A DNA stretch of 48,399 nucleotides. Origin: Deltaproteobacteria bacterium. Lineage in GTDB: Bacteria > Desulfobacterota > DSM-4660 > Desulfatiglandales > HGW-15. A program made the translations under genes and the position numbers. The stretch spans positions 1 to 48,399 of the forward strand of contig JAFGFM010000217.1 of assembly GCA_016931115.1 (NCBI GenBank). The letters run 5' to 3'. Below, in pieces: positions 1 through 48,399 of this stretch. Position 1 is the stretch's first letter, and each line of letters begins with the position of its first letter. The notes beneath the pieces were generated by a model that was given only the letters and a program-made list of their open reading frames with translations, ran no database searches and was not told the origin of the DNA.

Positions 1-16
1 GCCAGGTTGGGATTGT

Positions 17-678
17 TTAAAAAAGGTATTCTAATGATACTCCAAACACATCTGCTTCAATCCCTGTCTCAAGGTTCGGTGAAACAATAGTGTCTGAAGC
101 GTCAATATTGTAATGTTCCCATTGGATACGAATTTTGAGATAATCTGATATCTTATATCTTAATCCCATACCATAGAGAATATCGCCTTCTGAATTTGAA
201 GAGGAATAGGATAAAATATTTGTCCCTGGGCCTGTGCTGCCAAGATACACATCACGGTCTACGTCAAGGTAAGAAAAACCAATTGTTCCAAATACACTAA
301 AATTATTAATTATTGGATACTCAAGTATAGAGGAAATAGTAAAGCCATTGCTTTCAATAGAAACTGTGTCATTAGGGGCGATAGCAAAGGTAATGTCCGG
401 GTTAAGACTGTATTTTTTACTTACCCCCCCAAGTCAGTAAATCCCACTTCAAACGAAAGATATTTAATAAATTGATAACCTAAGTAAATGTTGTAATATC
501 CAGCGTCATCATCAAGTTTCTGCCCTGGCAGGAAAATATAATCATTTATTATATCTCCCTTAAATTGGGCTGAACCTCCACCAATTCCGAAATATATCGA
601 TGAGTCCTTTGCTTCGGCATTTGGAAATATGAGAGATACGAATAAAACTAAAAAAACAACAAATAATATTCTTTTCAT
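17..678 (-). pseudogene. Outer-membrane beta-barrel protein, frameshifted at a G7 tract
   Basis: Two reading frames together make one small OmpA-like barrel. The 5' part (678 to about 424) starts at an ATG preceded by AGGAGG and encodes a signal peptide ending in an AEA-like cleavage site, then amphipathic strands. It stops just after a run of seven G. Adding one G (or removing two) restores a frame that runs without stops to 17 and ends Tyr-Leu-Phe, the terminal aromatic residue typical of BAM-assembled barrels. The repaired protein would be about 220 residues. An ATG lies 15 bases further upstream (693), but AGGAGG falls inside that extension, so 678 is the better start. The sequence shows the frameshift; whether it is a sequencing error, decay or phase variation cannot be told here. 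The exact family is not recognised. Confidence 0.8.
424..430. repeat. Homopolymer C7/G7 tract at the frameshift
   Basis: Seven consecutive C on the plus strand (G on the coding strand) sit exactly where the barrel gene loses its frame. Polymerase slippage at such a run by one base would switch the gene between a truncated product of 85 residues and the full product. Confidence 0.85.
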
Positions 679-735
679 AGTTGTCCTCCTCATTTTAAAA
701 TTTAAAAACCATAACCCACAGGAACAGACGCGCTG

Positions 736-1167
736 TCAAGCGTCGCCTGCATCCGGCTTGTTCACAAACATTTTGTTTCCGAAGCACTGTATTGCGCCAA
801 TAATAAGAGACATTAGCGATATTCCAAGCAACAGAGCTGTGAAGGCGGCTGAATGAAGAAAAGATGCTTTGATTTTGTGCCAGTTGTTAAGTCTGACCGA
901 GACATCTTCTGATACCACTGGGTATGTCTTTCCTTCCCGATCAATTGCGAGCAATGTTCCCTGCTTGATACGACTCTGCAGTAGTTCATCGTTTACAAAC
1001 AACTCGAATTCCTGACTGGTTTGCTCAAGTGGCAAGGCCATCGCTTTGGGTGTCCACCACATATCCTTTGGCCCAAACATCGCACGACCATATTGAATCC
1101 CAAAGTTATATCCGAAAACGCAAACTCCGATAATTCCAATGATGAGCCATGCATTGATTCTTCGCAT
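736..1167 (-). CDS. Small membrane protein of unknown function (143 aa)
   Basis: An ATG with AGGAGGT four bases upstream opens a 143-residue frame. One hydrophobic segment lies at about residues 7-25 and a second at about 105-128, so the middle, including a WW pair near residue 37, probably lies on one side of the membrane. No known domain was recognised. Its neighbours are also small, minus-strand, low-GC and individually provided with strong ribosome sites, which suggests independent acquisition rather than a functional operon. The stop codon sits inside a small GACGC/GCGTC hairpin. Confidence 0.75.
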   Translation of the reverse strand: MRRINAWLIIGIIGVCVFGYNFGIQYGRAMFGPKDMWWTPKAMALPLEQTSQEFELFVNDELLQSRIKQGTLLAIDREGKTYPVVSEDVSVRLNNWHKIKASFLHSAAFTALLLGISLMSLIIGAIQCFGNKMFVNKPDAGDA

Positions 1168-1196
1168 TTTTACCTCCTGTCTCTGCCAACAGCCTG

Positions 1197-1240
1197 GCTA
1201 ACAGGAGCCCGGCGTCTTTTCCGGGCTTATTGGTTGAGCC
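1197..1240. repeat. Imperfect palindrome between genes, attC-like
   Basis: On the plus strand the interval begins GGCTAAC and ends GTTGAGC. The right end matches the integron core consensus GTTRRRY and the left end differs from RYYYAAC by one base. Between them is a perfect seven-base stem, AGCCCGG/CCGGGCT, around a short loop. At 44 bases it is shorter than typical attC sites, so this is a resemblance and not an assignment. Confidence 0.4.
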
Positions 1241-1245
1241 CAATA

Positions 1246-1608
1246 TTATACATTTTTTCCAAATATATTTCTATTTCTTATTACCATTACAACACCAAAT
1301 ACGATGAAAACCACACCCAGGACAAATGGCAAATCAGTAATCCCACCTCTTGAAAAAAATCCAAACCCAGCAAAAACTAAACCAGCTAATATATAAAATA
1401 TTGGTGCGATCAATGTATTCTTAGACGCTGAAGCATAGACTTTTGTGTTTTTAGAAATGATCATATTTATATTTTCAACTTCGGCTTCATGCTTATTTTT
1501 ATATGCTAACCCATGTTCAAGATCAGAGGCACAATCAATGCACAATCCTTTTTTGCAATGTTTACATAATCCTATAGCAGGTTTATCAGGGGGATAAAAA
1601 CAATTCAT
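1246..1608 (-). CDS. Zinc-ribbon/B-box-like small membrane protein (120 aa)
   Basis: The start is an ATG preceded by AAGGAGG. The N-terminus has Cys3, then a C-K-H-C and a C-I-D-C pair within the first 26 residues plus a His, giving a B-box-type zinc-binding pattern. After a charged linker come two hydrophobic segments at about residues 65-85 and 92-112. From general knowledge, proteins of this build occur as unknown-function entries in environmental gene-cassette collections. Its role is unknown. It lies in a strip of co-oriented small genes separated by palindromes. Confidence 0.75.
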   Translation of the reverse strand: MNCFYPPDKPAIGLCKHCKKGLCIDCASDLEHGLAYKNKHEAEVENINMIISKNTKVYASASKNTLIAPIFYILAGLVFAGFGFFSRGGITDLPFVLGVVFIVFGVVMVIRNRNIFGKNV

Positions 1609-1728
1609 AGTTCCTCCTTGCCTTAATGTATAATGGACCGCTGTGAGGCGCCTGGTAGTTTAGCGCGTCCTTACCAGTAGATTGTTCGGCGAAGCGCTGC
1701 CACGTATTATATCCGTCTTTATTAAATA

Positions 1729-2190
1729 TTAAGACTCCGCAGTTTGTCTTTGAACAAATTCTTTTTTTGTAACAAGGAGGCACACCAGGGCAATCACACC
1801 AAATACGATAGATGTCATAAAATATGCACACACAAGTGGTTTGTGAACCCAAGAAATCAATATTTCACTTAATGATGAAATGATTCCATATAATATAATC
1901 ACAAGACTCCAAAAAACACCGAGCTTCCATGCAAAGCTTTCTTTATTCTTTAGCCCCCATGAACAGAATAATCCCAAAAAACCACTGATAATTAAATACA
2001 TCAGCCAAAAAATCATAATCAATTTGAAGGAAGCAAAAGCGCCTTCATCTAAATTATCAGGAATAAACGATGAACCAGATCCCGTCAGGACAAGCTCTGT
2101 AATTCTTGACAAAGGCATAATTATTAAAAGTATCGAAAAAATCATTATCAGAATCCAAATACTTTTTGTAAGTTTCTTTTCTTTGTGCAT
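1729..2190 (-). CDS. Four-segment membrane protein of unknown function (153 aa)
   Basis: The frame starts at an ATG with a GGGGGA ribosome site about eight bases upstream. A basic N-terminus is followed by four hydrophobic segments at about residues 10-30, 55-78, 88-108 and 118-140, and a polar tail. No domain is recognised. It is AT-rich like its neighbours and co-oriented with them. A different frame overlapping its 3' end (1586-1852) has no ribosome site and looks like a chance opening. Confidence 0.7.
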   Translation of the reverse strand: MHKEKKLTKSIWILIMIFSILLIIMPLSRITELVLTGSGSSFIPDNLDEGAFASFKLIMIFWLMYLIISGFLGLFCSWGLKNKESFAWKLGVFWSLVIILYGIISSLSEILISWVHKPLVCAYFMTSIVFGVIALVCLLVTKKEFVQRQTAES

Positions 2191-2218
2191 TGTTTTATTC
2201 CCCCTTCTGTTTATAAAA

Positions 2219-2271
2219 GCCGAACAATTTATTCACTTGATCCGGCTATCTTTACATTTTGAATGTTATGC
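2219..2271. repeat. Imperfect palindrome upstream of the 153-aa gene, attC-like
   Basis: The ends GCCGAAC and GTTATGC, and the inner arms ATTCA/TGAAT, are arranged like the R and L boxes of an integron attC site, with an unpaired centre. Each outer box differs from the consensus by one base. It lies beyond the 5' end of the last of the small minus-strand genes. This is suggestive only. Confidence 0.35.
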
Positions 2272-2702
2272 ACAAAGATGAGCCGGGATTTTCAGGAATT
2301 TATAAAATTAGTACCGATTTTTATAATGAAGCAATTACATATTACTTTTCTGAAAATGAATAATCAAGCCTTAAAAGTCATATTCTGTCTGCCTCTTATG
2401 GGCGCGTGAATTGAAAAGAGAGGGCACAGGCGCTTGTCCACCATAGCTTTAGCGCCCGTCCTCCGCAGTAGCCACTGCTACGGAGGATGGAACGGTGGGC
2501 TGTGCCCCTCCCACTTTTGGGCGGGGAGTATCTTGTAGAGGAAATTACATAGTCAATATGATGCTGGTACTGCGAAGTGCGGGGGGCACACCCTCCTTCG
2601 CAAAAGCTATGGCGTGGCAAGCAGGCGCCCCCATACAATGGATTAGATGAATCGGACAAAAAGGCTCAAAGCGTAAGGGGAAACAATGAACATCGAACAT
2701 TG
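2272..2702. other. Gene-poor stretch: possible gene remnant and dispersed inverted repeat
   Basis: No convincing gene is seen. A short plus-strand frame (2268-2363, 31 codons) has protein-like composition and could be the tail of a lost gene. From 2429 to 2629 two related arms, both built on an AAAGCTATGG core and its complement, face each other around a stem-loop (2460-2490). The last 45 bases resemble other copies of an intergenic repeat found near 4799-4885. The group II intron appears to have landed inside this repeat-rich DNA. Confidence 0.5.
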
Positions 2703-3238
2703 GTACGAACCTGGCAATGGTTCGTAGTTGTGAGGGAAAATGAAGCCCTCCCGGGTAAGGCTTAGTCATCCGCCCGGAAGCAAGGAATCTTAATTATTAG
2801 GAGGACTGCAAGTCCAGCGAGGTGAAGGGTGAATGCCCTGAATCTGACACTCAGCCCCGAGAAGATGGAATTTTGGGAGTGTGCCGATCCTTTCGATGTG
2901 GGCGCAGGCAAAACGGGTAGAGCATTAGAGATGAGCGTGTATCCGGCCCCCCGGGGTCTCAGACAGCATCGAGTTGGACAACGACAACGAAGTAACCAGG
3001 CAAGCATCGGAAGGACACAAAGGTTCTTGGTGAAGCATTGCAGATCGAGGCAATAGTAGCCGAGTATGGCTGATCAACGTAGAAGGAGACAATCAGAAGA
3101 CGCCGATGCGAGGGATGGGAACCGGTATAACCGCAATGGTTTAGCAAAGAAGCGGCTAATCACCACCGAGTGAAGGTTCCCACGGTTAAACACCCGTAGA
3201 AGGAGAAACATCAGCGCTATGCAAAGAGTGGAGAAAGG

Positions 3239-4519
3239 ATGGCAACTGACCTGAAACGGATAGGAGAAAGAGCACGCAAGGAACCTAACCTGGCGTTCAC
3301 GTCGCTTTATCACCATATAGCAGATGTGGACAACTTGCGGGCATGCTATCATCAGCTAAAGGCTGATAAAGCAAGAGGAGTGGACGGCGTAAGTAAGGAG
3401 GAGTATGGGAAGAACCTTGAGGAGAACCTACAGTTGTTGTCTGAGATGCTAAGCCGAATGGGATATCGACCACAGCCAAGCCTGAGGAGCTATATACCCA
3501 AGCCTGGCAGTGACCGAAAGCGCCCGCTGGGTATCAGCAGCTTTGAAGACAAGCTGGTGGAACTATCGGTAAAACGGACATTGGAGCTGATATATGAAGA
3601 AGCCTTTGAGGATGTGAGCTACGGCTACAGACCTGGGCGCAGTCAGCACCAATGTTTGGACGCACTTGGAAGGACGATACAGCAGGAGAGAGTAAGTTAC
3701 GTTGTAGAAGCAGACATTAAAGGATTTTTCGACAACGTCAATCACGCCTGGATGATCAAATTCCTGGAGCATCGAATAGGAGATCAACGAGTCCTACGAT
3801 TGATCACCCGGATGCTCAAGAGCGGGATTATAGAAGATGGTTTGGTAAAAGCCAGCGAGCGAGGGACCCCGCAGGGATCGATACTGTCGCCCCTGTTGTC
3901 GAACATCTACCTGCACTATGTGTTGGACCTCTGGTTCTGTAGGCGAATCATGAAACAGAGTCGTGGAGAGGCGTATTATTTTCGCTTTGCAGATGATTTT
4001 CTGGCGTGCTTTCAATATAAAAGCGACGCTGAATCATTCGAACGGCGGTTGATGGTTCGTCTGGAGGGGTTCAACCTGGCACTATCCCCGGAAAAGACCC
4101 AAAGCATAGAGTTTGGACGTTTTGCCCGGGAAAATGCTCAGAAGCGAGGAGGAAAACCCAAGGAATTTACCTTTCTTGGTTTTACCCATTATTGTGGAAA
4201 GACCAGATATGGGAAATTCAAAGTCAAACGGCGAACCAGCCGCAAGAAATTTGGGGAAAGTCTTCGCAATTTTACAGAATGGGCTGAGAGGGCCAGGAGA
4301 TACTTAACCAAAGGAGAGATGTTACGGAAGGCCAAGACGAGACTATGTTCAACCTACCAGCACCATGCAACGCGAATCCTGTTCAAATGGATCAACCGCA
4401 AGAGCCAAAGGAGATCGTACACATGGGAGGGATTTAACCGGGCATTGGACTGGGTTAAATGGCCTAAGCCGAATATCCGCAAAGACCTGAATCCATTCCG
4501 CAGAGCGGAGGCTATCTGA
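3239..4519 (+). CDS. ltrA: Group II intron reverse transcriptase/maturase (LtrA-like, 426 aa)
   Basis: This is the intron-encoded protein that helps the intron RNA fold and splice and copies it into DNA at new sites. Reverse transcriptase blocks appear in order: a YIPKPG...RPLGI block near residue 87, YGYRPG near 128, the catalytic Asp in EADIKGFFD near 158, GTPQGSILSPLLSN near 208, and the FADD active-site motif near 250 (a YADD variant). A basic maturase (domain X) region follows from about residue 330. No HNH endonuclease domain is seen; the protein ends soon after the maturase region. Length and integrity suggest an active product. The start has GGAG five bases upstream. Confidence 0.95.
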   Translation: MATDLKRIGERARKEPNLAFTSLYHHIADVDNLRACYHQLKADKARGVDGVSKEEYGKNLEENLQLLSEMLSRMGYRPQPSLRSYIPKPGSDRKRPLGISSFEDKLVELSVKRTLELIYEEAFEDVSYGYRPGRSQHQCLDALGRTIQQERVSYVVEADIKGFFDNVNHAWMIKFLEHRIGDQRVLRLITRMLKSGIIEDGLVKASERGTPQGSILSPLLSNIYLHYVLDLWFCRRIMKQSRGEAYYFRFADDFLACFQYKSDAESFERRLMVRLEGFNLALSPEKTQSIEFGRFARENAQKRGGKPKEFTFLGFTHYCGKTRYGKFKVKRRTSRKKFGESLRNFTEWAERARRYLTKGEMLRKAKTRLCSTYQHHATRILFKWINRKSQRRSYTWEGFNRALDWVKWPKPNIRKDLNPFRRAEAI

Positions 4520-4532
4520 ATGATTAACCGAA

Positions 4533-4567
4533 GAGCCGGATGTATGGGAAATCCGCTTGTCCGGTTC
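4533..4567 (+). ncRNA. Group II intron domain V
   Basis: A 35-base hairpin begins GAGCCGGAT and closes with GTCCGGTTC, with a GGAAA-type inner bulge and tip as in catalytic domain V. It lies 14 bases after the maturase stop codon and is followed by domain VI and the 3' splice site. Confidence 0.9.
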
Positions 4568-4651
4568 CGTGAGGGGCTTGGCGGCAACCCAGTGATGGGG
4601 AGCTGCCTTGCCTACTCGACAACGTCCAATTTTGAATGAAAGGCAAAAAAA

Positions 4652-4702
4652 CACGAGGTCGGGAGTGAATCCCGCCCCTATGAAAAACAAATGGATTTCC
4701 CG
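4652..4702. repeat. Direct repeat, copy 1 (about 50 bp)
   Basis: This 51-base block recurs at 4920-4969 with a single-base length difference in a T run. It contains an internal GGGAG...CCCGCCCC element and ends ATGGATTTCCCG. It belongs to the repeat mosaic downstream of the intron. Confidence 0.9.
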
Positions 4703-4798
4703 GTGTACCGGGATCAGTGACCCGCCTTTCATGGGAATGACGAATTGGGGGTGGATTCCCTGCGTCGGGCCAATCAGGGCAAGTCAAAAAAGAATGAA

Positions 4799-4835
4799 CG
4801 TCCAACATCGAACATTGGACGTCGAACGTCGAATG
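4799..4835. repeat. CGTCCAA...TTGGACG palindromic repeat
   Basis: A CGTCCAA/TTGGACG inverted pair is followed by GTCGAAC and GTCGAATG echoes. Related sequence appears just before 2703 (ATCGAACATTGG) and just after 4620 (AACGTCCAATTTTGAATG), so this is a local dispersed family that also carries the intron. Confidence 0.7.
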
Positions 4836-4887
4836 AAAAGCAAAAAGACAGGAAGAAGGGCTCAAAGCTCAAGGCGCAGGGAAAAGC

Positions 4888-4909
4888 GGGCAAACACATA
4901 GGTTTGCCC
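4888..4909. repeat. GGGCAAAC/GGTTTGCCC palindrome
   Basis: Eight-base arms flank a five-base spacer within the repeat mosaic. There is no T run after it on either strand, so it is not a convincing terminator. Confidence 0.7.
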
Positions 4910-4919
4910 CTACGAAAGG

Positions 4920-4969
4920 CACGAGGTCGGGAGTGAATCCCGCCCCTATGAAAAACAAATGGATTCCCG
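4920..4969. repeat. Direct repeat, copy 2 (about 50 bp)
   Basis: Nearly identical to the block at 4652-4702, 268 bases downstream, in the same orientation. Confidence 0.9.
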
Positions 4970-5025
4970 ATCCAGCCTTCGTTATAACTTTGACGCGGCA
5001 GGCAAGTCGGGAATGACGGGGTTGG

Positions 5026-5114
5026 TTATCAATTATCAATTATCAATTATCAGTTAACAATTAACAGTTAACAGTTAAGAATTAACAATTAACAATTAAC
5101 CATTAACAATTATC
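5026..5114. repeat. Heptamer tandem array (ATTATCA/ATTAACA type)
   Basis: Roughly twelve to thirteen degenerate seven-base units run end to end, first as ATTATCA and then as ATTAACA or GTTAACA variants. The array abuts the 3' end of the decayed DUF523/DUF1722 gene at 5120. Confidence 0.85.
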
Positions 5115-5119
5115 CCCTC

Positions 5120-5788
5120 TTACCCATGATTCCTTAGCCTCAGCTCAACAGGGTGGGGATTAAGGTATGTCTGGGTCTTGAGGTATGGCTCATCATACTT
5201 TCTTACATAATGGCCTATGAGTGTTACCGGAACAATAAGAGGAATAAAGCCCTCTTTATACTTATTAATCTTTTCTAACAGCTCCTGTTTCTCATCTGTT
5301 GAAAGGAGCTTTTTAAAATATCACATCATGTGCATAAGCACATTGGTGTGCTTTGCTGGTGTTGCTTTATACTTTAATGCATCTATCATCATCTTTTCAT
5401 AGTCGCTAAAAATATCTCCCTGATTATTTTTTCCTGCCTCTGCCACCATCCTGCCAATCTCCCTGTAGAGTTTCTCATTGTGTGAAAAAAAGAGTAGCTT
5501 ATTTTCTGTGTGAAATTTTACAAGTTTAGCCGCTGTCTTTTTGCCCACTGTTTCATACTGGCAGTCATATCAATCTGTTACAAGTCTGGGGTTTTCTACA
5601 TCGCCCTCAAGCCTCATTGCCTCCCTTGGTATGCCGAGTCCGCATTCTGCCTCAGGGCATACAGGCACATATTCAACAAATGCACCTAATGTGTCTCTTA
5701 TAAAGAGGTCAAGTTTATGTCCTCCATCATAGCGTACATGGTTTCCTAAAAGACATGAGCTGATGACTATCCTGATCTGTGTAGTCAT
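5120..5788 (-). pseudogene. DUF523-DUF1722 (YbgA-like) protein, decayed
   Basis: Three pieces of one protein are recognisable. The N-terminal DUF523 part starts at an ATG at 5788 (GGGGGT upstream), with the SSCLLG...VRYDGGHK and CPEAECGLGIPREAM blocks, and stops in frame at 5570. The DUF1722 part follows (KLVKFHTENKLLFFSH near 5510), interrupted by a TGA after HMM at about 5321, and then runs to a terminal TAA at 5120. Intact family members have roughly 100 more residues between the two domains, so an internal deletion accompanies at least two stops. The TGA replaces what is usually a Gly codon, one base away. The gene was probably inactivated as the flanking repeats spread. Confidence 0.85.
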
Positions 5789-5961
5789 GATACCCCCAAA
5801 GGTTATATTTTTATAGAGGTTACCATTCAGCACGATAAAAGTAAATTAAAATAAATTAAACATAGTATACATAAACGTGCTTCCCTTCTTACATATCTAT
5901 TTACTTGATAGCTCACTCACTCTGTGATAGTCCTTTCTATTATTTTTTAAGAGAGGCATTT

Positions 5962-6972
5962 TTGGAAAAGAAAAAGTCGGATAATTCTCTCCTGACCAAA
6001 AAGATAAATTTCAGCGAGCATGAATATCTTAATATACTATGCGGTCAGCAGAACTCCCACATCAAGATCATAGAAAAGAGGATCGGTTTATCCATCAGCT
6101 CAAGAGGTACTGAGCTGATATTAAGGGGTAATGACTGGGAGATCGAACTCGCTGAGAGTCTTATTATGCAGCTCTATGAGCTTGTTAAGAACGGCTTTCC
6201 CCTTTATCCTACTGATATAGAACATGCAGTGAGGATAGTCAGCAAAGACCGCTCAGTAAAGCTCAAGGATATCTTCCTGGACAGTGTGTATGTCTCATCA
6301 AAAAAGAGGGTCATTACCGCAAGGACCGCTACCCAGAAGGAATATATAGAAAATATCAGGAATTTTGACATAGTATTTGCCATTGGCCCTGCCGGCACAG
6401 GAAAGACATACCTTGCAATGGCAATGGCTGTGGCAGCACTAATAAAAAAAGAGGTAAGACGAATAGTCCTTGCAAGGCCAGCTGTAGAGGCTGGTGAAAG
6501 GCTCGGGTTTCTGCCAGGGGACCTGAGCGAAAAGGTAAACCCTTATTTAAGACCCCTGTATGATGCGCTCCACGATATGGTGGATTTTGATGATGCCTCT
6601 GACCTTATGGAAAAGGGTGTTATTGAGGTGGCGCCGCTTGCCTTTATGAGGGGACGCACACTGAACGATTCTTTTGTAATACTTGATGAGGCGCAGAATG
6701 CCACTGCCGAGCAGATGAAGATGTTTCTTACAAGGCTGGGTTTCAGCTCAAAGGCAGTGATCACGGGAGATATTACCCAGACCGATCTTCCTGCCGGAAA
6801 GGATTCAGGTCTTGTAGAGGCGCTTGAACTTCTTAAAGGTATCAAAGGAATTAATTTTACCTATTTTTCAAGGGATGATGTTGTGCGGCACCCCCTTGTT
6901 CAGAAGATAATTGATGCCTATGACAAGAAAGATAAACAGAGAGATATCAGCAATGGGAAAAGAACCTTCTAA
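5962..6972 (+). CDS. ybeZ: PhoH-family ATPase
   Basis: PhoH-like P-loop ATPase of the YbeZ type, thought to work with the endoribonuclease YbeY in RNA metabolism. A KH-like N-terminal region precedes the Walker A GPAGTGKT (about residue 145), the LARPAVEAGERLGFLPGD block, and Walker B FVILDEAQN, followed by TGDITQTDLP. The frame is open from a TTG at 5905, but that site has no ribosome binding sequence. A TTG at 5962 has GAGAGG six bases upstream and is preferred, giving about 336 residues. It is the first gene of a long plus-strand run. Its end overlaps the next start by 20 bases, and ybeY follows two genes on, the usual context. Confidence 0.93.
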   Translation: MEKKKSDNSLLTKKINFSEHEYLNILCGQQNSHIKIIEKRIGLSISSRGTELILRGNDWEIELAESLIMQLYELVKNGFPLYPTDIEHAVRIVSKDRSVKLKDIFLDSVYVSSKKRVITARTATQKEYIENIRNFDIVFAIGPAGTGKTYLAMAMAVAALIKKEVRRIVLARPAVEAGERLGFLPGDLSEKVNPYLRPLYDALHDMVDFDDASDLMEKGVIEVAPLAFMRGRTLNDSFVILDEAQNATAEQMKMFLTRLGFSSKAVITGDITQTDLPAGKDSGLVEALELLKGIKGINFTYFSRDDVVRHPLVQKIIDAYDKKDKQRDISNGKRTF

Positions 6973-9328
6973 AAATCAGATCCATCAGGATTTTACAAAG
7001 TGGATAATCCTGGCCCTGTTGAGTATCATAATCAGTATATTCCTGCATCCCGGGCTCATGGAAAACCCCCAGGAGTACAAGCTGGGAGATATAGCAGAGG
7101 CGGATATCAAGGCCCCTGCCGATATCCTTGTTAAAAATTCGGAAACAACCGAAAAGGAGAGGATCAAGGCTGCCCAGGGCGTCCCCTATGTATATGATTA
7201 TGATCCCTCTGCAACAAACATCAGGCTGAGATTAGGCGAGGCAATGGCGGCGGTCAGAGACCTGGTTACTGTCCATCCTGTAGACCCGCTTCAGCCTGTA
7301 CAGGAAGATGATATGCCGGTTGATATAAATGAGCTCAAGAAGTCAACAGCAGAGAGATTTTTCCGCATCCTTGAAATTACATATGATGAAAAACTTTATG
7401 AGAGGCTTTTATTGAGCGGCTCTCCGCCGATCCTTGAGAACAGCATTTACAGACTTATAAATGAGGTGTTCAGGAAGGGTGTGGTAGGTAACCAGTCAGT
7501 TGTGGCTACACAGATACAGAAGGGGATAGCGCTTCAGAGTATTCAGACACAGAAGGAGGAACAGGTAACAGACCCTGCCAGATTTTATGATATCCAGGGT
7601 GCGATCAAGCATGTGGAGTCACGTAAAAATGAGCTGATAAAGGAGGAAGTCCCCAAGGATATTACTGACCTTGCCATTGATATTGCAAGCCTTCTTATCA
7701 AGCCGAATGTAACATTCAACAAGAGGGAAACAGAACTCAGAAAGGATGATGCGGTAAAGGCTGTCAAGGAATCATACTACCAGGTAAAGCGCGGGGAGAT
7801 GATAGTAAGGGAAGGGGAAAGGGTGGGAAACAGCCACATTGCAAAGCTGGCCGAGTTGAAAAAGACAATTGAAGGCAGGAATATCTTAAGCCGAATCCCT
7901 GGCATGACTGCCCTCATGGCCATACTTTTTTCTGTGATCTATATCACCGGGTTTAAAAAATACAAACCCTCAGGCCGTGACAACAGGCACCTGATATTCA
8001 GCGCGGCAACACTCCTGAGTGTTTTTATATTCTCATGGGCATTTAATTTCATAGCCGAAGAGATGGCAAGGGGTTTTCATAATATTGGCGCAAGGGCATT
8101 ATTATTTGCCCTTCCCCTGACATTCGGGGCCATACTGATAACTGTATTTCAGGGTATTAATATGGCCATGCTCTTTTCTTTGATTGTTTCCATATTTGCC
8201 TCACTCCTGATTGACGGGAATATCGAATTCCTGATCTACTTTTTTGCAGGCAGCCTGTATGCCTCATACCTGGTGCGTGAATACAGGACAAGGGGCATCC
8301 TGATCAAGATCGGCCTTAAGATTGGCCTTATGAATATCCTGATATGCCTTGCAATAGAATCCATTTACGGGCAGTTTTTAACGATTGAGGTGCTGGTTTC
8401 TGTTATAGCGGCCTTCCTGGGGGGTATTTTTGGCGGTGTGATCTCAACAGGCATTATCCCACTGGTTGAAATGGCATTTGGCTTTACCACAGATATCAAA
8501 CTCCTTGAGCTCGCCAACCTTGATCAGCCGCTATTAAGGGACCTCATGGTTCAGGCACCCGGCACATATCACCACAGTGTTATTGTGAGCAACATGGTTG
8601 AGGCTACTGCAAAGGCCATAAATGCCAACCCGCTGCTTGCAAAGGTCGCCGCCTATTATCATGATATAGGCAAGATGAAAAAGCCCCTTTATTTTATAGA
8701 AAACCAGATGGGTGGAGAAAACAGGCATGAAAAGCTTGCCCCTTCCATGAGCAGCCTTATACTTATTGCCCATGTAAAGGATGGTGTTGAACTTGCAAAA
8801 CAGCATAAGCTTGGGCAGGAGATAACAGATATTATAGAGCAGCACCAGGGCAAGGGGCTGATCGCCTATTTTTACCAGAAGGCAAAAGAGCAGGCCATGA
8901 GCAAAAGCGTAAAAGGGATAGATATCAATGAGGATGATTTCAGGTATCCCGGTCCCAAGCCACAGACCAAGGAGGCTGGCCTTGTCATGCTGGCTGACAT
9001 GGTTGAGGCAGCGTCACGATCCCTGCCCGATCCGACCCCTGCCAGGATCAATGGGACAGTGCAGAAGATTATCAATAAGGTCTTCTCTGATGGTCAGCTT
9101 GATGAATGCGAGCTGACACTTAAAGACCTTCATGAGATTGCAAAGAGTTTTAACAAGACATTGAGCGGGATATTTCATCAGAGGGTAGAGTATCCTGAAC
9201 CTGAAACAAAGAAGATAAAAAAGGTAACAAATGGAGATTCAGATAAAATCAGCGAGGAGAATACAGGGACTAAAAAAGGAGCTGATCGCCCGAAAGATGG
9301 AGAAGGCCTTAAAAGACTTGGGCTGTAA
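6953..9328 (+). CDS. pgpH: 7TM-HD domain protein, PgpH/YqfF family
   Basis: Membrane-bound HD-family phosphohydrolase; the characterised Listeria PgpH degrades cyclic di-AMP. An N-terminal transmembrane segment (about residues 14-34) is followed by a large extracytoplasmic 7TMR-HDED domain to about residue 320, seven hydrophobic segments to about 510, and a cytoplasmic HD domain with YHHS, then the paired HD of YYHDIGKMKKP. The ATG at 6953 lies inside the 3' end of the PhoH gene. The C-terminal tail of about 35 polar residues overlaps ybeY out of frame by 98 bases. Order phoH-pgpH-ybeY is conserved in many bacteria. Substrate in this organism is inferred from family only. Confidence 0.92.
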   Translation: MGKEPSKNQIHQDFTKWIILALLSIIISIFLHPGLMENPQEYKLGDIAEADIKAPADILVKNSETTEKERIKAAQGVPYVYDYDPSATNIRLRLGEAMAAVRDLVTVHPVDPLQPVQEDDMPVDINELKKSTAERFFRILEITYDEKLYERLLLSGSPPILENSIYRLINEVFRKGVVGNQSVVATQIQKGIALQSIQTQKEEQVTDPARFYDIQGAIKHVESRKNELIKEEVPKDITDLAIDIASLLIKPNVTFNKRETELRKDDAVKAVKESYYQVKRGEMIVREGERVGNSHIAKLAELKKTIEGRNILSRIPGMTALMAILFSVIYITGFKKYKPSGRDNRHLIFSAATLLSVFIFSWAFNFIAEEMARGFHNIGARALLFALPLTFGAILITVFQGINMAMLFSLIVSIFASLLIDGNIEFLIYFFAGSLYASYLVREYRTRGILIKIGLKIGLMNILICLAIESIYGQFLTIEVLVSVIAAFLGGIFGGVISTGIIPLVEMAFGFTTDIKLLELANLDQPLLRDLMVQAPGTYHHSVIVSNMVEATAKAINANPLLAKVAAYYHDIGKMKKPLYFIENQMGGENRHEKLAPSMSSLILIAHVKDGVELAKQHKLGQEITDIIEQHQGKGLIAYFYQKAKEQAMSKSVKGIDINEDDFRYPGPKPQTKEAGLVMLADMVEAASRSLPDPTPARINGTVQKIINKVFSDGQLDECELTLKDLHEIAKSFNKTLSGIFHQRVEYPEPETKKIKKVTNGDSDKISEENTGTKKGADRPKDGEGLKRLGL

Positions 9329-9668
9329 CGATTCTGAACTGAGTATACTTATTACGGGCGATGAAGAGATACATAAGCTTAACATGGGGTATCTTAAAAG
9401 GGACAAACCTACCAATGTGCTTTCCTTTCCTATGAATGCAGGTGATCAGGTTGTAAATACGGGTATGCTGGGAGATATAGTGATATCCGCTGATACGGCA
9501 AAGAGGGAGGCCTTTGAAATGGGGATTACCCTGAGAGAGAGGGCCTGTGAGCTTCTTGTGCACGGGCTCCTGCACCTTATGGGGTATGACCATGAGATAT
9601 CAGAGAAAGAAGAAAAAAGGATGCAGAGGGAGGAGAAGAGGCTCCTTGCAGTTATTATGGAGGAATAG
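9231..9668 (+). CDS. ybeY: Endoribonuclease / rRNA maturation factor YbeY
   Basis: Metal-dependent single-strand endoribonuclease involved in 16S rRNA maturation and ribosome quality control. The zinc motif HGLLHLMGYDH (H-x3-H-x5-H) lies near residues 110-120, preceded by the family block KPTNVLSFP. At 145 residues it has normal length. The ATG at 9231 has AAGG upstream and the N-terminus aligns with the family, so the 98-base overlap with the end of pgpH is probably real. The pdxJ start follows after two bases. Confidence 0.95.
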   Translation: MEIQIKSARRIQGLKKELIARKMEKALKDLGCNDSELSILITGDEEIHKLNMGYLKRDKPTNVLSFPMNAGDQVVNTGMLGDIVISADTAKREAFEMGITLRERACELLVHGLLHLMGYDHEISEKEEKRMQREEKRLLAVIMEE

Positions 9669-9670
9669 GA

Positions 9671-10390
9671 ATGGCAAAACTTGCAGTTAATGTTGATCAT
9701 GTGGCAACTGTCAGAGAGGCAAGGGGTATAAACTATCCTGACCCTGTTTTTGCAGCAGGCATTGCGGAGATGGCAGGTGCAGAATGTATTATATGCCATC
9801 TGAGGGAAGATAGAAGGCACATTAATGACAGAGATCTGAGGCTTTTAAAGGAGACAGTCAAGACCAGGCTTAATATGGAGATGGCAGCCGTGGATGAGAT
9901 GCTTGGTATAGCTATCGACATAAGACCTGATATGGTGACACTTGTGCCAGAAAAAAGGGAAGAGCTTACCACTGAAGGCGGCCTTGATGTAATCGCAAAA
10001 CCTGATCAATACAGAAGGGTGGCAGAGAGCCTGAAAAATAAAGGCATCAGGGTAAGTTTTTTTGTAGATCCTGATCCGGCACAGATAGAGATGGCGCACA
10101 GGGTTGGCGGTGATATTATCGAGATCCATACAGGACATTATTCTGATGCCAGAAATGAGCTGGAGGCAGAAGAAAGGTTCAAGCGGATTGTAAAGGCGGT
10201 TGAGACTGCCCACAGCCTTGATCTTGGGATAAGCGCCGGGCATGGTCTGGATTATATCAATATAAAAAGATTCAGTGTGCTGCCCCAGGTAGAGGAATAC
10301 AGCATAGGACACGTGATTGTCTCAAAAGCAATCTATGTGGGGTTTGAAAAGGCAGTGCGTGAGATGATGGAGATTGTTAAGGGATTTTAA
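9671..10390 (+). CDS. pdxJ: Pyridoxine 5'-phosphate synthase
   Basis: Condenses 3-amino-2-oxopropyl phosphate with 1-deoxy-xylulose 5-phosphate to form pyridoxine 5'-phosphate in the DXP-dependent vitamin B6 pathway. The 239-residue length is standard. Signature blocks include LAVNVDHVATVREARG at the N-terminus, HLREDRRHI near 45, and GHGLDY near 195. The TIM-barrel phosphate site is intact. GGAGGAATAGGA precedes the ATG. It is translationally close to ybeY (2-base gap) and acpS (3-base gap). Confidence 0.97.
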   Translation: MAKLAVNVDHVATVREARGINYPDPVFAAGIAEMAGAECIICHLREDRRHINDRDLRLLKETVKTRLNMEMAAVDEMLGIAIDIRPDMVTLVPEKREELTTEGGLDVIAKPDQYRRVAESLKNKGIRVSFFVDPDPAQIEMAHRVGGDIIEIHTGHYSDARNELEAEERFKRIVKAVETAHSLDLGISAGHGLDYINIKRFSVLPQVEEYSIGHVIVSKAIYVGFEKAVREMMEIVKGF

Positions 10391-10393
10391 TAG

Positions 10394-10771
10394 ATGATAT
10401 TTGGTACAGGTATAGACACTATCAAGATTAAAAGAATCGAGACGGTTATAAATAAATGGGGTGACAGGTTTATTGACCGGGTCTTTACCCCTGATGAAAA
10501 GGCATTCTGCCTGAAACGTATCAGACCTTGCCAGGCATTTGCACTTCGCTTTGCCGCAAAGGAGGCGTTTTCAAAGGCCCTTGGCACAGGCATGAAGAGC
10601 GGGGTGTTCTGGAGGGATATAGAGGTATATCATCTTAAAAGCGGAAAGCCATGCCTGAAGGTATATGGCACATCTCTCTCCATGTGTGAAAAGGAGGGGA
10701 TAAGGGGTTATCATGTGAGCCTTTCTGATGAAGATGAGTATGGCATTGCAATGGTTATACTGGAGAAATAG
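10394..10771 (+). CDS. acpS: Holo-[acyl-carrier-protein] synthase
   Basis: Transfers phosphopantetheine from CoA to the serine of acyl carrier protein, as needed for fatty acid synthesis. The N-terminal GTGIDTIKIKRIE holds the Mg-binding Asp, and FAAKEAFSKALGTG near residue 55 is the second signature, with the catalytic Glu. Its 125 residues match the family. The pdxJ-acpS-nnr order is common in proteobacteria. Confidence 0.96.
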   Translation: MIFGTGIDTIKIKRIETVINKWGDRFIDRVFTPDEKAFCLKRIRPCQAFALRFAAKEAFSKALGTGMKSGVFWRDIEVYHLKSGKPCLKVYGTSLSMCEKEGIRGYHVSLSDEDEYGIAMVILEK

Positions 10772-10773
10772 CT

Positions 10774-12318
10774 ATGAGACTTGTAACTGCCTCGGAAATG
10801 CGTGAGATGGACCGGCTTACAATCAATGATGCCGGCATCCCTGGTGTTGTTCTTATGGAAAATGCCGCAAAGGGTGCAACAGAAATCTTTATGGTGCATT
10901 TTAACCCTTCTGAAGCATCTTCGATTCTTATTATTTGCGGCAAAGGTAATAATGGCGGGGACGGTTATGTAATGGCAAGATATCTTCATAACCGTGGCAT
11001 GAAGGTATCTGTTATCATTACAGGAGAAAGGTCTGCCATATCAGGTGATGCCCTAATTAATTTTTCAGTAATAGAAAAACTCGGCATTGAAATTTCTGAA
11101 ATCCCTGATGACACAGCATTTGAAATCTTCACGCACAGCCTTTCAGGGTGCAGCTATATAATAGATGGTATATTTGGTACCGGGCTCAACTCACCTGTTA
11201 AAGGGATATATAAAAAGATAATAGATGCGGTGAATAATTCAAATAAGCATGTGATGTCCATTGATATACCATCAGGCCTGAATTCCGACACAGGCGAGAT
11301 AATGGGCGCTGCGGTCAAGGCTGATCTCACTGCTACATTCGGGTTTGCAAAGCCTGGTCATTATATTTACCCGGGGAGAGCCCTTACAGGAAGGCTTGTT
11401 ACAGTTGATATCGGTATACCGGAGATGATAGCATCAAGACTTGAGACAACACACAGGCTTATTAAGCCTGATGATTTTAAAGGTGATCTGTCAACTCATA
11501 ACCCGGAGGCACACAAAGGCACAAAGGGGCACCTGCTTATTATAGCAGGCTCAACCGGTAAGACAGGCGCTGCTGCATTAACTGCAATGGGCGCATTACG
11601 TGCTGGTGCCGGTCTTGTAACAGTGGGTATTCCTGCGAGCCTTAATAGTATCATGGAATGCAAGCTTACAGAGGCAATGACAGCCCCACTTCCTGAGACA
11701 AAAGCAGGCACCCTTTCTTACAGTGGGCTTGATGATATCTTAAGGCTTGCTTCAGGTAAAAGCGCTATTGCAATAGGGCCAGGATTATCCACAGACCCTG
11801 AAACAGTAAGGCTTGTTTGTGAAATTATAAAAAGATGCAGCCTGCCAATGGTGATAGATGCGGATGCATTGAATGCTATATCCTTGAACCCGGAGATGCT
11901 TGATCTCCTTGACCAGCGAAAGATATTAACACCACATCCCGGTGAAATGGGGAGGCTTATTGGCCTAACTGCAAAGGATATCCAGCAAAACCGCCTGAAC
12001 ATATCCCGTGAATTTGCAAAAAAGAGACAATGCTGTCTTGTACTCAAGGGCGCAGGGACAATAGTTGCAGAACCTGACGGCACACTTCATATCAACCCGA
12101 CCGGAAACCCTTGCCTTGCAACAGGCGGCACAGGTGATGTGCTTGCAGGTATTATATCAGGACTCCTTGCCAGAGGGCTAAAAGAGGTAAAGGCCGCAAC
12201 AGCGGGTGTCTATATACATGGCCTTGCAGCAGACCTTTATGCAGAGAAAAATGGCGAATCAGGCATGATTGCTTCTGATCTTCTGGATAAGATCCCCGGC
12301 GTGATGAATTCACTTTAA
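10774..12318 (+). CDS. nnrDE: Bifunctional NAD(P)H-hydrate epimerase / ADP-dependent dehydratase
   Basis: Repairs hydrated NAD(P)H. The N-terminal YjeF_N half (about 1-215) epimerises R- to S-NAD(P)HX and carries CGKGNNGGDGYV near residue 54. The C-terminal ribokinase-fold half (about 230-510) dehydrates S-NAD(P)HX using ADP and carries the HPGEMGRL and NPTGNPCLATGGTGDVLAG motifs with the catalytic Asp. The 514-residue fused form is the usual one. GGAG lies upstream of the ATG, and the gene follows acpS after two bases. Confidence 0.96.
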   Translation: MRLVTASEMREMDRLTINDAGIPGVVLMENAAKGATEIFMVHFNPSEASSILIICGKGNNGGDGYVMARYLHNRGMKVSVIITGERSAISGDALINFSVIEKLGIEISEIPDDTAFEIFTHSLSGCSYIIDGIFGTGLNSPVKGIYKKIIDAVNNSNKHVMSIDIPSGLNSDTGEIMGAAVKADLTATFGFAKPGHYIYPGRALTGRLVTVDIGIPEMIASRLETTHRLIKPDDFKGDLSTHNPEAHKGTKGHLLIIAGSTGKTGAAALTAMGALRAGAGLVTVGIPASLNSIMECKLTEAMTAPLPETKAGTLSYSGLDDILRLASGKSAIAIGPGLSTDPETVRLVCEIIKRCSLPMVIDADALNAISLNPEMLDLLDQRKILTPHPGEMGRLIGLTAKDIQQNRLNISREFAKKRQCCLVLKGAGTIVAEPDGTLHINPTGNPCLATGGTGDVLAGIISGLLARGLKEVKAATAGVYIHGLAADLYAEKNGESGMIASDLLDKIPGVMNSL

Positions 12319-12335
12319 AAAGGAAATGGAAACCA

Positions 12336-12797
12336 TTGCGTATAATTAGTAAATCAGATGCTGCTACAGTCGAAATAGGTAAAAGAGTCGGGCATATCCT
12401 TAAGGGTGGCGATGCGGTTGCACTTTCCGGGACACTCGGTAGCGGGAAGACCTGGCTCACAAAGGGTATAGGCATAGGCCTTGGCGTTAACCCGGATGAG
12501 GTGATAAGCAGCCCATCCTTTTCTCTTGTTAATGAATATGAAGGCAGGTGCCTTTTATATCATATAGACCTTTACAGGCTGGATAAGCAGAACGATATTA
12601 CACTCCTTGGCCTTGATGATTATTTTCATGAAAGGAGTGTTGTTGTTGTCGAGTGGGCAGAGAGGTCACCGGGGCTTTTCCCATCCGGGTTTATAAAGGT
12701 TAAAATAGAAATACTGGATGATAATGAGAGGGCAATAGAGATAGACTCGGATGATCCGGCTATTTCCGCAAGGCTTAAAAAGGGTTTGGCCATATGA
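12336..12797 (+). CDS. tsaE: tRNA t6A37 biosynthesis ATPase TsaE
   Basis: P-loop ATPase that activates the TsaD-TsaB complex forming N6-threonylcarbamoyladenosine at tRNA position 37. Walker A is GTLGSGKTWLTKG near residue 35, with the switch block SSPSFSLVNEY near 55 and VVVEWAER near 100. The start is a TTG with AAGGAAATGG upstream; the nearby ATG is out of frame and hits a stop after seven codons. It overlaps the next gene by four bases (ATGA). tsaD lies about 3.7 kb downstream in the same direction; tsaB is not in the window. Confidence 0.93.
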   Translation: MRIISKSDAATVEIGKRVGHILKGGDAVALSGTLGSGKTWLTKGIGIGLGVNPDEVISSPSFSLVNEYEGRCLLYHIDLYRLDKQNDITLLGLDDYFHERSVVVVEWAERSPGLFPSGFIKVKIEILDDNERAIEIDSDDPAISARLKKGLAI

Positions 12798-13186
12798 GTC
12801 ATACAGGGATAAAGAGATGGCAGAGGAGTTGCGAGCGGTTAAAGGGGTTTTTGTTATTCCTTATGCTGCTCTTAGTCCTTAATTATTCTCTTATGGCGAA
12901 TAAGAAAGCGACCCCTGTAATGAGAGATATGGTGGGGGATGAGTATGGTCTTAAAACAGAGAGGCTCTCGGCCTATCAGAAAATGACCCTGGGAATCTCT
13001 CTTAACCTGAACAGTGAGTCTACTGAAGGGCTCACCGCTATACCTGGAATCGGTAAATCCCTTGCCGATAGAATAGTTAAAGAAAGAACAAAAAGAAATG
13101 GCTTTAAGGATATTAATGAACTCATGGGTGTTTCTGGCATAGGTGAAAAGACCTTTTTAAAGATAGCGCCCTATGTCACGCTCTGA
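12794..13186 (+). CDS. ComEA-like helix-hairpin-helix protein
   Basis: A 130-residue protein with one membrane or signal segment at about residues 18-36 and a C-terminal tandem helix-hairpin-helix: LTAIPGIGKSLADRIV near 82 and LMGVSGIGEKTFLKI near 110. The fold binds DNA non-specifically in the competence receptor ComEA. Here the HhH unit would lie outside the cytoplasmic membrane. Translation is coupled to tsaE by the ATGA overlap. A role in DNA uptake is inferred from fold only; no other com gene is present apart from the distant pil genes. Confidence 0.8.
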   Translation: MSHTGIKRWQRSCERLKGFLLFLMLLLVLNYSLMANKKATPVMRDMVGDEYGLKTERLSAYQKMTLGISLNLNSESTEGLTAIPGIGKSLADRIVKERTKRNGFKDINELMGVSGIGEKTFLKIAPYVTL

Positions 13187-13235
13187 GTTCAGTCAAAGTT
13201 TGATAAACTGTTATCATAAAATGAGATGATCTGAT

Positions 13236-15617
13236 ATGAAACTGCATAAGCTTTTTTCTGATTGGGTAATCGGCCTGATAACCACTGTTATCTTCTTTGT
13301 TCTCTTTTTTTCCGGCACTTTCAGTTTTATCAATACCATAGAGCTCAAGAGTTTTGATCTCAGGGCAAAACTTGCTGCATCCCCTGATGTAAGCCCTGAC
13401 ATTGAGCTCGTCACCATTACAGAAGAAGATCTAAACAGGCTTGGGAGGTGGCCCTGGACAAGAAGTATTATAGCAAGGTGCATAGATAACCTGCATGAGG
13501 TAGGTGCAAAGGTGATTGCCCTCAATATCTTTTTTTCGGAACCTGAAGAAAATGCAGGGCTGATGGCCATAAAGAGGCTTAAACATGATTTTGATGAACT
13601 GGGGCTTGCCCAGATAGATAACAACGGTATGACCTTTTACCAGAAGATGATTGATGCGGAGATAACCCTTGACAGTGACACAAGGCTTGAGCAGTCAATT
13701 AAAAATGCAGGAAATGTGGTAATCCCCTTCTTTTTTGATAGTATGAGCCAGGGCCGTGATGAGAGCGCCCCTGCCTTTGTCTCAAGGGATTCATTTAAAA
13801 AGATTACCGGTAATGATGAAGATATAAAATGGTTTTCAAAGATTACGCCTCCATTGAACCGATTTGCAGATGCTGCCGCAGGATCCGGCCATAATCATCT
13901 TTTTCCTGATACAAATGACGGGGTATTAAGGATGCAGAGACATGTTGCTGGATACCTGAACAATATCTACCTGCCTTCATATGCTGTAAGTATTGTTAGA
14001 TTATTCAAGGGGCTTAAAGATGATAACCTGACCTTATCCCTTGACAGGAAAAGAGGTAGTTACATAGATTTTAAAATTACCCCTGTCTCTGACATAAGGG
14101 TTCCACTCACAGGATATGATAAGGAGACTCTTATCAACTGGAAAAAAGAACCCGGGGTTGCCTTTCATCAGACCAGTTTTTCAAGGGTGCTGAATAAAGA
14201 AATCAGGATGGATATTTTTAAAGAGAGGATAGTGATTATCGGGCCTGTTGCATCAGGGATAGGGGATAAGTATGTGACCCCTGTGTCAGGGCAGGTACCC
14301 GGTATTGAGGTGCTTGCAAATACAGTCGATAATATCCTGAACCAGAGGTTTTACCTGAAACCCTTCTGGACAAGATTTATTGAGCTTGCAACCCTCCTGT
14401 TTTTCGGGGTTTTCATATCATTTATACTACCGAGGCTCAGGGCCGGTGCAGGTGCAGTAACCGCATTTATTTTATTTTTCGCCTATGGCGCGACAGCCAT
14501 TGCCCTTTTTTTAAAAAAGAGTATCTGGCTTGAAATATCTCCGCAGCTCCTTCTACTTATTATCGGTTATATACTAATTATTTCAAAGATGTTTCTTATA
14601 ACTGAAAGGAAAAAGGCAAAGGTGGAGGCTGATTCTTTAAAAAAGGATTATATGAATTCTGATAAAAGTGTCACTGAACTCAAAGGGTCAGAGGCAACCA
14701 TGATATTCGGAGGGGCAGCAGGTCACCCCGGGTATATCGGTGCAACACATATAAATAATGACACTAGGCCAAGACTCGGGCGTTATGATATTGTCTCTGA
14801 GCTGGGGCGCGGCGCAATGGGCATTGTTTACAAGGGAGAAGACCTGAAGATACACCGAACGGTAGCCATTAAAACCTTCAGGCTTTCGGACTTTGACGAG
14901 AGCATGGTCAATGAGATGAAAGAGAGATTCTTCCGCGAGGCAGAATCAGCCGGCCTCCTCGCACATCCAAACATTGTAAAAATATATGATGCAGGTGAAG
15001 AGAATGATCTGGCCTATATTGCAATGGAGTTCCTGAATGGTAAAGACCTTGAGAGGCATACTGTAAAGGAAAACCTTCTGACTGTAAGGGAAACCCTTTC
15101 CATTGCTGCACAGGTTGCCGAGGCGCTTGATTTTGCTTACGGAAAAGGGATTGTACACAGGGATATAAAGCCGGCAAATATAATGCGTATTAATTTAACC
15201 GGTGAGGTAAAGGTTACCGATTTTGGCATTGCAAGGATAACAACATCATCAAGGACAAAGACCGGCATCATTATGGGCACGCCATCCTATATGTCACCTG
15301 AACAGGTCTCAGGGGAAAAGGTTGATGGCAGGTCAGATATCTTTTCTCTGGGGGTGGTTCTTTTCGAGCTGCTCTGCGGTGAAAAACCCTTTAATGGAGA
15401 TGATATGACCTCCCTCATGTATATGATCGCCAAAGAGAGACAACCCTCTCTTAAGACCATTAATCCGAGGGTACCGGGTGTTGTAGAAAAGATTGTGGAT
15501 AAAGCCCTTGAAAAAGAGGTTGCGAAAAGGTATCAAAAGGCAGGGCATATGGCACAGCATTTAAGAACTGTAATAAAAAAGATAGATGAGATTTCTGACA
15601 GGCAAAAACCGGTGTAA
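13236..15617 (+). CDS. CHASE2-domain serine/threonine protein kinase
   Basis: A receptor-like Hanks-type kinase of 793 residues. An N-terminal transmembrane segment (about 12-32) leads into an extracytoplasmic CHASE2 sensor domain (about 35-370), followed by three hydrophobic segments (about 375-450), a short linker and a cytoplasmic kinase domain (about 510-770). The glycine loop GRGAMGIVYKG, the VAIK lysine, HRDIKPANIM catalytic loop, DFGIAR and GTPSYMSPEQ are all present, so the kinase should be active. A PP2C phosphatase gene follows after 31 bases, the usual antagonist pairing. The two lie between tsaE and tsaD. The signal and targets are unknown. Confidence 0.95.
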   Translation: MKLHKLFSDWVIGLITTVIFFVLFFSGTFSFINTIELKSFDLRAKLAASPDVSPDIELVTITEEDLNRLGRWPWTRSIIARCIDNLHEVGAKVIALNIFFSEPEENAGLMAIKRLKHDFDELGLAQIDNNGMTFYQKMIDAEITLDSDTRLEQSIKNAGNVVIPFFFDSMSQGRDESAPAFVSRDSFKKITGNDEDIKWFSKITPPLNRFADAAAGSGHNHLFPDTNDGVLRMQRHVAGYLNNIYLPSYAVSIVRLFKGLKDDNLTLSLDRKRGSYIDFKITPVSDIRVPLTGYDKETLINWKKEPGVAFHQTSFSRVLNKEIRMDIFKERIVIIGPVASGIGDKYVTPVSGQVPGIEVLANTVDNILNQRFYLKPFWTRFIELATLLFFGVFISFILPRLRAGAGAVTAFILFFAYGATAIALFLKKSIWLEISPQLLLLIIGYILIISKMFLITERKKAKVEADSLKKDYMNSDKSVTELKGSEATMIFGGAAGHPGYIGATHINNDTRPRLGRYDIVSELGRGAMGIVYKGEDLKIHRTVAIKTFRLSDFDESMVNEMKERFFREAESAGLLAHPNIVKIYDAGEENDLAYIAMEFLNGKDLERHTVKENLLTVRETLSIAAQVAEALDFAYGKGIVHRDIKPANIMRINLTGEVKVTDFGIARITTSSRTKTGIIMGTPSYMSPEQVSGEKVDGRSDIFSLGVVLFELLCGEKPFNGDDMTSLMYMIAKERQPSLKTINPRVPGVVEKIVDKALEKEVAKRYQKAGHMAQHLRTVIKKIDEISDRQKPV

Positions 15618-15648
15618 TTAACCTATTAATCCCGGGTCAAAAAGGATC

Positions 15649-16449
15649 ATGAAACTAAAAATTGCTGCCGGCACTGATACCGGCCTTAAAAGAAAGATTA
15701 ATGAGGATGCATATCTTGCAAGTGAAGAGCTTGGTCTTTTTATTGTGGCCGATGGTATGGGAGGACACAGGGCAGGTGAAGTTGCAAGCCGGATGGTGGT
15801 AGATACAATATCCGAGTACTGGACAAGGCTTCAATCAAAAAATGAACCCTTCTTAATCAGACCGGTCTTGAAAAATATATCAGAGAGGGCGAAAAACCTT
15901 GTCAATTTTGTCTATATTGCTAACAAGAAGGTGTATGAAGCCCAGAAAAACCCGGAATATTTCAGGATGGGCTCAACTGTCTCTGTTATTGCCACAGAGA
16001 AAGAGACCATGTGGCTGGTAAATGTGGGTGACAGCCCTGTTTATTCTATCAGAAATGGTCGCATGATCCTGATATCAGAGGTGCATTCCATTGCAGCAGA
16101 ACAGAAAAATATGGGGATTGATGACTCTTTCGGATCAAGCAATCCCCTGATGAAGAATACCCTTACCAGGGTAATAGGTATAAATGATACTGTAGAGGTC
16201 TTTGTAAAAAAGGTCGTTCCTGAGGCAGGTGATATGATACTTATCTGTTCAGACGGGCTTATTAACTATGTTGATGAGAAGGTTATCAGATTAATCCTTT
16301 CCGATTTAACCATCTCCCTTGAAGGTAAAGTAAAGAGGCTTATTGACGAGGCAAATAAAGGCGGGGGGGGAGACAATATTACTCTGATTCTTGTAGAGGT
16401 ACTTAAAGAGAATATCTTTAAAAAACTGGTTAAAAAACTTAAATCCTGA
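15649..16449 (+). CDS. PP2C-family serine/threonine phosphatase
   Basis: Metal-dependent phosphatase of 266 residues, no membrane segment. The motif series is complete: NEDAYL near residue 18, VADGMGGHRAGEVAS near 33, GSTVSVIA near 108, VNVGDSPVYSIRNG near 125, SDGL near 203 and DNITLILVEV near 243, supplying the acidic metal ligands. It most likely reverses phosphorylation by the adjacent CHASE2 kinase. A G7 run occurs at about 16364-16370 within the coding sequence (a Gly-Gly-Gly stretch). Confidence 0.94.
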   Translation: MKLKIAAGTDTGLKRKINEDAYLASEELGLFIVADGMGGHRAGEVASRMVVDTISEYWTRLQSKNEPFLIRPVLKNISERAKNLVNFVYIANKKVYEAQKNPEYFRMGSTVSVIATEKETMWLVNVGDSPVYSIRNGRMILISEVHSIAAEQKNMGIDDSFGSSNPLMKNTLTRVIGINDTVEVFVKKVVPEAGDMILICSDGLINYVDEKVIRLILSDLTISLEGKVKRLIDEANKGGGGDNITLILVEVLKENIFKKLVKKLKS

Positions 16450-16478
16450 AAAACATAATATGAGAGCATTTTATTTAT

Positions 16479-17513
16479 ATGAAAATTCTTGGAATCGACA
16501 CATCCTGTGATGATACCTCTGCCGCTGTAATAGCAGACGGTAATTCAGTAATTTCAAACGTAATCCATTCGCAGATCAAGCTTCATAATCCCTATGGCGG
16601 GGTTGTGCCTGAACTTGCATCAAGGGAGCATATAAGAAATATTGTCCCTGTTGTGGATAAGGCGCTATCAAACGCAGGGCTTAAACCGAATGATATAAAC
16701 GCCATTGCCGTAACCATAGGGCCTGGCCTTATAGGGTCGCTTCTGGTGGGGCTCTATTATGCAAAATCAGTCGCCTTTTTTAATAAAATCCCCCTTGTTG
16801 CAGTTAATCACCTTGAGGGACACATACTTTCTATCCTGCTTGAAGAGGATCACCCTGATTTCCCTTTTACTGCCCTTACTGTTTCAGGGGGGCATACAAG
16901 CCTGTACTATGTAAAGGCACCCGGTGACTACGAACTCATGGGGCAGACCCTTGATGATGCAGCAGGTGAGGCATTTGACAAGGTTGCCAAACTCCTGGGC
17001 CTTGGTTACCCGGGGGGTGCAATCATTGAGGCAAATGCGAGATCAGGAAGGGCTGATGCTATCCAATTCCCGAGGGCATATATCTCTGATGAATCCTTGG
17101 ATTTCAGTTTCAGCGGGCTTAAGACAGCAGTGGCATTATATATAGATAAATGGGAAAAGCAGGGGAGGGAAAAGGCAAATAATATCAGGTTAACCGATAT
17201 TGCAGCATCCTTTCAGGAGGCGGTTTTTGATGTCCTTATTGATAAACTGATCATGGCAGGAAAAAGGAGCGGGGTCTCATCCCTTGTGCTTGCAGGAGGG
17301 GTAGCCTGCAACAGGACTCTGCGTGAAAAGCTTACCCTGCGCACCATCAAAGAGGGTTTTAAGGTATACTTTCCAAGGCCTGCCTACTGTACAGATAACG
17401 GGGCAATGATAGCCCTGGCAGGTTTTTTCAGGGCAGTAAATCATGATTATGCAGACTTAAATATTGATGTCAGGTCAAGGTTTCCTGTTAAAGATATCAG
17501 AAAACGGAAATAA
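16479..17513 (+). CDS. tsaD: tRNA N6-adenosine threonylcarbamoyltransferase TsaD
   Basis: Catalytic subunit for t6A37 modification (Kae1/Qri7 family). The N-terminal GIDTSCDDTSAAV phosphate loop, the metal-binding HLEGH near residue 110, SGGHTSL near 135, and GGVACNRTLRE near 267 are intact. The 344 residues match the family. It follows the PP2C gene by 29 bases and is followed by rsmA after 30, so translation-related genes surround the signalling pair. Confidence 0.97.
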   Translation: MKILGIDTSCDDTSAAVIADGNSVISNVIHSQIKLHNPYGGVVPELASREHIRNIVPVVDKALSNAGLKPNDINAIAVTIGPGLIGSLLVGLYYAKSVAFFNKIPLVAVNHLEGHILSILLEEDHPDFPFTALTVSGGHTSLYYVKAPGDYELMGQTLDDAAGEAFDKVAKLLGLGYPGGAIIEANARSGRADAIQFPRAYISDESLDFSFSGLKTAVALYIDKWEKQGREKANNIRLTDIAASFQEAVFDVLIDKLIMAGKRSGVSSLVLAGGVACNRTLREKLTLRTIKEGFKVYFPRPAYCTDNGAMIALAGFFRAVNHDYADLNIDVRSRFPVKDIRKRK

Positions 17514-17543
17514 GTATAATGCATCCATGCCAGAACATTAAAT

Positions 17544-18401
17544 ATGAAACCGGGAACAGATATGTCAGTTAGATTTGCCAGAGGTCTTAAGCCCAATAAA
17601 CGGCTCGGACAGCATTTTCTTGTTGATCAGGGTATAATAAAAGAGATTATTGCAAAGACTGGTGTGGAAAAGTCAGATGATATCCTTGAGATAGGGCCGG
17701 GCCTGGGCGCTCTTACAATACCCATGGCAAAAGAGGTGAACAGTATAACCGCTGTTGAAAAGGATAGCCGCATGGTAAACCACCTCAGACAGAGGCTTGA
17801 GGAGAATAGTATCAGTAATGTCCTGGTTATTGAGGGCGATATCCTGCGGGTAGATTTTGATGCCATCACAGGAGGAAAAAACAGGATCAAGGTTATAGGG
17901 AATCTTCCTTATAATATTTCGTCACCATTCCTGGAAAGACTTATCACCAATAAAAAATATTTCAGCAGGGCGGTACTGATGCTTCAGTATGAATTTGCCG
18001 AGAGGTTATGTTCGGGGCCGGGCACAAAGGATTACGGCGCCATTACAGTAATGACACAATATGAATCAACCATAACCCGGTTAATAAGGGTAGACAAGGA
18101 TGCCTTTTCGCCCAGGCCAAAGGTGGGGTCTATGGTGATCTCAATAGACCTTGAAATGCCTCACCCTGTAAGGGTAAAGAATAACAGGGTATTTGAGCTT
18201 GTTGTAAGGGGGGCATTTGCACAGAGAAGAAAGACCATTAAAAACTCACTCAAGGTAATAAACGATCATTTTGAAAATGACCAAATTGCATGGGCGCTTG
18301 ATAAATGCGGGATTGACCCTTTAAGAAGGGCTGAAACAGTGAGCCTTGATGAGTTTATATCCCTTTCTGATACCCTTTCAGAAAAGGGTTCAGTTTTTTA
18401 A
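17544..18401 (+). CDS. rsmA: 16S rRNA (A1518/A1519) dimethyltransferase RsmA (KsgA)
   Basis: Dimethylates two adjacent adenosines in the 3' hairpin of 16S rRNA late in small-subunit assembly. KRLGQHFLVD lies near residue 19, SAM motif LEIGPGLGALT near 48, and the catalytic NLPYNIS near 118. The ATG at 17544 has no obvious ribosome site; an ATG six codons later (17562) is an alternative. The 3' end overlaps the convergent histidine kinase gene by 12 bases and contains the transcription terminator. Confidence 0.95.
   Translation: MKPGTDMSVRFARGLKPNKRLGQHFLVDQGIIKEIIAKTGVEKSDDILEIGPGLGALTIPMAKEVNSITAVEKDSRMVNHLRQRLEENSISNVLVIEGDILRVDFDAITGGKNRIKVIGNLPYNISSPFLERLITNKKYFSRAVLMLQYEFAERLCSGPGTKDYGAITVMTQYESTITRLIRVDKDAFSPRPKVGSMVISIDLEMPHPVRVKNNRVFELVVRGAFAQRRKTIKNSLKVINDHFENDQIAWALDKCGIDPLRRAETVSLDEFISLSDTLSEKGSVF
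18372..18400 (+). terminator. Intrinsic terminator inside the end of rsmA
   Basis: ACCCTTT and AAAGGGT form a seven-base stem with a four-base loop, followed by TCAGTTTTTTA. It lies within the last codons of rsmA and ends the long plus-strand run. The reverse strand also carries it at the tail of the opposing kinase gene. Confidence 0.75.
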
Positions 18402-19994
18402 TGCCTCCCTGATCTTTTCAGAGAGCGCCTTGAACGAGAATGGTTTCTGTATGAACCCCCTTGCCCCTGCCTCTATTATGCTCTGGGCAGGGCCATCAGC
18501 AGAAAATCCGCTGCATACTATAACCCTTATACCGGGCCTTTTTTCAGCGAGTTGCGAGTAAACAGTCACACCATCCATATCAGGAAGCAGTACATCCAGC
18601 AGTGTGAGATCAATATCTCCCTTAAACGATTCCGCTATATCGATTGCCTCCTGTCCTGTTTTTGCCTTTAATACGGTAAACCCCAGCTTTTCAAGTATTG
18701 CCTGGTTCACATCCATGACAACCTGCTCATCCTCCACAAGAAGTACATTTCCTGTGCCCTTTGAAAGATGGCGATTTGATGGGCCTGCTGTTTCAGCCTC
18801 CTTTTCAACAGACTTTAAATATATCTTGATGCAGGTGCCCCTGTTTAATGCCGATTCTACTATGATTGTCCCTTCATGTTTTTTTATAATACCGTATACG
18901 GCAGACATCCCGAGCCCGCTTCCATAAAACTTGGTCGAAAAGAAGGGTTCAAAGACCCTGCTGCTTGTTTTTTTGTCCATGCCCTTTCCATCATCCCTTA
19001 TGGAGAGTTCTATGTAGTTACCCTCCTCAATATCAGGCATCTTTTTAATATCCTGAGCGGTAAAGGTGATTTCTTTAGCTGTGATCCAGATATTGCCGGC
19101 CTCGGATATTGCCTCGGATGAATTTGAAAGGATCGCTGATAATGCCATCTGGAGCTTTGAATAATCACCATCTATGAAGGACATTTTCTCTGGCAGGTCA
19201 GTATGGATTGTTATGCCAGGTTTCATGCTCTGCTTTAAAAGTGGAAGGGTCTCTTTAAGAAAGTCGATTACAGGAAAATTTTTTGGTTTAAAATCTGTTC
19301 CCCTGGCATAATCAAGGAGCTGATCAGTAAGGTCTGCCATACGGTATGCGGTCTCTTTTACTGGTTTTATGTACCGTGCATATACATTTCCAGGTTTTGC
19401 TGTCATTTCTAGCAGTTCAATATTCCCGACAATAGCAGCAAGGGCATTATTGAACTGGTGGGCCACGCCGCCAGCAAGCACGGCAATGGAATCAAGTTTT
19501 CTAGACTGTTCAAGCCTTTCCTGCAATATCTTTTTTTCAGATTCTATTTTATCAAGTTCTGAAATATCCAGGCATATACACTGAAGCATGTCATCTTTTC
19601 CTGTCTGATGTATTCTTGAGAGGGTAAGCAGGCCATTATAAATCGAACCATCCTTTCTTTTCAGTCTCATTGGGGTGTTTATCAGAGATCCCTTCTTTTT
19701 TAGCATCTCTATTATGGTCTTCCTGTCACCAGGGTTTTCATAGAGATCCTGCATGTTCGATTTTTTTAGTTCCTCAAGTGTATACCCGGTCATTTTTGTC
19801 ATGGTCCGGTTTGCGGTCAACAATTTTCCTTTAATGGTCGCAAGGGTAATTGCCGCAGGTGTATTATCAAAGAGATGGCTGTATTGCTCCTCATTATTCT
19901 TCAAATATGAGTTTTCATCCTTGAGGTCAGCGATCTCTTTCCCCTGTTCATTAATTATCCTTTTTAAGATACTGATTTCTGTTGATTCTGTCAT
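18390..19994 (-). CDS. Cytosolic PAS hybrid histidine kinase / response regulator
   Basis: A soluble 534-residue sensor. An N-terminal coiled coil (about 8-35) precedes a PAS domain (about 38-150, with the ITLATIKGKLLTANRTM block), a dimerisation/phosphoacceptor helix with His in AGGVAHQFNNALAAIVGN near 178, and an HATPase domain with N-box, DDGKGMD and GSGLGMS. The C-terminal receiver has the LLDVLLPDMDG phosphoacceptor Asp and the late KPFS lysine. No transmembrane segment or DNA-binding output domain is present. The final partner is unknown; no cognate regulator is adjacent. Confidence 0.95.
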   Translation of the reverse strand: MTESTEISILKRIINEQGKEIADLKDENSYLKNNEEQYSHLFDNTPAAITLATIKGKLLTANRTMTKMTGYTLEELKKSNMQDLYENPGDRKTIIEMLKKKGSLINTPMRLKRKDGSIYNGLLTLSRIHQTGKDDMLQCICLDISELDKIESEKKILQERLEQSRKLDSIAVLAGGVAHQFNNALAAIVGNIELLEMTAKPGNVYARYIKPVKETAYRMADLTDQLLDYARGTDFKPKNFPVIDFLKETLPLLKQSMKPGITIHTDLPEKMSFIDGDYSKLQMALSAILSNSSEAISEAGNIWITAKEITFTAQDIKKMPDIEEGNYIELSIRDDGKGMDKKTSSRVFEPFFSTKFYGSGLGMSAVYGIIKKHEGTIIVESALNRGTCIKIYLKSVEKEAETAGPSNRHLSKGTGNVLLVEDEQVVMDVNQAILEKLGFTVLKAKTGQEAIDIAESFKGDIDLTLLDVLLPDMDGVTVYSQLAEKRPGIRVIVCSGFSADGPAQSIIEAGARGFIQKPFSFKALSEKIREALKN

Positions 19995-20339
19995 CTTGTA
20001 GTCCCTCTTAATCTACCAATAGAAACCGCTTCATGTAGAATAGCGGTTAACATATCAATAGCTGCCTGATAATAATGCATCTTTATTATCATGGAAGTAT
20101 CCTGCCCAGATTATCGATTGGAAATGCATTTCAGGAAATGGGTAAAATATAAGGTTATTCCTGGTTTGACAATAAAAAAATTAATTTTTTCATTACCTGT
20201 TTATGTGTTTCAGTGGCTTATATAAATATCCGGACAGTAATCTATTCCTTGACAAATCAGCGATTTGGCTATATTTTTTACCATCAAAACGGAATACCGC
20301 AACATTGTTAAACATTATCTCTCACAGGAGTAGTGATCA
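19995..20339. other. Intergenic region between divergent kinase and ihfA-like genes
   Basis: About 345 bases without a gene. It carries the promoter at 20249-20277 and, upstream, a second TTGACA at 20166 followed by an A7/T6 palindromic stretch lacking a good -10. No other feature is seen. Confidence 0.6.
20249..20277 (+). promoter_or_regulatory. Sigma-70-type promoter for the ihfA-like gene
   Basis: A perfect -35 TTGACA at 20249-20254 is separated by 17 bases from TATTTT at 20272-20277. The ATG of the IHF/HU gene is 63 bases beyond the -10. Confidence 0.7.
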
Positions 20340-20648
20340 ATGACACTTACAAAAGATGATCTGGTAAATTCATTGTATGAAAATCTTGATATCCCAAAAA
20401 GCAAAGCAACCTCTATTATAGAAACCCTTTTAAACAACATAAAGGGTAAGCTTGAAAGCAAGGAGGATGTGCTTATTTCCGGGTTCGGCAAGTTCTGTGT
20501 TAAGGAAAAAAAAGACAGACGTGGAAGAAACCCTTCCACCGGAGAGGATTTGACGCTTGATGCACGCAGGGTAGTGGTTTTTAAATGTTCGGGGGTCTTA
20601 CGCGAAACAGTAAACGGCGCAGGACAAAATGATTTGGCTGAAAGGTAA
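20340..20648 (+). CDS. ihfA: Integration host factor alpha-like DNA-bending protein
   Basis: A 102-residue HU/IHF family protein. The dimer core helices (about 4-40) lead into ISGFGKFCVKEKKDRRGRNP, the strand and beta-arm whose Pro intercalates DNA, and then LDARRVVVFKCS. The RRGRNPSTGE arm and length favour IHF-alpha over HU. The C-terminal extension of about 12 residues is not conserved. The gene stands alone behind its own promoter, with a tiny Cys-rich frame 10 bases downstream. Confidence 0.88.
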   Translation: MTLTKDDLVNSLYENLDIPKSKATSIIETLLNNIKGKLESKEDVLISGFGKFCVKEKKDRRGRNPSTGEDLTLDARRVVVFKCSGVLRETVNGAGQNDLAER

Positions 20649-20658
20649 GGATTTTTAA

Positions 20659-20796
20659 ATGTCTCAAAAATACCCTGAATGTCCCCTGTATAATCACTCA
20701 AATTGCAAGGATTATGAAAACCCAAAGCTTTGTGCGATTGTAAGAAAAGATAAAATCTGCCAAAAAAAAAAAGAAAAGCCTAAACCTGAAAAGTAA
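20659..20796 (+). CDS. 45-residue Cys-rich protein, possible metal binder
   Basis: An ATG at 20659, with AAGGTAAGG about eight bases upstream, opens a 45-codon frame with four cysteines at residues 8, 16, 25 and 34, spaced almost evenly, and a Lys-rich tail. The regular Cys spacing and the ribosome site directly after ihfA argue for a real gene. The even spacing could suit a zinc or iron-sulfur site. No family is recognised. Confidence 0.6.
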   Translation: MSQKYPECPLYNHSNCKDYENPKLCAIVRKDKICQKKKEKPKPEK

Positions 20797-20875
20797 TTTT
20801 TAAAACAGGCCAGTTACTCTATTTGCATCTCACATTTGTTTTATGAATCTGAAGAGGCAACCCTGTTTAATATTA

Positions 20876-21682
20876 TTAATGTGCCTGTGTATTTAGTCCG
20901 GGGGTATTCTCACCCGGTGAATATGAGATAAGGTCTGCAATGAAACTCCCGACAGTTACCCTGCTTTTTATTCTTACCGGTATTCTTTTATTATCATCTG
21001 TAATCCATATCTGCATCCTGGAATCTTTTGTTTTCTGGAATACCCCGCTGATACCCTCTATTTCAGGTTCAACCAGTATGGTATCATAACTCTTTTCTGC
21101 AATGGTAATCTTCTGTTTCTTTAGCAGTTTTGCATTTGCCCTGATCACCTTTTTGCCGTCAGTAAGATTTATCTTAATACAGTTATGTTCATCAGGCCTT
21201 CCAACCCTGAATGCATAGAATACTGAAAGGGGGTCAAAGGTGTTTTCTTCAATAATAACAGTATCGGTTATATTTCCATTTTTAATTTGCCTTGCCTCAA
21301 GCTTATTCCAGTCAAACTGCACTATTACCCCTTTTACGGTTTTTTTTTCATGCCTTTTTTTGTACAGGAGTGATTTTTTCAGGCCGGTATCAGTCCATGA
21401 TTCTATCCTGTCACGCACCTTGTAAAAGTTATCGACAAACGGGCTGGTCTTTGCTGTGTAGACAAAATGAAGGGAAGGGGTGCCATCCATATCTTCATTT
21501 GGCATGACCTCAAGTGTGGTCTCAGCAGCAACAACGAATGACCACCTTACCTCAAAGGTCATCTTTTCCCCTGGATAAAAAATAACCTCTTCTGATTTAA
21601 CAGGGGCAGGGTTAATCAGAATGATAAGAAGGTAGGCAATAATAGCCAGCGTATGTTTTATTTTTATATGACTTATCTTCAT
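20876..21682 (-). CDS. DUF3108 domain protein, exported
   Basis: 268 residues with a basic N-terminus and a hydrophobic signal segment at about 9-28. The remainder is beta-rich with the YPGEKMTFEVRW opening, DNFYKVRDRIESW block near 85 and RIPVRIKSRVTVGSFIADL near the end, features of DUF3108 envelope proteins found in many Gram-negative bacteria. Function is unknown. The gene is alone between the ihfA unit and the tRNA genes, pointing away from the latter. Confidence 0.85.
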   Translation of the reverse strand: MKISHIKIKHTLAIIAYLLIILINPAPVKSEEVIFYPGEKMTFEVRWSFVVAAETTLEVMPNEDMDGTPSLHFVYTAKTSPFVDNFYKVRDRIESWTDTGLKKSLLYKKRHEKKTVKGVIVQFDWNKLEARQIKNGNITDTVIIEENTFDPLSVFYAFRVGRPDEHNCIKINLTDGKKVIRANAKLLKKQKITIAEKSYDTILVEPEIEGISGVFQKTKDSRMQIWITDDNKRIPVRIKSRVTVGSFIADLISYSPGENTPGLNTQAH

Positions 21683-21859
21683 ACATCCTTTTTACTTAAA
21701 ATAGATGATAAAAACAAACTTTTTTCTACTCATGTTGAAATATCCTGAGTGAATTTAATTCAGAAATTACTCACAAGTTAAGAATTTTGATTATCATAGG
21801 TTAGGGTAGAAGAGATTGCGGAGAGACTTGCCAATACTCTGTAATCCCAAGAAAAGTAA

Positions 21860-21889
21860 AAGGGATTATGCTGTTTGGCATAATCCCTT
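21860..21889 (-). terminator. Intrinsic terminator after the tRNA pair
   Basis: A perfect 12-base stem (AAGGGATTATGC and its complement) with a six-base loop is followed on the minus strand by TTTACTTTTC. It lies 18 bases beyond the end of tRNA-Lys and probably ends the tRNA transcript. Confidence 0.85.
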
Positions 21890-21907
21890 GTGTTTACTTC
21901 TTATTAG

Positions 21908-21983
<76 letters not shown>

Positions 21984-22001
21984 TTTTTTGTTTTAACCAA
22001 G

Positions 22002-22075
22002 CGCGCCCGGCAGGATTCGAACCTGCGGCCTACGGGTTCGAAGCCCGGCGCTCTATCCAGCTGAGCTACGGGCGC
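22002..22075 (-). tRNA. tRNA-Arg (anticodon TCG)
   Basis: Cloverleaf on the minus strand: acceptor GCGCCCG/CGGGCGC, D arm GCTC/GAGC, anticodon stem CCGGG/CCCGT (one terminal mismatch), loop CTTCGAA giving TCG, and T arm GTTCGAATC. Discriminator G. CCA is not encoded. It lies 18 bases upstream of tRNA-Lys and is probably co-transcribed. Confidence 0.95.
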
Positions 22076-22152
22076 TTTCAAATGAAGGGTATCTCCTACC
22101 AATTATCCTTTAAGTTGTCAATTATAAATGTTTGAGGAAATATAAAAAAAAA

Positions 22153-25695
<3,543 letters not shown>

Positions 25696-25761
25696 TTAAT
25701 TTCTTACAAAAAGAAAAGACTTTAAAATATAATAATTTTAATTCTATTACAAACATAAAAA

Positions 25762-25773
25762 TACCATATGGTA
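25762..25773. promoter_or_regulatory. 12-bp perfect palindrome upstream of nifJ
   Basis: TACCATATGGTA lies about 88 bases upstream of the nifJ start. Just downstream of it on the minus strand, TTGTAA and TATTTT sit 17 bases apart and could be a weak promoter. The palindrome could be an operator, but no protein can be named. Confidence 0.3.
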
Positions 25774-25862
25774 GAAAAAATAGACAGTTTGGGTAGAGGA
25801 AGGCTGTTTAAAGATAATAGAGCATGCCTGATATGATCCTGAATCAGGGCAGATTTATATAT

Positions 25863-26531
25863 TTATATGACAATATTGAAAAAACGGTTCCAGTTGGGCC
25901 ATGACCAGTATATGATAAGGGCCTTTCCCTTTATTTTTTCGAGTCTGACAAAATTGGTATTTTTCCATTTTCGACTGTCATGGCTGTTATCTCTATTGTC
26001 TCCCATAACAAATATGGAATTTTCTGGTACTTTCACAGGACCGAAATTTTCTTGTGTATCTGACTGGTTCAGGATTTTATGCTTCCTGTCTCCTATAGTT
26101 TCCTCATATAAATCTGCATAAGGCATCTCTTCATCACTGTATTTTCCTACCGGTTTTGCAATTACCTTCTTATTGTTCAAGTATAATTGATCATCTAAAA
26201 CTTCGATTATGTCTCCCTCAATCCCTATAACCCTTTTTATAAAATCGATATTTTCATCTTCAGGATATTTGAAAACAACCACATCACCTCTTTCAGGTCT
26301 GTTAAGCTGAATAATGTACTTATCCATAAATGGCATTTTAATGCCATATGTAAATTTATTGACGAGCAGATGATCACCAACAAGGAGTGTCGATTTCATT
26401 GATCCTGACGGTATTTTAAATGCCTGTATTATAAAGGTGCGGATAAAAAACGCCAGCAGTATGGCAATTATGAATGCTTCTGCATACTCCCTTAGTATGC
26501 TTTTTTTATTAATTTTTGAAATTTGGTCCAT
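25863..26531 (-). CDS. lepB: Signal peptidase I
   Basis: Membrane serine protease that cleaves signal peptides. A single N-terminal transmembrane segment (about 17-37) precedes box B IPSGSMKSTLLVGD with the catalytic Ser, box D GDVVVFKYPED...DFIKRVIG with the catalytic Lys, and box E MGDNRDNSHDSR. The ATG at 26531 has GGAG upstream and is preferred to an ATG 20 codons earlier. Length is then 222 residues. Confidence 0.95.
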   Translation of the reverse strand: MDQISKINKKSILREYAEAFIIAILLAFFIRTFIIQAFKIPSGSMKSTLLVGDHLLVNKFTYGIKMPFMDKYIIQLNRPERGDVVVFKYPEDENIDFIKRVIGIEGDIIEVLDDQLYLNNKKVIAKPVGKYSDEEMPYADLYEETIGDRKHKILNQSDTQENFGPVKVPENSIFVMGDNRDNSHDSRKWKNTNFVRLEKIKGKALIIYWSWPNWNRFFNIVI

Positions 26532-26591
26532 TTTCTGCTCCAAGCGGCCCCAGAGTCCTGACCGGAAACATGAATATTGTAGTGCCGCCAT

Positions 26592-26944
26592 TGTGCTTTA
26601 AAGCAAGCTCCGGTTGTTTATTATATAAATAATGGGTTGCTGTAAAGAATTATTTCTTTTCCTTCAGGTTATTGCCACATGAGATAGGGTTTTATGGCTT
26701 ATTATTTGCATAAAATAATTCTGAATCAAGGAGTATTTCAGGATCAATACTATTAAAGCTCATAACTTTATTGTATTGTGTTTTTGAAACTATACTATAT
26801 GTGGTATAAGATTATATTAATATGTACGATATATATCAAAATTATATTAAATTAGATAAATTTAATAAGAAATGCTTGACAAAATATACAATATATATAT
26901 GATATTGGCCTAATGCTATTAAACTATTGTGGTTAACAAAAAGT
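26592..26944. other. AT-rich intergenic region before the pilus cluster
   Basis: About 350 bases without a gene. It contains the promoter at 26876-26903 and a weaker TTGAAA-N17-TAAGAT arrangement near 26780-26810, with several AT-only palindromic stretches around 26820-26850. Nothing else is seen. Confidence 0.6.
26876..26903 (+). promoter_or_regulatory. Sigma-70-type promoter for the regulator-pil cluster
   Basis: TTGACA at 26876-26881 and TATGAT at 26898-26903 are separated by 16 bases. The first gene of the run starts 42 bases after the -10. Confidence 0.7.
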
Positions 26945-27160
26945 ATGTCGGAGGCAAAATTGGGCCGTAACATCGTCAAAAAGATCCGAGAAGAGCTTTT
27001 AATGAGTAAAGCCGAGTTGGCCAGAAAAGCCGGGGTATCATCTCTAACTATCGACAGGATAGAAAAAGGTAAAAGCTGTCGGATGGAAACGAAAAGGAAA
27101 ATTATACTTGCCCTTGGATTTGATCTGGCTGAAAAAGGCAAGGTTTTTCTTGATGCTTAA
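26945..27160 (+). CDS. Xre-family helix-turn-helix regulator
   Basis: A 71-residue single-domain DNA-binding protein. The helix-turn-helix is at about residues 19-40 (MSKAELARKAGVSSLTIDRIEKG). The ATG at 26945 is preferred to a TTG six codons upstream, although neither has a strong ribosome site. The gene is 14 bases from pilM and shares its promoter, so it probably regulates the pilus cluster or itself; this is inferred from position. Confidence 0.85.
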   Translation: MSEAKLGRNIVKKIREELLMSKAELARKAGVSSLTIDRIEKGKSCRMETKRKIILALGFDLAEKGKVFLDA

Positions 27161-27174
27161 TAACGAGGATATGA

Positions 27175-28266
27175 ATGCCTGTACCTAAAAAAAATCAACT
27201 GGTTGGTTTGGATATTGGCTCCCACTCAATAAAACTGGTTGAAATCGATAACAGTAAAAAAGGGATGATTTTAAAAAGTTTCGGTATTGTCCATCTGCCT
27301 AAAGATATTATAGTAGAAGGAAGCATCAAAGAAATAGAAAGGGCTGCTTCGGCCATTAAAAATCTTTTTAAAAATCTGAATGTAAAAAATAAAAATGTTG
27401 CAACATCCATTTCCGGATTTTCTGTTATTGTGAAAAAGATCAGCATTTCAAAAAGAAATCAGACAGCCCTGGACTCAAGCATTCAGGAAGAGGCAGAACA
27501 GTATATCCCATTTGATATCAGTGATGTGAATCTTGATTATGAAATACTGAAAAATGAAAATGAGATTACAGGTGAAGAGGAAAATGGCTCAGGTCATGAA
27601 TCTGATGTAATGGATGTCATGCTGGTTGCTGCAAAAAAAGATATTATAGAAGAATATGAAAGCCTTATTCAACTGGCAGGATTAAACCCTGTTGTTATGG
27701 ATGTAGATGCCTTTGCTCTTCAAAATGCCTTTGAATCAAGCACCGGTGAAACCTCAGGATGTTATGCAATTATCAATATAGGTGCTGAGGAACTGGGTAT
27801 AAATGCTATAAAAAACGGGGTATCCATGTTTACCCGTGATTCCTCATATGGCGGTGCACAAATAACCGAGGCCATTGCATCTCAGCTGGATATCTCATAC
27901 GAGGATGCTGAAATGCTAAAGCTGGGCGGAAAAGAGCTGGAAGAGAGAGAAAGGGTAATCCTTGAAGAGATTTTTACATCCATGGTATCTGGCTGGGTGC
28001 AGGAAACCAGCAGGGCCCTTGATTTTTTGGCTACAACTTACCCTGATGAGAAAATCGAAAAGATCTATCTATGTGGAGGGGCAAGCAAGATCCCAGAATT
28101 TATGAAATACCTTGAAATGGAGACAGGCATTCCGGTGGAGGAGCTTAATCCATTTGCAGGTTTGCAGATAAATGAGAAGATATTTGACCCCAAATACCTG
28201 AGCGATATGGCTCCCCAGGCCGGAGTGGCAGTTGGTCTGGCATTAAGGAGTATTGGTGACAAATGA
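27175..28266 (+). CDS. pilM: Type IV pilus assembly protein PilM
   Basis: Actin-like cytoplasmic ATPase that docks on the N-terminal tail of PilN at the base of the type IV pilus. The FtsA-like fold is shown by VGLDIGSHSIKLVEI at the N-terminus, EEAEQYIPFDISDVNLDYE near 105, and IYLCGGASKIPEF near 300. 363 residues is usual. GAGG lies upstream of the ATG. It overlaps pilN by four bases. Confidence 0.96.
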   Translation: MPVPKKNQLVGLDIGSHSIKLVEIDNSKKGMILKSFGIVHLPKDIIVEGSIKEIERAASAIKNLFKNLNVKNKNVATSISGFSVIVKKISISKRNQTALDSSIQEEAEQYIPFDISDVNLDYEILKNENEITGEEENGSGHESDVMDVMLVAAKKDIIEEYESLIQLAGLNPVVMDVDAFALQNAFESSTGETSGCYAIINIGAEELGINAIKNGVSMFTRDSSYGGAQITEAIASQLDISYEDAEMLKLGGKELEERERVILEEIFTSMVSGWVQETSRALDFLATTYPDEKIEKIYLCGGASKIPEFMKYLEMETGIPVEELNPFAGLQINEKIFDPKYLSDMAPQAGVAVGLALRSIGDK

Positions 28267-28859
28267 TAAGAATTAACCTTTTGCCCTTCAGGGCAGCTCG
28301 GAAAAGAGAGAATGTTAAAAGGCATATAACAATTTATTTTGCCGCTGTTTGCGCAGCCCTGGCATTAATTGTCATATCTTTCTTCTGGCTCAGCACTAAA
28401 CTGTCCGGGTTGAAAGATGATGAAAACAGGTTGAAACAGGAGCTTGCGAGTTATCAGAAGGAATTGCAGGAAATTAAGGATCTTGAAAGCAAGATCAAAG
28501 AGATAAACAGTAAGCTTTCTATCATCAAGGACCTTGAGAAAGGAAAGACAGGTCCTGTTCACCTTCTGTCGGATATCTCTAATGCTGTTCCCAAAGACAA
28601 GCTCTGGCTTACATCTCTTAAAGAGGCTAAAGGTACATTATTATTAAGCGGTACGGCCATGGATAATGAGACAGTTTCACTGTTTATGAAAAATCTTAAA
28701 AACACGGAACAGGTAACAGCAGATCCTGTACTCAAGAGCACAACAAGAAAGGAGCTACCTCAATTCAGGCTGACAGTCTCTGATTTTGACCTTGAGTGCA
28801 AGATATTTACACCGGTAAAAGAGGAAGCGCCAAAAAAGCCGGACCCTAAAAAAAAGTAA
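28263..28859 (+). CDS. pilN: Type IV pilus assembly protein PilN
   Basis: Inner-membrane alignment-complex protein. The conserved MIRINLLPFR N-terminus is the PilM-binding tail, followed by a transmembrane segment at about 24-44, a coiled coil at about 47-85 and a small periplasmic domain. It pairs with PilO. It ends in a Lys/Pro-rich tail. Confidence 0.95.
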   Translation: MIRINLLPFRAARKRENVKRHITIYFAAVCAALALIVISFFWLSTKLSGLKDDENRLKQELASYQKELQEIKDLESKIKEINSKLSIIKDLEKGKTGPVHLLSDISNAVPKDKLWLTSLKEAKGTLLLSGTAMDNETVSLFMKNLKNTEQVTADPVLKSTTRKELPQFRLTVSDFDLECKIFTPVKEEAPKKPDPKKK

Positions 28860-28883
28860 TAACTATTTCCGGACAGTAATATA

Positions 28884-29456
28884 ATGGAAACTAAACTCTT
28901 ATTTGAAAAAGTTGAAGCAATCAAGATGCCTGTAAGGATAGGCATCCTGGCTGGTACTCTGATTTTGTTTGCTGCCCTTTTTATAATTTTTGTTTATATA
29001 CCTAAAACAGAACAGATATCAGCCGCTGAGACTGTCATTATTGATTTAAATGATCAGCTCAACAGGGCAAAACTGCAAAGGCAGAAACTGCCAAAGGTAA
29101 GAGAAGAGAAGAAAAAGGTTGACCTGTTGTTTGAGGCGGCATTAAAGCAGTTGCCAAATGATATGGAAATCCCTGAACTTTTGACAAAGATCACCGAGCT
29201 TGGAGTAGAATCAAATCTCGATATATCTACCTTTAAGCCTCAAAGCAACAAGCAGAAGGGTTTTTATGCGGAGATCCCGATTTCATTAAAGATCAAGGGC
29301 TCTTATCATGATATAGCCATATTTTTTGAAAAGGTTGGAAATATGGAGCGTATAATGAATATCCAGAATGTTAACATGAAGCCTGAAAAGGAACGCTCTA
29401 CCATACTGGAAGTAACATGCGATGCAATTACATATACCTTTGTTAAAGGGAAATGA
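28884..29456 (+). CDS. pilO: Type IV pilus assembly protein PilO
   Basis: Inner-membrane partner of PilN. It has a short cytoplasmic N-terminus, a transmembrane segment at about 20-40, a coiled coil at about 45-75 and a ferredoxin-like periplasmic domain. 190 residues. It overlaps pilP by four bases (ATGA). Confidence 0.94.
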   Translation: METKLLFEKVEAIKMPVRIGILAGTLILFAALFIIFVYIPKTEQISAAETVIIDLNDQLNRAKLQRQKLPKVREEKKKVDLLFEAALKQLPNDMEIPELLTKITELGVESNLDISTFKPQSNKQKGFYAEIPISLKIKGSYHDIAIFFEKVGNMERIMNIQNVNMKPEKERSTILEVTCDAITYTFVKGK

Positions 29457-29983
29457 AAATGCTGAAACCCTGTAATTTTAGATTTAAAAAGGTTTTTTAT
29501 CTTTCAATATCCTGTGCATTGTTTACCTGTTTCTCCTATGGGGTAGAGGTAACACCTGATGCGGCGGAGAAAATCCGGGATGACGGTCAGGTATTTCAGG
29601 GTGAAAAGAAAGAAGAGAAAAAAGAAAGAACGTACATTTATGATCCTTTAGGCAAGACAGATCCGTTTAAGCCTTTTATTGTCACTCAGGAGGAAAAGGC
29701 GGCAAAGGAAAGGGAAAAACCAAGGACCTATCTTGAAACACTGGAACTCTCGCAGCTAAGTCTTTCTGTAATAGTTATTGGAGAAAGCGGTAAATGGGCG
29801 ATGGTGAAGGATTCAAAGGATGACGGGCATGTAATAAAGGAAGGCACACTGATTGGCACAAATGGAGGTATGGTTTACAAAATTCAGCCTGGCGAGGTGA
29901 TTATCAGGGAAGAATTTGTAAATTTCAGAGGCGAAAAGGACTTCAGAGATGTGTCCAAAAAGACCATTTCTGATAAGGAATAG
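29453..29983 (+). CDS. pilP: Type IV pilus assembly protein PilP
   Basis: Periplasmic protein linking PilN/PilO to the PilQ secretin. A signal segment lies at about 12-30; cysteines are present in it, but no textbook lipobox is clear. After a charged linker comes the YDPLGKTDPFKPF block near 62 and a beta-rich domain with LSQLSLSVIV and a GTNGG turn. 176 residues. Confidence 0.9.
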   Translation: MKMLKPCNFRFKKVFYLSISCALFTCFSYGVEVTPDAAEKIRDDGQVFQGEKKEEKKERTYIYDPLGKTDPFKPFIVTQEEKAAKEREKPRTYLETLELSQLSLSVIVIGESGKWAMVKDSKDDGHVIKEGTLIGTNGGMVYKIQPGEVIIREEFVNFRGEKDFRDVSKKTISDKE

Positions 29984-30067
29984 CTTATATTATTTAATGT
30001 TACAGGATATTAACAATTTTTAACTGCATGTACTCATTTTCCGTACTAATTGTTAAGGAGAGATTCC

Positions 30068-32065
30068 ATGAGTAAATTTAACGGTTCCCCAAAAAGAAGA
30101 ATCCCCTCTTTTATAATATATTTCTCTATTTCTGCACTAATCATATGCGGTTGTGCAGCAAGGACATCCGTTGAGATGGACAAGCCTGAAGAGGCTCAAT
30201 CTGCTGCTCAGAATGTGGATTCAATACAGTCATCTGACATTGCTGCTGAAACTGAAACGAGTGCTATTGATCAAAAGGCAGATGCAGCTTTATCTTCACA
30301 GGAAATCGATGAGGAAAAGGATTATACAGAATCAGAGCCGCGTATCTTTATTCAGCCTTCAGGTGCTAAACATAACCTGATACTTGGCATAGATTTTTCT
30401 ATGCTCCCACAGGGTAAATCAAGGCTCACAGTCACCACCAGTAAAGAGGTAAAATATGATCTTGATCGGGTTGACGATAACAGGTTGTCACTTGTTATGC
30501 ATGACAGTAAAATCGGTGAATTGCTTCTTAAGGATATAGATACCACCGAATTCCAGACCGCTATAGAAAAAATAAGGCCTGTATATGATAAAGAGAACCG
30601 GAAGGTCTCCCTGGGTATTGTGATGCGTGAGATTGTGCCATTTCATATAAAACAGACCGATAAAAATATAACAGTGGATTTCGGAACCATTAAGACAAAA
30701 ATATCTGAAAAGAAAATTGTCCCCCTTAACATGGCAGGCGCTGAGACAAAAACACTGGCTGCTGTATCAGAGCCGCAATTGGGATCTCAATCGAAACCAC
30801 AAACTGAGATACAGGCATTTTCACCTTCTGTGAATAAAAAATATAAAGGAAAACCCCTTTACCTGGATTTTGTTAATGCAGACGTAACCCATATACTCAG
30901 GCTTATCAATGAAGTAAGTGAAGAGAACATCATATGGGACCCAGAGATCAAAGGTAAAAAGGTATCCATGATATTGAATAATGTGCCCTGGGATGAGGCT
31001 CTTGAACTTATACTAAAAAATAATGAGCTTGCCAAACGTTATGTTGGCCAGAACATAGTATGGATAACAACAAAGCAGAAGATGGCCCAGATACTTGCAG
31101 AGGAAGAGGCAGAAACCAGGAAAATGGAAGAAAAGCTGGAAAATGAACGCCAGAAGCTTGTAGAACAGGCAAAAAGGGAAGTGGAAGATGCCCCCCTGTT
31201 AACTGAATACCTGCCGGTTGATTTTGCCGAAGCTGATAAAGTCAAGGAACACATAATAGTTTCTAAACGAGGTAAAATCACCAGCGATCCAAGGACAAAT
31301 ACGATTATTATTTACGATACCGCATCTTTTATTGAAGAAGCCAAGAATATAGTCAAGAAATTTGATACACCTGTTAAGCAGATATTTCTTGAAGCAAGAA
31401 TTGTCGAGGCTTCTCAAGAATTCAGCCGTGATCTTGGCATCAGGTGGAGTAATGGAGGCGGTTGGGATGATAATGACAATACTTATGATGGAACATTTTC
31501 AACTAATTCTCCAAGTGGGTGGTTAGGTAATTTAGGTATAAATTTTGGAAGGGTTACATCAAGTGGATCATTGAGTTTGAATGCATCAATTGCCTTGGCT
31601 GAATCTGAAGGGGTTGTCAAAACTTTATCAGCACCAAAAGTTTTAGCTCAAGAAGGGGAAGAATCAGTGATCAAGAGTGGTAAAACAATCTATACCGACC
31701 CAACAGAGAATGTTGCTCAGGAATCCCGTGATGCGACGTTACAACTTAATGTGAAGCCAACTACAATAAGTTATAACAATTATATTACTTTAAATTTGAA
31801 TGTCACGGATAATGAAAATGTAGATGCTAATACTGATAGTGTCAAAGAATTTCAAACAGTGGTTACCGTAAAAAGTGGTGAAACTATAGTTCTTGGCGGC
31901 ATAATTAAGGAAAGTGACAGTGATAGGATAGGTGGTGTTCCGGTTTTAAAAGACATTCCAGGGCTTGGGTGGATATTTAAGGCGAAAAAAAGGATAAAAA
32001 ACAAAACGGAAATGCTTATTTTCCTTACGCCTACTGTAATGCCTGTTCCAGTTAAAGAATTTTAA
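30068..32065 (+). CDS. pilQ: Type IV pilus secretin PilQ
   Basis: Outer-membrane secretin through which the pilus emerges. A signal peptide ends near residue 29 with an IICGC lipobox-like site. An AMIN-like domain (about 85-220) precedes the secretin/TonB short N-terminal domain with YLDFVNADVTHILRLINE near 265, an N1-type domain near 385-450, and the secretin core from about 455 to the end with VPVLKDIPGLGWIF. AAGGAGAG precedes the ATG at 30068; an ATG 18 bases earlier is less likely. The core is visibly richer in A+T and TTA/TTG leucines than the first two thirds. Confidence 0.95.
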   Translation: MSKFNGSPKRRIPSFIIYFSISALIICGCAARTSVEMDKPEEAQSAAQNVDSIQSSDIAAETETSAIDQKADAALSSQEIDEEKDYTESEPRIFIQPSGAKHNLILGIDFSMLPQGKSRLTVTTSKEVKYDLDRVDDNRLSLVMHDSKIGELLLKDIDTTEFQTAIEKIRPVYDKENRKVSLGIVMREIVPFHIKQTDKNITVDFGTIKTKISEKKIVPLNMAGAETKTLAAVSEPQLGSQSKPQTEIQAFSPSVNKKYKGKPLYLDFVNADVTHILRLINEVSEENIIWDPEIKGKKVSMILNNVPWDEALELILKNNELAKRYVGQNIVWITTKQKMAQILAEEEAETRKMEEKLENERQKLVEQAKREVEDAPLLTEYLPVDFAEADKVKEHIIVSKRGKITSDPRTNTIIIYDTASFIEEAKNIVKKFDTPVKQIFLEARIVEASQEFSRDLGIRWSNGGGWDDNDNTYDGTFSTNSPSGWLGNLGINFGRVTSSGSLSLNASIALAESEGVVKTLSAPKVLAQEGEESVIKSGKTIYTDPTENVAQESRDATLQLNVKPTTISYNNYITLNLNVTDNENVDANTDSVKEFQTVVTVKSGETIVLGGIIKESDSDRIGGVPVLKDIPGLGWIFKAKKRIKNKTEMLIFLTPTVMPVPVKEF

Positions 32066-32177
32066 TGGTGCCCAGAGGCATAGGTTATAAAAAAAAAGTT
32101 ATTATAAATTAGTATAACCCATATTATTTCGATGTTTTTTCTTCCGTTTATGGGTAGACATTGTTAAAAAAATAAAT

Positions 32178-32963
32178 ATGAGATTTTTATCATTGGTGAT
32201 TAATAGAATAAGTATATTCCTTATAGTAATAGGTATACTCACAGCCTTTTCATGTTCCACTACTAACATTAGATCAGATAAAAAAGAAAAGGTTCGCCTT
32301 TTAAGAAACATGGGGCACTCTCTATTGTTAAATGAGAAACCAAGAGAAGCTCTTTCTTACTTTTTAAAAGCAGAAAAAATTGCTCCGGAAGATCCAGATG
32401 TACAACACGAACTTGCTCTTGTATATCAAAAGATCAAAGAGCCGGAGATTGCTTTTGATCATTTTAAAGAGGCAATAAAATTAAAGCCTGATTTTCCTGA
32501 AGCATATAATAATATGGGGATCTTATATTCTCAGCAGGGGAAATTAAAAGAAGCTTTGGAGTGTTTTAATAAAGCGATTAATAACCTGCTGTATTTAACT
32601 CCTCACTTTGCTTATCACAACATAGGGTTAGTTTATTACAAGGAAAAAGAAATCGAAAAGGCAATTGAATTTTACAAAAAATCGATTGAATTGGCCCCTG
32701 ATTATACTCCCGCATATTATGATCTGGGCATGGCCTATGAATCATTGGGTAAATATGATTATGCTGAGGCGATTTATAAAAATGTGATAAAAGTTGTTCC
32801 CACATCTCTGACACCTTATTTACTGCTTGCTAAATTATACAAAAATACAGGCCGTATGAATGAATCTATTGAAAAGCTTAAGTATATTATTGGGACTGAC
32901 CCCAGAAGCCCGTATGCTAAAGATGCCATGAAAATACTTGAGAGTATACAGCGGTCAGAATAG
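32178..32963 (+). CDS. TPR lipoprotein, PilW/PilF-like
   Basis: A 261-residue protein with a signal segment and lipobox ending at Cys near residue 26 (TAFSC), followed by about five to six tetratricopeptide repeats with the alternating A/G/Y/P pattern (KLKPDFPEAYNNMGILYSQQ is one). By position after pilQ and by build, it probably plays the PilW/PilF pilotin role of helping secretin assembly. AT-rich, with no strong ribosome site, and 112 bases from pilQ. Confidence 0.82.
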   Translation: MRFLSLVINRISIFLIVIGILTAFSCSTTNIRSDKKEKVRLLRNMGHSLLLNEKPREALSYFLKAEKIAPEDPDVQHELALVYQKIKEPEIAFDHFKEAIKLKPDFPEAYNNMGILYSQQGKLKEALECFNKAINNLLYLTPHFAYHNIGLVYYKEKEIEKAIEFYKKSIELAPDYTPAYYDLGMAYESLGKYDYAEAIYKNVIKVVPTSLTPYLLLAKLYKNTGRMNESIEKLKYIIGTDPRSPYAKDAMKILESIQRSE

Positions 32964-33255
32964 ACTATTGTTGTGTTAGAGATGAGCAGTCTCAATTAAA
33001 AATATCGATTTTTATCTAAGTAATGGTACGACGAAGCGTGCCTTTCAGAATACATACAAATAACGCATAAAGATACATCTCTGACGCGAAACCATACTCT
33101 TTCTGCCACCATTTATTGTTGTCTGTCTCAACGTAAAACCCATTCACTTTAATAATAAATATACATTTAAAAACGAATAGTGTAATTAATTTAATCAAAA
33201 TAAATCATGGATTGATGATTTTAAAGAAAGAAATTAAAAATTCACAGGGGTAAAA
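32964..33255. other. Intergenic region between the pil cluster and nadB
   Basis: About 290 AT-rich bases. A weak AGACT/AGTCT inverted pair follows the TPR gene at 32963-32993. No promoter for nadB stands out and no credible gene is seen on either strand. Confidence 0.5.
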
Positions 33256-34866
33256 ATGGAAATAAAAACCGATTATCTGGTTATTGGCACCGGCATTGCC
33301 GGGTTAAGTTTTGCGCTGGAGGCTGCAAAGACAGGGAAGGTGGCCATAGTAACAAAAAAGGCCAAGATGGATACCTCCACTAACTATGCCCAGGGTGGTA
33401 TTGCCTCTGTCTTAAGTCTTGACGACAGCTTTGATCTGCACATTGAAGATACATTAAAATCAGGAGATGGCCTGTGTAATAGACAGATAGTTGAGATGGT
33501 AGTAAAAACCGGGCCTGAAATGATAAGAGAGCTCATCTCAATGGGGGTAAATTTTTCCCATATTAATAATAGTGATAATCTGGAACTGGGTATGGAGGGA
33601 GGGCACTCAAGGCGAAGGATTGTGCATACAAAGGATAAGACTGGTAATGAGGTGGAACGGGCATTAATTGAGAGGGTCGAAGAGAACAAAAATATCACGA
33701 TCTACGAAGATTACATGGCAATTGACCTGATTATGATCTCAAAGCTTGTGCGAAGGGGGATTGTAAAATCCGAATCAAATGAATCATGCTGGGGTGCATA
33801 TGTGCTTGATGTCAGGAAAGAGGAGGTTGTTACCTTCCAGGCAAGGGTAACCGTGCTTGCGGCAGGTGGTGTCGGTAAGATCTACCTTTATACAAGTAAT
33901 CCGGATATTGCCTCAGGTGATGGAATCGCAATGGGGTACCGTGCCGGTGTAAAGGTGTCCAACATGGAGTTTATGCAGTTTCACCCCACATGTCTTTTTC
34001 ACCCCCTTGCAAAAAATTTTCTTATATCAGAGGCAGTAAGGGGAGAGGGTGGCATACTGCTGAATAAAAAGGGCGAACGATTTATGGAAAGGTACCACCC
34101 TCTTAAAGACCTTGCATTCAGGGATATTGTTGCGAGATCTATTGATATGGAGCTTAAGAAGAGCGGTGATGAGTGTGTATACCTTGATATAACCCATAAG
34201 CCAGAGGATTTTATAAGGGAACGTTTTCCCTACATATATGAAAACTGCCTCAAATACCAGATCGATATAACAAAAGAGCCCATCCCTGTAGTACCTGCTG
34301 CCCATTATATGTGCGGGGGGCTGGTTACAGATCAAAACGGTATGACCAATATCAGTAATCTTTATGCAATAGGGGAGGTCGCCTGCACCGGTCTCCACGG
34401 GGCAAACAGGCTCGCCAGTAATTCCCTCCTTGAGGCACTTGTCTTTGCACGTAAGGCTGCTATCCGGTCAAAACATGATCTGGAAAAAAATAGGGATATA
34501 CCCTTTTCAAAGGCCCCTTTGTGGGAGAAGGGTGTGGCAATTGACAGTGAAGAGATGGTTGTTGTGACCCACAACTGGGATGAAATAAGACGTCTTATGT
34601 GGAATTATGTAGGGATAGTGAGGACAAACCGCAGGCTTGCCAGGGCAAGGGCAAGGATAGAAAATATACAATCAGAAATCAAGGAATACTACTGGAACTT
34701 CACAGTCACACGAGATCTGCTAGAACTGAGGAACATTGCCCTTATTGGAGAATTGATTATTACCTGTGCGATACTCAGGAAGGAGAGCAGGGGGCTGCAT
34801 TACAACCTGGACTGCCCTGAAAAGGATGATGAAAACTGGCAGCGTGATACAGTTATCTGGATATAA
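33256..34866 (+). CDS. nadB: L-aspartate oxidase
   Basis: FAD enzyme oxidising L-aspartate to iminoaspartate, the first step of de novo NAD synthesis. In anaerobes fumarate or another acceptor replaces oxygen. The FAD-binding VIGTGIAGLSFALEA lies at residues 9-23, TNYAQGGIASV near 42, the catalytic HPTCL region near 245, SEAVRGEGG near 260, and GLHGANRLASNSLLEA near 380. 536 residues is typical. AGGGG precedes the ATG. nadA and nadC are not in the window. Confidence 0.97.
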   Translation: MEIKTDYLVIGTGIAGLSFALEAAKTGKVAIVTKKAKMDTSTNYAQGGIASVLSLDDSFDLHIEDTLKSGDGLCNRQIVEMVVKTGPEMIRELISMGVNFSHINNSDNLELGMEGGHSRRRIVHTKDKTGNEVERALIERVEENKNITIYEDYMAIDLIMISKLVRRGIVKSESNESCWGAYVLDVRKEEVVTFQARVTVLAAGGVGKIYLYTSNPDIASGDGIAMGYRAGVKVSNMEFMQFHPTCLFHPLAKNFLISEAVRGEGGILLNKKGERFMERYHPLKDLAFRDIVARSIDMELKKSGDECVYLDITHKPEDFIRERFPYIYENCLKYQIDITKEPIPVVPAAHYMCGGLVTDQNGMTNISNLYAIGEVACTGLHGANRLASNSLLEALVFARKAAIRSKHDLEKNRDIPFSKAPLWEKGVAIDSEEMVVVTHNWDEIRRLMWNYVGIVRTNRRLARARARIENIQSEIKEYYWNFTVTRDLLELRNIALIGELIITCAILRKESRGLHYNLDCPEKDDENWQRDTVIWI

Positions 34867-34897
34867 AACCCGCTATCAAAAGGATGCGGGCTTTTTA
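34865..34897. terminator. Bidirectional intrinsic terminator between nadB and the qrc cluster
   Basis: CCCGC and GCGGG arms, extended by A/T pairs, are followed by CTTTTTAA on the plus strand and by TTTTATAT on the minus strand. It can serve nadB and the leftward qrc transcript. Confidence 0.85.
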
Positions 34898-34957
34898 AAG
34901 TCATGATGATCTGCTGATTAAGAGCTGTAAGCGGTATCATATTCCCTGGGTTAATAC

Positions 34958-35107
34958 CTATTCCTTTTTGTCCTTTACAATATCAAGCCATGTCTTTACC
35001 AGGGCATATAGAGTGCCACAGCCAATTATTGCTAAGGCAAGATATAGGAGACCAAAGAAAATCAGGTATTCTATGTTCCATTGCCATTCAAATGAAAAGG
35101 GGGTCAA
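34958..35107 (-). CDS. 49-residue single-span membrane protein downstream of qrcD
   Basis: A TTG start at 35107 with GGAG seven bases upstream opens a 49-codon frame. An aromatic, partly polar N-terminus leads into one hydrophobic span at about residues 14-35 (YLIFFGLLYLALAIIGCG) and a charged tail ending DIVKDKKE. It starts 34 bases after the stop of qrcD and ends before the shared terminator, so it is likely co-transcribed with the Qrc genes. No family is recognised. Tiny single-span subunits are common in respiratory complexes, which makes it a candidate accessory subunit (inference). Confidence 0.6.
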   Translation of the reverse strand: MTPFSFEWQWNIEYLIFFGLLYLALAIIGCGTLYALVKTWLDIVKDKKE

Positions 35108-35141
35108 CTGTTATCTCCTTTATTACATGTTTATTACTGCC

Positions 35142-36374
35142 CTAATAGGGGTTCAGCTCCCTTTCTTTCGGAAAGACCGGAAGATACCTGTATGATAATG
35201 AAAAGAGCAGAAAGCCGTAACCTATCACGGCAAGCGCAATTGCCCATTCCTGCCATGTGGGCAGATAACTCCAGAACCTCTCAAAGGGCATTACAGGGAT
35301 AGCAAGTGTCACTATTACAAATACAAATCTGTTCAGCACTATCCCCGCACAGTTCATCAGAGAGGCGATTATAAGGCACAACCTGTTTTTTCTGAGAGAA
35401 GGTGTAAGGAGTAAAATAGCAGGTATTATGCCGAACAGGCCTATCTCACAGATAAGCATCCATATGCCGTAGGGGCCTTCCCTGTAGAAATCCATCAACC
35501 TCTGCCCTGCCTGCGGGATTACACCATATATCCATCCGGCTGTATCCGCTATCTTCAATATTATATACAATGCAAGTAAAAATCCTGAGATCTTTGCGAG
35601 GAGATCAATTGCTTTATCAGGTACAAGTTTTTTCCTGGTGATTTTCTCTGTCAGTTTTGTACATAAAATTGTAAAGCATGGGCCGGCAGCAATGGCTGAC
35701 AGTATGAAAAGAAAAAATGTCCATGGCCAGATATAGAAACCATACCGGGCTGCAAAAGGTCTTGCATACATGACGCCGAACATCCCGCCTAATGAACCCT
35801 GGTGGAAGAATGATAGGAATGTCCCTGTAGCAGCAAATATGGCCATTATGTGATGAAGGTTATGCCCGAAAAGATGAAACTCCCTAACCGTATTCAGTTT
35901 TTTATTTTCAAAGATAATGGGGATATACTCTATTGTTAGCACACACAGATAACAGGTAATGCAGAATGAAACCTCTACAAGCATTGAATGTATGTTTGCA
36001 TGCCAGAAGATAAACCATCCCCTGACTGGCTGACCAATATCTATACCGAGCATTCCCATTGCCCCGGAATAGCAGATAAAACCGATTATTACTGCAACAT
36101 TGATGATATCCTTTAATTCCTTTTTCCCGATGATATATGTCAGAAACCCGGTAAAGAAGGCCCCAGCGCCAAGGGCTATTACTGCAAGGTCAGCAACAAT
36201 CCACAATGCGAATGCAAATATATTACTCATATTTGTCTGGTTAAGCCCAAAAATAAGACAAAGCAGGGCAGATACCCCTCCACATGCAAGAAGAAGCAGC
36301 CAGGGTAATGTCCAGAGGAAAAAGGCTGGCGCTGAGCATCTTTTTGTTCCTTCCGGTATTAAAGCGGAATCCAT
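35142..36374 (-). CDS. qrcD: Qrc complex membrane subunit QrcD (NrfD family)
   Basis: Integral membrane, quinone-interacting subunit of the NrfD/PsrC family. About ten hydrophobic segments span 410 residues, with conserved-looking charged or His residues in membrane loops (HANIHSMLVEVSF near 125, HNLHHIMAIFA near 170). GGAGGAGG precedes the ATG. It is the last large subunit gene of the cluster, 15 bases after qrcC. Assignment to Qrc and not to another NrfD-type complex rests on the whole four-gene order. Confidence 0.88.
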   Translation of the reverse strand: MDSALIPEGTKRCSAPAFFLWTLPWLLLLACGGVSALLCLIFGLNQTNMSNIFAFALWIVADLAVIALGAGAFFTGFLTYIIGKKELKDIINVAVIIGFICYSGAMGMLGIDIGQPVRGWFIFWHANIHSMLVEVSFCITCYLCVLTIEYIPIIFENKKLNTVREFHLFGHNLHHIMAIFAATGTFLSFFHQGSLGGMFGVMYARPFAARYGFYIWPWTFFLFILSAIAAGPCFTILCTKLTEKITRKKLVPDKAIDLLAKISGFLLALYIILKIADTAGWIYGVIPQAGQRLMDFYREGPYGIWMLICEIGLFGIIPAILLLTPSLRKNRLCLIIASLMNCAGIVLNRFVFVIVTLAIPVMPFERFWSYLPTWQEWAIALAVIGYGFLLFSLSYRYLPVFPKERELNPY

Positions 36375-36389
36375 CTTGAAACCTCCTCC

Positions 36390-37202
36390 TTAGATATCAT
36401 TTCCTGAAACAGGTTTGATCTGATCAGGCAGATAATTGTCAGCCAGTTTTCTTACCCACTCTTTTGAAGAGATGTAATATACCTTTGGCTGTGTATTTAG
36501 CTTTTCCAGAAGCCTGAATGTGTTTTTGTTCTTTATCAACCTGGATACCATGTGATCCGGATTATTGAGGTCCCCAAAGGTTATTGCCCTTGCAGGGCAT
36601 GCCTCGGTGCATGCGGTAATATACTCATATTCCCTTAAATCCCTTCTGTTTTCAGCATACGCCTTTGTTTTGGCCCTCATCAGACGATGGTGACAGAAGG
36701 TGCATTTTTCTATTACACCCCTCATGCGTGGGGAGACCTCGGGTGAGAGGGAGCGTTCCATGCCCTTTGAAAAGGGTTTAAATGATGAATACCCGTCCCA
36801 CCAATTGAAATACCGTGCGTGATAGGGGCAGGCTGCCTGGCAATACCTGCATCCGATGCATCTTGCATATATCTGGCTCACAATGCCTGTATGAGGGTCA
36901 AGCTCAGTTGCGGTTGCAACGCACACCGATACACATGGGGAATGGTGTCCTCCGCGGCCATCTTCATCGCAGTGCATGCATGGTCTTGGAAAGTAGCATA
37001 CCTCTGTATCAGGGAATGGTCTGCCATTATCTATTTTATATAACTGCATCCATGCAATGCTTCGCTCCTTGTCAGACTCATCAGCGCGGACAGTAACATT
37101 GTTTTCTGCGGCGCAGGCAACCATGCATGTCCCGCAGCCGGTGCATTTATCCAGGTCTATTACCATTCCATATTTATTATCATGGCCTTCTCTCTTTTCC
37201 AT
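36390..37202 (-). CDS. qrcC: Qrc complex iron-sulfur subunit QrcC
   Basis: Electron-transfer protein with four ferredoxin-type cysteine groups: CTGCGTCMVAC near residue 20, CMHC with two further C near 75-90, CIGCRYCQAACP near 112, and CTFCHH with CTEACP near 165-200. The clusters would pass electrons from QrcA/QrcB to QrcD. A TTG at 37214 is also open, but GAGG lies seven bases before the ATG at 37202. No signal peptide is seen; export with a Tat partner is likely. Confidence 0.9.
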   Translation of the reverse strand: MEKREGHDNKYGMVIDLDKCTGCGTCMVACAAENNVTVRADESDKERSIAWMQLYKIDNGRPFPDTEVCYFPRPCMHCDEDGRGGHHSPCVSVCVATATELDPHTGIVSQIYARCIGCRYCQAACPYHARYFNWWDGYSSFKPFSKGMERSLSPEVSPRMRGVIEKCTFCHHRLMRAKTKAYAENRRDLREYEYITACTEACPARAITFGDLNNPDHMVSRLIKNKNTFRLLEKLNTQPKVYYISSKEWVRKLADNYLPDQIKPVSGNDI

Positions 37203-37214
37203 GTTCTGCCTCAA

Positions 37215-39677
37215 TTAAATAGCTTTACTGATTTTTACCGGTGTGTACCACCATGCAGGCTGACCGCTCAGCGGATCAATATTAGCGCCCATAAGTCTGT
37301 TCGGGTTGCATCCTTTGCCAAAGGAAAAATCATCATATGCCATGTGTCCGAAACCCATGGGCATAAATACAACACCGGGCATGGCGCCATCAAAAAGATG
37401 CACCCTGACGCTGGCACTCCCTTTTGCTGATGTCACTTGAATTTTATCACCCTCTTTTAGTTTATATGCCAGGGCTGTTTCAGGGTTGATCTCCACAAAT
37501 GAGTCATCACCTTTAAGCTGGCTGTCAAATAGGCTTTTGTTAAGATAAGGGGGGTTGGGAAGCCATCCGCTTGAAAGATTTATCATTTCATAGGGTATCA
37601 TCATAAGAGGATATCCCTCATCTGACTTTTCTGATCCCCTGAAGTGCGGCATATAGAGGGGCTCTTCTAATGTGTCTGATGCTGGTTTTGCTGTGGATGC
37701 CTCAATAAGGGATTTGAGCCTGCTGCTCATAAACTCAAATTTGCTCTCCGGGGCGTTAAAGATATCAGCATTATTTTTAATATGAGAGAGGGGGTTATAC
37801 CAGAACCCGCCATTCTTGAGCTGTTTCCACATGCCTTTAAAATCTTTAAAATCAGGAGTGACCCCTGTGCCGGCACTGATAAACTTAGACGGTGTATCTG
37901 AAGGGTTATATTTACCTGAACCCTCTTTGCAGTCAAAAAGCCCCTGCACCCTTGATTTTATGGCCTCTTCCAGGGTCTTGAACGGGAATGAATTTGCTGT
38001 TGTACCGCCGATCATCTCTGCAAGTCTTATGATAACATCACCTGTATTTCTTGTATCATACAAAGGGGCAACCGCCGGTTGTGTCATGCCATAAAAGCTG
38101 TACTGGAGTGAGGGGCATTCCATGTCATCGATCTTCTCAAGATATGTGTGATCAGGAAGAATAAGGTCTGCCATCATTGCTGTTTCATCCAGGTAGGGTG
38201 AGAAACTCACTATGAACGGAATCTTTGCAAGGCTCTGGTAAAAATCACCACCGTCCGGAATAGTAAATGCCGGGTTTGATGAGAATACCAGGAGTGTATC
38301 GACCTCCTGCCCATCTCCTTTAAGGATGCTCTCTGCAATGGCACTGGTCTGGCTTGAGTACTCCTTCAAAACCGCATTACCCAGGGTCAAACCTGGCTTT
38401 TTTAATGATTCGGATGCTATTTCATCTACCTCAGGGGCAGGAAGTTCACTCAGCGGCGGCCTTGCACCAATGAGCACACCTCCGGGCCTGTTTATATTTC
38501 CTGTAAGGGCATTGAGTGCATGCACTGCCATGAATTCATTGATATCGCCGTTTAAAGTCCCCTTACCCTTTCCACATATGGCAATGGGGGTCTTTGCGCC
38601 TGCAAAAGCCCTTGCAGTAGATATAATCATATCAGGCCCTATGCCTGTTATCTCTGAGACCCTGTCAGGGTTATAGTTTTCAACAATAATATCCCTGAAG
38701 CCTCTCTGTTTTATGCCTTCTGCCTCATGTTCGAAAAAACCGGCAGTGCAGTTTTCCACATATGTTTTATTATACAGGTTTTCTCTTATGATTACGTTTG
38801 CTATGCCAAGTGCCAGGGCTGTTTCAGTGCCTGGCCTTGCAGGTATCCATTTATCTGCCTTTGAGGCGGTATTTGAGGCCCTTGGCTCCACCTGGTATAT
38901 AGTGGCATTTTCCCTGTTTTCTGCTGATCGCCACAGGCCCCAGGTATTAAGGAGACGCCCTGGTGCACCCCATCCCTCCAGCAGACCGCAGCCGAAACTT
39001 AATATGAAATCGGAGTTTTCAAGATCATAGGCAACCGGTGTGTCAGAGCCGTACATGAGTTTTGAGACAGCGGCTGTCTCTCCTTCCATGGATGGTAATC
39101 TTATATAGTTGTTGCTGCCTATGGCCTTCATAAATCTTTTTATCATGAGGGATACTGTTGATCCTGAGTTATAGCCATCAATGGCTACAATGGAACCGGC
39201 CTTTCCATTGCTTCTGAGTTCGAGTATCTGATGGGTCAGGGCCCTGAGCGCCTCGTCCCAGGATAGAGGTTCAAACTCGCCTGTACTCCGTGACCCCACC
39301 CTTTTTAGAGGGCTTTTACAGCGTATGTTTTCATTATATAGAAGCTGCAACCCGCCCATACCAAGCGGGCATAACCCTCCGGGATTAACCGGGTGGTCAG
39401 TTCGACCCTCTATCTTTACGGCCCTGTCACCTACCTTCCTTACCTCTATTCCGCATGCACCAGGACATAATGTGCAGTGTGATCTTACCTTTGTAAATTT
39501 ACCTGTTTCAGGGACAGGCACCCAGGGCAGGTTCTGGGTGAAAATAGCTGTATCATCAATAAGTTTCCAGGGCAGGGGAGAAAGGCCTGTACCTACAGCC
39601 CCGCCAATGGCAAACTTGATAAAATTCCTTCTGTTCACAGATAATAGTTCGGTAAACTTCTTTTTATCTGAACCCAT
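37215..39677 (-). CDS. qrcB: Qrc complex molybdopterin-family subunit QrcB
   Basis: Large periplasmic protein of the molybdopterin oxidoreductase superfamily. A Tat signal RRNFIKFAIGG lies near residue 20. A 4Fe-4S motif CTLCPGAC...C lies near 70-110, followed by the domains typical of the family and the C-terminal dinucleotide-binding-type beta barrel. In Desulfovibrio the QrcB protein is known to lack molybdenum; the usual metal-ligand position here also shows no obvious Cys or Sec. GAGG precedes the ATG at 39677. It starts just past the end of qrcA. Confidence 0.9.
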   Translation of the reverse strand: MGSDKKKFTELLSVNRRNFIKFAIGGAVGTGLSPLPWKLIDDTAIFTQNLPWVPVPETGKFTKVRSHCTLCPGACGIEVRKVGDRAVKIEGRTDHPVNPGGLCPLGMGGLQLLYNENIRCKSPLKRVGSRSTGEFEPLSWDEALRALTHQILELRSNGKAGSIVAIDGYNSGSTVSLMIKRFMKAIGSNNYIRLPSMEGETAAVSKLMYGSDTPVAYDLENSDFILSFGCGLLEGWGAPGRLLNTWGLWRSAENRENATIYQVEPRASNTASKADKWIPARPGTETALALGIANVIIRENLYNKTYVENCTAGFFEHEAEGIKQRGFRDIIVENYNPDRVSEITGIGPDMIISTARAFAGAKTPIAICGKGKGTLNGDINEFMAVHALNALTGNINRPGGVLIGARPPLSELPAPEVDEIASESLKKPGLTLGNAVLKEYSSQTSAIAESILKGDGQEVDTLLVFSSNPAFTIPDGGDFYQSLAKIPFIVSFSPYLDETAMMADLILPDHTYLEKIDDMECPSLQYSFYGMTQPAVAPLYDTRNTGDVIIRLAEMIGGTTANSFPFKTLEEAIKSRVQGLFDCKEGSGKYNPSDTPSKFISAGTGVTPDFKDFKGMWKQLKNGGFWYNPLSHIKNNADIFNAPESKFEFMSSRLKSLIEASTAKPASDTLEEPLYMPHFRGSEKSDEGYPLMMIPYEMINLSSGWLPNPPYLNKSLFDSQLKGDDSFVEINPETALAYKLKEGDKIQVTSAKGSASVRVHLFDGAMPGVVFMPMGFGHMAYDDFSFGKGCNPNRLMGANIDPLSGQPAWWYTPVKISKAI

Positions 39678-39685
39678 ACAAAACC

Positions 39686-40417
39686 TCATTTATGGCACGT
39701 GAAACAGGCATTGTTTTCCTCATGCCCTTTTTCTTTGTGACATGCAGCGCAGTCATCCATCTTCATGCTGTCCCATGTATCTTTTTTTAACCCGGAGATC
39801 TTTTTGCCCCATATATTCCTGCTGTAGCCTGATATGCGGTTTTTCTCATATGCGGGAAGTACCTGGTTCTTTCCCCTGTTACCATGACATGTAGTACACT
39901 CAAGCTTTCCCAGTTCTATGTGGGCAATATGAGAGAAATAGACACAATCAGGCTGTCTTGAATATGAAAGCCAAGGGATTTCTCTCTTATTAGTAACATA
40001 TTCATTTATCAGCAATTCCTCTTCTTCTGATTCGCCCAGAGGAAAATCATCGTCCTTATGGCACTCTGAACATACCCCGATTTCAGGTATGCCTGTAAAT
40101 GTGCCGTCATTTCTGAATGAGTGGCAGTAAAGGCATCTCTCTGTCTCTGTATCACCCTGAATTTCACTGACAATTTCCGGATCCATGTGAAGGGCATGGT
40201 TGAAATTCATGGGCTGCGTCTGTTTTGAATACAGCAGGGCCGGAAAGAAAAGCCATCCGATAATCAGGGCAGGAACAAGCCCTGCCGCAAAATATACAAG
40301 CCCTATTTTAAAAGAAGAGGAAAAAATGGTCTTAACTAGTGCCTTTATTTTATTTATCAGAGATAAGAGCGGTCCTTGACCGGGTGTTTTTCCGGAGGGA
40401 TCTCTTTGGTTTTCCAT
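39686..40417 (-). CDS. qrcA: Qrc complex multiheme cytochrome c QrcA
   Basis: Membrane-anchored periplasmic cytochrome of 243 residues. One transmembrane segment lies at about 36-58. Five CXXCH heme sites are visible (CLYCH, CSECH, CTTCH, CAACH, CFTCH). A single-cysteine segment CVYFSH near 160 lies between the second and third sites. From Desulfovibrio work, QrcA accepts electrons from type I cytochrome c3 fed by periplasmic hydrogenases and formate dehydrogenases and is reported to bind six hemes. Its stop codon overlaps the AUG region of the next gene. Confidence 0.9.
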   Translation of the reverse strand: MENQRDPSGKTPGQGPLLSLINKIKALVKTIFSSSFKIGLVYFAAGLVPALIIGWLFFPALLYSKQTQPMNFNHALHMDPEIVSEIQGDTETERCLYCHSFRNDGTFTGIPEIGVCSECHKDDDFPLGESEEEELLINEYVTNKREIPWLSYSRQPDCVYFSHIAHIELGKLECTTCHGNRGKNQVLPAYEKNRISGYSRNIWGKKISGLKKDTWDSMKMDDCAACHKEKGHEENNACFTCHK

Positions 40418-40573
40418 CTGTTAAACCTCTTTGGGTTGAATAATATACTGATACTTAATTAAAAAAATCTTTTCGGGTATGTATCCGCTCATCACTTTTT
40501 TGTCAAGGTAAAAGCCCTTTAATGATTAGATGAATTTTAAGGATTTAGAGGGGGTTTGACTGTTTATGAATGA

Positions 40574-40606
40574 GAGAATTCTCCAGCCTTTAGCTGGAGA
40601 ATTCTC
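40574..40606. repeat. 14-bp perfect inverted repeat downstream of rpsU
   Basis: GAGAATTCTCCAGC and its complement flank CTTTA. The stem is strong, but there is no T run on either side, so it is either an atypical terminator or an RNA 3'-end structure for rpsU, whose stop lies 36 bases away. Confidence 0.7.
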
Positions 40607-40641
40607 ATATCAGACAGGTGTTGATAAAAGCCTGCTAAAAG

Positions 40642-40836
40642 CTAGATTCTTGGAAACTTCCTCATCCTTTTCCTGCGTCTCTTGGCGGCCTTTGCCTGTT
40701 TTTTCTTTTTCTGAATACTGGGTTTGTCATAGTAACGACGTTCTTTTATCTCTGAAAAAAAACCCTCTTTTGTAAGTTTTTTCTTAAGATCCTTAATTGC
40801 CCTTTCTATCTGATTGTTTTGTACAATAACTTTCAT
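40642..40836 (-). CDS. rpsU: 30S ribosomal protein S21
   Basis: 64-residue very basic small-subunit protein. The N-terminus MKVIVQNNQIERAI, the RRYYDKPS block near 34 and the Lys/Arg-rich tail are typical. AAGAGAG lies upstream of the ATG. The gene is monocistronic. Confidence 0.95.
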   Translation of the reverse strand: MKVIVQNNQIERAIKDLKKKLTKEGFFSEIKERRYYDKPSIQKKKKQAKAAKRRRKRMRKFPRI

Positions 40837-41245
40837 ATTTTCTCTCTTTTAATAATATCTCTTGTAAACTGTTTGTTAAATAGAGCCATTCAATTATGTA
40901 ATCATGGAATGGCTTCACTGTTTAACAGTGAAAAGTAAAGGTAATATGGAATATTTCTTATATGGATATTACCTCGCCTCTGCCCTGTAACCTATTAAAT
41001 GCATTCCTATCCTTTAAAAAAATGCAGGGGAATCCCGACTCAGCGAAATTAAAACAGGTATGTTTTAAAACGCATGAAGTATTAATTGGAATCACCCCCT
41101 TTAAAATAGATTTGACAGATAGTGAGGTTAAGGAGTAACTATCTGAAAATATTAAAATTTTAATAATCGACTATTCACTTGCGATTTTAAAAAACGCAAT
41201 TATATGAAAATATTCATGAAAGTCAACAGTTTAATTAAAATACCC
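40837..41245. other. Intergenic region between rpsU and gap
   Basis: About 400 bases without a gene. Three inverted pairs stand out: GCCATTC/GAATGGC at about 40888-40916, CACTGTT/AACAGTG just beside it (both would lie in the rpsU leader), and CAGATAGT/ACTATCTG at 41116-41145. The first two could fold in the rpsU mRNA. No confident promoter is identified. Confidence 0.5.
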
Positions 41246-42511
41246 CTACATGTTTTCAGCTATTGATACGACCCGGTCACCCAGCATGTTCACATAGCTG
41301 CCTGACTCATTATCATACCAGCCATATATGACTGCCTGGGTGATTGAGACCTTGGCATATGGCAGATCCATTTTAGAAATTAATTCCGGCGGTATGCCTG
41401 AGACCTTTTTAAGGTCAATGGTGACATCAGCGGTTCTGGTATGGGTCTCATTACCCTCAATGATGGCCGCTGCCTTTGGCACACCTATGATATCGCTTGA
41501 GACATTCTGCTTCTCGGTATATTGAAGATATTTATTAGGATCATTTTTTGCGGTCTCTCGGTAAATGCTGTTTATGGTATCCCTTCTTATGGGCTCACCC
41601 GGGTCCTCCTGCAGGTTCACCACCATTATTATGAGAGACCCTGTTGTAAGCGGAACACGTACAGATTCCGCAATAAAGCCTATCTGTTTCATCTCTGGTA
41701 TCACATGTGCAAGTGTGCCTGCTGCGCCCGTTGTTGTGAGTATGATATTGTTCATGATGCTTCTGGTCTTTCTCAGGTCTGTAGCGCCTGCCTTGGGCGG
41801 TTTATCCAGCACCTCCTGTGAGCTTGTCATGGCGTGAATTGTCGCCATTGATGCTGATAGTATTCGTTTTGGCCCGTATGTATCCAGAAGGGGTTTGATC
41901 ATATGTGCAAGGCATGTGGTTGTGCATGATGCGTTTGATATCAGATTATGACGCCTGGGGTCATATGAATTTCCGTTTATCCCCATTACTGTTGTTACTG
42001 CATCTTCAGGCATGGGCAGGCTTTTATCCTTGATCTTGAAGGGCGCAGATACTATTACCTTGTGAGCGCCTGCCTCAAGGTGCCCCCTTAATGCGCCTCC
42101 CTTGCTGTCACCCGGTTTTGTGGGGTCTACAAACTCACCTGTTACATCAATCACCGCCTGGACATTATGATCCGCCCATTTTATCTCCCTGGGGTTCCTG
42201 CTCTCCTTAAGAAAGGTGACCTTTACACCATCAATATTCATAACCCCCTTTGATTCATCCATCTCCTGAATAACGCTTGATGCATTGTATCCGTATAGGT
42301 GTTTATGCAGCCAGCCATATGTGGAATCCCTTTCTACATAATGGGCAAGGTCTTCCATAGAGTTTCCCACTGATCGCCCCATGTTTACAACTATCTCCCT
42401 GAAATATTTCCTGCCTACATGGTGCCAGAGGGTCAGTTTGCCTATTCGGCCCAGGCCGTTGATGCCAAGTACCAGGTCACTTTTTTTTGCATACATCCCT
42501 TTTTGTTCCAT
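41246..42511 (-). CDS. gap: Glyceraldehyde-3-phosphate dehydrogenase, long form
   Basis: Interconverts glyceraldehyde 3-phosphate and 1,3-bisphosphoglycerate with NAD(P). The Rossmann GINGLGRIGKL lies at residues 17-27, the catalytic Cys in SNASCTTTCLAHM near 190, the partner His in SASMATIHAMT near 225, and WYDNESGSYVNML near the C-terminus. At 421 residues it is about 85 longer than classical Gap, with insertions in both domains; long forms exist in several proteobacteria. AGGAGG precedes the ATG and lies in the final codons of the upstream dikinase-like gene, three bases away, so the two are translationally linked. Confidence 0.95.
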   Translation of the reverse strand: MEQKGMYAKKSDLVLGINGLGRIGKLTLWHHVGRKYFREIVVNMGRSVGNSMEDLAHYVERDSTYGWLHKHLYGYNASSVIQEMDESKGVMNIDGVKVTFLKESRNPREIKWADHNVQAVIDVTGEFVDPTKPGDSKGGALRGHLEAGAHKVIVSAPFKIKDKSLPMPEDAVTTVMGINGNSYDPRRHNLISNASCTTTCLAHMIKPLLDTYGPKRILSASMATIHAMTSSQEVLDKPPKAGATDLRKTRSIMNNIILTTTGAAGTLAHVIPEMKQIGFIAESVRVPLTTGSLIIMVVNLQEDPGEPIRRDTINSIYRETAKNDPNKYLQYTEKQNVSSDIIGVPKAAAIIEGNETHTRTADVTIDLKKVSGIPPELISKMDLPYAKVSITQAVIYGWYDNESGSYVNMLGDRVVSIAENM

Positions 42512-42514
42512 TTT

Positions 42515-45500
42515 TTACCTCCTTGACATTTCTTCTATTTCAAGTTTACCCATATATATTGAACCTTCTCTGCCATCAATGCTCAGCCAGTCACCGGTTT
42601 TAAGGTGAATCTGTTCTATGGAGCAGCTGCTGTCACGCTCCATGCAGACCAGATTAGGGCTTCCAACCACACAGGTCTTCTCCAGCCTGTGCGCAACTAT
42701 TGCCGCATGGGAGGTTGACCCTCCTCTTGCAGTGAGCAGCCCGTCACTCTCAAATATCTCCTGGATATCGTCAGGGACAGTATCTCCCCTCACCAGTATC
42801 AGTGGTGTTTCAGGCTCGGTTTTTCTGTATGCCCTGATCTCCTCAAGGTTGAATACCACCCTGCCGCTCATTGCCCCGCCGCTTACCCCTATGCCGTGCC
42901 CTATAAACCTTGCGTTTGTATCAGGTTTGCCGACAAATGATAATACCTTTTTCCCATGCCTGATTGCCATATCACGTGTCTGGAGGAAATAGAGGTCCTT
43001 TTCTTTACTTGATTCAAATGTAAACTCCATCTCCTGTGGGCTCCAGTTTTTCTCATATATAAGCTCGCTCGCACAACTCTTCATGGCGTTGTATATCTCA
43101 GGAAAAGAAATCTGTAATGAACTCTCTACATCCCTGTTTTCAATCTCAGCCTGTCTTTCTGATAGAGGAAGGGTATTCACAAGTCCTGACACCACATCCT
43201 CTCCCTGGTTGCCCAATGTATAATCACCCCACAGGGTCACAAGGCCGCCTGAAAGCCTGGGATTATGCGTAAAGAGAACACCTGAGCCTGAATCCTTGGC
43301 CCTGTTGCCAAATACCATTGACTGGATAATTACTGCTGTTCCCCAGTCATCAGAGAGCTTCATGATTTTCCGATATGCCTTTGCCTTGCCTGTGTTCCAT
43401 GATTTGAGCACTTTGTCTATTATGATGTAGAGCTGCTTAACAGGTGATTCTTCAAGCATGATACCTTGCCCGGAAATAAAATCCCTGTACTTAAATGCAG
43501 TCTCTCTCATCTTTTCACCAGTAAGGTCTATTTTATGGAGCACATTGCGCTCCTCCTTTGCCCTTCCGATAATATCATCAAAGTCATTCCTGTTCAGACC
43601 GAATGCCATGCCGTATGACTGTAAAAACCTCCTGTAGCAGTCCCAGGCAAACCATGCATTCCCCGTGATATTAATTATTCCATGTACTATCTCTTCATTG
43701 ATTCCAACATTCAGGAATGTATCCATCATGCCGGGCTGTGAGATAGGCGCCCCGCTTCTTACAGAGAGGAGCAGGGGTTTTTCAGGGTTACCGAAAAATC
43801 TCCCTGTCTGTTTTTCAATCCCTGATAACTCCCTTTCCACCTGTTTTCTGAAATTTATCTCTGCGGGCTGGTACCCCTCTATTATCTCCCAGTACCTGTA
43901 GACCTCTGTTGTTATAATAAAACCGGGAGGGACCCTGAAACCATTCTCATGCAGGCTTACAAGGTTATACCCCTTGTTGCCCATGTGTATTACCCCTGAG
44001 ACAGAGGGGTTGGGGGATGCTATGGGTGAGATGGCCTTCTGTGGATCATAATTGAGGAGCAGGTGCAGTTTTTCATTGGGCAGTTCATCAGCCTGCCTGA
44101 AGAGTGTGCTCATGATCCTGGTCAAAAACAGATCAAGCTGCTGAAGGCCCAGGGCAAAGGCTATCCTTTCCCTTAAAAAGACCTCTGACACCCGGTGAGT
44201 AAGCCTCTCCCTTTCAAATAATTCGCCCTCTGGGTTATACTTGGGCAGAAGTGATTCTTTGGGAAGCTTTGTTATAATTTTTGTCAGGTTCTCTTCATGG
44301 ATGGAGTTAAAGTAATCATTTACAAGGTTGCTCACTGCCTGTGAAAATCCCCTGAAGATATCGATAAACTGGGTGAATGTAAAACCCCTTACCCTGAGCG
44401 AATGGCCCAGGAGGTCAAGCTGTTTTTCTATCTCTGATGAGATGATCCCGTCAAGCCTCAGTGCCCTGTAAAAGAGTATCAGGTAATCATTGATCCTGAA
44501 AAAGGTCTCACGTGTGATCAGAGCAAGGTCAGTCTCCTGCACAAGGTCATCAAAAAGGGTATTAACAAAGGATTCCAGCCTGAATGTCATCCCCAGGGCA
44601 TCAAATTTTTTTTCATGATAACTGCCATACATGGATGGTATATCAACTGTAAAGTGGCGTTTATGATAGATGTCCTCCCTTATCTCATATCTCTCCTGTG
44701 AAAGTATTATCCCCTTTAATTTTTCAAGATAGGCGAGGAGATCATTTATCTTTGAATAGGGGTCTTCCTGTTTCAATGCCTCCTTGAGGAGGTTTATTTC
44801 AGGGAATGAGCCTGCTGGCAACTGGTTTACATAGCCTTCCAGTTCAAGTGAATCAATGGAATATTTCTGCACAAGGAGCCTGTAGAAAACAACAGAAAGC
44901 TCAAGCCTCTCTTTATCAACAGGCTTGATGCCGGATATCTCCTTTATGGCATTTATATCAAGATCAAGGAGATCCTTTATGTTATGGAGCCCTTTCTTTT
45001 GAAAGAGTTCATTAATCAGCAAGTGAACACCGTCAAAATAGGGGCCTTCCTCTTCGACCTGCATGTATATGTCAGGTGGCAGGTACTCCTCAAGGCCATC
45101 TCTTTCTTTTGTGAGCCAGAAATGGAGCATTGACTCCATCAGGCCAATGATCCTGTTGCTGCTTTCAACATGGCTCTGCTTGCGCAGAAAGTGTACTAGT
45201 GCATCCTTCCTGAAGGTTATTTCATCGAGCCTTGTTGATATATCCCTGAGCTGTCCCTCTGCGCCTATTTCATTAAAATAGGCTGGAAAGAGCCTGGTAA
45301 GCTGTTTAATAAGGTTGTATACGCCTGCAATATCACTGTTCAAAAGGTTTGTGATATCCCTGGGAAAAAGGTCAGTATCCTTTATATATACCCCCCCGAT
45401 AGAGAGATAGATAATCATGGATGATAGCAGCTTTTTTGACCATGCAGGGTTTATTTCAATGATCTCAAGCCATGTCCTGATATTGAGGATATGGGCCATA

Positions 45501-46690
45501 TTGACCTTTGCCTGCCAGTCATTGCCAACCCCTTTAAAATCAGGGGTCTGAAAGCCCAGCTCCATTACGCTCTCAAGAAAAAAATCGACCAGTTCGCTTT
45601 CGTCTGTCCTGTAAATGGCATTCCCCATATTCCCTACACAGTTAAGCGCAGTTCCAGGGTAGAGGTTTACGCTCTGCTTCAGTATTCCAAAGGTCTTGAG
45701 GATCAAAGGCTGTAGATTTTTGGGCTTTTCAGTGTTTATAAGCAGGGTTAAGGTCCTGTTTACCTCCCTGAGTGTCTCTTCATGTATTACATTAAGCCCG
45801 TCAGTATTCATGATATGAAACAGAAAGATGAGCTTCCAGTATTGCCCTCGCCCTGTTTCTTCACCCTTTTTAAAGAGCAACCTGGGGATATTCCTGTAAT
45901 GATCTGCTATCTGCCTGTATCCGGGGAGGCTTATCAGTACCTTAAACAACTTCTTTTTATCATCTTTAAGATCGTGGATATTCCTTTCCAGTGTTTCCTT
46001 AAGTTTTTTCAGCTCCTCATGTGATACGTTGGCAAAAATCTCATCCAGATCATTTTTAGCTTCAACAGGTAAGCCGGCCTCATTTATAAACCATTCCAGA
46101 GGGTCCTTATGCCCTGCCCAGAAATCATATGATCTCTTGAGATACCTTGCAAGAAGGTTATTTGCAGCGGTCAAAACAGGATCATCATCAGTTATTTCAG
46201 CTAAGGGTGAGATGATCCGGTTTATCTGGTAAAAGCTTTTCACAAACAGGAGAAAACGGTCATCATTAAGGTCGCATATCTCTTTCAGGCCATGCTCAAT
46301 TACCGGTAAAAAGCTGGCCAGGTCTTCATTCGCCTCATTGATAATCTTCTGAATGTATACCAGGAGGTTGTCAGCCCCATCCTGATAAACTGTTGTGTCC
46401 TGTGATTCTGTAATGGTGTCAAGAAAGATATCAACAAACAGGCTTGCGGCTATGGGCCCCTTTTCATGCCCCTTTAAAAGATGGAAATAATCAAGGGAAT
46501 AACCCCTTGCCTCTTTTATAATGAATCGCCAGTTTTTGTATGGGTGGCACAGCTCTGTTATAAAGACCTTGAGGTTCTCAGTAATCCCGGTGTACCTTTC
46601 CATAACCTCCATAAGGATATGGTATTCCTCCCGGATGATCACATCAACCCGGCTGCTCTTTATATTTGCCTCAAGGGCATTAGACGGCAT
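42515..46690 (-). CDS. PPDK-like dikinase without TIM barrel, large unknown N-terminus (1391 aa)
   Basis: The C-terminal third carries a pyruvate, phosphate dikinase-type ATP-grasp domain (about 890-1240; GNKGYNLVSL, SVRSGAPISQPGMMDTFLN, QSMVFGNRAKDSGSGVLF, and a LYFLQTRD end block) and the swivelling phosphohistidine domain (about 1270-1370; TARGGSTSHAAIVAHRL, with the phospho-His). The chain ends about 70 residues after the His, so the C-terminal PEP/pyruvate TIM barrel, over 300 residues in true PPDK or PEP synthase, is absent. The first 880 residues are mostly predicted helix with no recognised domain. Gap follows three bases downstream. The phosphate acceptor is therefore unknown; it could be a partner protein, or a substrate bound by the N-terminal region. 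Confidence 0.88.
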   Translation of the reverse strand: MPSNALEANIKSSRVDVIIREEYHILMEVMERYTGITENLKVFITELCHPYKNWRFIIKEARGYSLDYFHLLKGHEKGPIAASLFVDIFLDTITESQDTTVYQDGADNLLVYIQKIINEANEDLASFLPVIEHGLKEICDLNDDRFLLFVKSFYQINRIISPLAEITDDDPVLTAANNLLARYLKRSYDFWAGHKDPLEWFINEAGLPVEAKNDLDEIFANVSHEELKKLKETLERNIHDLKDDKKKLFKVLISLPGYRQIADHYRNIPRLLFKKGEETGRGQYWKLIFLFHIMNTDGLNVIHEETLREVNRTLTLLINTEKPKNLQPLILKTFGILKQSVNLYPGTALNCVGNMGNAIYRTDESELVDFFLESVMELGFQTPDFKGVGNDWQAKVNMAHILNIRTWLEIIEINPAWSKKLLSSMIIYLSIGGVYIKDTDLFPRDITNLLNSDIAGVYNLIKQLTRLFPAYFNEIGAEGQLRDISTRLDEITFRKDALVHFLRKQSHVESSNRIIGLMESMLHFWLTKERDGLEEYLPPDIYMQVEEEGPYFDGVHLLINELFQKKGLHNIKDLLDLDINAIKEISGIKPVDKERLELSVVFYRLLVQKYSIDSLELEGYVNQLPAGSFPEINLLKEALKQEDPYSKINDLLAYLEKLKGIILSQERYEIREDIYHKRHFTVDIPSMYGSYHEKKFDALGMTFRLESFVNTLFDDLVQETDLALITRETFFRINDYLILFYRALRLDGIISSEIEKQLDLLGHSLRVRGFTFTQFIDIFRGFSQAVSNLVNDYFNSIHEENLTKIITKLPKESLLPKYNPEGELFERERLTHRVSEVFLRERIAFALGLQQLDLFLTRIMSTLFRQADELPNEKLHLLLNYDPQKAISPIASPNPSVSGVIHMGNKGYNLVSLHENGFRVPPGFIITTEVYRYWEIIEGYQPAEINFRKQVERELSGIEKQTGRFFGNPEKPLLLSVRSGAPISQPGMMDTFLNVGINEEIVHGIINITGNAWFAWDCYRRFLQSYGMAFGLNRNDFDDIIGRAKEERNVLHKIDLTGEKMRETAFKYRDFISGQGIMLEESPVKQLYIIIDKVLKSWNTGKAKAYRKIMKLSDDWGTAVIIQSMVFGNRAKDSGSGVLFTHNPRLSGGLVTLWGDYTLGNQGEDVVSGLVNTLPLSERQAEIENRDVESSLQISFPEIYNAMKSCASELIYEKNWSPQEMEFTFESSKEKDLYFLQTRDMAIRHGKKVLSFVGKPDTNARFIGHGIGVSGGAMSGRVVFNLEEIRAYRKTEPETPLILVRGDTVPDDIQEIFESDGLLTARGGSTSHAAIVAHRLEKTCVVGSPNLVCMERDSSCSIEQIHLKTGDWLSIDGREGSIYMGKLEIEEMSRR

Positions 46691-46847
46691 ATATCTCTCC
46701 GTGTCTGGAGGTTGTTAATTTTAAATGGAAATAATTTTTAAAAGTGGCAAAAGTATAACAGATATCAGTTAAAATATTAAACCCTTTTTTAAAAGACTTC
46801 CATGATTCAGTCCCGCACATGCCCCAGTTCACATTATTATGCCTTCT

Positions 46848-47519
46848 TTAATCCTCTACCTCAATGGCCTCAACCAGCACCCTGGCTGTTCCATTCTTAT
46901 AATATCCCAGTTTTTTTGCTGCGCCCTCGCTGAGGTCGATTATCCTGTTATCCACAAAAGGGCCGCGGTCATTTACCCTTACTATTATTGACTTCTTGTT
47001 TTCAAGATTTGTGACCCTGACATAAGAGGGAAGGGGAAGGTACTTGTGGGCGGCGTTAAGACCGTCAGGGTCAAATGCCTCACCATTTGCAGTCATGTGG
47101 CCTCCCTTCTTTTTCATGGTCTCTTCGCCATACCATGAGGCAATGCCCACCTCCTTATATTCTCCTGCCTCTTTAAGGGACATGGGGAGATATTCCCTGC
47201 CATTAACAACATAGGGGGCCATTTTTACACGACCCTGCGCTATTGCCTCTTTTGGAGAGAGGCCATCAATAGACTCAAGTCCATCATTGGTAAAAGGCCA
47301 GTCAACGGGCGCCTTTACCACATTAAAGGTGAATTTCCCGATTTTATAAATGACCTTGCCTGTGCCATATATGGTTTTTGTTGCCAGCTTTGTCACCTTA
47401 TACGGCGCTGTCACAATAAGATAAGATGTAGCAACAAAACCGCATGATGATAATAATAAACTGGAAAAACCTAAGACGAGAATTAGACAAAAGGGCCTGA
47501 ATGTTTTTATTGATCTCAT
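46848..47519 (-). CDS. rlpA: Septal ring lytic transglycosylase RlpA family lipoprotein
   Basis: 223-residue lipoprotein with lipobox LLLSSC near residue 26. The double-psi beta-barrel domain (about 125-220) carries GIASWYGEE, TANGEAFD, AAHKYLPLPSYVRVTN and VNDRGPFVDNRIIDLS, the RlpA signature including the catalytic Asp. There is no C-terminal SPOR domain, unlike E. coli RlpA. Upstream residues 40-120 are unassigned. Confidence 0.92.
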   Translation of the reverse strand: MRSIKTFRPFCLILVLGFSSLLLSSCGFVATSYLIVTAPYKVTKLATKTIYGTGKVIYKIGKFTFNVVKAPVDWPFTNDGLESIDGLSPKEAIAQGRVKMAPYVVNGREYLPMSLKEAGEYKEVGIASWYGEETMKKKGGHMTANGEAFDPDGLNAAHKYLPLPSYVRVTNLENKKSIIVRVNDRGPFVDNRIIDLSEGAAKKLGYYKNGTARVLVEAIEVED

Positions 47520-47629
47520 ATCATTACCAGATTTAATAAAATAAATTTAAAATTACTTTTGAGGGTTTTTTGATCATTAAATAAATACAGATATTGGTGT
47601 CAATCAAATAGATCATTTAAACCATCCCT

Positions 47630-47848
47630 TTACTGTTGAGAATCAGGTTCATTCCTGTCAGTCACAAATGGTTCATCATATTTTTTTAAATTTTCTTCCT
47701 AAACACCCCATACTTTTTTATCTTTAGGTATTATTAAAATTCCTTGGGAAACTTTTTTAATACATACTTCATTCTCTTCGAATCGATATGTTTTTGGCAA
47801 ACGAACTGCCTGACTTCGCCCTTTAATAAAGAATTTTGCAGGATCCAT
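47630..47848 (-). pseudogene. VapB/VagC-type antitoxin remnant
   Basis: An ATG at 47848 opens a 49-codon frame with FIKGRSQAVRLPKTYRF and KKVSQGILIIPK, the AbrB/SpoVT fold of VagC-type antitoxins. It stops at a TAG (47699-47701), after which the same frame continues for 22 codons (ENLKKYDEPF...) with the usual antitoxin tail. One base change (TTG or TTT to TAG) would explain the loss. No VapC toxin gene follows. It is either a relic or a truncated DNA-binding half. Confidence 0.7.
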
Positions 47849-48145
47849 TTTGTCCCCCAAATCAGTGAGCTATACAGTTAAATATGACCGCTGAATTTAA
47901 ATATCAAGGTCTTAAAAGTCTAATAATTGGGCACAGGCGGCGTTCTGGCGCGCTGCACATAGCCTGGAACGCCTGGTTCGCAATTTGTCTGCTCAAGCCA
48001 ATTGTGCATCCGCAGTGATCCTCGTCTCCAGGTCATGGATGTCTACAATTTAAATCTGTCCAATATCAAGGGCTGACCCCGGTCTTCTCTGTAAGCGGTT
48101 TGGCAGTTTTTTGCCAAATCGGCTTAATGCAAATGTTATGAATTT
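47849..48145. other. Gene-poor stretch with palindromes
   Basis: About 300 bases without a gene. An inverted pair at about 47934-47983 (CAGGCG-GCGTTC / GAACGCCTG) and the repeat at 48092-48126 stand out, along with a CAAGGGCTGACCCC element of the kind found in dispersed intergenic repeats. Confidence 0.4.
48092..48126. repeat. Near-perfect inverted repeat (TAAGC...TTTGGCA)
   Basis: Arms of 14 and 15 bases, TAAGCGGTTTGGCA and TGCCAAATCGGCTTA, face each other around GTTTTT. It lies about 20 bases past the stop of the partial gene to its right, so it could be a terminator-like or recombination-type hairpin for that gene. Confidence 0.7.
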
Positions 48146-48399
48146 TTATTTGTTTTGATTTGCAACGAATTCAAACCAGCTTTTTAGCTGGAGTGCTCTT
48201 TGCTTTACAATTGGTGTTATCAATCTATCTGCGTCGCCAGCTCTCATTAGTGCATACATCGTTCCCGTTTCATTTTTATATTCGATATCAAGCAAACTTG
48301 AATTAAAATCAATGTAACAGTTTAGCTTTTTGCCAAAAAAATATCAAAAACATTAAAAAAAGCTGGCGTCAGAAAACGAAGTATAGTATGTAGTCTTCA
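48146..48399 (-). pseudogene. C-terminal part of an unrecognised gene, frameshifted, cut by the window edge
   Basis: Two frames on the minus strand join across a run of seven T (coding strand, near 48335-48345). Adding one T gives a continuous protein-like sequence of about 84 residues, with an SFFNVFDIFFGKKLNCYIDF segment at the junction, an ALMRAGDADRLI block and a stop at 48146. As written, the downstream frame has a TGA immediately upstream of the run. The 5' end lies outside the window. The family is not recognised. Confidence 0.45.

Follow-up and report, generated by a model that had tools for sequence, protein, structure and literature searches.

A dikinase gene without a barrel

The window, a stretch of 48,399 nucleotides from a deltaproteobacterial contig (JAFGFM010000217.1), encodes two closely spaced genes on its reverse strand. 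The first (42515..46690) starts with ATG and specifies a barrel-less dikinase of 1391 residues, hereafter DIK, recognized through its open reading frame, its Pfam and NCBIfam matches, and orthologs of identical architecture. The second, gapL (41246..42511, reverse strand), begins after an intervening three bases (42512..42514) and specifies a long-form type I GAPDH of 421 residues. DIK comprises three parts in order: an N-terminal alpha domain; an ATP-grasp domain; and a phospho-His domain, after which the chain ends.

The PPDK-type ATP-grasp (residues 903-1240; 42971..43984, reverse strand) was identified by a Pfam PPDK_N match (E 4.5e-29), alignment to PPDK structures, conservation, and fold. 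Residues Lys906, Arg978, Glu1220, Glu1222, Gln1237, and Arg1239 are conserved in DIK orthologs, with Lys906, Arg978, Glu1222, Gln1237, and Arg1239 invariant or nearly so. The swivelling phospho-His domain (residues 1261-1389; 42524..42910, reverse strand) matches the Pfam mobile His domain, PEP-utilizers, over residues 1296-1376 (E 9.8e-17) and resembles the solved carrier domain 2fm4 (TM 0.83 of target). Its motif, GGSTSHAAIVAHR, aligns with the PPDK catalytic His motif and includes the predicted phosphorylated residue of GGSTSHAA, His1328 (codon at 42707..42709, reverse strand), which is kept in at least 97% of 64 orthologs and in at least four of five sister proteins. Across these 64 orthologs, both domains keep their catalytic residues. 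Together, the two segments align to solved PPDKs with a best phmmer E of 4.3e-78.

What is missing is the PEP/pyruvate TIM barrel. Pfam finds in DIK neither the barrel domain PEP-utilizers_C, nor the PEP-utilisers_N/HPr-binding domain PF05524, nor a carbohydrate-binding module, and the chain stops shortly past the His domain in every ortholog for which the C-terminus was read. In the source genome, PEP-utilizers_C matches two ORFs only: one of 599 residues that resembles Enzyme I, and one of 920 residues that is a complete PPDK in its own right. The same profile reveals no stand-alone barrel gene in this genome or in seven relatives, for which a detached barrel gene is excluded; a cryptic barrel in the N-terminus likewise is excluded, the model there being all-helical. 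The close similarity of the ATP-grasp and His parts to PPDK might have suggested a split, permuted, or decayed PPDK, but this reading, the least probable of all, is already refuted by these tests: the barrel gene is absent, a complete PPDK exists separately, and the single-frame architecture is kept across two phyla.

These results bear out the original prediction, which described intact PPDK-type ATP-grasp and His domains with SHAA at the phospho-His, a chain that ends where the barrel should begin, a next gene three bases on, and about 880 unrecognized residues in front. Its view of a barrel-less phosphotransfer protein also stands: the two findings that it named as refuting, a separate PEP-utilising C-domain gene and a barrel hidden in the N-terminus, were looked for and not found. 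Sequence comparisons support the assignment of DIK to the PPDK superfamily as a phosphotransfer protein lacking the PEP/pyruvate barrel. It is predicted to have the determinants for carrying phosphate from ATP through His to an acceptor, giving AMP, as in the dikinase superfamily in its wide sense.

The family, its helical domain, and its relatives

DIK has at least 577 matches in GTDB genomes of the Desulfobacterota and Nitrospirota, being present in about one in four genomes sampled from the former and about one in ten from the latter. Orthologs ranging from 94% down to about 33% identity retain the full architecture, so DIK is no chance occurrence or artefact; judged by this conservation, it is a family rather than a truncation. 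No family database searched here describes it, and a literature search recovered no paper on the family or on a phosphoglycerate dikinase. The family is enriched among genomes with dsrA (59 of 68 DIK genomes versus 61 of 179 others). Yet DIK does not require dsrA, for which the source genome shows no match, and a link to sulfate reduction was rejected.

The all-alpha region (residues 1-880; 44051..46690, reverse strand) belongs to no known family and is proposed to bind the acceptor. Residues 1-897 have no Pfam match above the cut-off and no significant PDB sequence match, and AlphaFold2 models this segment (pLDDT 84) as helices almost throughout, without a barrel. Comparison with PDB folds retrieves generic HEAT/karyopherin solenoids alone, with TM about 0.15. 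A HEAT-like solenoid forms part of the modelled domain; such folds often bind protein, and we count this observation against an enzymatic role. (Importin or exportin identity was rejected, since the rmsd exceeds 30 Å at that TM and the solenoid is generic; weak Pfam matches to Viral_Hsp90, VPS51, and SapB_2 fall below the cut-off or are not common to members, and were attributed to chance.)

The invariant positions of this domain are charge-rich and dense, with two conserved blocks. Block 1 (residues 438-512; 45155..45379, reverse strand) has the consensus DTDLFPRDIT...IGAEGxLRxxST..DE...RKDxLxHFLRKQSHVESSN, and block 2 (residues 672-704; 44579..44677, reverse strand) has E..Y.KRH...IPSMYGSYHE.KFDA.....R; both consist of invariant or near-invariant positions, those of block 1 partly common to a sister family. 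Indeed, many invariants of the alpha domain also occur in this sister family, whose genomes are without GapL. Such a pattern would be expected of an active site rather than of a docking face for GapL, and it argues for a charged acceptor site within the alpha domain.

PPDK itself (TIGR01828; EC 2.7.9.1) is a close relative. DIK has the same order, ATP-grasp then phospho-His, at 30-33% identity over about 545 columns; its AlphaFold model superposes on the 1kbl and 1dik conformers at 3.2-3.3 Å (for 1kbl, rmsd 3.3 Å over 549 columns); and both the ATP-grasp catalytic residues and the GGxTSHAA His are present. DIK differs in lacking the barrel and in bearing an 880-residue helical domain in front. 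Its scores fall below the cut-offs of three family models: 377.9 bits versus 843.45 for TIGR01828; 294.5 versus 456 for NF004531/PRK05878, presumably the family model of the mycobacterial protein VadK; and 35 versus 999 for NF041857, for rifampin phosphotransferase.

Other dikinases use the same two phosphotransfer domains with a different acceptor. In the glucan and phosphoglucan water dikinases, the His domain precedes the ATP-grasp and carbohydrate-binding modules, which DIK lacks, occupy the N-terminus. In rifampin phosphotransferase and in the two-component dikinases HpeHI/PpsAB/CreHI, the phosphate carried by ATP-grasp and His goes to an acceptor other than pyruvate, which a further domain holds (PMC4844700, PMC12167813). 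The acceptor domain lies elsewhere in these chains and has no detectable similarity to that of DIK; in rifampin phosphotransferase, the RIF-binding domain sits between ATP-grasp and His, whereas in DIK the His domain directly follows the ATP-grasp. The DIK ATP-grasp is closer to that of PPDK than to any of these.

VadK (Rv1127c) is a PPDK-derived histidine kinase, proposed to control enzymes of the methylcitrate cycle (PMC13400623). Like DIK, it has the PPDK ATP-grasp and phospho-His domains without the PEP domain and is associated with the enzymes of a single central pathway (PMC13400623). Unlike DIK, VadK is a 52-kDa truncated PPDK with no helical domain, and it has other partner enzymes in other phyla. 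VadK is the best precedent for a PPDK lacking its barrel and is reported to act as a regulator, an observation that we count against an enzymatic role for DIK.

Pairing with GapL

GapL contains both GAPDH domains above the Pfam cut-offs (Gp_dh_N, PF00044; Gp_dh_C, PF02800) and scores 326 bits against TIGR01534, below its cut-off of 367.2. It keeps the catalytic Cys (ASCTT), the His (in a THA-type motif), and the DLRK region of type I enzymes, but is about 85 residues longer, with conserved insertions. Compared with the short GAPDHs, it is altered near the cofactor and at a number of conserved residues: N-x-G-R stands in place of the usual N-D, and within it the Asp that specifies NAD is replaced. 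Its cofactor probably is NADPH.

The original prediction coupled DIK to the Gap step, and this association proves stronger than first seen. Among 247 Desulfobacterota genomes, DIK is present in 68, GapL in 69, and both in 67; in 16 of these 67, the genes are unlinked or unresolvable (more than 9 kb apart or on separate contigs). All 15 Nitrospirota genomes with DIK also have GapL. Linkage with long-form gap is evident in the gene neighbourhoods: of 60 evaluable GTDB loci, 58 have gapL downstream of DIK in the same orientation, a median of 63 bases away, and the other two belong to genomes that carry GapL elsewhere. Moreover, one divergent DIK and GapL pair, from two close relatives, clusters with another clade in both trees; the two genes seem to have been exchanged together. 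Sequence surveys thus support a tie between DIK and the Gap step that persists even when the genes are far apart.

A frequent gene order is short gap, dikinase, gapL, pgk, tpi, and secG; the frequent adjacency of gapL and pgk is counted against 1,3-bisphosphoglycerate as the DIK product. DIK often lies within the rpoN operon, and its loci in several families are linked to rpoN-hpf-rapZ and EIIA-like genes. PGK was found in all 55 DIK genomes tested, which excludes DIK as a replacement for a lost PGK gene. Nearly all DIK genomes have a second, short GAPDH. In three genomes reported as 100% complete, GapL is the sole GAPDH and so can serve central metabolism. The pairing suggests a step or control point there that has yet to be described.

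Enzyme or regulator?

The sequence itself shows which domains DIK has, that its catalytic residues are conserved, that the barrel is missing, and that it co-occurs and is linked with GapL; that DIK is active, that its alpha domain holds the acceptor, which acceptor this is, and in which direction and with which cofactor the pair works are inferred. We tentatively propose, as a possibility somewhat short of an even chance, that DIK supplies GapL with an acyl phosphate during gluconeogenesis, converting 3-phosphoglycerate to 1,3-bisphosphoglycerate, with the acceptor site in the alpha domain. The ATP-grasp would bind Mg-ATP and, because it resembles that of PPDK, probably also Pi. A phosphoryl group would pass to His1328, with release of AMP and PPi (or Pi). 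The swivelling domain would then move to a basic pocket of the alpha domain (Arg482, Arg503, Lys504, His507, Lys677, Arg678, and His679, with acidic residues Asp438, Asp489, Glu672, and Glu693) and deliver the phosphate to a small carboxylate, most likely 3-phosphoglycerate, to yield 1,3-bisphosphoglycerate. In the last step, GapL would use a reductant, probably NADPH, to convert this product to glyceraldehyde 3-phosphate. DIK would thereby stand to the PGK step in gluconeogenesis as PPDK does to the pyruvate kinase step.

The complete form of this proposal is a phosphoglycerate dikinase (ATP + Pi + 3-phosphoglycerate -> AMP + PPi + 1,3-bisphosphoglycerate, via phosphohistidine) that channels its product to a dedicated GapL. 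We regard this form as unlikely, if only somewhat so. The ubiquity of PGK means that another source of 1,3-bisphosphoglycerate is already present, and were this the simple product, the strict tie to GapL, instead of to any GAPDH, would need channelling or some other reason. The DIK ortholog of Dissulfurimicrobium hydrothermale (LGS26_08520, beside a long GAPDH that is either LGS26_08515 or LGS26_08525), which does not ferment glucose, probably is the published "phosphoenolpyruvate synthase" among the genes listed under gluconeogenesis (PMC8780430); the label fits DIK poorly because that reaction needs the missing barrel. We count the gluconeogenic listing and the lack of glucose fermentation in favour of the proposal.

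The main rival is a regulatory role, in which DIK would autophosphorylate His1328 and control GapL by binding or phosphorylation, as proposed for VadK; we consider this only slightly less likely than the enzymatic proposal. The alpha solenoid would hold GapL, and the conserved GapL-specific insertions would form the contact surface. Such a role is consistent with the strict pairing of even unlinked genes, with the solenoid-like N-terminal fold, and with the precedent of VadK, which autophosphorylates and interacts with enzymes of its pathway (PMC13400623). However, the alpha-domain invariants shared with the GapL-less sister family imply a charged site not made for GapL. Furthermore, VadK has no helical domain, and DIK does not reach the cut-off of the model that probably represents VadK.

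It is decidedly less likely that DIK makes some other acyl phosphate or phosphorylated metabolite that is reduced or needed by GapL, the latter being a specialized aldehyde dehydrogenase. The strict pairing despite universal PGK and a second GAPDH would be explained, as would the ways in which GapL differs from the short GAPDHs. Nevertheless, the three genomes with GapL as their sole GAPDH, and the frequent location of gapL in a pgk-tpi operon, point to a triose substrate.

Very unlikely is a role as stand-in for PTS Enzyme I, passing the His1328 phosphate to HPr or to EIIA proteins of the rpoN operon. DIK is present in 15 of 19 genomes without the Enzyme I N-terminal domain (Fisher p 1.7e-6), and the rpoN-hpf-rapZ linkage fits, but Enzyme I is also present in 53 of 68 DIK genomes, and those without it are confined to few families. 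Moreover, DIK lacks the PEP-utilisers_N domain, and in the one Enzyme I-less genome read closely, none of the genes that separate rapZ from gap resembles EIIA.

Lower glycolysis and gluconeogenesis count as a fully charted part of metabolism. If DIK is an enzyme, it would be a new reaction or route at the GAPDH/PGK step, in bacteria that subsist near the energy limit and have to make their sugars out of small carbon compounds. A phosphoglycerate dikinase would provide a second, strongly driven route past PGK in the gluconeogenesis of anaerobic sulfur-metabolising bacteria, and its reversible use with PPi is conceivable. If DIK is a regulator, it would join VadK as a second PPDK that has come to control a central pathway. 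In either case, the reaction assigned to DIK when the metabolism of its carriers is reconstructed is likely to be wrong.

Domain content of the dikinase

The dikinase ORF (42515-46690, minus strand) encodes 1391 residues, and the gene for GapL, a long-form GAPDH (41246-42511, minus strand), begins three bases behind it, as the original prediction held. Only two Pfam families match the protein over their cut-offs, PPDK_N and PEP-utilizers (the mobile domain); phmmer aligned solved PPDKs to residues 903-1240 and 1261-1389 (E 4e-78), and the chain ends directly past the His domain. It scores 378 bits with the NCBIfam PPDK model TIGR01828 (cut-off 843) and 294 with the short PPDK model NF004531 (cut-off 456), and thus lies outside both families as curated. 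A search of its own genome for a detached barrel gene, via PEP-utilizers_C, found such barrels only in an Enzyme I-like ORF of 599 aa and in a separate PPDK (frame of 920 aa), so the predicted absence of a barrel stands. The same genome encodes a second extra PPDK_N protein (862-aa frame; C122, 11454-12548), which has no PEP-utilizers_C match and is possibly another non-pyruvate dikinase.

Orthologs in 61 related genomes are between 94% and about 33% identical to the dikinase, nearly all of them full length. In 64 orthologs the residues of the ATP-grasp and phospho-His domains, His1328 among them, are conserved; that the protein has all the determinants for ATP-dependent histidine phosphorylation is, at the level of sequence, well supported. 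In a model of residues 371-1391 (pLDDT 88), the ATP-grasp and His domains fit PPDK structures 1kbl, 1dik, and 1ggo at 3.2-3.4 Å over about 545 columns, versus only 10-15 Å for 2r82 and plant PPDK conformers. Lim et al. are said to have described, in 2007, a nucleotide domain that carries the docked His domain in crystals of the 1dik type.

The N-terminal alpha domain and a sister family

The N-terminal region had been noted as unrecognised, and residues 1-897 indeed gave neither a Pfam match over cut-off nor a significant match in a PDB sequence search; among 16 orthologs scanned, no Pfam family was common to the N-terminal regions. The AlphaFold2 model of these residues is nearly all helix (pLDDT 84, pTM 0.76), and so contains no cryptic barrel. 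Foldseek against the PDB returned karyopherin/HEAT-type solenoids only (TM about 0.15, rmsd above 30 Å), read as generic helical similarity. Conserved residues across the 64 orthologs include Asp438, Arg482, Thr486, Asp489, Arg503, Lys504, His507, Lys609, Glu672, Lys677, Arg678, His679, Ser686, Tyr691, Glu693, Lys695, and Arg704. A helical domain of unrecognised kind with a conserved charged site is a well-supported description.

Six Nitrospirota genomes (loci L192-L197) encode a sister family of about 1460-1510 residues where complete. Its N-terminus is its own, and from around residue 355 through to the C-terminus it is about 27% identical to the dikinase. Most of the charged alpha-domain set is retained, as are His1328 and the residues of the ATP-grasp; in these six genomes no gap adjoins the gene and no GapL was found. 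Since proteins with and without GapL alike have the charged site, a phosphoryl-acceptor active site is an easier explanation for it than a GapL docking surface. Specific to the GapL-linked family are Thr439, Asp440, Glu478, Gly479, Glu490, Glu509, and Tyr688, a set that may be connected with GapL or with whichever acceptor is used. Sister-family neighbours vary by genome: a HAD-type hydrolase lies upstream in L193, and L195 and L196 have a large glutamate synthase-like ORF nearby.

Pairing with GapL and the gene neighbourhood

GapL (421 aa) differs from ordinary GAPDHs in its length and conserved insertions. It retains the catalytic Cys, His, and DLR region, but has N-x-G-R instead of the N-D pair that sets their NAD preference; from this replacement, GapL would use NADPH.

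Among 247 genomes drawn evenly from the window's phylum, 68 encode the dikinase and 69 encode GapL (E <= 1e-80), 67 of them both (Fisher p 5.5e-57, a value that overstates the evidence since the genomes are related by descent). The genomes that break the pattern are all incomplete (completeness 76% for G170, 79% for G065, 62% for G136). Of the 67, 51 have the two genes no more than 9 kb apart; in the other 16 some are at contig ends and others on large contigs. The N-terminal alignment, scanned against GTDB genomes, identified at least 577 relatives, the best 80 of which are, by record title, from Desulfobacterota and Nitrospirota. Of the 60 GTDB loci with sufficient flanks, 58 have GapL downstream and on the same strand (median distance 63 bases); for the other two it lies elsewhere in the genome. 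In Nitrospirota, full-strength dikinase matches and GapL occur in one and the same set of 15 genomes. The expected gap linkage is thus borne out, and a functional bond between dikinase and GapL is well supported. Moreover, in two relatives of the window (L024, L025) the dikinase and GapL are both divergent, and each is placed with the same distant clade at full support, suggesting joint replacement of the pair as a unit. In Desulfosarcina cetonica (L077), GapL is apparently frame-shifted into two frames, through sequencing error or a real break.

Many families show, whole or in part, the order rpoN - hpf - (ptsN) - rapZ - EIIA-like - rimI - short gap - dikinase - gapL - pgk - tpi - secG (flank names were taken from sequence starts, not family search). 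In many families the dikinase operon continues the rpoN-hpf-rapZ (nitrogen-PTS) cluster (L146-L185, especially L156, L171, and L184). A short GAPDH is present beside GapL in nearly all dikinase genomes. GapL is the only GAPDH found in three genomes of one genus reported as 100% complete (G088, G124, G280), and so can carry the GAPDH step. The dikinase of G124 occupies two separate frames, of 652 and 809 aa.

In Dissulfurimicrobium hydrothermale Sh68, which lacks glucose fermentation, LGS26_08510 (pgk), 08515 and 08525 (GAPDH), and 08520 (phosphoenolpyruvate synthase) are placed under gluconeogenesis (PMC8780430). That arrangement matches gap - dikinase - gap - pgk, which makes LGS26_08520 very probably a dikinase of this family; its domain content very probably does not back the published name. 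An apparent genome of this species (G159, L171) carries gapL and pgk twice with matching scores (C1:505491-507924 and 1777503-1779936), only one copy adjoining the dikinase.

The dikinase's link to dsrA, present in 59 of the 68 dikinase genomes, is strong but not strict; no dsrA match was found in the window's own genome. The window also contains (35142-40417, minus strand) a cluster of cytochrome c, molybdopterin oxidoreductase, Fe-S protein, and NrfD genes that looks similar to the Qrc complex of sulfate reducers.

Candidate functions

The favoured model is that the dikinase makes an acyl phosphate for GapL. The most natural candidate step would be 3-phosphoglycerate to 1,3-bisphosphoglycerate, which suits the charged site, fits an operon with pgk and tpi, and would be a counterpart of the PPDK reaction at the adjacent gluconeogenic bottleneck; the presence of PGK in 55 of 55 dikinase genomes tested counts against it. 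Regulation of GapL by the dikinase is a close rival with a direct precedent in VadK, likewise a PPDK relative without the PEP domain, which phosphorylates itself on His422 and has enzymes of the methylcitrate cycle as interaction partners (PMC13400623). A role like that of Enzyme I is unlikely, since Enzyme I is itself encoded in 53 of the 68 dikinase genomes.

Other dikinases with different acceptor domains include rifampin phosphotransferase (PMC4844700) and HpeHI (PMC12167813). With these and VadK already known, the dikinase is new as a family, not as a kind; the literature searched, outside which most subscription journals lie, yielded no paper on it. What is new about this dikinase family is its putative acceptor domain, so far undescribed, together with a GAPDH partner that it almost never lacks.
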